42,140 bases of DNA from Oscillospiraceae bacterium. GTDB lineage: Bacteria; Bacillota; Clostridia; Oscillospirales; Ruminococcaceae. Each line of letters starts with the position of its first letter. Position 1 is the stretch's first letter. This document shows, piece by piece, positions 1-42,140 of this stretch. Both the position numbers and the translations under genes were made by a program. Location: NCBI GenBank assembly GCA_017460955.1, contig JAFTZY010000020.1, forward strand, positions 1 to 42,140, in the 5' to 3' direction. Under the pieces are notes generated by a model. The model had not been told where the DNA came from. It saw nothing but the letters and a program-made list of their open reading frames with translations, and ran no database searches.

Positions 1-160
1 CCCTGCCCCCTCCCTGCTGGGTGGGGGCTGGGGGTGGGCGGCCATGGCACGCGCCCACCCCCCCTTGTATATTTTGTCCAAATCTCACAGGGAAAATTTG
101 TAATAAAAGCCGATTTTCTCCGGATCCGTCAAAAAAGATGATATTTTCCTGTCAAAGCCC

Positions 161-189
161 TTGCAATTTTTTGAAAATTGGTGTACAAT
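161..189 (+). promoter_or_regulatory. sigma-A promoter of gap
   Basis: TTGCAA (161-166) and TACAAT (184-189) are separated by exactly 17 bp, with an AGGAGGT ribosome site at 234-240 ahead of the ATG at 248. The stretch 1-160 upstream holds GC-rich sequence followed by AT-rich sequence; no gene was seen in it. Confidence 0.8.
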
Positions 190-247
190 AATAGTGTGGT
201 AATCTCTGTGAAGAGGTATCCCTAAAAAAACTTAGGAGGTAATTCCA

Positions 248-1285
248 ATGTCCGTAAAAGTTGCTATCAATGGTTTCGGAAGAATCGGCCGTCTGGCATT
301 CCGTCAGATGTTCGGCGCAGAGGGTTATGAGGTCGTTGCCATCAACGATCTGACCAAGCCCTCCATGCTGGCAAATCTGCTCAAGTATGATACCGCTCAG
401 GGCGGTTACGCAGGCAAGATCGGTGAGAACCTGCACACTGTTGCAGCTGATGATGAGGCTGGTACCATCACAGTTGACGGCAAGACCCTGAAGATCTATG
501 CAGTGGCTAACGCAGCTGAGCTGCCGTGGGGCGAGATCGGTGTAGACGTTGTACTCGAGTGCACCGGCTTCTACTGCTCCAAGGCGAAGGCACAGGCTCA
601 CATCGATGCAGGCGCCAAGAAGGTCGTTATCTCTGCTCCGGCAGGCAACGATCTGCCCACCATCGTATTCTCTGTAAACGAGAAGACCCTGACCAAGGAT
701 GACACCATCATCTCCGCTGCATCCTGCACTACCAACTGCCTGGCTCCGATGGCCAAGGCTCTGAACGACTATGCACCGATCCAGTCCGGTATCATGAGCA
801 CCATCCATGCTTACACCGGCGATCAGATGATCCTGGACGGCCCGCACAGAAAGGGCGACATGAGAAGAGCACGCGCAGGCGCTGCCAACATCGTTCCGAA
901 CTCCACCGGTGCTGCCAAGGCAATCGGCCTGGTTATCCCGGAGCTCAACGGCAAGCTCATCGGCTCTGCACAGCGTGTACCGGTTCCGACCGGCTCCACC
1001 ACCATCCTGACCGCTGTTGTCAAGGGTGACAATGTGACCAAGGAAGGCATCAACGCTGCTATGAAGGCTGCTGCTTCCGAGTCCTACGGCTACAACGAGG
1101 ATCCGATCGTTTCCTCCGATGTCATCGGCATGAAGTACGGCTCCCTGTTCGATGCTACCCAGACCATGGTAGCTGAGATCGGCGACGGTCTGTATGAGGT
1201 TCAGGTAGTTTCCTGGTATGACAATGAGAACTCCTACACCTCCCAGATGGTACGCACCATCAAGTACTTCGCAGAGCTCGGCTAA
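248..1285 (+). CDS. gap: Glyceraldehyde-3-phosphate dehydrogenase, phosphorylating
   Basis: This is the cytoplasmic glycolytic enzyme that converts glyceraldehyde 3-phosphate, NAD+ and phosphate to 1,3-bisphosphoglycerate. The 345-residue product is close to the usual 330-340. It shows the Rossmann NAD motif NGFGRIGR (residues 8-15), the catalytic motif SCTTNC with Cys160, the partner His187 in IHAYTGDQ, and the C-terminal WYDNENSY motif. The ATG lies 7 nt after a strong AGGAGGT. The gene has its own promoter and terminator, so it appears monocistronic. Its codons favour GCA/GCT, GTT and AAG, unlike the GCC/CTG-rich neighbours and like the scaffoldin genes at the right end, which suggests high expression. 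The identification is secure. Confidence 0.98.
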
Positions 1286-1309
1286 GAAACGGCTGTTTCA
1301 GTGAAACTA

Positions 1310-1343
1310 AAGCGCATCCCCCATGCAGGGGATGCGCTTTTTT
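1310..1343 (+). terminator. Intrinsic terminator of gap
   Basis: A 12-bp perfect stem (AAGCGCATCCCC with GGGGATGCGCTT) is followed by a run of T at 1338-1343. Confidence 0.9.
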
Positions 1344-1424
1344 CGTAGGCAGGCGGCTTTATATGCATAATCCGGTCCGGATCGCCGTATACTATAGCAT
1401 CCTACAAAAGAAGGAGCATTTGCT

Positions 1425-1898
1425 ATGAAACGAGACCGCATTACCACCCTGCTCATTTTCATCATCGGGACGGAGCTTGTGGGGGCTGTATCGGCGATCT
1501 TATCGGGCGGAGAATTTTCCGAATTTTACAAGACGCTCAATGCCCCGCCCCTGTCGCCGCCGACATGGCTATTCCCCATCGCCTGGGGGATCCTCTACGC
1601 GCTCATGGGCTGGTCCGCATATCTGATCTATGACAGCGAGCACCAGAACCGCCGGGGCGCGCTGGTGCTGTACGGCGTGCAGCTCTTTTTGAATTTTATG
1701 TGGAGCATCGTCTTTTTCCGCTTCCGCTCCCTGCTCGGTGCCGTCATCACGATCGTGCTGCTGCTCATCGCCGTTCTGCTCATGGCGGGGGCCTTCTACC
1801 GCATCCGCCCCAAGGCGGGGATCCTGAATCTTCCCTACCTCCTGTGGCTGGTGTTTGCGACCTATCTTGCCATCGGGAATTATGTGCTCAACGCCTGA
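1425..1898 (+). CDS. tspO: TspO/MBR family membrane protein (tryptophan-rich sensory protein)
   Basis: This 157-residue polytopic membrane protein belongs to the TspO/translocator family, whose members bind porphyrins and other hydrophobic ligands. Five hydrophobic helices can be traced. Family signatures are the loop NAPPLSPPTWLFPIAWGILY (about residues 39-58), the helix containing QLFLNFMWSIVFFR, and the final helix with LLWLVFATYLAIGNYVLN. AAGGAG at 1411-1416 sets the ATG at 1425. No clear promoter was found in the 80 bp after the gap terminator. The gene is followed by a shared bidirectional terminator, so it is probably monocistronic. Family assignment is firm; the physiological ligand here is unknown. 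Confidence 0.9.
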   Translation: MKRDRITTLLIFIIGTELVGAVSAILSGGEFSEFYKTLNAPPLSPPTWLFPIAWGILYALMGWSAYLIYDSEHQNRRGALVLYGVQLFLNFMWSIVFFRFRSLLGAVITIVLLLIAVLLMAGAFYRIRPKAGILNLPYLLWLVFATYLAIGNYVLNA

Positions 1899-1915
1899 GC
1901 GGCGGCTCCGGCATA

Positions 1916-1952
1916 AAAAGCTTCCGTACCCCCATCGGATACGGAAGCTTTT
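1916..1952. terminator. Bidirectional terminator between tspO and the convergent membrane-protein gene
   Basis: A 13-bp stem (AAAAGCTTCCGTA with TACGGAAGCTTTT) has an A run on its left arm and a T run on its right arm, so it can serve both convergent genes. Confidence 0.85.
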
Positions 1953-1953
1953 G

Positions 1954-2835
1954 TCATGCGTTTTGTTTCTTCTTCCCCACATGCACGAGCACGGCAAAGG
2001 CGATGATCGAGATCATACCAAGGAGCGCGGCATCGGCAGCGGCGTTCACGAGCTTGTCCGTGAGGTACCGCAGCAGACCCACGATGGCCGTGAAGATCTG
2101 CGGATCCTTGACGGCAAACCCGGCAAAATAATCCGTGGCCGCAAGGTAGATCCCCGGCACGAGCAGGATCCCCCCCGCCGTCAGGCCGGCCAGTCCCAGC
2201 CAATACAGCGTCAGCGGCAGCTGCCCCTTGTTGCACAGCACAAGAAGTGCTGCAAGCACCAGCGTGAGGACGAGCAGTCCCGTGAAGGCCTGCCCGATCA
2301 GCGGCACATAACGCCGTGCCGTGTCCAGGTACCCGTTTTCATACAGCATCCGGAACTTGAAGCAGTCCGCAGCCGACAGGATCTCCTCATGCGTCTCGGA
2401 GATCGTCTGTGCTACCTTGGCATCGTATGCCGCATCCTTCTCATAGCCGTTCTCGTCGGCATAGTCCGAGAAAAACGCCGTCAGGGCTGCGTCCGATGCC
2501 GACAGGTCCGGCTCGAGTGCGTACTGCGACTGCTGTCCCTTCAGGTAGGAAAGCGCCTGGGTGACGCTCTCCTGCGCCCACTGTGTCAGCGCCTCGGAAT
2601 CCGCCCCTGTCAGGGCCGTTTCCGCCGGGATGCCCGTGGTGTTGGCACGCTGCGCGAAGCGCTTTTCGAGCAACTCCTCACTCAGCTCCCCGAGCGCATA
2701 CTGCTTCATCAGCGACCTGTACGTCGATTCCTGCAGGGCAAGGCGGGCGGTGCCGCACAGGAGCGTCCCCATCAGGGAAAAGACGAGCAGGATGGTCAGC
2801 AGGACATTGGGGAGATAGCGGCGGATCTTCCTCAT
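1954..2835 (-). CDS. Predicted four-helix membrane protein of the sortase locus
   Basis: The product has 293 residues and no family I recognise. It has one hydrophobic segment near residues 8-30, then about 150 polar residues with many Ala, Glu and Ser that look helical and probably face outside, then three hydrophobic helices between about residues 190 and 285 and a basic tail (VGKKKQNA). The ATG at 2835 was chosen because its A is the last base of the upstream sortase stop codon (TGATG overlap) and because GGGAGG lies about 9 nt upstream. A longer frame starting at 2880 would overlap the sortase by 46 nt without a ribosome site. The one-base overlap implies translational coupling with the sortase. 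I infer a role accessory to surface anchoring; this rests on context only. Confidence 0.8.
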   Translation of the reverse strand: MRKIRRYLPNVLLTILLVFSLMGTLLCGTARLALQESTYRSLMKQYALGELSEELLEKRFAQRANTTGIPAETALTGADSEALTQWAQESVTQALSYLKGQQSQYALEPDLSASDAALTAFFSDYADENGYEKDAAYDAKVAQTISETHEEILSAADCFKFRMLYENGYLDTARRYVPLIGQAFTGLLVLTLVLAALLVLCNKGQLPLTLYWLGLAGLTAGGILLVPGIYLAATDYFAGFAVKDPQIFTAIVGLLRYLTDKLVNAAADAALLGMISIIAFAVLVHVGKKKQNA

Positions 2836-3518
2836 CACTCGCCACCTCCCGTATAGAACTGCTTGCTCACGCATTCGCACAAAACGCCGATGCGCTCCGT
2901 GCTCGTGCCGAGGACCTGTGCCTTGCAGGTGTACAGCGTCAGGCGGTCCTCGTCCGTGGGCAGGATATAGGTCTTGTCGGTGTTCTCAAAGGTCACGAGC
3001 TCCGACGCCTTATAGGTGAAAATGCCGTAGCTTGTGTACAGCACGATCTCATCCCCCGGCTCGATCTCACTGAGAGAGGAGAAGAAGGTGTTGACATGCG
3101 CGTCGATGACGGCATTGCCCGTCTCGCCGAGCACGGCCGAGGACGAGGACTGACAAGCCCCCTTCTCAAAGAGCTGGTCGCCCGTTCCCCAGTACACCGG
3201 CACGCGCATGGAAACCGCCTCACAGGTGAGGACGGCGTACTGCTCGCCGAAGGACGGCCGCACGATCTCCCCCGCATCCGAGAGGGTCCGGGTATTGTCC
3301 TCCCCCGTGGGGATGTCGGCGTTGTCCACGATGACAAGTCCCTCAAGCCCCGTGGAGGGGATGATCTTCATATTGTCCATGAACAGGATGTTCAGGTAGG
3401 TCTGCGCCTTCTCAAACGGTACGATGCATGCCGCGATGCACACGGCGATGCACAAAAGCGGCACGAGCACACCCGTGGCAAGGCATACCGGAAGGAAGGA
3501 AGATTTCGTTTTTGCCAA
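2835..3518 (-). CDS. Sortase family transpeptidase
   Basis: Sortases are membrane-anchored cysteine transpeptidases that cleave a C-terminal sorting signal and attach the protein to the cell wall or to another protein. The 227-residue product has an N-terminal hydrophobic anchor (residues 9-33) and an extracellular beta-barrel domain. The catalytic triad is visible: His141 (IDAHVNTFF), Cys198 in TLYTC, and Arg209. The start is TTG at 3518, nine bases after AGGAGG (complement of 3528-3533). That site overlaps the stop codon of the upstream secreted protein. The order secreted protein, sortase, membrane protein on one strand with tight junctions indicates an operon and a dedicated enzyme-substrate pair. 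I did not assign a sortase class; the TLxTC motif occurs in several. Confidence 0.9.
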   Translation of the reverse strand: MAKTKSSFLPVCLATGVLVPLLCIAVCIAACIVPFEKAQTYLNILFMDNMKIIPSTGLEGLVIVDNADIPTGEDNTRTLSDAGEIVRPSFGEQYAVLTCEAVSMRVPVYWGTGDQLFEKGACQSSSSAVLGETGNAVIDAHVNTFFSSLSEIEPGDEIVLYTSYGIFTYKASELVTFENTDKTYILPTDEDRLTLYTCKAQVLGTSTERIGVLCECVSKQFYTGGGE

Positions 3519-3531
3519 AGCGCTGCGCCTC

Positions 3532-4512
3532 CTACTCGTCGGACCGGTGCATCTTCCGGCTCACGGCGGCAAGGCCTGCCAGTGCCGCAAGGCCGAGCCC
3601 GGCAGCCCAGGCCAGCGGGGCCGTATGGGAGATGCCCGTTTCATCGATGGTCACGCCCACGGCGGCCTTGTTGATGACGGTCCCCTCGTCGTTGCGGATG
3701 GTCACGGAGATGTTGGAATCGGTGATCTGATCGACTGCCACGTTCATGCCCATGGCATCGGCGGCACTGACATACCCCTCCATGATCTCAGCCTTCTCAT
3801 CGACGGAGAGCTGCTTGATGATGCTGTTGCGCTCCTCGGTGGTCATGGAGTCGAAGAAGGCATCCTGCGCCTCGGTATCAAGGGACTGGATGTACGTCTG
3901 CTTCTCCTCAAGGGTCATGTGGATGAATTCACTCGAGGAAATGCGCTCCCCCGAGGAAGTGCCTGCTCCTGCGCCGGAGGTCGTTCCTGTTCCTGTACCA
4001 GAGGTCGTTCCTGTACCCGTGCCGGAGGTCGTACCCGTGCCGGCACTGCTCTGAGGATCGGCGGCTGAGTCGGCCTGGGAGTCGGCTGCGGGATTGGTCT
4101 TGGAATCAGCTGCGGAGTCGGTAATAGGATCGGCGACAGAGTCCGCCCGGGAACCGGCGGCAGAGTCGGTAATAGAATCAATTTGGGAATCGGCTGCAGA
4201 ATCGACTTGGGAATCGACCGCGGAGTCGGCTGCGGAATCGGCTTGAGAGTCCTTGCCTGCGAGCTTTTCGCGGACCTTATTGCTCAGCTTTTCGTCATAG
4301 GTGGACAGCTCAAAGTAGGCATTGTCCAGGTCGTCCTGGGAATACTTTCCGGTGGCCCATTCATTATAGCCCGCCTGGATGACATCCTCGGGGTAGCCGG
4401 CCGCACGGGCGCGGGCAGCGACGTCATCCACGGAATAGGCAGGTGCCGTCAGGGGGGAGGCACACGTAGCGGCAAGGAGCATGGCGGACAGGGCTGCGAT
4501 ACGATGCTTCAT
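3532..4512 (-). CDS. Secreted Asp-Ser repeat surface protein, probable substrate of the adjacent sortase
   Basis: This 326-residue protein has a signal peptide (about residues 1-25). A short helical domain follows, then a period-4 Asp-Ser repeat (xxDS units such as ADSA, VDSQ, IDSI) around residues 93-155 and a Gly-Thr-Ser linker of GTGTTSGT type. A second acidic helical domain spans about residues 190-260. The C-terminus looks like a sorting signal: SHTAP, a hydrophobic stretch rich in Ala, Gly and Leu, then the basic tail SRKMHRSDE. No LPxTG is present, so SHTAP as the cleaved motif is an inference. ATG 4512 is preceded by AAAGGAG, and the upstream in-frame ATG at 4590 lies before the promoter. 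The protein is otherwise unrecognised. Confidence 0.8.
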   Translation of the reverse strand: MKHRIAALSAMLLAATCASPLTAPAYSVDDVAARARAAGYPEDVIQAGYNEWATGKYSQDDLDNAYFELSTYDEKLSNKVREKLAGKDSQADSAADSAVDSQVDSAADSQIDSITDSAAGSRADSVADPITDSAADSKTNPAADSQADSAADPQSSAGTGTTSGTGTGTTSGTGTGTTSGAGAGTSSGERISSSEFIHMTLEEKQTYIQSLDTEAQDAFFDSMTTEERNSIIKQLSVDEKAEIMEGYVSAADAMGMNVAVDQITDSNISVTIRNDEGTVINKAAVGVTIDETGISHTAPLAWAAGLGLAALAGLAAVSRKMHRSDE

Positions 4513-4539
4513 GGGGCATTCTCCTTTCTTTGCTTCTTT

Positions 4540-4568
4540 ATTATAACAAATCTTTGGTGTATTTGCAA
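4540..4568 (-). promoter_or_regulatory. Promoter of the Asp-Ser protein / sortase operon
   Basis: On the minus strand, TTGCAA (4563-4568) and TATAAT (4540-4545) are 17 bp apart, with TGT just before the -10 (extended -10). The promoter lies between the acyl carrier protein gene and the secreted protein, so the operon can be transcribed independently. Confidence 0.85.
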
Positions 4569-4614
4569 GTGAAAAAATCTGCCTTTCCAACGTATGGCAA
4601 GGCAGATCGTTGAC

Positions 4615-4854
4615 TCATTCCTCCGGCTCGGCGTGCTCGGCAAGATAGCTGATGATATCGCCGAGGGTGCGGATATGATCGGCCGCATCATCGGGGATCC
4701 TGATATCCGTGGCACTTTCCACGGCAACGATCAGCTCCACGGCATCCATGGAGTCCACACCCAGGTCATCGATCAGGTCGGTGTCCTCGGTCAGATCCTC
4801 GGCATTGACATCGAGCTGTTCGGCGATCAGGGCACACAGTGCGTTCCATTCCAC
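4615..4854 (-). CDS. acpP: Acyl carrier protein
   Basis: This small acidic protein carries acyl chains on a 4'-phosphopantetheine arm. The 79-residue product has the modification site DLGVDSMDAVEL with Ser35, the usual position and length for an ACP. GTG at 4854 is preferred as start because AAGGGAGGG lies about 7 nt upstream; extension to 4977 would run through the promoter and a GC hairpin. No fatty-acid or polyketide genes are nearby, so the partner pathway cannot be read from context. It could be the housekeeping fatty-acid ACP or a specialised one for the surface locus just downstream. Confidence 0.9.
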   Translation of the reverse strand: MEWNALCALIAEQLDVNAEDLTEDTDLIDDLGVDSMDAVELIVAVESATDIRIPDDAADHIRTLGDIISYLAEHAEPEE

Positions 4855-4941
4855 AGGCAATCCCTCCCTTGTTCCGGATTTGCTGCCCCGAAGGGGCAGC
4901 ACCCGGCCGCCCCCTTCGGGGCAGCACATCGGTATAAAAAT

Positions 4942-4970
4942 AGTATAATGGAAATCTTCCCCGCCGTCAA
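4942..4970 (-). promoter_or_regulatory. Promoter of the acyl carrier protein gene
   Basis: On the minus strand, TTGACG (4965-4970) and TATACT (4942-4947) are 17 bp apart. The transcribed leader contains a GC-rich inverted repeat built on CCCCGAAGGGGC around 4885-4925. Confidence 0.8.
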
Positions 4971-5092
4971 TTGACAAGGCGCCGATTTTTCCCGTGGATA
5001 TGAATGCGATTTTGTGCGAAACGACGAGGCCGGATGCGCGGACCTGATGGGTCGGTTGTGGGGGCCTGTGGTGGCGGGGGTGCAGTAAAATA

Positions 5093-5139
5093 TAAAAAAA
5101 GAGAACCCATCTGGGGGCGGAGCCCCCACAACAGGTCTC
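5093..5139 (-). terminator. Terminator downstream of the HExxH protein gene
   Basis: Read on the minus strand, GGGGGC TCC GCCCCC forms the core of a hairpin, with flanking GAGACC and GGGTTCTC able to pair outside it, followed by a run of seven T. The remaining intergenic stretch 4971-5190 holds no gene. Confidence 0.7.
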
Positions 5140-5163
5140 TCAGGTTTAAGATCCTAACCTTTT

Positions 5164-5187
5164 ACCTCTCACTTCTCACTTCTAAAA
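5164..5187 (-). repeat. Stop-adjacent GAAGTGAGA repeat, copy 1
   Basis: Read with the gene it follows, this is TTTTAGAAGTGAGA followed by AGTGAGAGGT. It starts 3 nt after the stop codon of the HExxH protein gene. Related copies follow the stops of the genes ending at 17566 and 18192. Confidence 0.7.
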
Positions 5188-5190
5188 GCG

Positions 5191-5622
5191 CTAATCAATG
5201 AAAGCCTCCCCCATGGAAGGCTCCCCCGTCATACGCTCACCAAGGTAATTGGCCAGCGCCTCCGTGTAGAACCGATAGTACGACAGTCTCCGGTGTCTGC
5301 GGTATGCTTTGCATGGGGGCAGACGGAACCACAGCACCGACGGCAGTGCCATCAGCGGCAGATAGAGCGGACCGAACAGCGCCGACTGCACCGAATGTCC
5401 GTATTCATGCACCAGAAGCTTCCGGCTGCGGCTGCTCATGAACACAAAGCCCCCCAGCGACAGGCACGAGGAAAACGGCCAGTACGTCACCAATACCCCG
5501 CGGTAGCGCTCACGGGGCGCCCGGCGCAGACACAGGCAGACCGCTGCCCCCGCCAGATTCTGCGGCAGGCCCCACGTCCACTGCCATGCCCACCACAGTA
5601 TCCTTCGGATGTCAGCCTGCAT
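5191..5622 (-). CDS. Small membrane-associated protein with a HExxH metallopeptidase-like motif
   Basis: The 143-residue product has two or three hydrophobic stretches and the zinc-binding motif HEYGH (about residues 70-74), followed by SVQSALFGPLYLPLMALPS. Near the C-terminus is a conserved-looking FYTEALANYLG segment, which may supply a Glu as third ligand. I know similar short proteins in clostridia only as uncharacterised. The start is ATG 5622 or 5628; both overlap the end of the upstream amidase gene by 11-17 nt and neither has a strong ribosome site, so coupled translation is likely. It is third in an operon behind a GGDEF protein and a YiiX-like amidase. Proteolytic activity is inferred from the motif only. 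Confidence 0.75.
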   Translation of the reverse strand: MQADIRRILWWAWQWTWGLPQNLAGAAVCLCLRRAPRERYRGVLVTYWPFSSCLSLGGFVFMSSRSRKLLVHEYGHSVQSALFGPLYLPLMALPSVLWFRLPPCKAYRRHRRLSYYRFYTEALANYLGERMTGEPSMGEAFID

Positions 5623-6196
5623 TGGCATGCACGCGCAGGGGCGGCTCGCACTGCATGGCGTATTTCCACATGCTGCCCGTGTAGACGATCTGTACCTGCT
5701 CGCTCTCCAGGAAATCCACGGGCTTGACAATGCCCTCGTAGCTGCCCGTATCCAGGATGGAGAAGAGCTCGAGTGCGTCCCGGCAGAATTCCGAACAGTA
5801 ATAGTGATTCTCCCGCCGGTAGACCACGTCAAAGGCCGCCAGGACCAGTCCCAGGAAATTGTAGTGGTACTGCTCCTTGTTGCGGTACATCTCCGTGAGG
5901 AACTCCCGGAGCTGCTCGTGCTGCTCGGGCGTGACCGTGATGCGCAGGATCACACACCTTGCCTCCCGCCGGAAGCGGAAGAATGTCCCGAAATAGGGGC
6001 TTTCCTTTACAAAGCCCGCTATGATCGGGTTGTAGGCATGCCGCCTTCCGAAGGAATACATGTCCCGCAGCTGCGGGTCAAGACTGATCGATGCGTGGTT
6101 GTACCCGGCCTTGGTGATGACCGCAAGCAGCCGGGACAGCCAGGTCCCCGTCTGGGAAATGACCAGATAGATCTCTTTGTGTGAGGTGCCGGACAA
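5612..6196 (-). CDS. Permuted papain-like amidase, YaeF/YiiX (C92) type
   Basis: This 194-residue protein resembles the circularly permuted NlpC/P60 superfamily, in which the catalytic His precedes the Cys. His34 lies in GYNHASISLD and Cys134 in NHYYCSEF, as expected for the YiiX/C92 group; these enzymes are thought to cleave amide or ester bonds in cell-envelope or lipid substrates. No signal peptide is visible. TTG at 6196 is chosen because CCTCCTT (6205-6211, AAGGAGG on the coding strand) lies 8 nt away, and because the longer frame to 6328 would run into the GGDEF gene. The gene starts 31 nt after that gene ends and overlaps the HExxH gene, so the three form an operon. Confidence 0.8.
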   Translation of the reverse strand: MSGTSHKEIYLVISQTGTWLSRLLAVITKAGYNHASISLDPQLRDMYSFGRRHAYNPIIAGFVKESPYFGTFFRFRREARCVILRITVTPEQHEQLREFLTEMYRNKEQYHYNFLGLVLAAFDVVYRRENHYYCSEFCRDALELFSILDTGSYEGIVKPVDFLESEQVQIVYTGSMWKYAMQCEPPLRVHANAG

Positions 6197-6227
6197 AGCT
6201 GCACCCTCCTTCCTGACAGAAAAGCCG

Positions 6228-8084
6228 TTACCTTGTGTGGGGCTTGTGCTGCTTTTCTGCATACATTTTTTCATCGGCCAGCGCAAAGAGCGCTTCAAAC
6301 TCCATCCCCTGTGCCGTGTGGATGCCAATGCTCACATCCACCTTGTAGGGCTTCCCGGAATCCTGATTGTAGCGGGACAGCTCTGCGAGGATGCGGTCGT
6401 GGATCGCAGCAGCATCCTGCTCTCCCTCGATCACGCATACCAGCTCGTCGCCGCCGTAACGGCAGGTCAGTCCGCCCCCGCAGGCATCCCGCAGTGCTGC
6501 GGCTGCCGCGGAAATGGCTGTATCACCCTCCGAGTGGCTGAAATGGTCGTTGATGTATTTGAGCCCGTCCAGATCCGCCAGAACAAGCGTGAGGGGCTCG
6601 TGCTTGGCGGCAAGCTGCGCATAGCTGAGCAGGAAGGCCCGGCGGGTGTACATGCCCGTGAGCGCGTCGATCCGGTAGAGATCGGCGACCACCTGCTGGA
6701 GGTGCGCCTGGTAGCGGGTGATGCGGTAGCCGCCGATGGCCGTGCTCAGGGACATGGCCATCTGCCCGATCTTGAGACAGTTCGAGCGGTCAAGGTGCTC
6801 GTAGTGGAAGCACAAGTAGCCGAGCGGCACGTCAATATAATTGAGCGCAATGAAGATCAGTGGCATCCCGAAATCCAGCAGGGACTCCAGACGCGGGACA
6901 AGCTCCTCCCGCGGGAGCATCGCCTCCTCGGGCGGGTAGGGGACATCCGTGTCCGAGAGGATGAAAAGCCTATCGCCGAAGGTGTCCTCGGAGTGCTGTA
7001 CGAGCGGGTCGAGCGCCTCGTCGATGCACTCGGTCTTGAGCATGATGCACATCGTAAAGAAGAGCCGGTGCCGGACCTTGCCGGCGACCTCCCGGATGTT
7101 GCGGCTCGTGAGGATCTTGGTCGAGATCTCGCTGAGCTTGACCTCCTCATTCCTGAAAAGCGAGAAATCATCCGCCATACGGTTGATGTAGTCGGCGCAG
7201 TCAAATTCCGTGCGCGGCCTGCATCCGCAGGATTCGGAGAGGATGAGACTGGGCAGGATGCTGTCCCGGGCAGGGAGCGGCACGTTATCGCCAAGGCGCA
7301 GGACATGGCCCGCAATGCGCAGCCCGAGGAGCGTGTAGTCACAGAAGCAGGAGCTGATGCGCGGAACGGAGTACTGGATGGGGTCGATGCCGTCAAAGCC
7401 GGTGACGATGACGTCCTGCGGCACGCGCCAGCCGTTGCGGATAAGCACGGAGGAGACCGAAATGGCCATGACATCGTTGGCGCAGACGATCGCCCGGGGG
7501 ACGCGGTCCTCGTCGATCAGGCGCTCCACGGCCTGCCGCGCCGGGACGCTCCAGAAATCACCGTAGCTCACACAGCTCTCGTCAAAGGGGATGCCCCGCT
7601 CACCGAGCAGGCGCTGCATGATGGCAAGGCGCTCCTCGGAGAAGGGATTGCCCTTCATGCCGGCGATGAAATGGAACGAACGGACCTTGTGGTGATCGAG
7701 CAGATGCCGCACGATGGAGGCAAAGCCCCCGGCAAAGTCGAAGAGGACATTGCAGTCGCAGCGCTCCTCCAGAGCGCCCACAACAATGACGGGCAGGCGG
7801 TACTGCTTTGCCTGCATGAGCAGACGCTCATAGGTCTCCTCGTCGAGGATGCGGTCCTTGAACAGGATGAGCGCATCGGCCGTGCGGTCGTCGATGAGGT
7901 CGAAGATCAACGCTTCTCCCGCATCGGCGCGGGTCTTCCAGTACATGTCGGAACCGGTGGTATAGACGAAGACCCGCCATCCTGCCGGCCTGAGCGTATC
8001 GCTGAGTGCATTGATGAAGTCCAGCAGTACCTCTTCGTATATCCGCGGCACGCATACAGCCGCGACCTTATAGCCGTACAGCAT
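6228..8084 (-). CDS. Diguanylate cyclase with LacI-type periplasmic-binding-like sensor domain
   Basis: The 618-residue product has a type-1 periplasmic-binding-protein fold at the N-terminus (about residues 1-285; VCANDVMAISV and VTGFDGIDP are typical of LacI/GalR ligand domains) but no helix-turn-helix before it. A GAF-like middle region follows, then a C-terminal GGDEF domain from about residue 450 (DALTGMYTRRAF, LADLDGLKYIND) with active-site motif YGGDEL near residue 543. It should make cyclic di-GMP in the cytoplasm in response to a bound small molecule. There is no membrane segment. ATG 8084 is 11 nt after AAGGAGG; ATG 8093 is also possible but only about 2 nt from that site. It is first gene of a three-gene operon. 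Confidence 0.9.
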   Translation of the reverse strand: MLYGYKVAAVCVPRIYEEVLLDFINALSDTLRPAGWRVFVYTTGSDMYWKTRADAGEALIFDLIDDRTADALILFKDRILDEETYERLLMQAKQYRLPVIVVGALEERCDCNVLFDFAGGFASIVRHLLDHHKVRSFHFIAGMKGNPFSEERLAIMQRLLGERGIPFDESCVSYGDFWSVPARQAVERLIDEDRVPRAIVCANDVMAISVSSVLIRNGWRVPQDVIVTGFDGIDPIQYSVPRISSCFCDYTLLGLRIAGHVLRLGDNVPLPARDSILPSLILSESCGCRPRTEFDCADYINRMADDFSLFRNEEVKLSEISTKILTSRNIREVAGKVRHRLFFTMCIMLKTECIDEALDPLVQHSEDTFGDRLFILSDTDVPYPPEEAMLPREELVPRLESLLDFGMPLIFIALNYIDVPLGYLCFHYEHLDRSNCLKIGQMAMSLSTAIGGYRITRYQAHLQQVVADLYRIDALTGMYTRRAFLLSYAQLAAKHEPLTLVLADLDGLKYINDHFSHSEGDTAISAAAAALRDACGGGLTCRYGGDELVCVIEGEQDAAAIHDRILAELSRYNQDSGKPYKVDVSIGIHTAQGMEFEALFALADEKMYAEKQHKPHTR

Positions 8085-8123
8085 CCGGCGCATCCCCTCC
8101 TTCCATGATACATGGTTATCATT

Positions 8124-8152
8124 ATTATAGCATAGTTTTGCAGAAATTGCAA
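8124..8152 (-). promoter_or_regulatory. Promoter of the GGDEF operon
   Basis: On the minus strand, TTGCAA (8147-8152) and TATAAT (8124-8129) are 17 bp apart, with TGC before the -10. The divergent feo promoter lies about 165 bp away; nothing else was identified between them. Confidence 0.85.
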
Positions 8153-8315
8153 GGGCTTTTTGTGAAATGTGCGGAAATGTCCCCTCCGTCGGCGCATGCA
8201 TTTTGACAGCATGCAGCATGGTGCTCCCCTGCGCCCCGTCCTCCTCTCCGTATCCATAAGCTTACTAAAAATGCCTGACGTTTTTGTGGAATATGCCTAA
8301 AATAGCTCGAAATGC

Positions 8316-8343
8316 TTGACAAATATGCGGATTTGAGTATACT
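8316..8343 (+). promoter_or_regulatory. Promoter of feoAB
   Basis: TTGACA (8316-8321) and TATACT (8338-8343) are separated by 16 bp. Confidence 0.85.
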
Positions 8344-8347
8344 CATA

Positions 8348-8367
8348 ATTAGTTAGCTCTCACTAAT
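8348..8367 (+). promoter_or_regulatory. Candidate DtxR/IdeR-type metal-responsive operator
   Basis: The inverted repeat ATTAGT-8 nt-ACTAAT starts 5 bp after the -10 hexamer, over the expected transcription start. The half site TTAGTTAG resembles operators of iron-sensing DtxR-family repressors. Repression of feoAB under iron sufficiency is inferred. Confidence 0.6.
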
Positions 8368-8415
8368 CAAAAAGGTGCAGTGGGGGCAGGAGCTTTGGAA
8401 AGGAGAGGATGGAGC

Positions 8416-8637
8416 ATGAAAACACTCAAACAGGTCAAGATCGGCGAGACCGTCAAGGTCGTAAAGCTGCACGGCGAGGGCGCCGTCAAGCGCAGGATCA
8501 TGGACATGGGACTGACCCGCGGCGCAGAGGTGTTCGTCCGCAAGGTCGCACCGCTGGGCGATCCGATCGAGGTCACCGTGCGCGGCTACGAGCTGTCCCT
8601 GCGCAAGGCGGATGCCGAGATGGTCGAGGTGCAGTGA
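8416..8637 (+). CDS. feoA: Ferrous iron transport protein A
   Basis: FeoA is a small cytoplasmic SH3-like protein that supports FeoB-mediated Fe(II) uptake. The 73-residue product has the typical pattern TLKQVKIGETVKVVKL, then RIMDMGLTRGAEVFV and the final beta strand with GYELSLRKADAEMV. ATG 8416 follows a GGAGAGGATGGAG purine stretch; an upstream in-frame ATG at 8380 lies before it. feoB starts 88 nt downstream on the same strand with no terminator between, so they form an operon behind the promoter and operator at 8316-8367. Confidence 0.95.
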   Translation: MKTLKQVKIGETVKVVKLHGEGAVKRRIMDMGLTRGAEVFVRKVAPLGDPIEVTVRGYELSLRKADAEMVEVQ

Positions 8638-8725
8638 CGGCATGCTGCTTTTATGCCCGCAGGTAAGCGGATACTAACATGCGGGCAGCGCGAATATTTC
8701 ACAGATAAGGAGAGAAACATCAGTT

Positions 8726-11251
8726 ATGGCTGATATCAAAATTGCTCTTGCGGGCAACCCGAACTGCGGCAAAACAACGCTGTTCAATGCACTGACGGGC
8801 TCGAATCAGTTTGTCGGCAACTGGCCGGGCGTTACAGTGGAAAAGAAGGAGGGACGCCTGAAGAAGCATGACGGCGTGGTCATCACGGACCTGCCGGGCA
8901 TCTACTCGCTGTCCCCGTACACCCTTGAGGAGGTCGTGGCAAGAAACTACCTGATCGGGGAGAAGCCCGACGCGATCCTCAATATTATCGACGGTACCAA
9001 CCTCGAGCGTAACCTGTACCTGACCACACAGCTTGCCGAGCTTGGCATCCCGATGGTCATCGCCGTGAACATGATCGACCTGGTCAAGAAGAACGGGGAC
9101 ACCCTCAAGAGCGATGTGCTTGCCAAGGAGCTCGGGTGCAAGGTCGTGGAGATCTCTGCACTCAAGGGCACGGGCATCATGGAGGCTGCCGAGGCGGCCA
9201 TCGAGCTGGCCCGGGATCCCCGCCCGGTCCCGAAGCATGCCTTCTCGGGTCCCGTGGAGCATGCCCTGGCACATATCGAGGAAGCGACCGTACATGACCT
9301 CCCCGAGGCACAGCAGCGCTGGTACGCCGTCAAGCTCTTTGAGCGCGACGAGAAGGTGGCCGAGCAGCTGGGACTGTCCGAGGAGAAGAGACAGCATATC
9401 GAGCAGGACATCGCGGCCGTGGAGAAGGAGCTCGACGACGATGCGGAGTCCATCATCACCGGTGAGCGCTACGGCTACATTGCCGAGATCATTGATGACT
9501 GCTGGAAGCGCAAGGGCGCAGGACAGCTGTCCGTTTCCGACAAGATCGACAAGATCGTGACCAACCGCTGGCTGGGCCTGCCGATCTTTGCTGTTATCAT
9601 GTGGGCTGTGTACCACATCTCCATGGTGACCGTGGGCGCTGCGGCAACGGACTGGGCCAATGACGGCCTGTTCGGCGACGGCTTCCACCTCTTCGGCATC
9701 GGCACCTCCGCCTATGAGGATACCGCCGAGGAATACGGTGCAGCCATGAACGCCATTGACGCCTTCGCCGGTGAGACGGTGGAGATCGACCTGGAGGATG
9801 AGGACTTCGACGGCGATGCTGTTATTGCAGAGCTTAAGGCTGTCACCTCCGATGATGACTATGTGACCTACGCTGTGGAGGACGAGGAGACCCTCGAGGA
9901 ATCCGAGCTGCTCATTTATTTTGATGAGGTACCCGCCGGTGCCGATGAGGAAGAGGTCGGCGCCATGTCCTACAAGGACGCAGTGGCCTATGTAGAGGAA
10001 AACGGCCTTGAAGAGCCGGATCCGGCCGCTTACGGCGTATGGGTGCCCGGTGTGCCGGCCGTCATTGAGATGGGCCTGGATGCTGTGGGCTGTGCGGACT
10101 GGCTCAAGGGCCTGATCCTGGACGGTATCGTAGCCGGTGTCGGTGCGGTGCTCGGCTTTGTACCGCAGATGCTCGTGCTGTTCCTGCTGCTGGCGATCCT
10201 CGAATCGTGCGGCTATATGGCAAGAATCGCCTTCGTGCTCGACCGTATTTTCCGCCGCTTCGGCCTGTCCGGCAAGTCCTTCATCCCGATCCTGATCGGT
10301 ACCGGCTGCGGCATCCCCGGTGTCATGGCCTCCCGTACCATTGAGAACGAACGTGACCGCCGCATGACGATCATGACCACGACCTTCATCCCCTGCGGTG
10401 CCAAGACGCCGTTCATCGCCATGGTGGCAGGCGCACTGTTCCCGGCACACAGAGGACTGGTCGCCGTATCCGCATACTTCATCGGTATGGCCGCCATCAT
10501 TGTTTCCGGTATCATCCTGAAGAAAACGAAGATGTTCGCCGGAGATCCCGCTCCCTTCGTTATGGAGCTGCCGGCCTACCATATGCCGACTGTCAGCAAT
10601 GTCCTGCGTTCCATGTGGGAGCGCGGCTGGTCCTTCATCAAGAAGGCCGGCACCATCATCCTGGTATCCACGATCGTGGTATGGTTCACGACCTTCTTCG
10701 GCTTCACCGACGAGGGCTTCCGGATGCTGGCAGAGGATGAGATCGACATGAGCATCCTGGCCAAGATCGGCGGTGCCGTGGCCTGGATCTTCGCACCGCT
10801 CGGCTGGGGCAACTGGCAGGCAGCCGTGGCATCCGTGACGGGTCTGGTCGCCAAGGAGAACATCGTCGGTACGATGGGCATCCTCTACGGCGGCGGCGAG
10901 ACCTCGACCTATGCGGCACTGGCCGGTGCCTTCACAGGTGCAGCCGGGTTCTCGTTCCTGGTATTCAACCTGCTGTGCGCACCGTGCTTTGCAGCCATCG
11001 GTGCCATCAAGCGGGAGATGAACAATGCCAAGTGGACCTGGTTTGCCATCGGGTATCAGTGCGGCTTTGCGTATGTGATCGCACTGATCGTCAACTCCCT
11101 GGGGACCCTCCTGGGCGGTCAGGTCACGGCCATGAGCGTGATCGGCTCCGTGATCTCCCTGGCCCTCATCGTTGGGATCTGCTACATGCTCTTCAAGCCC
11201 TATCAGGAATCCACCAAGCTCGATACCAAGCTTGGCAGTGCAGTGAAGTAA
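8726..11251 (+). CDS. feoB: Ferrous iron transporter B
   Basis: FeoB is the GTPase-coupled Fe(II) permease of the cytoplasmic membrane. The 841-residue product has the N-terminal G domain with G1 GNPNCGKT (residues 10-17), G3 DLPG (55-58) and G4 NMID (115-118), a helical GDI-like region, then the transmembrane core with two gate regions (for example GTGCGIPGVMASRT and VTGLVAKENIVGTMG). It is longer than usual because the first extracytoplasmic loop, after the helix near residue 300, carries about 110 extra residues rich in Asp and Glu (about 330-440). No feoC follows. The start ATG at 8726 is 13 nt after AAGGAG. Function is secure; the insertion is unusual. Confidence 0.97.
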   Translation: MADIKIALAGNPNCGKTTLFNALTGSNQFVGNWPGVTVEKKEGRLKKHDGVVITDLPGIYSLSPYTLEEVVARNYLIGEKPDAILNIIDGTNLERNLYLTTQLAELGIPMVIAVNMIDLVKKNGDTLKSDVLAKELGCKVVEISALKGTGIMEAAEAAIELARDPRPVPKHAFSGPVEHALAHIEEATVHDLPEAQQRWYAVKLFERDEKVAEQLGLSEEKRQHIEQDIAAVEKELDDDAESIITGERYGYIAEIIDDCWKRKGAGQLSVSDKIDKIVTNRWLGLPIFAVIMWAVYHISMVTVGAAATDWANDGLFGDGFHLFGIGTSAYEDTAEEYGAAMNAIDAFAGETVEIDLEDEDFDGDAVIAELKAVTSDDDYVTYAVEDEETLEESELLIYFDEVPAGADEEEVGAMSYKDAVAYVEENGLEEPDPAAYGVWVPGVPAVIEMGLDAVGCADWLKGLILDGIVAGVGAVLGFVPQMLVLFLLLAILESCGYMARIAFVLDRIFRRFGLSGKSFIPILIGTGCGIPGVMASRTIENERDRRMTIMTTTFIPCGAKTPFIAMVAGALFPAHRGLVAVSAYFIGMAAIIVSGIILKKTKMFAGDPAPFVMELPAYHMPTVSNVLRSMWERGWSFIKKAGTIILVSTIVVWFTTFFGFTDEGFRMLAEDEIDMSILAKIGGAVAWIFAPLGWGNWQAAVASVTGLVAKENIVGTMGILYGGGETSTYAALAGAFTGAAGFSFLVFNLLCAPCFAAIGAIKREMNNAKWTWFAIGYQCGFAYVIALIVNSLGTLLGGQVTAMSVIGSVISLALIVGICYMLFKPYQESTKLDTKLGSAVK

Positions 11252-11318
11252 GCGGGGAACCCCGCTGGCGGAGAGCTTCCCCTTGCGGGGCGACCCCCCG
11301 CACGCCATACGGCGTGCA

Positions 11319-11357
11319 CCCCCCTTGCGTGCTGACGCACGCGGGGGGTTCTTTTTT
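11319..11357 (+). terminator. Terminator of feoAB
   Basis: CCCCCC-TT-GCGTGC pairs with GCACGC-GGGGGG around a TGAC loop, followed by TTCTTTTTT. A second hairpin built on GCACGCC and GGCGTGC lies just upstream at 11300-11317. Confidence 0.85.
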
Positions 11358-11397
11358 CTTTTGTGGGGGACTGACGTCCCCCACACCCCCTGCTTAG
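11349..11397 (-). repeat. Dispersed GGAC-GTCC / A-rich intergenic element, copy in minus orientation
   Basis: Read on the minus strand it contains AGCAGGGGGTGTGGGGGAC, then CAGTCCCC, then CAAAAGAAAAAAGAA. Related copies are at 13185-13236 and 22531-22577. Its A-rich end forms the T run of the feoB terminator. Confidence 0.65.
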
Positions 11398-11461
11398 GGC
11401 TGCGCACGTTCTTTGTGGGGGTGGGCGCCCCCGCACACCACCCCATCCCCGTCAAATCCCC

Positions 11462-11490
11462 TTGACATTTCCCCCGATCCGTGCTATAAT
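11462..11490 (+). promoter_or_regulatory. Promoter of hydG
   Basis: TTGACA (11462-11467) and TATAAT (11485-11490) are 17 bp apart with TGC before the -10; predicted start near 11497. It leaves a 197-nt leader before the hydG ATG. Confidence 0.9.
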
Positions 11491-11496
11491 ATAGGT

Positions 11497-11674
11497 ACTG
11501 CGCCGGAAGAATCCTCTGACGGCAAAGGAATCCATCAAAGCACCGATGCCTGACGCACAATCCCGCTTGCGGGGGCGGCGAAAGCCATGGGGATCCGTCA
11601 CAGCGGGGGAGAGCCCTGCATTTTATGGCGATGAGAACCTCCCCTGAGCGTCCGGCACACCGGGCGCTGTTTTT
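11497..11674 (+). ncRNA. Structured hydG leader with terminal attenuator: candidate riboswitch of unknown class
   Basis: The leader has several pairable elements: TGACGG (11517-11522) with CCGTCA (11595-11600); an alternative TGACG (11551-11555) that competes for CGTCA (11596-11600); a GGC-GAAA-GCC tetraloop hairpin (11577-11586); and GGGGAG (11606-11611) with CTCCCC (11639-11644). It ends in a 9-bp terminator stem (AGCGTCCGG with CCGGGCGCT, 11647-11668) with loop CACA, followed by GTTTTT at 11669-11674. That terminator sits six bases before the hydG ribosome site at 11680. A terminator this close to the gene it would block points to conditional attenuation. I compared it mentally with TPP, SAM, cobalamin, glycine, c-di-GMP, THF, ZTP and fluoride classes and could not match any. 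Confidence 0.55.
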
Positions 11675-11693
11675 GATACAGGAGGTAATCACC

Positions 11694-13112
11694 ATGTATG
11701 ATCCGAGATCCATGAAGGCGGAGGAATTCATCTGCCATGAGGAAATTGAAGAGACCCTGCGCTTTGCCGATGCGCATAAGCATGACCGTGAGATGATCGA
11801 GCAGATCCTCGAGAAGGCCGCCGCCTATAAGGGCCTGACCCACCGGGAGGCCTCCGTGCTGCTGGCCTGTGAGGAGGAGGACCTCAACGAGCGCGTCTGT
11901 CAGCTCGCCGAGCAGATCAAGCTTGATTTCTACGGCAACCGCATCGTGATGTTCGCACCGCTCTATCTGTCCAACTACTGCGTCAACGGCTGTGTGTACT
12001 GCCCGTACCACGCCAAGAACAAGCACATCCCCAGAAAGAAGCTCACCCAGGACGAGGTGCGTGCCGAGGTCATCGCCCTGCAGGATATGGGCCACAAGCG
12101 CCTTGCCATCGAGGCCGGTGAGGATCCGGTGAACAATCCCATCGAGTACATCCTCGAGTGCATCAAGACCATCTACAGCATCCACCACAAGAACGGCGAC
12201 ATCCGCAGAGTCAATGTCAACATCGCCGCCACCACCGTGGAGAATTACCGCAAGCTCAAGGAGGCCGGCATCGGCACCTACATCCTCTTCCAGGAGACCT
12301 ACCACAAGGAGAGCTATGAGCAGCTCCATCCCACGGGCCCCAAGCACAATTACGCCTACCATACCGAGGCCATGGACAGAGCCATGGAGGGCGGTATCGA
12401 TGACGTGGGACTCGGTGTCCTGTTCGGTCTGGAAATGTACCGCTATGAGTTTGCGGGCCTCCTGATGCATGCCGAGCATCTGGAAGCCGTGCAGGGCGTG
12501 GGACCGCATACCATTTCCGTGCCCCGCATCAAGCATGCCGACGACATCGACCCGACTGCCTTTGACAATTCCATCTCCGATGAGATCTTTGCCAAGATCA
12601 TCGCCTGCATCCGTGTGGCCGTGCCGTATACCGGCATGATCATCTCCACCCGTGAGTCCGAGTCCGTGCGTGCCATGGCACTGCGTCTGGGCATCTCCCA
12701 GATCAGCGGCGGCTCGAGAACATCTGTGGGCGGCTATGCCGAGGAGGAGCGCCCGCACGATACCGAGCAGTTCGATGTCTCCGACCAGAGAACGCTCGAC
12801 GAGGTCGTGCGCTGGCTGATGAAGGACGACTTCATCCCGTCGTTCTGCACCGCATGCTACCGTGCCGGCAGAACGGGCGACCGCTTCATGCAGCTGTGCA
12901 AGTCCCGGCAGATCCTCAACTGCTGCCATCCGAATGCGCTGATGACGCTCCAGGAGTACCTGGAGGACTATGCGTCCCCCGAGACGAAGGCGATCGGCGA
13001 GAAGCTCATCGAGCGGGAGCTGTCGAACATCCCGAACGAGAAGGTCCGCGCCAAGTGCGTGGAGCATCTGGCAGCCATCCGCAATAACGAGGGAAGGGAT
13101 TTCCGGTTCTGA
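11694..13112 (+). CDS. hydG: [FeFe]-hydrogenase maturation radical SAM tyrosine lyase
   Basis: HydG cleaves tyrosine to supply CO and cyanide for the H-cluster of [FeFe]-hydrogenase. The 472-residue product has the radical SAM cluster motif CVNGCVYC (Cys96, Cys100, Cys103). It also has the diagnostic HydG C-terminal cluster motif CX2CX22C (Cys385, Cys388, Cys411, with CTACYRAGRTGDRFM), which separates it from the thiamine enzyme ThiH. ATG 11694 follows AGGAGG at 11680-11685. The gene stands alone; hydE, hydF and the hydrogenase are not in this window. Expression is probably controlled by the structured leader. The gene has no clear terminator of its own before the repeat-rich spacer. Confidence 0.95.
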   Translation: MYDPRSMKAEEFICHEEIEETLRFADAHKHDREMIEQILEKAAAYKGLTHREASVLLACEEEDLNERVCQLAEQIKLDFYGNRIVMFAPLYLSNYCVNGCVYCPYHAKNKHIPRKKLTQDEVRAEVIALQDMGHKRLAIEAGEDPVNNPIEYILECIKTIYSIHHKNGDIRRVNVNIAATTVENYRKLKEAGIGTYILFQETYHKESYEQLHPTGPKHNYAYHTEAMDRAMEGGIDDVGLGVLFGLEMYRYEFAGLLMHAEHLEAVQGVGPHTISVPRIKHADDIDPTAFDNSISDEIFAKIIACIRVAVPYTGMIISTRESESVRAMALRLGISQISGGSRTSVGGYAEEERPHDTEQFDVSDQRTLDEVVRWLMKDDFIPSFCTACYRAGRTGDRFMQLCKSRQILNCCHPNALMTLQEYLEDYASPETKAIGEKLIERELSNIPNEKVRAKCVEHLAAIRNNEGRDFRF

Positions 13113-13184
13113 TGAAGGACTGCACCTGAATGGCGTGCGCTGTACGGAACGGAAAGCGCTCCTTTGCGCCCCGCAGTGAAGCGC

Positions 13185-13236
13185 TGAGCAGGGGGTGTGG
13201 GGGGACGCAGTCCCCGGACAAAGAAAAAAGAAGCCC
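13185..13236 (+). repeat. Dispersed GGAC-GTCC / A-rich intergenic element, plus orientation
   Basis: GAGCAGGGGGTGTGGGG is followed by the hairpin GGGGAC-GCA-GTCCCC and ACAAAGAAAAAAGAA. It shares this arrangement with copies at 11349-11397 (opposite strand) and 22531-22577. Confidence 0.65.
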
Positions 13237-13285
13237 CTTGACAACCGCCTGTAGGGGCGCTCTCTTCCGTGTGAGTGAACGATTA

Positions 13286-13384
13286 TGCAGGGTGCAGGGG
13301 CGGCAGCCCCTGCTGGGGGCGCAGGGGGCGAAGCCCCCGCTTCCCCCCCTCCCTTTAGGGAGGGGGCAGGGGGAGGGCGGCTTA
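13286..13384. repeat. Cluster of GC-rich hairpins in the hydG-HD spacer
   Basis: At least three short perfect inverted repeats follow each other: AGGGGC-GGCA-GCCCCT type, GGGGGC-GAA-GCCCCC, and CCCCTCCC-TTTA-GGGAGGGG (13345-13364). No coding frame here looks real. The 390-bp spacer 13113-13502 holds only these repeats and the promoter of the next gene. Confidence 0.5.
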
Positions 13385-13400
13385 CGGTGCGCCCTCCCCC

Positions 13401-13429
13401 TTGACAACTGCGCATAAATGTGCTATAAT
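13401..13429 (+). promoter_or_regulatory. Promoter of the HD-domain gene
   Basis: TTGACA (13401-13406) and TATAAT (13424-13429) are 17 bp apart with TGC before the -10. The leader carries a perfect 8-bp hairpin GCCCGGCA-GTCCA-TGCCGGGC at 13449-13469. Confidence 0.9.
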
Positions 13430-13502
13430 CAATACAGAACAACAGCTTGCCCGGCAGTCCATGCCGGGCTTGCGTTGCCATGCATGGAGAGGGGGAGGTA
13501 CG

Positions 13503-14066
13503 ATGCTGTATATCAAGGCATATCCGGAAACGGCGGCAAGGGTGCGTCTGCACGGCAGCGATATCCTGGCTTCCCCGGGGATGCAGAAGGAGCGCACGCT
13601 CCGGCAGCACGACAATGTGGACTGCTATACGCATTCGATCTGTGTGGCGTACATGTCCCTGCGGGTGGCACGGGCACTGCATGTGAAGGTGGACGAGCGC
13701 AGTCTGGTGCGCGGGTGCCTGCTGCATGATTATTTCCTGTACGACTGGCACGACAAGGCACAGGCATGCAGGTTCCATACCGTGCGGCATCCGAGGATCG
13801 CCCTGCACAATGCCGAGCGGGACTTCCCCTTAAATCAGCTCGAGCGGGAGATCATCCTAAAGCACATGTTCCCGCTGTGCTTCCCGTTCCCGCATAACCG
13901 CGAGTGCTACATCATTTCGGTGGCGGACAAGATCTGCGCATTCAGCGAGAGCTTCCACCTGTATTCGCTCGACAAGGTCGCACGGATGATCGAGGAGGGC
14001 TCCCGGCCCGGTGAGCACGTCGGTGGGCTGTGCCACGCAGGTCCGCTGCCGCATTCGGGGCATTAA
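13503..14066 (+). CDS. HD-domain metal-dependent phosphohydrolase family protein
   Basis: The 187-residue cytoplasmic protein has the HD pattern: an early His in HDNVDCYTHS (about residues 36-45), the HD doublet in LLHDYFLYDWHD, a later His in ILKHMFPLCFPFP, and the distal Asp in ISVADKICAFSE. Family members cleave phosphate esters or phosphodiesters, but the substrate cannot be deduced. ATG 13503 follows GGGGGAGG at 13491-13498; the frame open upstream to 13401 coincides with the promoter. It has its own promoter and a strong terminator, so it is monocistronic. Confidence 0.85.
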   Translation: MLYIKAYPETAARVRLHGSDILASPGMQKERTLRQHDNVDCYTHSICVAYMSLRVARALHVKVDERSLVRGCLLHDYFLYDWHDKAQACRFHTVRHPRIALHNAERDFPLNQLEREIILKHMFPLCFPFPHNRECYIISVADKICAFSESFHLYSLDKVARMIEEGSRPGEHVGGLCHAGPLPHSGH

Positions 14067-14076
14067 AAGGAGAACA

Positions 14077-14116
14077 AACGCCTGCAAAAGCATGACGCTT
14101 TTGCAGGCGTTTTTTG
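14077..14116. terminator. Terminator after the HD gene, usable in both directions
   Basis: A 15-bp stem (AACGCCTGCAAAAGC with GCTTTTGCAGGCGTT) with loop ATGAC is followed by TTTTT. The convergent gene ends at 14129. Confidence 0.9.
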
Positions 14117-14128
14117 CCGTGATGCCGG

Positions 14129-14698
14129 CTACTGCGCATTCGCAGGCTGCACGGCGGTATTGCGGCGCATGAGCGCTTTAAAGACCGTGCGGATGAGGGG
14201 CTGGATGAAGAAGAGCTGGGAGAAGAAGGCGAACGGGAAATTAAAGCATACAAGCCGCAGCCAGTTGGCCCCCAGTGTCAGGAGGTTCAGCTCCATCTGC
14301 GCATAGGGGTAATACAGGATCGCTGCCAGAGCGCTCATTGCCGGACACATGATCCCCACGGTCGCACAGATAATGGCCGTCTCGAACAGCACCGGATGGG
14401 TCTTGGCCGGGTCAAAGACCCTGCATGCCAGCCGGAACGAGCACGGGCTCCCGACCAGGACCTCGAGCGTGTAGGCCAGGACGAACTCGATCAGCACGAC
14501 TGCCCAGATCGGCACCATGCGGCCGAGCACCGAAACACCGCCCATATGCCGGATGGCATCGAGGACATGGACCTCGCCCGTGAGCTGTGTGAAAACGGGA
14601 CCGTTCACCACGAAAAGACTGTAAAAGACATACGCATGCACGGTCACCAGTACGGTGAGCAGTGCAAAGAGCATCCGCTCTGCTTGATTTCTTGGCAT
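14129..14698 (-). CDS. DUF2798-type multi-spanning membrane protein
   Basis: The 189-residue product has four hydrophobic helices arranged as two similar halves: MLFALLTVLVTVHAYVFYSL with a downstream helix, and ETAIICATVGIMCPAMSALA with a downstream helix containing FPFAFFSQLFFIQPLIR. This matches the duplicated two-helix units of DUF2798, a family of unknown function. ATG 14698 has AAGGAG about 9 nt upstream; the frame extending to 14734 lacks a ribosome site. It is convergent with the HD gene and monocistronic. Confidence 0.8.
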   Translation of the reverse strand: MPRNQAERMLFALLTVLVTVHAYVFYSLFVVNGPVFTQLTGEVHVLDAIRHMGGVSVLGRMVPIWAVVLIEFVLAYTLEVLVGSPCSFRLACRVFDPAKTHPVLFETAIICATVGIMCPAMSALAAILYYPYAQMELNLLTLGANWLRLVCFNFPFAFFSQLFFIQPLIRTVFKALMRRNTAVQPANAQ

Positions 14699-14854
14699 GA
14701 TACACTCCTTACCCTTACATGCAAAAAAACACATGCCCGCACACAGGTACAGCGATCCCGGAGCGGCTGTCCCGTGATCAGATTTATGTACCTTGCGTAC
14801 TACATGTGTCGTTGCCGTAAGTATTCGATTTTCCCCGCACTGCGGGGTGTTCTT

Positions 14855-14884
14855 ATTCTACCACAGAACGGGGCAACGTGTCAA
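14855..14884 (-). promoter_or_regulatory. Probable promoter of the DUF2798 gene
   Basis: On the minus strand, TTGACA (14879-14884) and TAGAAT (14855-14860) are 18 bp apart with TGG before the -10. The 155-nt leader contains CCCCGC-AGT-GCGGGG. An imperfect palindrome (ATGTAC...GTACTACAT) lies at about 14786-14806. The rest of the 14699-15095 spacer holds only the promoter of the next gene. Confidence 0.6.
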
Positions 14885-15019
14885 GTGGGCAGATGTGCCG
14901 AAATGTTTCCACTCGGGAAGCCCGTTTGTGCGCCGTGCAGAGCTTTGTGACATTTCATAGATTTTCACGCACGCCTTTGTACAAAAGAACCATTTTTTGA
15001 GCAGATTTCAGGGAAGGGC

Positions 15020-15048
15020 TTGTCGGAAATCCCAGTTTCTGGTATAAT
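15020..15048 (+). promoter_or_regulatory. Promoter of the dockerin-protein gene
   Basis: TTGTCG (15020-15025) and TATAAT (15043-15048) are 17 bp apart with TGG before the -10. Confidence 0.75.
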
Positions 15049-15095
15049 GGAAACAGATCATCTGCTATACGGCAGACAGAAAGGGTTTTTTGTAC

Positions 15096-15875
15096 ATGCG
15101 TATTTCAAGACTGTTTTCCGTACCGGTCGCAGCAGCGATGCTCCTGGCCGGGATCTCCGTTATGCCCACCGGGGCGGCATCCGAGGGGGAGGGCACCAGG
15201 GTCCTGCTGGCCGGGTCCTTCACCGGCGGCTGGTCCGCGGCTGCTGCCAACGACGGAAACAGCGTCACCGTCAATGAAGACGGCACCTATACCATCGAAT
15301 TTAATGCTTCCAAGGTCGGCACCATGATCGATTCCACATGGACACTGGGCCTCAAGACACTGGACCTGGATATCTGGAGCTATACCGGAGTCAGCAAGGA
15401 GGACATCGGGGAGGATGACTTTGCGCAGATGTTGGAGGATGCCGGTATCGTTTTCAGGGTGGATTCCGTGAAGATCTCCGGCGAGGAGAAGCTCACGGGC
15501 GAATCCACGGTGATCCTGGACGATGACGGCCAAAACCTTCGGATCAACATCTACAACATGTGGACCAGCCCACAGACCGCCATCGTGGACGGTATGCAGA
15601 AATTCAACGGACCGCTGGAGGTGACCTTCACGCTGGCGCTGGGCGATCCGGATGCCGGCACGGACCCTGCCGTCACCCTCTGGGGCGATGCGGACGGGGA
15701 TAACGACTGCGACATCATCGATGTCATTGCCGTGAACAAGGACCAGCTCGGCTCCGCCATGCTCGATGCACAGGGCGCTGTGAACGCGGACGTGAACCGC
15801 AGCGGCACCCTCGAATTCGCCGACGCCGTCCTCATCATGAAGTCCCTTGTGGATCTGGTGACCTTGCCAGTATAA
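15096..15875 (+). CDS. Secreted dockerin-containing protein with an unassigned N-terminal module
   Basis: The 259-residue product has a signal peptide (about residues 1-28), one beta-rich module of about 165 residues (aromatic and Asn-rich; SFTGGWSAAAANDGNSVTV near its start), and a C-terminal type I dockerin from about residue 196. The dockerin has a first calcium loop GDADGDNDCDIID and a second loop ADVNRSGTLEFADA, and ends IMKSLVDLVTLPV. The module looks like a carbohydrate-binding or cohesin-like sandwich, but I cannot name a family. ATG 15096 is used; a TTG two codons upstream is possible. The dockerin nearly matches that of the adaptor scaffoldin at 36584-37399, so both may plug into the same cohesin. 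Confidence 0.85.
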   Translation: MRISRLFSVPVAAAMLLAGISVMPTGAASEGEGTRVLLAGSFTGGWSAAAANDGNSVTVNEDGTYTIEFNASKVGTMIDSTWTLGLKTLDLDIWSYTGVSKEDIGEDDFAQMLEDAGIVFRVDSVKISGEEKLTGESTVILDDDGQNLRINIYNMWTSPQTAIVDGMQKFNGPLEVTFTLALGDPDAGTDPAVTLWGDADGDNDCDIIDVIAVNKDQLGSAMLDAQGAVNADVNRSGTLEFADAVLIMKSLVDLVTLPV

Positions 15876-15877
15876 CG

Positions 15878-15918
15878 ATCACGCCCCGGCATTCAAACAT
15901 GCCGGGGCGTGATGCTTT
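15878..15918 (+). terminator. Terminator of the dockerin-protein gene
   Basis: A 15-bp stem (ATCACGCCCCGGCAT with ATGCCGGGGCGTGAT) is followed by GCTTTT. It also abuts the 3' end of the convergent toxin gene. Confidence 0.85.
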
Positions 15919-15919
15919 T

Positions 15920-16197
15920 CTAAAACGCAAGATCGCTGTGGGACCCTGTGCGGGTCAGTGACAGAATGAGCTGCTGCTCATAAATGCGGTAGACAAGGAG
16001 CCAGTCGGGTGCAATGTGAAGCTCACGGTAGCCGGCCCAGTTCCCGGTCAGCGCATGATCGCGGTATGTGCTCGGCAGCTCGGCGCCCTGTGCAAGCAAG
16101 GTTACGACCGCTTTTAGCTTCGACAGGTCATACCCGCGTTTTTTGCAAGCTTATAGTCGCGCTTGAAGCTTGACGTTCTTTGGATCTCGTACTTCAT
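15920..16197 (-). pseudogene. YafQ/RelE-like toxin, reading frame interrupted at a slippery heptamer
   Basis: Starting at ATG 16197 the frame reads MKYEIQRTSSFKRDYKLAK and then leaves the toxin frame at A-AAA-AAC (complement of 16138-16144), reaching a stop nine codons later. A shift of -1 there restores RGYDLSKLKAVV and the full YafQ pattern, including HALTGNWAGYRELHIAPDW and LTRTGSHSDLAF, ending with TAG at 15920. The restored protein would be about 92 residues, normal for YafQ-type ribosome-dependent mRNA endonucleases. The start overlaps the antitoxin stop as ATGA. It may be an inactive gene, a homopolymer sequencing error (A6 for A7), or a real frameshift site. Confidence 0.75.
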
Positions 16198-16385
16198 TCA
16201 CTGTCCAGCTCCTCAAATAAAGCATCCACGCTCTGAAAGCGGGGGGCATTCCGGTCCTCGGCTATTCTGTCACTCTCCATTCTGGCGAGCGTGTTCTCAT
16301 CAGCAAAGAGCTTGATGAACTCCAGCATCTTTTCTTCCGAAAGCGCTGCAAGCACGCTGACTGCATAATCCCTTGTACTCATCAT
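16194..16385 (-). CDS. Antitoxin partner of the YafQ-like toxin
   Basis: The 63-residue product (MMSTRDYAVSV...) is acidic, with an N-terminal helical part and the C-terminal tail SVDALFEELDSE, typical of antitoxins that fold onto RelE/YafQ toxins. I could not assign it to RelB, DinJ or another named family. AAGGAGGGAG (complement of 16391-16400) fits a start at 16385 or 16382. A second AGGAGG further upstream fits an in-frame ATG at 16403, so the start is uncertain. The toxin gene follows with a 4-nt ATGA overlap, the classic type II operon order. Confidence 0.75.
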   Translation of the reverse strand: MMSTRDYAVSVLAALSEEKMLEFIKLFADENTLARMESDRIAEDRNAPRFQSVDALFEELDSE

Positions 16386-16425
16386 AGCAACTCCCTCCTT
16401 CATAAAAATCGGTCCTCCTATCTTG

Positions 16426-16454
16426 ATGATACCACGTCCGCCCGGTTTTGTCAA
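16426..16454 (-). promoter_or_regulatory. Promoter of the toxin-antitoxin operon
   Basis: On the minus strand, TTGACA (16449-16454) and TATCAT (16426-16431) are 17 bp apart with TGG before the -10. Confidence 0.85.
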
Positions 16455-16465
16455 GCACCCTCCCT

Positions 16466-16494
16466 GCATAATTTTCCCCCCGCTGCCCATCCTA
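16466..16494 (+). promoter_or_regulatory. Sigma-G-like promoter of the DUF421-DUF4363 operon
   Basis: GCATA (16466-16470), 17 bp, CATCCTA (16488-16494) fits the forespore sigma-G pattern GHATR-N17/18-CATNHTA. No sigma-A promoter was seen here. Confidence 0.5.
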
Positions 16495-16514
16495 TCCATA
16501 GAAGGGGGGATTTC

Positions 16515-17192
16515 ATGACGATCGTACTCATCCGGTCACTCATCCTGTACGCGGTGGTCATCGCATCGGTGCGGCTCATGGGCAAGCGGCAGCTCGGCGA
16601 GCTCCAGCCCTCGGAGCTGGTCATCACGATCCTGGTATCCAACATCGCCACGCTCTCACTCGAGGACACCGGCATCCCGCTGCTGTGCGGGATCCTGCCC
16701 ATTTTAGCGCTTGTCTGCTGTGAGGTCATCGCCTCGCAGCTCTCGTTGCACTATACGCCGGTGCGCCGGATCATCTCCGGGAGCCCGAAGATCATCATCC
16801 GTGAAGGGCGTCCCGATCAGGAAATGCTCCGTGCGCTGCGGCTGTCGGTCGATGACCTGCTGTGTGCGCTGCGTATGAACGGCATTTTCGACCTCAGTGA
16901 GGTGCAGTTTGCCATTGTCGAGACCAACGGCAGTGTGTCCGTCTGTCGGAAATTCGCCTGTGAGAGCCCGACCCGGCAGGACTTGGATTGCCCGCGCCCG
17001 TGTGCGGATCCTCCGCTGCTCGTTGCGGCGGACGGGGAGCTGCGTGAGCATGCGCTCGATGCGCTCGGCCGGGACCGCGCATGGCTGTGCGCCTTTCTGG
17101 AGGACGCGCACTGCCGGCTCGAGGAGGTCTTTCTCCTGACGGCGGACCGCGCCGGACACACACAGCTCATCCGGAAGGAGGCGGTAGGATGA
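16515..17192 (+). CDS. DUF421 (YetF/YrbG family) membrane protein
   Basis: The 225-residue product has three N-terminal hydrophobic helices (about residues 3-75) containing the family signature MGKRQLGELQPSELVITILVSN. A cytoplasmic domain follows with SGSPKIIIREGRPDQEMLRALRLS and DDLLCALRMNGIFDLSEVQFAIVETNG. Members are widespread in Bacillus and clostridia; some are spore- or stress-associated, but no biochemical role is known. AGAAGGGGGG provides the ribosome site. The stop overlaps the next start (ATGA at 17189-17192), so it is translationally coupled to a DUF4363 protein, a pairing I recognise from other clostridia. The upstream promoter fits sigma-G. Confidence 0.9.
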   Translation: MTIVLIRSLILYAVVIASVRLMGKRQLGELQPSELVITILVSNIATLSLEDTGIPLLCGILPILALVCCEVIASQLSLHYTPVRRIISGSPKIIIREGRPDQEMLRALRLSVDDLLCALRMNGIFDLSEVQFAIVETNGSVSVCRKFACESPTRQDLDCPRPCADPPLLVAADGELREHALDALGRDRAWLCAFLEDAHCRLEEVFLLTADRAGHTQLIRKEAVG

Positions 17193-17566
17193 ATCGGTTT
17201 CACATGAGCCTTGCCGTGGCGGGGCTGCTCGTGGCGGTATCGGCCGGGTCGCTCGCGGCCGTGGGGTATGAGTGCCGGCAGTTTGGCGCACTTGCGCAGG
17301 ACATCGGTGATGCGCTCGATGCCGGGGATACTGCAAGGGCACGCCGCGCCTATGACCGGATGGAGGCGGCATGGGACGGCTTCCATCATGTGATGGGGCT
17401 GTTTGTCGAGGGGACACAGCTCCATGAGCTGCGTGCGGATATGGCAGGACTGCCGCCCCTTCTTGCCGAGGACACCCCCGAGGCCAGGAGCGCCCTCGCC
17501 CGCCTGGAAAAGCGGATCGAGGCCCTCTATGAGGAGGAGGTCCCGAGCATCTGGCATATTCTTTAG
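17189..17566 (+). CDS. DUF4363-like membrane-anchored protein
   Basis: The 125-residue product has one N-terminal hydrophobic anchor (about residues 7-27) and a helical extracytoplasmic domain with many Ala, Arg and Glu (for example DTARARRAYDRMEAAWDGFHH). This matches the small DUF4363 proteins encoded beside DUF421 genes; function unknown. ATG 17189 overlaps the DUF421 stop, with AAGGAGG at 17175-17181. Transcription should end at the hairpin directly after the gene. Confidence 0.8.
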   Translation: MNRFHMSLAVAGLLVAVSAGSLAAVGYECRQFGALAQDIGDALDAGDTARARRAYDRMEAAWDGFHHVMGLFVEGTQLHELRADMAGLPPLLAEDTPEARSALARLEKRIEALYEEEVPSIWHIL

Positions 17567-17575
17567 AAGTGAGAA
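17562..17575 (+). repeat. Stop-adjacent GAAGTGAGA repeat, short copy
   Basis: TTTAGAAGTGAGAA includes the TAG stop of the DUF4363 gene. It has the same orientation relative to its gene as the copies at 5164-5187 and 18167-18190. Confidence 0.55.
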
Positions 17576-17604
17576 TGCCACCCCGGTTTTGGGGTGGCAT
17601 TTCT
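17574..17604 (+). terminator. Terminator of the DUF421-DUF4363 operon
   Basis: An 11-bp stem (AATGCCACCCC with GGGGTGGCATT) with loop GGTTTT is followed by a short T-rich stretch. The next gene is convergent. Confidence 0.8.
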
Positions 17605-17616
17605 GATCTCTAAGTG

Positions 17617-17997
17617 TTAAACGGGCAGCGTTACCAGATCCACAAGCGACTTCATGATGCCGATCTCTGCCGTGGTCAGTGCGGTGCAGCCGCAGAACGC
17701 CATTTCGTTAATGACCGTAACGCTGTCCGGGAGCCACACGTCGGTGATCTCGGTGCAGTTCCAGAAGGCATCCTCGCCCACCTTCGTCACGGGAACGCCC
17801 CCCACCGTGGCTGCGACGCCCACACCGCCAGCAATGGAGCCCTTGTGCCCCGTCACCTCCGCATGGTCGCTGTACACGGTGTAGACGATGTCATCCTGCG
17901 TAACGGTCGTGCCGTCGGCAGATAGCACGGGCAGGGGACTTACCGCCGTCATCACGGCGAGTGCAGCTGCTGCCAGAAAACTGAAAAAGCGTTTCAT
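17617..17997 (-). pseudogene. Short BspA-type LRR protein ending in a dockerin vestige (deletion remnant)
   Basis: The 126-residue product has a signal peptide (KRFFSFLAAAALAVMTAVSP), a short beta segment (DIVYTVYSDHAEVTGHKGS) and less than two LRR_5 repeats (VGGVPVTKVGEDAFWNC, GCTALTTAEI). It then switches directly to GIMKSLVDLVTLPV, which matches the last residues of the dockerins at 15096-15875 and 36584-37399. The calcium loops are missing, so it cannot dock. The simplest reading is an internal in-frame deletion in an LRR-dockerin gene. ATG 17997 has AAGGAGGGA upstream, and a promoter is intact, so a small secreted product may still be made. Confidence 0.7.
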
Positions 17998-18035
17998 AAA
18001 GCTCCCTCCTTGAAGTTGTATATGCTTCCTCCTAC

Positions 18036-18064
18036 ATTTTAGCACGGCCTGACAGAAAATGCAA
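18036..18064 (-). promoter_or_regulatory. Promoter of the truncated LRR gene
   Basis: On the minus strand, TTGCAT (18059-18064) and TAAAAT (18036-18041) are 17 bp apart with GTGC before the -10. The arrangement resembles that of the large LRR gene at 22464-22494. Confidence 0.75.
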
Positions 18065-18084
18065 GCAAAGGGCACAAAGGGACG

Positions 18085-18130
18085 AAAAAAGCCCCCTCCC
18101 CTCCCGCGTCAGCGGGAGAAGGGAGGGGGA
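18085..18130 (-). terminator. Terminator of the large LRR-cohesin-dockerin gene
   Basis: On the minus strand, a GC-rich stem built on CCCGCTGACGCGGG with flanking pyrimidine/purine arms is followed by GGGGGCTTTTTTCG. The same stem-loop core recurs in the pckG terminator at 22560-22613. Confidence 0.8.
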
Positions 18131-18166
18131 TGGGGGTGAGCGGCCAAAGAGGCCTTCTAACCTCGT

Positions 18167-18190
18167 ACCTCTCACCTCTCACTTCTAAAA
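18167..18190 (-). repeat. Stop-adjacent GAAGTGAGA repeat, copy 2
   Basis: Read with the gene: TTTTAGAAGTGAGAGGTGAG then AGGT, directly after the TGA stop at 18192. It differs from the copy at 5164-5187 by one base over 24. Confidence 0.7.
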
Positions 18191-18191
18191 C

Positions 18192-21100
18192 TCAGCGCTC
18201 GATCCCGAAATACTCATAGATGTCCTTCGTTCCCTTGGCACCGCGGTAGGCGGCATAGCGCAGGATAAAGGAAGCATCGTTGGCATTGACCGCGCTGTTC
18301 TTCCGGTCCACATTGGCCGCAAGCATCTGGGTCTCGGTGAGACCGGAATCACGCTTGGCACCGATGCGGGCTGCGGCCATGAGCACGACGGCTGCGTCAT
18401 TGGCATTGATCTTGCCGTCGTTGTTCACGTCACCGAGCAGGTAGTCCTCGGACGGTGCATTCGGATCCTTGACGGTGATGCCGCCGTCCTGCCAGATGAC
18501 AAGTCCGTCCTCCAGATAGTTGATCGATTCATAATAGTTGGTCCACCGCTCGCCCTCTGTCAGATGCTGGATGGTGAACACATCGCCGATCTCCAGCGTC
18601 TCCGGGAGCGTGATGAGGAGCGTCACAAGCTCGTCCGGTACTCTGGCCGTTGTGCTTGCGGCGGCGAACCGGAAGATATTGTCGTTCAGGGTGACGGAGG
18701 AGGAGAAGCCCGGTACCCTTGCAGAGGGATCATAGTGTGCATTCACACGGGCATCGGCCTCGATCTGGAACTCCATGGCGGTGACCGGCGCACTGCCCTC
18801 GGCGGCACGGACATGGACCTCCACGGTCGTCCCTGCCTGGTCGGGTGTTACTTCAAGATTGTCCACCGTGACAAGGATCGTGCCCGGTTCCGCAGTCGCG
18901 CCCTCTGTCGGGGCCTCGGTGGGAGCCTGCGTGGGTTCCTCAGTCGGGGCATTGGTCAGGCCTTCGGTGGGATCCTCTGTCGGTGTCTCTCCGGTGGCAA
19001 CGATCTTGATCGCGCCGTTTGTCCATGTGATATTGCTGTACTCGCCCGACTGATAGCTGCCCCACAGGTGCGGCTTGGCGATCTGCGGGAGATATTCGAT
19101 GGTATACACATCACCGGCGGCAGCATCGGCGGGCAGGGCCACGGCGATCGTGATGACATCGGTCATCTTGACGGCCTCGTTCGAAGTGCCAAGGCACCAG
19201 AAGGTCGTGTCGTCAGCATAGCTGGACGAAAAGCTGAACGTCCTATAGGTCCGGGGCATGTACTGGTCGAGGATCTCGAGCCTGCTGTCACAGGCGATAC
19301 CGAACTCGAAATAGCCGATCTCCGGCGCATCCTCTCCAAGGTACACGGGGATGTAGACATTCCCACCGATCTGATCGGCGGGGATCTCTACGGTGCCGAC
19401 CGTGACAGCAACTGTCCTGCCATCACCCTGCGTCGGCTCTTCCGTCGGTTCCTGCGTGGGCTCCTCGGTGGGGGCCTCGGTGGGCTCCTCGGTGGGGGCC
19501 TCCGTGGGCTCTTCCGTACCGTCGGTCACGACGATGCAGCCGTCCTGCCATGTGACAGGGTAGTGCGTAGAAATGGTCATATCCGACCAGATCTCCGGGT
19601 AGTCCACATCATGGGCGATCTCAAAGCGGTCACCGACAGCGATGTCGGCGGGGAGGGTGAACCGAAGCTCCGTGATGTTGTCAAACGCTCTGGCACTGCT
19701 TTTTGCGTAGGCGATGAGCAGGGTATTCTCTCTGGACACAACGTTCAGGCCAATGCCGTCATAGCTGTTAAGGGTCAGGCGGCTGTCATAGGTGATGCGA
19801 TACTCAAAGCTCGTCAGCTCCGCACTGCCCTCGGCAAGTGCGATGTTGACGGTCACCTCCTTGCCGGCATCCTCGGGGCTGACCTTGATCTGGTCGATGA
19901 GGACGGTCACGGTATCCCCGGCAGGGACGCGGGTCTCCCCCTCGGTGGGTTCCTCGGTGGGCGTCGGTGCATCGATGTCCACAAAGGGGATGCTGTTTTC
20001 CTCGGCATAGGTCTGGGCGTAGGAGCCTGCCTTGCCATAGATGGTGACAATGCCGGTTTCCTTGAAAACATTGGTACCGATGGAGGTCACCGATGCGGGG
20101 ATCACGATCTTTTTAAGGGCATAGCACGAGGAGAAGGCGCCGTCGCCGATCTCCGTTACGGTATCGGGAACGGTGAACTCGGTCAGGCTCGAGCATCCGG
20201 TAAAGGCATAATCGGGGATCGTGGTGATATTGGCTTCAAACGTAAGATCCGACAGCTGCTGGCAGCCAAGGAAGGCGCCGGTCTCAAGGGTCGTGACGGA
20301 ATCCGGGACGGAAAGACTTGTCATTTTTTCACTGACCTGGAAGGCATACTGGCCGATCGTCGTGACCGGAACGTCCCCGAATGCAGGGAGGACCGTGCCG
20401 GAGGTCAGACTGTATTCGGAGATGAAGACCTTGACATAGGGAGTGCCGTCCGTGAAGTAGAGGACGTAGGTGATGTCGTCCACTGTGGTTTCGGCCGATA
20501 TAAAGCGGATCTCGTTTTCGATGGCATAATCCTGCACTGCAGAGCCGATCGCACCGCGGAGTGTGATGCCTTCGCAGGTACTGAAGGCACCCTCGGGGAT
20601 CTCGGTGACAGTTTCCGGAAGGTACAGGAACGTGATCAGGTCTTTCCGGAAGGCATCCTTCGCGATCGTCGTAACAGGCACGCTTACTGATTCGGGGACC
20701 GTGACGCTGTACAGGCTTTTCGTGACGCCGACGATCTCGGCATGGTCCTCATAGATACGGTAGGCGATTCCTTCCACAAGGGCATCGTAGGCCACGAAGG
20801 GGATGTTGTTTTCCGTGGCATAGGTCTCGGCAGCGGAGCCGGCGGTGCCGTAGATGATCAGCTCGTCGCAGCCGTCAAAGGCACCCTCGCCAATCTCGGT
20901 GACGGATGCCGGGATGTTGACGACGGACAGGCTCGTACCGGCAAAGGCACGGGCACCGATGGACACGAGCGTATCCGGGAGCGTGACATAGTTGAGCTTC
21001 GTGCAGGCAGCGAACGCCTCGTCGCAGATCTTCGTGACGGGGACATCCTCCACGTTGTCTTTGAGCGTCGTGTAGGTCAGAGTTTTGTCTGCAGCGGTCA

Positions 21101-22415
21101 CCCAGGCCTCGTCCCCATGGATCGCATAGGTGATGGAGCTGTATGTGACCTTACGCCCCTCTTCTGTCGGCGCCTCAGTGGGTGCCTCCGTCGGCGCCTC
21201 GGTGGGTGCCTCGGTGGGTGCCTCCGTCGGCGGCTCGTCAAGGGAGACAAAGTTCAGGCCGTGCTCCTGTGCGTAGGTGTGTGCTGTGGATTCCCAGTAG
21301 CCGTGGATGGTAATGTCGTATACTATGTATCCGAAAGCATCGGAGTCCAGCACGGTCTCCGGATTGAGCAGTGTGATGTCGGTCAGGGAGGTGCATTCTT
21401 CAAATACATAGCTGCCCAGGGAGGTGACGGATTCCGGCAGGGTGATCTCCGTCAGTGCCGAGCAGCCGGTAAAGCAGCTGCCGCCGATCGTCTCCACTGC
21501 ATCGGGGAGCGTGATCCCGGTCAGCGCGCTGCATGAGGAAAAGCAGCGGCTTTCAAGTGCCGTCACGGTAGAGGGGAGCGAGACGTTTACCAATGCGTTG
21601 CAGCCGGAGAAAGCAGATTCGGGGATCGTCGTGATGCCCTCCCCGATGGTGACACTGGTCAGGCCGGTGCAGTCGTCGAAGACATATTCGGAGAGCACGG
21701 CACTGCCGGGGATCTCGATCGCCTGGAGCGATGTGCAGTCCTCAAACGCATACTCATCGATCAGGGTGATCCCGTCACCGATCGTGACATGCTCGAGCGC
21801 ACTGCATCCCAGGAACATGTATTCTCCGATGGTCCCGACCGAGCCCGGGATGTCGATCCCGGTCAGGGAGGTGCAGCTCTGGAACACTCCACTGCCAAAG
21901 CCGGAAGCGCCCTCCTCGATGGTCACATCGGTGAGCACTTCGCAGTCGTAGAAGGCGCTGTCGCCGACGGAGGTGAGGGATGCCGGGAGGGTGATCGACT
22001 CCAGTGATTCGCACACGAAGAAGGCTTTCTCCCCGATCTCTGTAACGGAATCCGGGATAATGACCTCCCGGAGCGCCGGGCAGTTCCGGAAGGCTCCATC
22101 CCCGATGACCGTGACGGTATCCGGGAGCGTCACGGTCTCAAGCTCGGTAAGCCCTCTGAAGGCATCCGTCACAGTCGTGACCGGCACGCCCTCAACGGTC
22201 TCGGCGACCTCTATGCTGGTCCTGTCGTATACGGTGACCGCCCAGACCGATGCGTGGTCGTCATAGACCTCGTACTCGATGCCGTCCACCTCTACGTTCG
22301 AGATGTATTCGGATGCCTGTGCTGTCAGCATAGGCTGCGAAAGCGGCAGTGCCGGGACGAACCCTGCAAAGACCGCGATGGCAGACACGGCTGCCAGGAA
22401 ACGTTTGAAATGCAT
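18192..22415 (-). CDS. Large secreted BspA-type LRR protein with three cohesin-like modules and a dockerin
   Basis: The 1407-residue protein has a signal peptide (residues 1-35). Two blocks of BspA/LRR_5 repeats (about 70-395 and 420-805; units like AFxGCTALTxITLPxSVTxIG) are split by a PTEAPTEAP linker. Three beta modules of about 130-150 residues follow (near 825, 990 and 1170), joined by PTEEPTEAP linkers. A dockerin closes the protein (from about 1325: YLLGDVNNDGKINANDAA and a second loop with NANDASFILRYAAYRG). The beta modules share the cohesin pattern: an opening VTV strand, YDSRL-type strand, LP..AGD, and closing VTWQDGxIxV. I call them cohesin-like with moderate confidence. ATG 22415 follows AAAGGAG. 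The promoter spacer is a T16 tract. Confidence 0.85.
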   Translation of the reverse strand: MHFKRFLAAVSAIAVFAGFVPALPLSQPMLTAQASEYISNVEVDGIEYEVYDDHASVWAVTVYDRTSIEVAETVEGVPVTTVTDAFRGLTELETVTLPDTVTVIGDGAFRNCPALREVIIPDSVTEIGEKAFFVCESLESITLPASLTSVGDSAFYDCEVLTDVTIEEGASGFGSGVFQSCTSLTGIDIPGSVGTIGEYMFLGCSALEHVTIGDGITLIDEYAFEDCTSLQAIEIPGSAVLSEYVFDDCTGLTSVTIGEGITTIPESAFSGCNALVNVSLPSTVTALESRCFSSCSALTGITLPDAVETIGGSCFTGCSALTEITLPESVTSLGSYVFEECTSLTDITLLNPETVLDSDAFGYIVYDITIHGYWESTAHTYAQEHGLNFVSLDEPPTEAPTEAPTEAPTEAPTEAPTEEGRKVTYSSITYAIHGDEAWVTAADKTLTYTTLKDNVEDVPVTKICDEAFAACTKLNYVTLPDTLVSIGARAFAGTSLSVVNIPASVTEIGEGAFDGCDELIIYGTAGSAAETYATENNIPFVAYDALVEGIAYRIYEDHAEIVGVTKSLYSVTVPESVSVPVTTIAKDAFRKDLITFLYLPETVTEIPEGAFSTCEGITLRGAIGSAVQDYAIENEIRFISAETTVDDITYVLYFTDGTPYVKVFISEYSLTSGTVLPAFGDVPVTTIGQYAFQVSEKMTSLSVPDSVTTLETGAFLGCQQLSDLTFEANITTIPDYAFTGCSSLTEFTVPDTVTEIGDGAFSSCYALKKIVIPASVTSIGTNVFKETGIVTIYGKAGSYAQTYAEENSIPFVDIDAPTPTEEPTEGETRVPAGDTVTVLIDQIKVSPEDAGKEVTVNIALAEGSAELTSFEYRITYDSRLTLNSYDGIGLNVVSRENTLLIAYAKSSARAFDNITELRFTLPADIAVGDRFEIAHDVDYPEIWSDMTISTHYPVTWQDGCIVVTDGTEEPTEAPTEEPTEAPTEEPTQEPTEEPTQGDGRTVAVTVGTVEIPADQIGGNVYIPVYLGEDAPEIGYFEFGIACDSRLEILDQYMPRTYRTFSFSSSYADDTTFWCLGTSNEAVKMTDVITIAVALPADAAAGDVYTIEYLPQIAKPHLWGSYQSGEYSNITWTNGAIKIVATGETPTEDPTEGLTNAPTEEPTQAPTEAPTEGATAEPGTILVTVDNLEVTPDQAGTTVEVHVRAAEGSAPVTAMEFQIEADARVNAHYDPSARVPGFSSSVTLNDNIFRFAAASTTARVPDELVTLLITLPETLEIGDVFTIQHLTEGERWTNYYESINYLEDGLVIWQDGGITVKDPNAPSEDYLLGDVNNDGKINANDAAVVLMAAARIGAKRDSGLTETQMLAANVDRKNSAVNANDASFILRYAAYRGAKGTKDIYEYFGIER

Positions 22416-22435
22416 ATACCAAAACTCCTTTCTGT

Positions 22436-22455
22436 TTTCCACAGCGCTGTGGAAA
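22436..22455. promoter_or_regulatory. Perfect 20-bp palindrome at the transcription start of the large LRR gene
   Basis: TTTCCACAGCGCTGTGGAAA is fully self-complementary and lies between the -10 hexamer (22464) and the ribosome site, starting near +2. It could be an operator or an mRNA 5' hairpin. Confidence 0.55.
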
Positions 22456-22463
22456 TCCTTTAG

Positions 22464-22494
22464 ATTATAGCACAAAAAAAAAAAAAAAATGCAA
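22464..22494 (-). promoter_or_regulatory. Promoter of the large LRR gene with T16 homopolymer spacer
   Basis: On the minus strand, TTGCAT (22489-22494) is followed by a T tract that includes the last T of the hexamer (A16 at 22474-22489 on the plus strand), then GTGC and TATAAT (22464-22469). Spacing is 19 bp, 2 bp above optimum, and is set by the homopolymer length. Confidence 0.65.
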
Positions 22495-22530
22495 GTATTT
22501 TTTGGGAATTCTCACAGAAACCGGGTTTCT

Positions 22531-22577
22531 CAGGAGGGCGCAGTGACGGCAGTCCCCCGCAAAAGAAAAAAGAAAGC
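22531..22577 (+). repeat. Dispersed A-rich intergenic element, third copy
   Basis: CAGGAGGGCGCAGTGACGG, then CAGTCCCCCGC, then AAAAGAAAAAAGAA. It shares its core with copies at 11349-11397 and 13185-13236. Its A run is the T run of the pckG terminator on the other strand. Confidence 0.55.
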
Positions 22578-22613
22578 TCCCTCCCCTCCCGCTGACGCGG
22601 GAGGGGAGGGAGC
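22560..22613 (-). terminator. Terminator of pckG
   Basis: On the minus strand, a stem of about 17 bp (GCTCCCTCCCCTCCCGC with its complement, loop GTCA) is followed by TTTCTTTTTTCTTTT. Confidence 0.85.
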
Positions 22614-22641
22614 AGAAGCGGGTGCCTTCCCCGGAAAATAC

Positions 22642-24489
22642 TTACTTGTTCAGGTTTGCCTCGATCTTGTCGAGCACATCACGCAGTGCCTGCGGAACAC
22701 GGCCGCCCTTGGCAGCGATGTCCTCATCGTAGTATCTGCGCATCTCGGCGATCTCCTTCTTCCACAGATCGGTGTCCACTTCCAGGAGCTTATCCATGAT
22801 CTCGGGCGTTACCTCATCCTCGATGCCCTCAACGTTGATGTCGCCCTTCTTCGGCAAGTAGCCGATGGCGGTCTCCTCAGCATCCACCGTGCCCTCGCAG
22901 CGCTTGATGACCCAGTCAAGGACTCTCATGTTGTCGCCGAAGCCAGGCCAGATGAAGTTGCCGTTCTCATCCTGCTTGAACCAGTTGACGTTGAAGATCT
23001 TGGGAGCCTTGTCGCCCAGCACGTCGCCCATCTCGAGCCAGTGTGCCCAGTAGTCACCGACATTGTAGCCGATGAACGGCTTCATGGCCATCGGGTCATG
23101 ACGCAGAACGCCGACTGCACCCGTTGCGGCAGCCGTGGTCTCGGAGGAAACGGCGGAGCCCATATAGGTGCCGTGTGTCCAGTCAAAGCTCTGGTATACC
23201 AGCGGCGTGGTGGAAGCACGGCGGCCGCCGAAGATCATAGCGGAGATCGGAACGCCCTCGGGATTGTTGAATTCCGGGGACAGGCACGGGCAGTTCTCAG
23301 CCGGTGCCGTGAAGCGGGAGTTCGGATGTGCCAGGGTCTTGTTCTTGCCGGTCTTTTCGTCGATCTGGCTGGTGTACTCCACGCCGTTGACCTTGTTGCC
23401 GGTCCACTCGGTCGCATCCACCGGCGGGTTCTTCGTCAGCTTCTCCCACCAAACGGTGTTGTCGGAATTGTCCAGTGCCACGTTCGTGAAGATGGCGTTC
23501 TTCTTGGTAGCAGCCAGTGCATTGTAGTTGGACTTCTCATTGGTACCCGGTGCCACACCGAAGAAGCCGTTCTCCGGATTGATGGCATAGAGTCTGCCGT
23601 CCTTGCCGGGCTTGAGCCAGGCAATGTCATCACCAACGGTGAATACCTTGTAGCCGTTCTTGCGGTAGCCCTCCGGCGGGATGAGCATGGCAAGGTTGGT
23701 CTTGCCGCAGGCGGACGGGAAGGCAGCGGTCACATACTTTGTCTCGCCGTCGGGCTTCTGGATGCCCAGGATCAGCATGTGCTCCGCCATCCAGCCCTCG
23801 TTCTTGCCCTGGAAGGAGGCAATACGCAGTGCAAAGCACTTCTTGGACAGGATGACGTTGCCGCCGTATGCGGAATTGATCGACCAGATGGTGTTGTCCT
23901 CCGGGAACTGTACGATGTAGCGCTTCTCCGGATCCACATCAGCCTTGGAGTGCAGGCCTCTTACAAAGTCGTTGGAATCACCCAGCTTGTCAAAGGCAGC
24001 CTTGCCCATTCTGGTCATGATGTTCATGTTCAGAACGACATAGATGGAGTCGGTCAGCTCCACGCCGACCTTGGAGATCGGGGAGGTCACCGGACCCATG
24101 CTGTAGGGGATGACATACATGGTCTGGCCCTTCATCGCACCGTCATACATGGGGGTGAGCTTTGCATACATCTCCTTGGGATCCATCCAGTTGTTGGTCG
24201 GACCTGCGTCCTCCTTCGTTCTGGTACAGATAAAGGTCCTGTCCTCAACACGGGCAACGTCGTTCACAGCAGTCCTGTGATACAGGCAGCCCGGGAGCTT
24301 CTCCTCGTTAAGATGCCACATTTTATTTGGATCGCCGTCCGGAAGGGATGTTACCTCTGCGATCAGTGCATCGAGCTGCTCCTGAGAGCCGTCGATCCAT
24401 ACAACCTTGTCAGGCTTGCACAGATCCACCATTTCCTGCACCCAATCCAGCACCTTCTGGTTGGTCGTCAAAGCACCTGCTAATGCCAT
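22642..24489 (-). CDS. pckG: Phosphoenolpyruvate carboxykinase (GTP)
   Basis: This cytoplasmic enzyme interconverts oxaloacetate plus GTP with phosphoenolpyruvate, CO2 and GDP. In fermenting Ruminococcus it commonly runs toward oxaloacetate for succinate formation (family knowledge, not shown here). The 615-residue product shows the GTP-type P-loop FPSACGKTN with reactive Cys261, NVNWFKQDENGNFIWPGFGDN near the C-terminus, and FGGRRASTTPLVYQSFDW, which separates it from the ATP type. ATG 24489 follows AAGGAGGTAATA. The gene has its own strong promoter and terminator and is flanked by unrelated LRR genes. Confidence 0.97.
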   Translation of the reverse strand: MALAGALTTNQKVLDWVQEMVDLCKPDKVVWIDGSQEQLDALIAEVTSLPDGDPNKMWHLNEEKLPGCLYHRTAVNDVARVEDRTFICTRTKEDAGPTNNWMDPKEMYAKLTPMYDGAMKGQTMYVIPYSMGPVTSPISKVGVELTDSIYVVLNMNIMTRMGKAAFDKLGDSNDFVRGLHSKADVDPEKRYIVQFPEDNTIWSINSAYGGNVILSKKCFALRIASFQGKNEGWMAEHMLILGIQKPDGETKYVTAAFPSACGKTNLAMLIPPEGYRKNGYKVFTVGDDIAWLKPGKDGRLYAINPENGFFGVAPGTNEKSNYNALAATKKNAIFTNVALDNSDNTVWWEKLTKNPPVDATEWTGNKVNGVEYTSQIDEKTGKNKTLAHPNSRFTAPAENCPCLSPEFNNPEGVPISAMIFGGRRASTTPLVYQSFDWTHGTYMGSAVSSETTAAATGAVGVLRHDPMAMKPFIGYNVGDYWAHWLEMGDVLGDKAPKIFNVNWFKQDENGNFIWPGFGDNMRVLDWVIKRCEGTVDAEETAIGYLPKKGDINVEGIEDEVTPEIMDKLLEVDTDLWKKEIAEMRRYYDEDIAAKGGRVPQALRDVLDKIEANLNK

Positions 24490-24580
24490 AGTTATTACCT
24501 CCTTGAAATTCCGGTGATTCCCGCACCGGTGTACATTTTGGGTTCCCCTCTGCTCTTTGCAGAACAGGATTCCAGTATTT

Positions 24581-24609
24581 ATTATACCGCATTTTTACCG
24601 GCTTGTCAA
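24581..24609 (-). promoter_or_regulatory. Promoter of pckG
   Basis: On the minus strand, TTGACA (24604-24609) and TATAAT (24581-24586) are 17 bp apart. Confidence 0.9.
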
Positions 24610-24699
24610 TAGTTTGTAAACCTTCCCTTTGAAAAGTTTGTGACAAGAGGGGCTTGTTCACCGCCCATGCCGCCCTCGAAGATTTTTCCTCAAAACCAC

Positions 24700-24728
24700 T
24701 TGCTTTTTCCGGACAGTTACGTTATAAT
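24700..24728 (+). promoter_or_regulatory. Promoter of the LRR-Thr-rich-dockerin gene
   Basis: TTGCTT (24700-24705) and TATAAT (24723-24728) are 17 bp apart, divergent from the pckG promoter about 90 bp away. Confidence 0.8.
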
Positions 24729-24765
24729 GGAATTGATAGAAATATCAGAGGGAGGTAATACTATC

Positions 24766-26940
24766 ATGAACACATTCAAAAAGCTGGCTGCCTTTGTCAC
24801 AGCCGGCATGCTGTGCCTGTGCTGTGCCTTTCCGGGCACCATGCCGCCGCTCGTGCGGCCGGGCACCGGCATCACTGCATCCGCAGCCGAGCTGCGGATC
24901 GTCGGGGATGACCTGATCGTCCTGATCTACTCCGACCATGTGGAGGTCATCGGCTATAACGATACCGCCACATCCGCCACCGTCGTCAGCTCCGTGGACG
25001 GACTGCCCGTGACTGCGCTTGCCGATCAGGCCTTCTACTACTGCACCAAGCTCGTCTCGGTCACCCTGCCCAGCTCCGTCACCAAGATCGGCGCCAAGGC
25101 CTTCTATGCCTGCAACGCCCTGACAACGCTGACGCTGACCAACTCCGTCACCAGCATCGACCCCTCCGCCTTCTACCACACCCGCCTGAGCGATGTCTAT
25201 TTCCAGGGGACCAAGGCGGAATGGATGGCCATTTCCGGCGTGGGACAGAATGACGAGCTCAATGCCGCCACCATCCACTGCCTGGACGGCGACATCTCCG
25301 GCGGCCAGACCGTGAGCACCACCGCACCGCCCGCCACCGCACCGCCCGCCACGACCGTGGCTGCTACGACTGCACCGCCTGCCACGACGGCTGCCACCAC
25401 CACAACAGCCCCCGTGACTACGACCGCTGCGACCACGACAACAGCCCCCGTGACCACGACCGCTGCCACCACCACAACAGCCCCCGTGACCACGACTGCT
25501 GCGACCACCACCACAGCCCCCGTGACCACAACGGCTGCGACGACAACAACCGCCCCCGTGACCACGACCGCTGCGACCACCACCACAGCCCCCGTGACTA
25601 CGACCGTCGCCACGACCACGGCAGCACCCGCAACGACGACCGTTTCCACGACACAGGCCGTTTCCACCACACAGGCGGAGACCGTGCCCGTCGGCAGCGT
25701 CATCGGCAATGCCGGACTGCGCGGCCAGGGCGACAGCTACTCCTACTGGAGCAGTGCTCAGTACTATTCCGTCACCCCGACCGATGCGCAGGTCACCGGG
25801 GACGGCACCTACACCGTGTCCTGGAGCGTCTCCGCCGCCGGTGCGCCGCAGGTGCTCTACCTGGAGATCGCCCCCGCGGGGAGCCTCAAGTTCAACACCG
25901 CCTCCATGCCGAACCTCTCCGTCACCGTCCAGTCCGTGAGCATTGACGGGAATGCCGTCAGCCTTGGCAGCAACGCGGATGCCTACGTCCTGAACGACAG
26001 CTCCGGCACGGCCAAGGTCTACCTGACGGACAACTGGTACCAGAACGGGAACCAGTCCCTCGGCGTGACCTCCCGCATTTCCAGCCGGATCTCCCTGACG
26101 TTCCGGCTCTCCGGCACCGGCAGCACGGCACAGGAGCCCACGGAAGCCCCGACCCAGCCGCCGACCCAGGCACCCACAGAAGCCCCCACCCAGCCGCCGA
26201 CACAGGCACCGACCCAGGAGCCCACGGAAGCGCCTACCCAGCCGCCGACACAGGCACCCACCCAGCCGCCGACACAGGCACCCACCCAGCCGCCGACACA
26301 GGCTCCTACCCAGCCGCCGACACAGGCTCCGACGCAGCCGCCGACACAGGCTCCCACACAGGAACCGACACAGGAGCCCACCCAGGCACCGACAGTCACC
26401 GGTGTCCGGCTCTCCGTGGTGAGTCAGCCGAGCAAGACGGCCTACAAGACCGGGGAGAGCTTCTCCTCGGCGGGACTGACGGTGAGTGTCTGGTACACCT
26501 ACAGCGACGGGGCCGTGGTGCAGCGCTATGAAGCGGTCTCGCCGGACAGCTATCCCGAGCAGTTCCGGCTCTCGGGCTTTGACAGCAGCAAGGCCGGCAC
26601 CTGCACGGTCACGATCCGGTATGCGGAGAACGGCAATCAGGCGGAGACCTCCTTCAACGTGACCGTGACGGACGCGCAGACCGACAGCTACCTGCTCGGC
26701 GATGTCAACAACGACGGCAAGATCAATGCCAATGATGCCGCGCTCGTACTCCGGGAGGCCGCCGCAGTCGGCGCGAAGAAGCCCTCCATTCTCACGCAGG
26801 TACAGCGCGAGGCCGCAAACATTGACCTCAACAGTGCAGTCAATGCCGTTGATGCCAGCTACATCCTGCGCTATGCCGCCTACCGGGGCGCCAAGGGGAC
26901 CAAGACCTTCTATGAATACCTTGGCAGAAGCAATCCATAA
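24766..26940 (+). CDS. Secreted LRR protein with Thr-rich stalk, unassigned beta module, Ig-like domain and dockerin
   Basis: The 724-residue product has a signal peptide (about 1-38) and a short BspA-type LRR region (about 50-170). A Thr-rich stalk of 12-residue ATTTTAPVTTTA repeats (about 181-305) follows. A beta module (about 306-455; NAGLRGQGDSYSYWSSAQYY near its start) comes next, then a PTQAPTQPP linker (455-545), a bacterial Ig-like group 3 domain (about 546-636; SKTAYKTGESFSSAGLTVSV) and a dockerin (640-724; YLLGDVNNDGKINANDAA, NAVDASYILRYAAYRGAK). The dockerin is the same subtype as in the large LRR protein. ATG 24766 follows GGGAGGTAA. The beta module resembles the N-terminal module of the 15096-15875 protein in style only. 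Confidence 0.87.
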   Translation: MNTFKKLAAFVTAGMLCLCCAFPGTMPPLVRPGTGITASAAELRIVGDDLIVLIYSDHVEVIGYNDTATSATVVSSVDGLPVTALADQAFYYCTKLVSVTLPSSVTKIGAKAFYACNALTTLTLTNSVTSIDPSAFYHTRLSDVYFQGTKAEWMAISGVGQNDELNAATIHCLDGDISGGQTVSTTAPPATAPPATTVAATTAPPATTAATTTTAPVTTTAATTTTAPVTTTAATTTTAPVTTTAATTTTAPVTTTAATTTTAPVTTTAATTTTAPVTTTVATTTAAPATTTVSTTQAVSTTQAETVPVGSVIGNAGLRGQGDSYSYWSSAQYYSVTPTDAQVTGDGTYTVSWSVSAAGAPQVLYLEIAPAGSLKFNTASMPNLSVTVQSVSIDGNAVSLGSNADAYVLNDSSGTAKVYLTDNWYQNGNQSLGVTSRISSRISLTFRLSGTGSTAQEPTEAPTQPPTQAPTEAPTQPPTQAPTQEPTEAPTQPPTQAPTQPPTQAPTQPPTQAPTQPPTQAPTQPPTQAPTQEPTQEPTQAPTVTGVRLSVVSQPSKTAYKTGESFSSAGLTVSVWYTYSDGAVVQRYEAVSPDSYPEQFRLSGFDSSKAGTCTVTIRYAENGNQAETSFNVTVTDAQTDSYLLGDVNNDGKINANDAALVLREAAAVGAKKPSILTQVQREAANIDLNSAVNAVDASYILRYAAYRGAKGTKTFYEYLGRSNP
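25385..25612 (+). repeat. 36-bp coding tandem repeat (Thr-rich stalk)
   Basis: About six units encode ATTTTAPVTTTA. Synonymous variation between units (ACA/ACC/ACG) is present, so the array is not freshly expanded. Confidence 0.8.
26140..26395 (+). repeat. 24-bp-type coding tandem repeat (PTQAPTQP linker)
   Basis: Repeated CCGACACAGGCACCCACCCA-like units encode the Pro-Thr-Gln linker between the beta module and the Ig-like domain. Confidence 0.75.
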
Positions 26941-26998
26941 CCACTCTATGAGCCGGAGCAGCGACCCTGTTCCGGCTCAGAAAATGAAGGAGCAGTTT

Positions 26999-27991
26999 AT
27001 GCAGACAGTCACCATTGCAGGGATCACGGTGGAGCGCACCGCGGCCCTTGCCCCCATGGCAGGCGTGGCGGACACGCCCTACCGCACGCTTTGCAAGCGG
27101 ATGGGCGCGGTCATGACCACGAGTGAGATGATCTCCGCCAAGGGGCTTTGCTATGACAGCCGGGGGAGTGCCGCACTGTGCCGCATCACCCCGGAGGAAC
27201 GCCCGATGGCACTCCAGCTGTTCGGGAATGAGCCGGACTTCATCGCCCGTGCAGCCCGGATGGTGCAGGAGTACAAGCCGGACCTCATTGACCTGAACAT
27301 GGGCTGTCCCGTGCAGAAGGTCACGGCACAGGGGGCGGGCAGTGCGCTGATGAAAACGCCCGATCTTGCCGCGGCATGCGTGCGTGCGGCGGTGGCGGCA
27401 TCGGACGTGCCGGTCACGGTCAAGATGCGCATCGGCTGGGACGAGCAGTCCCGCAATGCCGTCCCCTTCGCACTGGCGATGGAGGAGGCGGGGGCCGCGG
27501 CGCTCACCGTCCACGGGCGCACACGCTCCCAGCTCTACAGCGGGAAGGCGGACTGGGAGGCGATCGCGGCGGTCAAGGCGGCGGTCCGCATCCCGGTCAT
27601 CGGGAGCGGGGATGTGACGGATGCGGCCTCGTGCGAGGCGATGTACCGGGAGACGGGCGCGGACCTTGTCTGCATCGGCAGGGCAAGCTACGGCAACCCA
27701 TGGATCTTCTCCGAGATCGGGGCGCACCTGCGCGGGGAGGACTGGCGTGCGCCCACACCGGACGAGCGCATGGAGATGATGCTCCTGCACATCCGGATGA
27801 TCCTGCAGCACTCGGACAAGCCCCCGGCACTTGCCATCCGCGAGGCACGCAAGCACGCCTCCTGGTACATGACGGGGGGCCGCGGCGCAGCAGCCTTCCG
27901 GGCAAGGTGCTATACGCTCTCCTCATATGAGGAGGCCGAGCGGCTTGCGGAGGATTTCCTGCTCGTGAACCGCGAGCCGCAGCAGAATTAG
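26999..27991 (+). CDS. dus: tRNA-dihydrouridine synthase (DusB type)
   Basis: This FMN-dependent enzyme reduces uridine to dihydrouridine in the tRNA D-loop. The 330-residue product shows the TIM-barrel motifs LAPMAGVADTPYRTL, TSEMISAKGL and DLNMGCPVQKV with the catalytic Cys103, plus VKMRIGWD, TVHGRTRSQLYSG, VIGSGDV and IGRASYGNPWIF. The ATG at 26999 is set by AAGGAG six bases upstream; the frame open back to 26702 lies inside the LRR gene. It is only 58 nt behind that gene with a weak hairpin between, so read-through is possible, but the functions are unrelated. Confidence 0.95.
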   Translation: MQTVTIAGITVERTAALAPMAGVADTPYRTLCKRMGAVMTTSEMISAKGLCYDSRGSAALCRITPEERPMALQLFGNEPDFIARAARMVQEYKPDLIDLNMGCPVQKVTAQGAGSALMKTPDLAAACVRAAVAASDVPVTVKMRIGWDEQSRNAVPFALAMEEAGAAALTVHGRTRSQLYSGKADWEAIAAVKAAVRIPVIGSGDVTDAASCEAMYRETGADLVCIGRASYGNPWIFSEIGAHLRGEDWRAPTPDERMEMMLLHIRMILQHSDKPPALAIREARKHASWYMTGGRGAAAFRARCYTLSSYEEAERLAEDFLLVNREPQQN

Positions 27992-28000
27992 CATGAAAAT

Positions 28001-28040
28001 AAGGATCGGATGCTTTTGCAGGGCATCCGATCCTTGTTTT
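28001..28040 (+). terminator. Terminator of dus
   Basis: A 13-bp stem (AAGGATCGGATGC with GCATCCGATCCTT) is followed by GTTTT. Confidence 0.85.
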
Positions 28041-28049
28041 GAGAGCAAG

Positions 28050-28081
28050 AAAGCCCCCGGCATGGCACCGGGGGCTTTTTC
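28050..28081. terminator. Second hairpin, terminator for either convergent gene
   Basis: AAGCCCCCGG pairs with CCGGGGGCTT around CATGGCA, with TTTTT to the right and CTTTCTT on the minus strand. Confidence 0.7.
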
Positions 28082-28092
28082 TGAAAGGGCGC

Positions 28093-29043
28093 TCAGCCCT
28101 GCTTCATCATGTACTTGATATGCTCGATGGCATTCTCGGCATACTCCGTCACCTTCGGGGAGGTGCTGGCGGCGTGGGCCTTCTCATACCATTCGAGGGC
28201 CTTCTCCGGCTGCGGACGCATACCGCCGCTGCCCTTGAGATAGATATCGCCGATGGCCAGCTGCGAGAGCACCAGTCCTCTGTCGGAGGCCTCGGTGTGC
28301 CATGCAACGGCTCTGGTCGGATCCTGCGGGAAGGGATAGGTCCCCTTCTCGTAGCTGTCGGCTACCTGGAACATGACATGCAGCAGCACCTCGCGCTCCT
28401 TCTGCTCAAGGGTCATGATCTGATCCTTGATCTCACGCAGGAAGCTGAACATGCTGATCATGTAGTTCTTGCTTCTGGGCTTGCCAAGGAAGGTCCAGCT
28501 GCCCATCTCATCCATCTCGGAGACCGTGAAGATCGCGTAGTCCACCAGATCGTCGAGCTTGTCGTCCTCCTTCGGCGTAGAGGCGGCCACGGCGGGCTTG
28601 GTGGCATCGTCACGCTTGCGGGCCTTCTCAATGCGGTCGTACAGCAGGTTCTCCTTGGCGTTGGAGATCTGCTCCATCAGATCCTTGTAGCGGGCCTGAC
28701 GGCGCTCGTCACCGCTGAAGCCGGCTCTGCGCTCCTGCATCAGGATGTAGTCCAGCATGTGGACACAGCGCTCCATCGGCTCGACCTCCTCCAGACGCGG
28801 TGCCATGCCGGCAATGCGCTCTGCAATGAGCTGGTAGAGGAACATGGCCTTCTCGGTGTGCTGGGTATGTACCTCGCTGTTGCCGAGCTTGCCCTGACGG
28901 AATTCCTCGTCCGCATACTCCTTGAGCTGCTCCACGTTCATTTTGTCCGTGCCCTCACGCCACTGGTGCGCACCGCAGTTGGTGCAGCTGACCGCATTGC
29001 CGTGGAGCTTCTTGCCGCAATTATAACAAACCTTCGCTGCCAT
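28093..29043 (-). CDS. Zinc-ribbon protein with Sel1-like (TPR) C-terminal region
   Basis: The 316-residue soluble protein starts with a two-CxxC zinc ribbon (Cys6, Cys9, Cys20, Cys23; VCYNCGKKL, SCTNCG). A long helical middle part follows, then Sel1-like repeats near residues 235-300 (DPTRAVAWHTEASDRGLVLSQLAIGDIYLKGS, split here as DPTRAVAWHTEASDRG and LSQLAIGDIYLKG; then KALEWYEKAHAAS). This points to a cytoplasmic protein-protein interaction role; I do not recognise a specific family. ATG 29043 follows AGAAGGAG. It is monocistronic with its own promoter. Confidence 0.8.
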   Translation of the reverse strand: MAAKVCYNCGKKLHGNAVSCTNCGAHQWREGTDKMNVEQLKEYADEEFRQGKLGNSEVHTQHTEKAMFLYQLIAERIAGMAPRLEEVEPMERCVHMLDYILMQERRAGFSGDERRQARYKDLMEQISNAKENLLYDRIEKARKRDDATKPAVAASTPKEDDKLDDLVDYAIFTVSEMDEMGSWTFLGKPRSKNYMISMFSFLREIKDQIMTLEQKEREVLLHVMFQVADSYEKGTYPFPQDPTRAVAWHTEASDRGLVLSQLAIGDIYLKGSGGMRPQPEKALEWYEKAHAASTSPKVTEYAENAIEHIKYMMKQG

Positions 29044-29107
29044 AGTGTTTTAACTCCTTCTGTTCCGATGCCGCAGCGTCTGCCGCATCTGCATTTTATC
29101 AGCTTCT

Positions 29108-29136
29108 ATTATACCACAAGTTCCGAAAAACTGCAA
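29108..29136 (-). promoter_or_regulatory. Promoter of the zinc-ribbon/Sel1 gene
   Basis: On the minus strand, TTGCAG (29131-29136) and TATAAT (29108-29113) are 17 bp apart with TGG before the -10. Confidence 0.85.
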
Positions 29137-29208
29137 TAGTTTTCGTACATTTTGTTTAATTTCACCAAAGCACCCACACAGATTCCGGCATTTTGAACAA
29201 AGCCTGGC

Positions 29209-29237
29209 TTGACATTTTTAGACGGATGTGCTATGAT
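29209..29237 (+). promoter_or_regulatory. Promoter of the third LRR-dockerin gene
   Basis: TTGACA (29209-29214) and TATGAT (29232-29237) are 17 bp apart with TGC before the -10. Confidence 0.85.
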
Positions 29238-29279
29238 GAAAACGACGGGACCCCATGATGTTACTTAGGAGGCGTTTTT

Positions 29280-31364
29280 ATGAAATACCGCATTGCCGCC
29301 GCATTTACGGCATTATCCCTGCTGACGGGGACGGCAGCTGTGCCGGGACTGCTCCCGGAGCAGGCAGTCCGCACCGCCGCCGCAGACAGGGGCACCTACC
29401 TCTGGTTCACCTATTACGAGTCCGAGGGCGGGATCGTCATCAGCCGGTGTGACACATCCGCAACGGGCGTTGTGATCGTCCCGGAGGAGATCGACGGTCT
29501 GCCGGTGACACGGCTGTCGCCGGGTGCCTTTGCCGACTGCACGAGTATCCTCACCGTCATGCTCCCGGAGGGCCTGACGGAGATCACCGCCAAGACCTTC
29601 AGCAACTGCACACGTCTCGTCTCCGTGAACCTGCCCGACTCGCTCACCGCGATCGGCACGGAGGCCTTCCTTGGCTGCACGGCACTGTCCTCCCTGACAC
29701 TTCCCGGGAGCCTCACAAGCCTTGGACCGAACTGCTTTTCCGGCTGCACGGCACTGTCCTCCCTGGCGCTTCCCGGGAGCCTTACCAGTCTTGGAACGAG
29801 CTGCTTTACGGGGTGTACATCGCTCGGGGAATGCACCCTCCCCGACGGCATCACGCGGATCCCGAACGCCTGCTTCAAGGACTGCACGGGCCTTGGACAG
29901 GTCACCCTTCCGGCGGGCTGCACCGAGCTTGGCGGCTCTGCCTTCAGCGGCTGCGCGGAGCTGACGCAGATCTCCCTCCCCGACGGCATCACGCAGATAC
30001 CGGTCGCCTGCTTCGAGGGCTGCACGGGCCTCAAACAGATCACCCTTCCGGCGGGCTGCACGGGGATCGGCAGCTCTGCCTTTGAGGGCTGCACGGGCCT
30101 CACACAGATCACCCTTCCCGACAGCATCACCGAAATCGGCAGCGCTGCCTTCCAAGGCTGCACGGGCCTCACACAGATCACCCTCCCGGCGGGGATCACC
30201 GGGATCGAAGCCGATACCTTTTCCGGCTGCAAGGGGCTCACACAGATCCGCATCCCGGAGAGCGTGACCGTCATCGGTACCGGTGCCTTTGAGCACTGTG
30301 AGGCGCTCACGGAGGTCACACTGCCGGAGGGGCTGACGGAGATCGGGCCGTATGCGTTCGGCGATTGCAGCAGCCTCACGTCGCTCACGGTCCCGGAGAC
30401 CGTCACGTCCATCCGGGAGCAGGCATTCCGTTACTGCACTGCCCTGCAGCTTGTGACGATCCTCGCTCCCGGCTGCACCATCGACAGTGCCTCGGATACA
30501 ATCCCGTGCGGCATCTGCGGGTATATCGGCTCCACGGCGCATAGCTATGCCACCAAAAACGGCCGACCCTTCCATGATCTGGAGGACCGGGGATGCAGAG
30601 AGCTGATCGCAAGCGGCACCTCCGGGACTGTCACCTGGCGGCTCTACGGGGACGGTGAGGAGGACTGCGAGCTGCGCATCGGCGGCAGCGGCGCCCTGAC
30701 CTCGGACAGCATATGGAAGTCCTACAAGAGCCGGATCACCCGCATCACGGTCCAGGACGGGATCACGTCGATCGGGGACAATGTGTTCCGGGAGTATGGA
30801 CCGCTGACCCATGTGACGATCGCCGGGAGCGTCAAGGAGATCGGACAGTATGCCTTCGGCGAAGCGCAGATCGGTGCGCTGCATCTTGGCAGCGGCGTGG
30901 AAACGCTGGGAATGTACAGCTTCGGAAACGTACAGGCGGAGGACATTGTCCTGCCAGCAAGCGTGCATTGGGTGAATCAGAAGGCGCTGTCGTTTTTTTG
31001 GGATGCCAAGCGTGTGCTGTTCCTGAATCCCAAATGCACTGTCAGCTGCTACGGTACGCCGCCGATCGGTGCCTATCCGGACGGCTACCCCGGGTGCAAC
31101 GGCGGACCGGTCGTGTACGGATATGCGGGCTCCTATGCGGAATCCTTTGCCTATGAATTTCTCTATCGTTTCCAGCCGGTCACGCAGGGGGATGTGGACC
31201 TGAGCGGGGAAACGGGCGTGCTGGATGCCGTGGCACTGCAAAAGCACCTTGTCCGGGAGAAGTCCCTGGACACCCTCGGTGCCGCCATGGCGGATCTGAA
31301 CGGTAACGACACGGTGGATGTGACGGACCTTGTCCTGCTCAAACAACTGCTGACGCAAAAGTGA
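29280..31364 (+). CDS. Secreted BspA-type LRR protein with C-terminal dockerin
   Basis: The 694-residue product has a signal peptide (about 1-36) and many LRR_5 repeats from about residue 50 to 425, several nearly identical (GCTGLTQITLP units of 23 residues). A spacer domain (SGTVTWRLYGDGEEDCELRI near 440) leads into further degenerate LRRs to about 600. A divergent dockerin closes the protein (about 632-694; GDVDLSGETGVLDAVALQKHL and ADLNGNDTVDVTDLVLLKQLL). This dockerin subtype differs from those of the other LRR proteins. ATG 29280 is 7 nt after AGGAGG. BspA-type LRRs usually bind proteins or surfaces; the ligand here is unknown. Confidence 0.88.
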   Translation: MKYRIAAAFTALSLLTGTAAVPGLLPEQAVRTAAADRGTYLWFTYYESEGGIVISRCDTSATGVVIVPEEIDGLPVTRLSPGAFADCTSILTVMLPEGLTEITAKTFSNCTRLVSVNLPDSLTAIGTEAFLGCTALSSLTLPGSLTSLGPNCFSGCTALSSLALPGSLTSLGTSCFTGCTSLGECTLPDGITRIPNACFKDCTGLGQVTLPAGCTELGGSAFSGCAELTQISLPDGITQIPVACFEGCTGLKQITLPAGCTGIGSSAFEGCTGLTQITLPDSITEIGSAAFQGCTGLTQITLPAGITGIEADTFSGCKGLTQIRIPESVTVIGTGAFEHCEALTEVTLPEGLTEIGPYAFGDCSSLTSLTVPETVTSIREQAFRYCTALQLVTILAPGCTIDSASDTIPCGICGYIGSTAHSYATKNGRPFHDLEDRGCRELIASGTSGTVTWRLYGDGEEDCELRIGGSGALTSDSIWKSYKSRITRITVQDGITSIGDNVFREYGPLTHVTIAGSVKEIGQYAFGEAQIGALHLGSGVETLGMYSFGNVQAEDIVLPASVHWVNQKALSFFWDAKRVLFLNPKCTVSCYGTPPIGAYPDGYPGCNGGPVVYGYAGSYAESFAYEFLYRFQPVTQGDVDLSGETGVLDAVALQKHLVREKSLDTLGAAMADLNGNDTVDVTDLVLLKQLLTQK

Positions 31365-31378
31365 GCAAAAGCTTTCAA

Positions 31379-31417
31379 GAGGGCTCCCGCCTAAAAAAAC
31401 AGCGGGAGCCCTTATTT
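31379..31417. terminator. Bidirectional terminator between the LRR-dockerin gene and the germination operon
   Basis: An 11-bp stem (AGGGCTCCCGC with GCGGGAGCCCT) with an A-rich loop is followed by TATTTTATTT on the plus strand. Confidence 0.8.
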
Positions 31418-33261
31418 TATTTCTCCACCTGCGCCATGACCCGCACCCGTGCCGGGTATACCCCGTCCATGGCATACAGCATCCCGGTCACATCCGCATG
31501 CACGGCGGTCATCTCTTTGAGCGCAGCAAGGCATTCCGCACGGATGCGACGCTGCAGGATCCGCCTCTGGGCAGCGGTGGCCTGCGGTGCGTGAACGCTC
31601 ACCGTATACAGCAGCGTCCCCTCCGGCTGCACCGTGCGAAAGCGCCGTATGCGCCCGATTTGTACCGCCGCCGGTCCCTGCGCCGTTTCAAGCGGGAGCG
31701 TGATGCCGCCGGATGCGTGCCGCAGCCAGTACATCCCCCGCGCCGCCGCCGGGGACAGCGGTGTGCAGGTCCCGTCCGTCCCGAGCAGCACGAGCCCCAC
31801 ACCCTCCGGTGTGAGCGTCGGCACGAGCGCCTGCCCGGCCCCCGCCCATTCCTCAAGCACCGTCGCAAGCTCCGTGCGGCACAGAAGTCCCGTCTCTTCC
31901 GCCATGCGCAGCGTGTGGACCGTCGGCTCGCCCGCCGGCAATCCCTCCTGCGGTGCGGGAAGATAGAGCACCTTGCATGCAGGGGACAGCCCCTGCCCGA
32001 ACAAGAGCGCCTGCGCTGTGTCCGCCGTGCAGGTCCCGTCCAGACACAAAAGCTCCGTGTGGCCGATGAAGACCCTGCCTCCCGCCTGGAGCTGCGCCTC
32101 TCCGAGGACCTCCTCGAGACTGCGCCCCTGCACCGGTGCGCGGGCCTCCTCCCCGAAGGGCTGCACTGTCAGCGTGAGCACGCTGTCCTGCGAGAGGGAG
32201 AGTACCTGCGTGTAGGTCCGGTCCGCGACCGACTGTGAGGCGCATCCGGTCAGGAGCAGCGGACACAGAAGCAGTGCCGCAAGATGCACACGCCTGCGTT
32301 TCCGGATGAGGAGCCACAGCGGCAGGAGGACGGCCGTGACAAAGCACAGCACGCTCCCCGCAAGCCGCAGCACCCCCTGCGGGATCAGCCACGCCGCCAG
32401 GAGCATGGCACCGAGCGAGAGCACCGGAGCGCCCGGCAGAGACGGATGACGCCGCTGCACGAGACTTGCCGCCAGGATGGTCTGGAGCGTGATGTGCATC
32501 ACACACAGCATCACGAAGAGCAGCGTGTACAGCGCATCTGCACGCTGTCCCTGCAGGGGCTGGGAAAGGGCGGTCAGCGTGAACCACGGATACCCCGTCA
32601 TGGTGCTGAGCCTGCCGCAGACGGTCAGGCTGAGAAACAGCACCCCCATGCAGAACAGCGCCTTGCCCAGCAGCGCCCGGAGAACGGCCCTGCCGCCGCC
32701 ATGGCGCACCTCCCCGAGGAGGACCCACGCCGCGCCGAGCTCCCCGCAGGCGGTCAGATAGTGGAAAAAGCCCTGCCCGATCCCGCGCCCGGCACCCGTG
32801 AGCCGTCCGGGATCCACCCGGCGCCAGGCACCGAGCACCAGCACGCCCAGGGAGACAAGCAGCAGTCCGAGGAGGAGGGGCGCTGCGCGGGCGGCGCTTC
32901 TGAGGCCCGCGATCCCCGTGTACAGGCAGGTCAGGACGATCAGCACCGCCGCCGTCATCCGGCCCGAGACGGGCAGGAGCTGATGGGGCATGACCTCCCA
33001 CAGCTCCGTCATTCCCAGCGCCCCCCACAGGAGAAAGAAGAGGATGCTTAGAGCGGACGGGAGGGGATGGCGCAGTGTATAGAGCGTGATGCCGTTTTTG
33101 GCAAGCACGAGCATCGGGAGCGTAAGGACCAGCTCGAGCAGGCAGGCACCGGCCGTGCCGGAGAGCTGCCCCGCGCCCCGTGCCGCCGGCAGGCAGATGA
33201 CCTGCCAGATCCCCGAGAGCAGCAGGAGGGAGGTGAGCTGACTGCTATGCATTCGGTTCAT
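31417..33261 (-). CDS. GerAB-GerAC fusion: germinant receptor permease plus lipoprotein-like subunit
   Basis: The 614-residue frame encodes two germinant receptor subunits without a stop between. Residues 1 to about 330 are a ten-helix GerAB-type permease (APC superfamily; SSQLTSLLLLSGIWQVICLP at the start). After a basic loop (RKRRR) comes a hydrophobic segment ending in a lipobox-like LLLTGC, then a GerAC-type C-terminal domain (VADRTYTQVLSLSQDS ... GRVFIGHTELLCLDG). In most spore formers these are separate genes. A GTG at the junction (RRR-GTG-HLAALL) could start a free GerAC, but it lacks a good ribosome site. ATG 33261 follows GGAGG and overlaps gerAA by 17 nt. Confidence 0.85.
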   Translation of the reverse strand: MNRMHSSQLTSLLLLSGIWQVICLPAARGAGQLSGTAGACLLELVLTLPMLVLAKNGITLYTLRHPLPSALSILFFLLWGALGMTELWEVMPHQLLPVSGRMTAAVLIVLTCLYTGIAGLRSAARAAPLLLGLLLVSLGVLVLGAWRRVDPGRLTGAGRGIGQGFFHYLTACGELGAAWVLLGEVRHGGGRAVLRALLGKALFCMGVLFLSLTVCGRLSTMTGYPWFTLTALSQPLQGQRADALYTLLFVMLCVMHITLQTILAASLVQRRHPSLPGAPVLSLGAMLLAAWLIPQGVLRLAGSVLCFVTAVLLPLWLLIRKRRRVHLAALLLCPLLLTGCASQSVADRTYTQVLSLSQDSVLTLTVQPFGEEARAPVQGRSLEEVLGEAQLQAGGRVFIGHTELLCLDGTCTADTAQALLFGQGLSPACKVLYLPAPQEGLPAGEPTVHTLRMAEETGLLCRTELATVLEEWAGAGQALVPTLTPEGVGLVLLGTDGTCTPLSPAAARGMYWLRHASGGITLPLETAQGPAAVQIGRIRRFRTVQPEGTLLYTVSVHAPQATAAQRRILQRRIRAECLAALKEMTAVHADVTGMLYAMDGVYPARVRVMAQVEK

Positions 33262-34702
33262 GGTATTCCTCCACAGTGAAATTGCCCGAGCGCATCCGGC
33301 GGAAGCCCACCCGTGTTGCCACGTCGCGCATCGAGCGCAGCCGGAACGGGGAGAGCGGTGCCGTGGCCGGGTAGCCGTAGCCCTGCGCACTGCACAGGTT
33401 GCACAGCACTGCCATGCCGGCAAGGCCGATGCCGAACAGTCCCCACAGCGCACCCGCGGCCAGAAAGCACAGCCGCAGCAGGGTGACGACGGGTCCGAGC
33501 TCCGGGACGATGTAGCCGGCGATCACGGAGACGGCGGCCATGGTCAGCATCGGTGTGCTCACCAGTCCCGAGGAGACGGCTGCATCCCCCACGATGAGCC
33601 CGCCCACGATGCTCACCGCACCGCCCACGGACCGCGGCAGGCGCAGCCCCGCCTCCCGGATGATCTCATAGGTCAGCAGCACCCCGGCTGCCTCCGCGGG
33701 GAGGGAGAGGGGCGCGTCCGCCTCGGCACGGGTGAGGATCATCACAAGCGTGCTGTTGAGGAGCTCCGGATGGTGCAGGCATACCGCCGTGTACACCGCC
33801 GGCAGCAGGAGTGCGAGCAGGAAGGCGGCATACCGCAGGTAGCGGATGAGCACGGCATAGTACGGCCGGAAGCTGTAATCGTCCATTGCCTGGAAGTTCT
33901 CGACAAAGAGCTTCGGGACGACCAGGGCATAGGGGGAGCCGTCCACAAGGACCGCCACGCGCCCCTCCAGGAGCTTCGAGCACAGCACGTCCGGACGCTG
34001 GGTCTGGCTGACGGTGTCAAAGAGCGTGCGCCGGTCCTCCTGCAAAAAGGGCTGGAGGTAGCCGGGGGAGAGCACCGTGTCAAGGCCCGTTCGCTCCAGG
34101 GCCAGACGGATCCGGCGGAGCAGTGCGGGATCGGCACGGTCCGAGAGATAGCACAGGCACACGTCCGTCCTTGAGAGCGCCCCGCACGGGAGGAGCTCGA
34201 AATGCAGCAGGGGCGTTTTCATGCGCCGGCGCAGCAGGGACATGTTCGTGCGCACCGCCTCCGTGAAGCCCTCGTGGGCCCCCAGGAGATTGGCCTCGCC
34301 CGAGGGGTCCTCCACGCCCCGCTTGTCATACCCCTGCGCCCCGAAGCCCAGCACCTGCGTCTGCCCGTCGATCGCCAGCAGTGCAAAGCCTGCGTACAAA
34401 AGCCGGAACAGCTCGTCATAGCGGTACACCACGGGCCGGTCCGCGGACAGGAGCATGTGGCGGCGGATGTGCTGTGTAAGCAGACGGCCGTCGGGCATCA
34501 CCGGGACATGCATGAGGGGGGTCAGGAGCATCTGCGTGAGCAGCTCCTGCGAGACCATGCCCTCGCAGCATATAAGCGCACAGTCGATGCCGCCGCAGAC
34601 AAAGCGGTTGACAAGGACATCGGCGCTGCCCTGTGTGATCTGCCCAAGGTCCGCCAGCAGCTGCGCCAGTGCGTCCGGGATCGGTTTGTGCAGGTCCGTC
34701 AT
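33245..34702 (-). CDS. gerAA: Spore germinant receptor subunit A (GerAA/GerKA family)
   Basis: The 485-residue inner-membrane protein of spores has a soluble N-terminal domain (VNRFVCGGIDCALICCEGMV; LLEGRVAVLVDGSPYALVVP) and about five C-terminal membrane helices with the family motifs DDYSFRPYYAVLIRYLRY, AGLRLPRSVGGAVSIVGGLIVGDAAV (split here: RLPRSVGGAVSIVGG and LIVGDAAVSSGLVS) and RDVATRVGFRRMRSG. ATG 34702 follows AGGGAGGCG. It is the first gene of the operon with the GerAB-GerAC fusion. The upstream sequence fits a sigma-G promoter, the expected forespore control of germinant receptors. Confidence 0.93.
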   Translation of the reverse strand: MTDLHKPIPDALAQLLADLGQITQGSADVLVNRFVCGGIDCALICCEGMVSQELLTQMLLTPLMHVPVMPDGRLLTQHIRRHMLLSADRPVVYRYDELFRLLYAGFALLAIDGQTQVLGFGAQGYDKRGVEDPSGEANLLGAHEGFTEAVRTNMSLLRRRMKTPLLHFELLPCGALSRTDVCLCYLSDRADPALLRRIRLALERTGLDTVLSPGYLQPFLQEDRRTLFDTVSQTQRPDVLCSKLLEGRVAVLVDGSPYALVVPKLFVENFQAMDDYSFRPYYAVLIRYLRYAAFLLALLLPAVYTAVCLHHPELLNSTLVMILTRAEADAPLSLPAEAAGVLLTYEIIREAGLRLPRSVGGAVSIVGGLIVGDAAVSSGLVSTPMLTMAAVSVIAGYIVPELGPVVTLLRLCFLAAGALWGLFGIGLAGMAVLCNLCSAQGYGYPATAPLSPFRLRSMRDVATRVGFRRMRSGNFTVEEYHEPNA

Positions 34703-34730
34703 CGGATCGCCTCCCTTCGCGTTTCCCTCC

Positions 34731-34759
34731 TATCATGCCCCCAAAGCGGCGGGTTATTC
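34731..34759 (-). promoter_or_regulatory. Sigma-G-like promoter of the gerA operon
   Basis: On the minus strand, GAATA (34755-34759), 17 bp, CATGATA (34731-34737) fits the sigma-G pattern GHATR-N17/18-CATNHTA. Confidence 0.6.
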
Positions 34760-34810
34760 CGGGAAAAAGACAGAATCACCGGATTTTTTGACGGTTTTGC
34801 GGAGAACCCA

Positions 34811-34839
34811 TTGCAATTTGCAGACGGATATGGTATACT
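34811..34839 (+). promoter_or_regulatory. Promoter of the CapA-like gene
   Basis: TTGCAA (34811-34816) and TATACT (34834-34839) are 17 bp apart with TGG before the -10. Confidence 0.85.
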
Positions 34840-34889
34840 AAAAATAGATAGAATGAAGGTACCGCCGCAGAGAAAGAAAGGAACACATT

Positions 34890-36122
34890 ATGAAAAGCAG
34901 GAACTGCCTTCCCCTTGTCCTTGCAGCGCTCATGGCGCTGTCAGGTGCAGGGTGTGAGCGCATCGAGCGGAGCGATCCGCACTACATCGTCCCCACCGAG
35001 CCCGCCCCGACCGAGGCGCCCACCGAGGAGGAAACACAGCCTCCGGAGCCCGAGCGCGTGCGGTTTCTGGCCGTCGGGGACAACCTCATCCATTCGTGCA
35101 TCTACCGCACGGCAGCCGAGCATGCGGGGGACGGGCAGAGCTACGATTTTTCCTACTGCTATGAGAACGTGGCCAACCTCGTGGGCGGCGCGGACTTAGC
35201 CTTTATCAACCAGGAGACCGTCATCGCCGAGGGCTTTGAGGTGTCCGGCTCGAACCTGAATTTCAACTCGCCCCCGGAGCTCGGGGAGACCCTCGTGGAG
35301 ACGGGCTTTGACATCATCAACCTTGCCAACAACCACATTCTTGACAAGGGCATGGAGGGCCTGAGCGCCGATCTTGATTACTGGGACAGCCAGGTCGAGG
35401 CCCATCCCGGACTCATCGTCGAGGGCGTGTACCGGGACAGCCAGGACATGGAGAGCTACCGCATCGCCGAGGTCGGGGACATGCGCATCGGCGTGCTCGG
35501 GTACACCGAGCATACCAACGGCTACAAGCTCTACGGCGACACGGAGCTCGAGATCCCGTACACCTCCGACCGGGCGCTGATGGAGCGGCAGATCCGGGCA
35601 CTCGATGAGCAGGCCGACTGCGTGATCGTGTCCATGCACTGGGGCGTGGAGGATACGCATGTGGTGACCGATGAGGTCCGCTCGCTTGCACAGGATCTGG
35701 TCGAGTGGGGCGCCGATGTCGTGGTCGGGACGGGCCCCCATACCCTGCAAACAATGGAGTATCTGACCCGTTCGGACGGGACGCAGGGGTTCGTGTTCTA
35801 CTCGCTCGGGAATTTCATTTCCGGACAGACGGATAATTTCAACATGGTCGGCGGGATGGGACAGCTTGACATCGTCCGGGACAGCGACGGGAATGTCACC
35901 ATCGAGGACGTGCAGCTTCTGCCCCTCATCACGCATTATGAGACGGGGAGTCTGAACAATGTCCGGGTGTATCCTTATTATATGTACACCGATGACCTTG
36001 TCGCCGCCCACGGGATCCCCTATTCCCCCATGGGCACCGCCAAGAGCTGGAGCTGGGATGTCATCAACGGCATCATCGAAAACAACGTCCCCGAACAGTT
36101 CCGGCAGCTTGAGGAAAAATGA
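34890..36122 (+). CDS. CapA-family lipoprotein (PGA_cap metallophosphatase-like)
   Basis: The 410-residue product begins with a lipoprotein signal ending LSGAGC (Cys22), a PTEAPTEEE linker, then a CapA/PgsA-type domain from about residue 55. The domain shows FLAVGDNLIHS, FINQETVIA, LANNHILDKGM, VSMHWGVE and VVVGTGPHTLQ, in the order of the calcineurin-like metal-binding motifs. CapA proteins are needed for poly-gamma-glutamate capsule export or handling in Bacillus, but many homologues lack the other cap genes, as here. ATG 34890 follows AAAGGA. The PTEAPTE linker is in the same style as the cellulosomal linkers nearby. Confidence 0.9.
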   Translation: MKSRNCLPLVLAALMALSGAGCERIERSDPHYIVPTEPAPTEAPTEEETQPPEPERVRFLAVGDNLIHSCIYRTAAEHAGDGQSYDFSYCYENVANLVGGADLAFINQETVIAEGFEVSGSNLNFNSPPELGETLVETGFDIINLANNHILDKGMEGLSADLDYWDSQVEAHPGLIVEGVYRDSQDMESYRIAEVGDMRIGVLGYTEHTNGYKLYGDTELEIPYTSDRALMERQIRALDEQADCVIVSMHWGVEDTHVVTDEVRSLAQDLVEWGADVVVGTGPHTLQTMEYLTRSDGTQGFVFYSLGNFISGQTDNFNMVGGMGQLDIVRDSDGNVTIEDVQLLPLITHYETGSLNNVRVYPYYMYTDDLVAAHGIPYSPMGTAKSWSWDVINGIIENNVPEQFRQLEEK

Positions 36123-36232
36123 CCGTATGTCAGGAAAAACCTGAAACCTCCCTTAAAAAATCCCGCAGTTTGTGGAATGGTCCTAAATGCGGACCGGATA
36201 TTTGTATAAAGTGATGATTTTTCAAAAAAGTA

Positions 36233-36261
36233 TTTACTTTTTTTAGTTGCTGATATATAAT
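36233..36261 (+). promoter_or_regulatory. Upstream promoter of the scaffoldin leader region
   Basis: TTTACT (36233-36238) and TATAAT (36256-36261) are 17 bp apart. Predicted start near 36268. Confidence 0.6.
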
Positions 36262-36267
36262 AAAAAG

Positions 36268-36323
36268 TGTCGGGTGAGCAGGAGTGCCCTCGGCGAATGT
36301 GCTTATCGAACAGCCGATTTTTT
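36268..36323 (+). ncRNA. Candidate small RNA or attenuated leader upstream of the scaffoldins
   Basis: Between the promoter at 36233-36261 and a T6 run at 36318-36323 lies a 56-nt sequence. Its 3' half folds as TCGGC (36290-36294) with GCCGA (36313-36317), extended inside by TGT with ACA after a bulge, and followed directly by TTTTTT. This has the form of a short terminated transcript. No known RNA family was recognised. Confidence 0.4.
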
Positions 36324-36417
36324 GTGGAATATTGACAAAAAATTATCGTGCTTTGTGTGTATTGCCTAAAAACAGGTACTACTTTTCTACGTATTGCACA
36401 AATTGTCCGAAATTCTC

Positions 36418-36446
36418 TTGACTTATGTGATATTTTGTCCTATAAT
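36418..36446 (+). promoter_or_regulatory. Promoter of the scaffoldin cluster
   Basis: TTGACT (36418-36423) and TATAAT (36441-36446) are 17 bp apart; the leader to the first ATG is about 130 nt. The whole spacer 36123-36583 is AT-rich compared with the rest of the window. Confidence 0.85.
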
Positions 36447-36583
36447 AACAGTAAGTAGATATAGGGTAAGTCATGCCATTCCCCTGTAAAACTACTGTGT
36501 TATTTGAGGAATGCGCGCAAAATATTCCTTGTGCGCATACTCGCAAATCTCTGTATTTTCATTATTATGAAGGAGGAAAGAAG

Positions 36584-37399
36584 ATGAAAGTAAGGAAAAT
36601 TGTTGCCGCACTGGCAGCCGTCTCCATGCTGGCAGCAGTTTCGGCCCAGGCTGTATCTGCAGCAGGTGAGACCGTAACCATCAAGGGCGCACAGGTGAGC
36701 GCCGCCGCAGGGGAAGCTTTCAGCCTGACGGTGGAGCTGTCCGACGTGCCCAGCACCGGTATCAATGCACTGGAGTTCAATCTGGCCTATGACACAAGCG
36801 TGGTTACAGTAACTGGCGTGACTGCCGGTCCCGTTGCAAGCAAGGGCGCTGACGATGTAGAGGGCTATGCAGATGCTCCCTCGTTCTATGCAAACTATGC
36901 AACGGCAGGTTCTATTGACGTGACCTATTCTACGGGTCTTGAGGACAGCAATTACTGGATCACGGAGAACGGTGTGTTCCTGACCGTGACCGGTACTGTC
37001 AATGCCGATGCACAGGCCGGCGATTCTACGGATTTCACCATTGGCGCGATCGGCCGCAATGTGAACGACGAGTCCAGCGATGTCAACACCGACATCATCG
37101 CAGCAGCCATCACCAGCACAGCAGTGACCACCTACGGCACCACTCCGGTAGCCGGCAAGGTGACCGTTGCAGGCGACTCCCCGGAGCTTGAGGTAACGCT
37201 GTGGGGCGACGCTGACGTGGACGGCGACTGCGACATCATTGACGTTATCTGCGTCAATAAGGACCAGCTCGGTTCCTACACCCTCGATGCACAGGGCATC
37301 AAGAATGCAGACGTTGACCAGAACGGCGTTATGGCATTCGCAGATGCAGTGAATATCATGAAGTCCCTCGTAGACCTCGTGACCCTGCCTGTTGCATAA
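36584..37399 (+). CDS. Adaptor scaffoldin: one cohesin and one dockerin (ScaC-like)
   Basis: The 271-residue secreted protein has a signal peptide (about 1-27; MLAAVSAQAVSA). One cohesin (about 28-200) follows, with VTIKGAQVSAAAGEAFSLTV, then INALEFNLAYDTSVVTVTGV and a closing GKVTVAG strand. The dockerin (from about 207) has WGDADVDGDCDIID and NADVDQNGVMAFADA and ends IMKSLVDLVTLPVA. This is the architecture of ScaC, the adaptor that widens the set of enzymes a scaffoldin can hold in R. flavefaciens. ATG 36584 follows GAAGGAGG; the frame open to 36473 contains no ribosome site. It is the first gene of the sca-like cluster. Confidence 0.88.
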   Translation: MKVRKIVAALAAVSMLAAVSAQAVSAAGETVTIKGAQVSAAAGEAFSLTVELSDVPSTGINALEFNLAYDTSVVTVTGVTAGPVASKGADDVEGYADAPSFYANYATAGSIDVTYSTGLEDSNYWITENGVFLTVTGTVNADAQAGDSTDFTIGAIGRNVNDESSDVNTDIIAAAITSTAVTTYGTTPVAGKVTVAGDSPELEVTLWGDADVDGDCDIIDVICVNKDQLGSYTLDAQGIKNADVDQNGVMAFADAVNIMKSLVDLVTLPVA

Positions 37400-37461
37400 G
37401 GGTACTACATCCATTTTTGCAGTGCAATGACATCTTATGCATTGACCTGATATCCCCTGCG

Positions 37462-37483
37462 CCGGGCGCTGACCTACGCCCGG
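37462..37483 (+). other. Intercistronic hairpin between the adaptor and ScaA-like genes
   Basis: CCGGGCG-CTGACCTA-CGCCCGG forms a 7-bp stem with no T run after it, so processing or 3'-end protection is more likely than termination. Confidence 0.5.
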
Positions 37484-37514
37484 AAAACCTATAACAGAAA
37501 GGAATTTATTAGTA

Positions 37515-39299
37515 ATGAAGAAGGTAATTTCTGCACTGACAGCTGCTGCTATGTGTGCAAGCATGACCGCAAGTGTCATGTCCGTAATCGCAGCGACCGA
37601 TGCTGCATCCGTCAGCATGTACCTCAAGCCTGCTACTGAGGTAGAGGGCGCAACCGTTACCGGCGATGCCGCAAGCGGCTACACCATCACCTTTGCTTCC
37701 GCAGAGGCAGCAAGAGGCGCACGTTTCGTCGTTGGTGACTATGTCAAGATGCCGACCGATGGTCATGATGTCATCCTCCTGGGCGGTATGGTACAGTCCA
37801 TGAGCGCTGATGTACAGATCCCGGCTACACTTGAGAACGGCGGCACCAGCCCGATCGAGCCCAAGGTAAGCTACTACACTGAGGACCAGTCCTTCACCTT
37901 CACCGACCTGTTCGGTGCTGAGCAGACTGTGACCACCAAGCTCTTCCCGCACGCTCTGTCCTACATCAAGCGCAACAAGCTGACCGGTACCGGTGCATTT
38001 GCAACAGCTCACAGTGCAAACTACGACAATACCTGGGATTATGACGGCTATGACCGTATGTCCTTCGTATACACCTACGGTTCCGACCAGAGCACCTATA
38101 CCGATTGGGATTACAAGGCAGGCGGCGCATTCCTGACCACCGAGTCCGATGTATATCCTTTCGCAGCATTCGAGGTCGTTCTCTCCGATTCCATCGCAGA
38201 GGGCGAGTATGAGATCAAGTCCCTCGACGGCTTCAAGCATCCGAATGCAAACTATAACACCAGACCCGACGGCACCAAGGCTGCTGCTCTGGTGACCCTG
38301 TCCGATCAGGAGATCGAGCTCGATGCAAGCCAGCTGTCCGGCCTGAAGATCGTTGTTGGCGACGTTCAGCCGGAAGAGACTGATGCTCCGACCGATGAAC
38401 CCGAGGTGGAGACCGATGCTCCCGAGGTGGAGACCAGCGCTCCGACTGAGGCTCCCGATCCGACCGAGCCCGCTACCTCCGCTCCTCAGCCCGAGGGCTT
38501 TGCACTCGGCCTGAACGACGTGAAGGTTGCCAAGGCCGGCGATGAGGCTGTTCTGGAAGTTATTGTCAACGATCCGGTTCCGTTCAACTCCTTCACAGCA
38601 AACCTGCTGATCGATGGCATGAGCGCAGCTGATTTCGCAGCCGCTAACGGCGGTATTCCGGTTGACGCAGAGATGGGCGAGGTTTATGAGAAGCTCACCT
38701 CCACCGCCTTCAATCCTGAGGTCGGTAAGTTTGCAGCAACCCTGCAGGCTGACGAGGATGTGACCGGTGCTACCGGCGACGTTCTGCTGACCATCTTCTT
38801 CGATACCACCGGCATGAAGGACGGTACTTACACGCTGAGCCTGGACGCCATCAAGATCGGTGACCAGAACAAGAACGAGTGGACCGAAGGCAACGGCCTG
38901 AGCACCTTCACCGGCACCCTGACCATCGGCGATGTAACGGATGAGCCGACTGAGGCAGAAGAACCGACCGATGCTCCCGAGCCGACCGATGCTCCGACCG
39001 ACGCTCCCGAGCCGACCGATGCACCCACTGAGGTGCTTGTAGGCGATTACATCTACGGTGACGTAAACAAGAACAAGACCGTTGAGCTCGTTGATATCGT
39101 AATGCTCAACAGATACCTGACCGGCGCAGATCAGGATCTGGATGATTATCAGGTAGTCGTAGCAAACTGCTCTCGTCCTGACGGCGAGTCCGATGAGGCT
39201 ACCACTAAGGATAACCTGTCCGGTGAGGACTCCCTGGCTATCCTGAGATACCTCATTGGCCTGGAAGAGAAGCTGTGGACTGCCACAACCCATCAGTAA
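37515..39299 (+). CDS. ScaA-like scaffoldin: N-terminal module, one recognised cohesin, C-terminal dockerin
   Basis: The 594-residue secreted protein has a signal peptide (about 1-27) and a beta-rich N-terminal module (about 30-280; GARFVVGDYVKMPTDGHDVI) that I cannot assign. An acidic TDAPTDEPE linker follows, then a cohesin (about 327-475; FALGLNDVKVAKAGDEAVLE, NSFTANLLIDG) and a second PTDAPEPTDA linker. The dockerin (from about 512) has YIYGDVNKNKTVELVDIVML and NLSGEDSLAILRYLIGLEE. That dockerin differs from those of the adaptor and the LRR proteins, as expected if it docks to a distinct class of cohesin on ScaB. AAAGGAA lies about 12 nt before ATG 37515. Confidence 0.88.
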   Translation: MKKVISALTAAAMCASMTASVMSVIAATDAASVSMYLKPATEVEGATVTGDAASGYTITFASAEAARGARFVVGDYVKMPTDGHDVILLGGMVQSMSADVQIPATLENGGTSPIEPKVSYYTEDQSFTFTDLFGAEQTVTTKLFPHALSYIKRNKLTGTGAFATAHSANYDNTWDYDGYDRMSFVYTYGSDQSTYTDWDYKAGGAFLTTESDVYPFAAFEVVLSDSIAEGEYEIKSLDGFKHPNANYNTRPDGTKAAALVTLSDQEIELDASQLSGLKIVVGDVQPEETDAPTDEPEVETDAPEVETSAPTEAPDPTEPATSAPQPEGFALGLNDVKVAKAGDEAVLEVIVNDPVPFNSFTANLLIDGMSAADFAAANGGIPVDAEMGEVYEKLTSTAFNPEVGKFAATLQADEDVTGATGDVLLTIFFDTTGMKDGTYTLSLDAIKIGDQNKNEWTEGNGLSTFTGTLTIGDVTDEPTEAEEPTDAPEPTDAPTDAPEPTDAPTEVLVGDYIYGDVNKNKTVELVDIVMLNRYLTGADQDLDDYQVVVANCSRPDGESDEATTKDNLSGEDSLAILRYLIGLEEKLWTATTHQ

Positions 39300-39321
39300 G
39301 GGATAATCAAAACTTCAAGCT

Positions 39322-39350
39322 GTGTTCAGCCGGCCCGTCCGGCTGGACAT
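39322..39350 (+). other. Intercistronic hairpin between the ScaA-like and ScaB-like genes
   Basis: TGTTCAGCCGG-CCCGT-CCGGCTGGACA forms an 11-bp stem with one G-T pair. No T run follows directly. Confidence 0.5.
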
Positions 39351-39397
39351 GGTTTTGAAACCTTGAAAACTCAATACGCAGAAAGGAAATACGCACG

Positions 39398-42140
39398 ATG
39401 AAGAGATTAATTTCTGGCTTGACTGCATTCTGCATGTGCGCTTCCATGGTTGTGGGTACTCTCCCGGCTTCTGCATTGAACACCGGCTCGACCGAGGAAA
39501 ACGTGATCACTGCCGGCACGCCTTCACTGGGTGTGAAGGATGTAGCTGTTGCTTCCGGTGAGGAGGCAGCGATCGAGGTCACGATCTCCGATGCGGTGCC
39601 GCTCAACTCCTTCACGCTCAATCTTCTGATCGACGGGGAGAATGTTGACACCTTCACCGCTGCCAACGGCGGTACGGGCGCAGATGCAGAAGTGGGTCCT
39701 GTTTATGAGAAGCTGACAAGCACGGCGTTCAATCCGGAGGCAGGTAAGTTTGCAGCAACCCTGCAGGCAGATGAGGATGTGACCGGCTCCGACGGTGATA
39801 CGCTGCTGGTATTCTACCTCGACACCAAAGGGATCCAGGACGGCAAGTACACACTTTCTTTGGAAGGCGTCAAGCTGGGCGACAGTAGCCGCAATGAGTG
39901 GACTACGGAAGCAGGCACTCTGACCACCACCACAGGTATCCTGACGATCGGTGATGTTCCGGAGGATGCAACAACAGCCCCGACACCGACGCAGGCTCCG
40001 ACACAGGCCGCCACCCAGGCTGCGACCTCCGCTCCGACACCCGAGGGCTTTGCCGTCGGTCTGAAGGACGTGACCGTTGCAAAGTCCGGTGATGAGGCCA
40101 TTATCGAGGTCATTGTCAATGATCCGGTACCGTTCAATTCCTTCACACTGAATCTCCAGATCGACGGCAAGTCGCTCGATGCCTTTGGCGGCACCGGCAC
40201 GGATGCCGAGGTCGGCGAGGTTTACGAGAAGCTCTCGAACAGTGCCTTCAACCCGGCAGTAGGTAAGTTTGCTGCCAACTACCAGGCAGACGACGATGTG
40301 GCCGGTTCCACCGGTGACACGCTCCTGGTCATCTATTTTGACACCACCGGCGTACCGGACGGCGAATACGTCATGAGCCTTGACGGTGTCAAGATCGGTA
40401 ATTCCAACAGAGACGAGTGGACGGTAGGCAACGGCCTGAGCACCTTCACCGGCATCCTGAAGATCGGTGATACGGACACGCCCACCGAGGCTGAGGAGCC
40501 GACACAGGCACCGACAGTCGCTCCGAGCGGCATGTCCCTTGGTCTGAATGACGTGACTGTCAAGGCCGGCGAGGAAGCCGTGATCGAGTTCGCCATCAAG
40601 AATCCCGAGCCGCTCAATTCCTTCACCGCAACGCTGCTCATCGACGGCAAGTCCGTAGATGTATTCGGCGGTACCGGTACGGATGCCGAGGTAGGCACGG
40701 TTTACGAGAAGCTCTCGAACTCCGCTTTCAACCCCGCAGTCGGCAAGTTCGCAGCCAACTACCAGGCAGATGATGACGTAGCCGGCGCTGACGGCGACGT
40801 TCTGCTCAACTTCTACTTCGATACCACCGGTGTTCCTGCCGGCGAGTACACCATGAGCCTTGAGGGCGTCAAGATCGGTAACTCCAACAGAGATGAATGG
40901 ACCGTTGAGGCAGGCACCATGTCCACCTTCACCGGCATTCTGACCATCTTGGATGAGGAGCCGACCGATGAGCCCACCGAAGAGCCGACGGAAGCTCCCA
41001 CCGAGGAGCCGACGGATGAACCGACCGAGGCTCCCACTGAGGCTCCCACCGATGCACCGACTGAGGCTCCTACCGAGGCGCCCACGGATGCACCGACCGA
41101 GGAACCCTTCACGCATGTTACCCAGGATACCGACGCACAGTGGGTGATCGGTACCACAACTGTTGAGGCCGGCGAGGATGCTGTCATCAGCGTTTCCGTC
41201 AACGGCGACACTGACGGTCTGAACAGCTATATCGTAAGACTTGCACAGGATGCAGGCCCCGTCCTCAAGAGCGCAGAGCAGGCAACTGCTTATGCAGAGC
41301 TTGGCTTCGAGAAGAACACCGACAACCTGGTATTCGGTGGTACGAACTTCAGTACCAAGGAGAATGTAACAGGCGACGGCGATGTCATTACCCTGACCTT
41401 CTCGACTGACGACCTGGAGCCCGGCATCTACAATGTGACCTTCGTTGACGATACTGTCGAGATCTACAATGTGGAAATGGTACAGCTCGTACCCAAGACG
41501 CAGAACGGCTGGATCGAGATCGTAGCGCCCGAGACCACACCGGAGGAGACCGACGCTCCGACGGAAGCACCCACCGAGGCTGAGACCGAAGCTGAGACGG
41601 AGGATATCGTTGCTCCTGAATGGATCATCGGTACCGCAACCGTTGAGGCCGGCGAGGATGCCACCATCACCGTAGCCGTGACCGGCGATACCACCGGCCT
41701 GAACAGCTACATCGTCAAGCTTTCCCAGGATGCAGGCCCTGTCCTCAAGAGCGCAGAGCAGGCAACCGCATACGCCGAGCTGGGCTTCGAGAAGAACATG
41801 GAAGCACTGACCTTTGGCGGCACGAACTTCAGCACCAAGACCAATGTCACCGGTGAAGGCGATGTCATCACCCTGACCTTTGGTACGGACGATCTGGAGC
41901 CCGGCATCTACAATGTCGTCTTTGTTGACGATACCGTTGAGATCTACACTGTTGGCATGAATCAGGTCGTTCCGAACACTACCAACGGCTGGATCGAGAT
42001 CGTAGCACCCGAGACCACACCGGAGGAGACTGACGCTCCGACCGAGCCCGAGACCGACGCTCCGACTGAGCCCGAGACCGACGCTCCGACCGAGCCCGAG
42101 ACTGAGGCACCGACCGAGCCCGAGACTGAGGCACCGACCG
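39398..42140 (+). CDS. ScaB-like multi-cohesin scaffoldin, 5' part (runs off the window)
   Basis: The frame is open from ATG 39398 (AAAGGAAA upstream) to the window end: 914 codons without a stop. After a signal peptide (about 1-27) come three cohesins of one class (about 41-186, 217-363, 378-522; LGLNDVTV start, NSFTLNLLIDG, VYEKLSNSAFNPAVGKFAAN). These resemble the cohesin of the upstream ScaA-like protein. After a long PTDEPTEAP linker come two cohesins of another class (about 580-708 and 740-870; WIIGTATVEAGEDATITVAV, QDAGPVLKSAEQATAYAELG) that are nearly identical to each other. The last 130 bp encode a PTEPETDA linker, so more modules follow outside the window. Confidence 0.9.
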   Translation, partial: MKRLISGLTAFCMCASMVVGTLPASALNTGSTEENVITAGTPSLGVKDVAVASGEEAAIEVTISDAVPLNSFTLNLLIDGENVDTFTAANGGTGADAEVGPVYEKLTSTAFNPEAGKFAATLQADEDVTGSDGDTLLVFYLDTKGIQDGKYTLSLEGVKLGDSSRNEWTTEAGTLTTTTGILTIGDVPEDATTAPTPTQAPTQAATQAATSAPTPEGFAVGLKDVTVAKSGDEAIIEVIVNDPVPFNSFTLNLQIDGKSLDAFGGTGTDAEVGEVYEKLSNSAFNPAVGKFAANYQADDDVAGSTGDTLLVIYFDTTGVPDGEYVMSLDGVKIGNSNRDEWTVGNGLSTFTGILKIGDTDTPTEAEEPTQAPTVAPSGMSLGLNDVTVKAGEEAVIEFAIKNPEPLNSFTATLLIDGKSVDVFGGTGTDAEVGTVYEKLSNSAFNPAVGKFAANYQADDDVAGADGDVLLNFYFDTTGVPAGEYTMSLEGVKIGNSNRDEWTVEAGTMSTFTGILTILDEEPTDEPTEEPTEAPTEEPTDEPTEAPTEAPTDAPTEAPTEAPTDAPTEEPFTHVTQDTDAQWVIGTTTVEAGEDAVISVSVNGDTDGLNSYIVRLAQDAGPVLKSAEQATAYAELGFEKNTDNLVFGGTNFSTKENVTGDGDVITLTFSTDDLEPGIYNVTFVDDTVEIYNVEMVQLVPKTQNGWIEIVAPETTPEETDAPTEAPTEAETEAETEDIVAPEWIIGTATVEAGEDATITVAVTGDTTGLNSYIVKLSQDAGPVLKSAEQATAYAELGFEKNMEALTFGGTNFSTKTNVTGEGDVITLTFGTDDLEPGIYNVVFVDDTVEIYTVGMNQVVPNTTNGWIEIVAPETTPEETDAPTEPETDAPTEPETDAPTEPETEAPTEPETEAPT
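40955..41110 (+). repeat. Thr-Pro-Glu linker repeats inside the ScaB-like gene
   Basis: Tandem 12-15 bp units encode PTEEPTEAPTDAP. A similar array (PTEPETDA) runs from about 42030 to the window end. Confidence 0.75.

Follow-up and report, generated by a model that had tools for sequence, protein, structure and literature searches.

LRR proteins fused to dockerins occur in ruminococci, yet on a cohesin microarray most LRR-parent dockerins of Ruminococcus flavefaciens bound none of the cohesins tested (PMC5301203); the three binding LRR-Doc proteins of group 1 took cohesins of ScaA and ScaB, and the ScaE cohesin is the partner of the ScaH and ScaI dockerins and of a group-2 LRR-Doc. ScaI of strain FD-1 (ZP_06145744) is itself listed in Table 1 of that source as an LRR-Coh-Doc protein with a dockerin of group 4a; when co-expressed for screening, its cohesin proved insoluble, and none of the table columns consulted is devoted to it. 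The same source gives a Gly-Arg recognition dyad for group-4 dockerins of this species, and names as dockerin targets the ScaA and ScaB cohesins for ScaJ and ScaB cohesins 5-9 for ScaA. Dual binding was seen in the structure of the ScaH dockerin with the ScaE cohesin, as related in a review (PMC12484212).

The window analysed here, a stretch of 42,140 nucleotides from a cellulosome-encoding Oscillospiraceae bacterium of the Ruminococcus group, encodes a protein (P0001) that we consider, with a probability of roughly 0.6, to be a secreted ScaI-type adaptor scaffoldin with three cohesins, docked on a wall anchor beside the cellulosome and not inside it. P0001 would be exported through its predicted signal peptide, and its dockerin would plug into a ScaE-like, sortase-anchored cohesin of the cell wall, a kind of site expected to serve the ScaB-like primary scaffoldin as well. 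Its LRR blocks may be displayed as binding or adhesion surfaces, while the three divergent cohesins could hold as many as three dockerin proteins; the likeliest clients are members of the LRR-rich dockerin class and not cellulases, which are expected on the ScaB-like cohesins. The sequence evidence covers module identity, the dockerin class, a candidate anchor, the primary scaffoldin and candidate clients (Table 1); from it we infer all the binding steps and the role of the LRRs. The first-pass annotation had described LRRs, three cohesin-like modules and a C-terminal dockerin in one chain, and Pfam and the profile searches agree: LRR_5 was matched in six stretches (4.5e-135, 444 bits) and the PT linkers were matched as well. 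Cohesins and a dockerin occur in one putatively secreted chain (signal peptide by eye), which is the defining combination of an adaptor scaffoldin.

Table 1. Coordinates of P0001, its predicted modules and related features. Positions refer to the window unless a contig or locus is named.
Feature	Position	Strand	Basis
P0001, LRR-Coh-Coh-Coh-Doc protein, 1407 aa	18192..22415	(-)	ORF, Pfam, codon-position GC
Predicted signal peptide, ~residues 1-35, cleavage near AQA/S	22311..22415	(-)	by eye
LRR block 1, residues 36-395, BspA type	21231..22310	(-)	Pfam LRR_5
(PTEA)n linker, residues 396-420	21156..21230	(-)	sequence
LRR block 2, residues 421-820, BspA type	19956..21155	(-)	Pfam LRR_5
Predicted cohesin B1, residues 833-968	19512..19919	(-)	profile searches
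PTEE/PTQE linker, residues 968-1000	19416..19514	(-)	Pfam PT
Predicted cohesin B2, residues 999-1142	18990..19421	(-)	profile and single-sequence searches
PTE-rich linker, residues 1142-1177	18885..18992	(-)	sequence
Predicted cohesin B3, residues 1176-1316, sister of B1	18468..18890	(-)	profiles and tree
Dockerin, two similar NANDA...GAK repeats, residues 1317-1407	18195..18467	(-)	Pfam Dockerin_1, repeat comparison
Shine-Dalgarno-like AAAGGAG, 9 bases before ATG	22425..22431	(-)	sequence
LRR / Big_3 / dockerin neighbour, dockerin class of P0001	24640..26940	(+)	dockerin comparison
ScaC-like Coh-Doc protein	36473..37399	(+)	Pfam cohesin 53.9 bits; dockerin 15.6, under cut-off
UNK-Coh-Doc protein, ScaA-like	37515..39299	(+)	cohesin similarity to modules of next gene; dockerin 20.0 bits, under cut-off
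ScaB-like multi-cohesin scaffoldin, five modules seen, cut by contig end	39398..42139	(+)	Pfam cohesin 16.4 bits, under cut-off
ScaE-like protein (signal peptide, cohesin, linker, SPKTG, hydrophobic stretch, KKKD)	C31:30364-31353		cohesin and tail
LRR+Coh+Doc relatives in four genomes	L143 (G019), L144 (G012), L137 (G017), L048 (G018)		
LRR+Coh+Doc relatives in a fifth genome (G036)	L049:1264-3174, L128:2632-4344		

The cohesin fold is a nine-stranded jelly roll. Modules B1-B3 are, as judged from profile comparisons, divergent type III-like cohesins, B1 being 25% identical to B2 and 38% to B3. A cohesin HMM search, proposed earlier as a check, gave a divided answer: with Pfam PF00963 (cut-off 24.1) B3 scored 20.1 and B1 16.2 bits, B2 was not matched and none of the three passed, while a profile built from B1-B3 only does find solved cohesins. 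InterProScan profiles are described as missing ruminococcal Coh3 modules (PMC11557425). The best PDB match of the B1-B3 profile is 10uv (8.3e-10), and ScaE-type cohesins are reached at 2.3e-6 (8ajy_A) and 2.7e-6 (4iu2_A). Of the 12 rows that extend to E 10, ten belong to cohesins or to scaffoldin/anchoring proteins, the exceptions being a tail fibre at 0.15 and a Hoc-like protein at 1.2. When 30 family members were used, the profile matched 10uv (1e-14), 10uw (4e-14), the ScaE cohesin 2zf9 (4e-10) and 8ajy_A (7e-10), and the top 12 of its 14 rows were cohesins or scaffoldin/anchoring proteins (nine rows at E < 0.001). A held-out profile of 27 relatives, with the window modules excluded, scored B2 at 85, B3 at 65 and B1 at 62 bits, whereas no shuffle exceeded 9.2 bits among the 2688 that were scored (1000 supplied for each module); B1 also matches the family profile of its own genome at 1.1e-29, a profile in which B1 is itself a row. 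In single-sequence PDB searches B2 matches 10uv at 2.5e-8 (within a 484-residue query), for B1 that match falls to 0.23 and poxin ranks ahead of it (0.17), and B3 has no match. The earlier reading was conditional on the modules being true cohesins, and by sequence they are, given the profile matches to solved cohesins and the held-out scores against shuffles. The tree splits B1-B3 from the ScaB-like cohesins (support 99/96); the long branch of the ScaC-like cohesin joins on the side of B1-B3, and the branch of B2 is likewise flagged as long. Profile-profile comparison with the ScaB-like and ScaC-like cohesins of the genome was weak (probability 3.2 and 21.2), and kinship with the ScaB-like modules by this route is not counted as support.

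It is also conceivable that B1-B3 have the cohesin fold but have lost, or never had, the ability to bind dockerins, serving as spacers or carbohydrate-binding sandwiches in what would be an LRR adhesin with a dockerin; we regard this as unlikely. The modules are highly divergent, with long branches and no Pfam match over the cut-off, 6/30 family members reach E 0.1 there (best 7.7e-4), and relatives of the modules stand alone as lipoprotein-like proteins or beside a peptidase-like region. However, the nearest solved relatives include the dockerin-binding ScaE cohesin, family modules co-occur with dockerins on one chain in many frames, and the family was found at E ≤ 0.001 in every genome of the genus (38/38), mostly as lipoprotein-like members and not as the modules of P0001.

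The dockerin of P0001 has duplicated, symmetric Ca-binding repeats and, on sequence comparison, belongs to an LRR-parent-rich class of its own genome whose nearest solved relative is the ScaH dockerin. Pfam Dockerin_1 (cut-off 22.9) gives 27.0 bits on the isolated C-terminus and 19.5, under the cut-off, in the whole protein. Searched alone against the PDB, it matches the ScaH dockerin at 1.3e-5 with the next match at 0.011, a smaller lead than that of the class profile (8ajy_B at 3.8e-16, next 2.7e-7); the profile of contrast dockerins, a set which consists of top PF00404 matches and not of random ones, with some frames cut by stretch ends, leads to type I dockerins of enzymes, and its 50 rows do not include a ScaH dockerin. 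NAxDA is found in both repeats of 30/31 class dockerins and of 0/32 other fetched dockerins; the ScaB-like C-terminus on contig C52 carries it too, in each of its repeats. The dockerin of the neighbouring LRR / Big_3 protein is 76% identical to that of P0001 over 72 residues. LRR_5 occurs in 14/30 class parents and 6/29 others, a borderline enrichment (Fisher p 0.054) relative to this non-random contrast set. The glycoside hydrolases among class parents are GH10 and GH5, one parent each (25 of 27 families listed), whereas the other parents include GH5, GH10, GH11, GH30, GH53 and pectate lyases (25 of 37 families listed). A plain enzyme-type dockerin was ruled out by this classification. In the alignment with the ScaH dockerin, Ala-Asn replaces the Gly-Arg recognition dyad in the first repeat, and the partner may therefore be something other than a ScaE-like cohesin; since the two repeats are similar, dual binding is possible. 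More tentatively, a second complex, for the most part non-catalytic, could exist at the surface beside the cellulosome with P0001 as its multivalent hub; the three cohesins of P0001 would bind orphan NANDA...GAK LRR-type dockerins, possibly its own so that chains form, giving a modular LRR adhesion coat on the anchor of the cellulosome; we hold this to be possible but improbable.

At least 138 dockerin matches were found in the genome at E ≤ 1 (150 of 214 candidates scored). A sca-like cluster lies 14 kb from P0001, in which the cohesin of the UNK-Coh-Doc protein has no Pfam cohesin match and is 61-69% identical to the modules of the ScaB-like scaffoldin; two modules of the latter are 69-89% identical to modules on C52, where the frame scores 51.0 bits with Pfam cohesin. 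The ScaB-like protein alone found no cohesin in a single-sequence PDB search (a weak 9ufe match falls on a linker stretch), and its profile with neighbours matched cohesins (4ums at 1.6e-7 and others). The candidate anchor on contig C31 was recognised by its cohesin and SPKTG tail and not by the Pfam anchor model: its PF00746 match has an E of 0.52, and none of the Pfam families reaches E ≤ 0.01. The Pfam sortase-anchor search of the genome gave one match over the cut-off, which is not a known cohesin frame, and weak ones.

The proximity of this cluster could suggest that P0001 is a cellulosomal component proper, with its dockerin in the ScaB-like primary scaffoldin and its cohesins taking carbohydrate-active enzymes, and the GH10 and GH5 parents in its dockerin class point the same way, as does the binding of ScaA/ScaB cohesins by some group 1 LRR-Doc proteins, ScaJ, ScaM and ScaO (PMC5301203, Table 1). 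Nevertheless, the dockerin class and its best solved relative indicate anchor cohesins and not those of enzymes, and the tree places B1-B3 apart from the ScaB-like cohesins; we find this account rather improbable. The first-pass proposal that the LRRs are brought into the cellulosome looks doubtful for a dockerin nearer to the ScaH or group-4 anchor-docking class than to the enzyme class.

A non-cohesin fold for the modules (Ig-like, CBM or another sandwich) was sought with Pfam and PDB profiles and rejected; it is very improbable, although Pfam Big_8 touches 2/30 family members (best E 0.006) and B1 and B3 as single sequences have no significant match to a solved cohesin, because cohesins top both the window-only and the family profiles and the held-out profile indicates homology of B1-B3 to the family.

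P0001 is a single unbroken minus-strand ORF (CDS 18195-22415, stop 18192-18194) with the ATG at 22415 giving 1407 residues; the frame also stays open as far as a TTG 20 codons upstream. Its GC per codon position (0.57/0.46/0.76) resembles that of the neighbouring PEPCK gene (0.54/0.40/0.78) and the pattern is reversed in the ORFs opposite, which identifies the minus strand as coding. An assembly chimera or a decayed gene is hardly credible, despite a draft assembly of 84 contigs and a broken fragment of an LRR protein, ending in a ScaC-type dockerin tail, just downstream (17617-18075), since the frame is open over 1407 codons with a Shine-Dalgarno site and host-like codon-position GC, and its module set is found again in other genomes.

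The claim that no scaffoldin of this design had been described did not hold, as ScaI is an LRR-Coh-Doc protein (PMC5301203, Table 1) and six LRR+Coh+Doc proteins occur in five genomes of the same genus; an unprecedented design is ruled out by both. LRR_5 and Dockerin_1 are over the Pfam cut-off in 6/6 of these relatives, each of which has one cohesin of the B1-B3 family, and a signal peptide is visible by eye in all except L144 (5/6). The order is Coh-LRR-Doc in four and LRR-Coh-Doc in two (L144, L137). With a profile grown from the P0001 dockerin, E-values range from 2.5e-5 to 3.6e-9 for the dockerins of G018 and G036 and are ≤ 9e-23 for the other three. For the three-module stretch (484-residue query), none of the matches listed spans all three modules; among them the best relative, in G036, covers 250/484 residues at 34% identity and the longest match about 319 residues at 32%, many matches being to linker.

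The three divergent cohesins of P0001 belong to a family of their own, and the same genome also shows candidates for the dockerins, the anchor and the primary scaffoldin, which reduces the question of LRR-dockerin partners to a small pull-down matrix. The cohesin of ScaI, the sole described LRR scaffoldin that we found, was not soluble (PMC5301203).

Compared with the known systems, ScaH (the Coh-Doc adaptor of R. flavefaciens, PDB 8ajy) has the closest solved dockerin, also with symmetric repeats, but it has no LRRs, one cohesin and Gly-Arg where the first repeat of P0001 has Ala-Asn. The ScaE-type anchoring cohesins (2zf9, 8ajy_A, 4iu2), with 10uv and 10uw, known here by their titles 'Cohesin domain number 2' and 'number 1' alone, are the best solved relatives of B1-B3 and their family, although B1-B3 lie in a dockerin-bearing LRR protein and not at a sortase anchor. 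ScaJ (Coh-Coh-Doc) and ScaA (UNK-Coh-Coh-Doc) are likewise multi-cohesin, dockerin-ended scaffoldins, but Table 1 of PMC5301203 names no LRRs in them. ScaI shares the order of LRR, cohesin and dockerin, compared by module description, and its dockerin belongs to the group that binds the ScaE anchor (PMC5301203), but it has one cohesin where P0001 has three. What is new in P0001 is the trivalent cohesin form of the ScaI-type design, the LRR-Coh-Doc design itself being already known.

The 1407-residue protein P0001 is encoded by a minus-strand ORF (window 18195-22415), with a Shine-Dalgarno-like AAAGGAG 9 bases 5' of its ATG and the same codon-position GC as the neighbouring PEPCK gene. LRR_5 of Pfam scores 444 bits over six stretches, while Dockerin_1 (cut-off 22.9) reaches 27.0 bits with the C-terminus alone and 19.5, below the cut-off, in the whole protein. 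By its predicted architecture, P0001 is a well-formed member, in expanded form, of an adaptor class resembling the R. flavefaciens scaffoldin ScaI.

Modules of P0001, sca-like genes of the window and LRR+Coh+Doc proteins of relatives
Feature	Location	Basis or remark
Signal peptide	P0001 N-terminus	by eye
LRR block 1	P0001 residues 36-395	
PTEA linker	P0001, between LRR blocks 1 and 2	
LRR block 2	P0001 residues 421-820	
Beta module B1	P0001 residues 833-968	linker next
Beta module B2	P0001 residues 999-1142	linker next
Beta module B3	P0001 residues 1176-1316	dockerin next
Dockerin	P0001 residues 1317-1407	C-terminal
Coh-Doc protein (ScaC-like)	window 36473-37399	Pfam cohesin 2.9e-14
UNK-Coh-Doc protein	window 37515-39299	cohesin 61-69% identical to next gene's modules
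Multi-cohesin protein	window 39398-42139	cut by contig end; Pfam cohesin 16.4 bits, below cut-off
LRR+Coh+Doc proteins	L143 (G019), L144 (G012), L137 (G017), L048 (G018)	
LRR+Coh+Doc proteins, G036	L049:1264-3174, L128:2632-4344	

The first-pass annotation had called the beta modules cohesin-like and proposed a cohesin HMM search, and the answer was divided: the PF00963-type Pfam model (cut-off 24.1) stayed below its cut-off with B1 (16.2 bits) and B3 (20.1 bits) and did not match B2, whereas profiles built from the modules and their family reached solved cohesins. The Pfam failure is unsurprising, because ruminococcal Coh3 modules escape InterProScan models and needed AlphaFold2 (PMC11557425). 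Across 30 members of the cohesin family (B1-B3 and relatives), Pfam matched six at E ≤ 0.1, at best 7.7e-4. In single-sequence PDB searches, B1 reached 10uv ('Cohesin domain number 2') at 0.23, outranked by poxin at 0.17, and B3 returned nothing; B2 matched 10uv, at 1.2e-7 when the whole protein was the query and at 2.5e-8 when the three-module stretch was. The profile of B1-B3 only found 10uv at 8.3e-10, the ScaE-type cohesins 8ajy_A and 4iu2_A at 2.3e-6 and 2.7e-6, and then more scaffoldin cohesins, unrelated proteins making up two of 12 rows up to E 10 (phage tail fibre 0.15, Hoc-like protein 1.2). With the 30-member profile, cohesins or scaffoldin/anchoring proteins were the top 12 of 14 rows, nine at E < 0.001, including ScaE (2zf9) at 4e-10. 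Scored with a held-out profile of 27 relatives, window modules excluded, B2, B3 and B1 gave 85, 65 and 62 bits, against at most 9.2 for shuffles (1000 per module given; 925, 911 and 852 reported; 2688 scored); the LRR blocks and dockerin of P0001 gave about zero. At the sequence level, these profile matches and held-out scores support the proposal that the modules would be true cohesins. Against kinship with enzyme-receiving cohesins counts the hhalign comparison with an alignment of ScaB-/ScaC-like cohesins from the same genome (probability only 3.2 and 21.2).

A family match at E ≤ 0.001 is present in 38 of 38 genus genomes, a lipoprotein-like member leading in most; the best match is a 192-338-aa ORF in 36 of the 38, and of the 23 relatives' ORFs fetched, 21 show a crude lipobox-like pattern, the two misses being one cut by a contig end and one reading LLCGC. 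The copy in P0001's own genome, a single-cohesin, lipoprotein-like protein (L047:1247-1876, contig C37), adjoins a nadC-like gene (by eye). This type is a possible candidate for a membrane-anchored cohesin, and a literature listing for lipoprotein cohesins gave no title on it. Among 21 stretches from 14 of 37 relatives, chosen mainly for long reading frames (two later extended), six proteins from five genomes combine LRRs, one family cohesin and a dockerin, with LRR_5 and Dockerin_1 above Pfam cut-offs in all six and more than one cohesin in none; the L144 frame has no visible signal peptide. In G036, a Coh-Coh-Coh-Doc protein without LRRs adjoins one of its LRR+Coh+Doc proteins. An 869-aa protein of another relative (L050:2388-4994, G022:C1) carries a papain-like peptidase region (C39-type by eye), InlB-like repeats (by eye), a family cohesin and a dockerin, recalling an R. 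flavefaciens peptidase-like module (PMC3573020).

The cohesin tree covers 160 columns and 51 rows, of which 50 differ, and has stars on 20 of its 47 inner branches. In it, B1 groups with B3 as its sister (98/93), B2 forms a pair with the module of a Coh-Doc-Doc protein of the same genome (97/85), cohesins of other genomes' LRR proteins fall in groups other than those of B1-B3, and the ScaC-like cohesin, on a long branch, joins the side of B1-B3. This fits internal duplication and shuffling, with repeated coupling of LRRs to the family, the branches being long and the details unsure. The Coh-Doc-Doc protein (L051:2365-3750, contig C39; 462 aa) combines one cohesin with a tandem pair of dockerins, of which one shares 86% identity with that of P0001 over 71 aa.

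A profile grown from the P0001 dockerin clearly splits the 63 dockerins in the fetched stretches of this genome into two classes, 31 at ≥ 89.5 bits and 32 at ≤ 60.7 (two of these at 9.1 and 11.8), with NAxDA in both repeats of 30/31 and 0/32, respectively. The P0001-class profile matched the ScaH dockerin (8ajy_B) at 3.8e-16, the second-best PDB row having 2.7e-7; the P0001 dockerin alone, within the whole-protein query, gave 1.3e-5 for ScaH versus 0.011 for the next. A contrast profile of 21 of the 32 others (the 11 omitted being ScaC-/ScaA-like ones, second copies and five whose repeats are odd or in another order) matched enzyme dockerins, clostridial and other, and ScaH was not among the 50 PDB rows listed. 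LRR_5 occurs in 14 of 30 P0001-class parent proteins (P0001 left out) versus 6 of 29 others (Fisher p 0.054), an enrichment that is suggestive only, because the contrast set consists of best PF00404 matches and some frames are cut at stretch ends. Parent families include one GH10 and one GH5 for the P0001 class (25 of 27 listed) and two GH5, GH10, GH11, GH30, GH53 and pectate lyase for the other (25 of 37 listed). LRRs pair with both classes, since an LRR protein at window 29259-31361 (+; LRR_5 403 bits) has an enzyme-class dockerin (28.7 bits).

In R. flavefaciens, dockerin group 4a is the one with most LRR proteins (10/28; PMC2930009), the wall anchor ScaE is bound by the group-4 dockerins of ScaH, ScaF and, more weakly, ScaI (PMC5301203), and dual binding was seen in the ScaH dockerin-ScaE cohesin structure (PMC12484212). 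Where those group-4 dockerins have a Gly-Arg dyad, the P0001 dockerin has Ala-Asn, so its partner may be a different one or one that has evolved along with it.

The genome offers candidates for all three roles of anchor, primary scaffoldin and adaptor, given a ScaE-like protein, a multi-cohesin protein and Coh-Doc proteins. The first (C31:30364-31353) pairs a cohesin with a sortase-type tail (SPKTG), its Pfam anchor match being only E 0.52. A sca-like cluster lies in the window as well, and its UNK-Coh-Doc cohesin has no Pfam match. The multi-cohesin gene of the cluster looks to continue on a separate contig, C52, which opens mid-frame; modules there share 69-89% identity with two of the gene's own. 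At its C-terminal end, the C52 frame (Pfam cohesin 51.0 bits) has a pair of NANDA...GAK repeats that carries an insert. A profile of the cluster and C52 modules matched the scaffoldin cohesins 4ums (1.6e-7) and ScaC 5lxv (3.8e-6). Coh-Doc-Doc (C39) and Coh-Big-Doc (C36) proteins are also encoded, and a lipoprotein-like 379-aa frame (G000:C20:129287-129481) is closed by a stop midway through a stretch that Pfam scores as cohesin at 34.6 bits, covering model positions 1-62 of 139. Just downstream of P0001, a broken gene (window 17617-18075, minus strand) with a P0001-like signal peptide and LRR start switches abruptly into GIMKSLVDLVTLPV, the tail of a ScaC-type dockerin, and looks like a deletion fusion. 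A 275-aa frame at window 15048-15872 (+) holds a domain without assignment and a ScaC-like-type C-terminal dockerin (LWGDADGDNDCDIIDV...; Pfam 17.5 bits, below cut-off).

The best-supported role is that the P0001 dockerin would dock on the wall anchor and its cohesins would recruit LRR-class dockerin proteins, both binding steps being putative. Most LRR-borne R. flavefaciens dockerins showed no binding to the cohesins tested by microarray (PMC5301203); a bolder reading, which we consider unlikely, is that P0001 would be a cohesin hub for such orphan LRR dockerins.

The earlier statement that no scaffoldin of this design had been described does not hold: ScaI (ZP_06145744), with a ScaE-binding group-4a dockerin, is already LRR-Coh-Doc (PMC5301203 Table 1), and the six relatives' proteins combine the same modules. 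The ScaI cohesin was insoluble (PMC5301203), and dockerin proteins with one or two cohesins are described (PMC4081043). The literature library searched, which covers few subscription papers and was consulted as excerpts, gave no description of a three-cohesin LRR scaffoldin. ScaI has one cohesin and P0001 three, with the kinds and order of modules alike; judged by its predicted modules, P0001 is new only as an expanded, three-cohesin form of the known LRR-Coh-Doc design.
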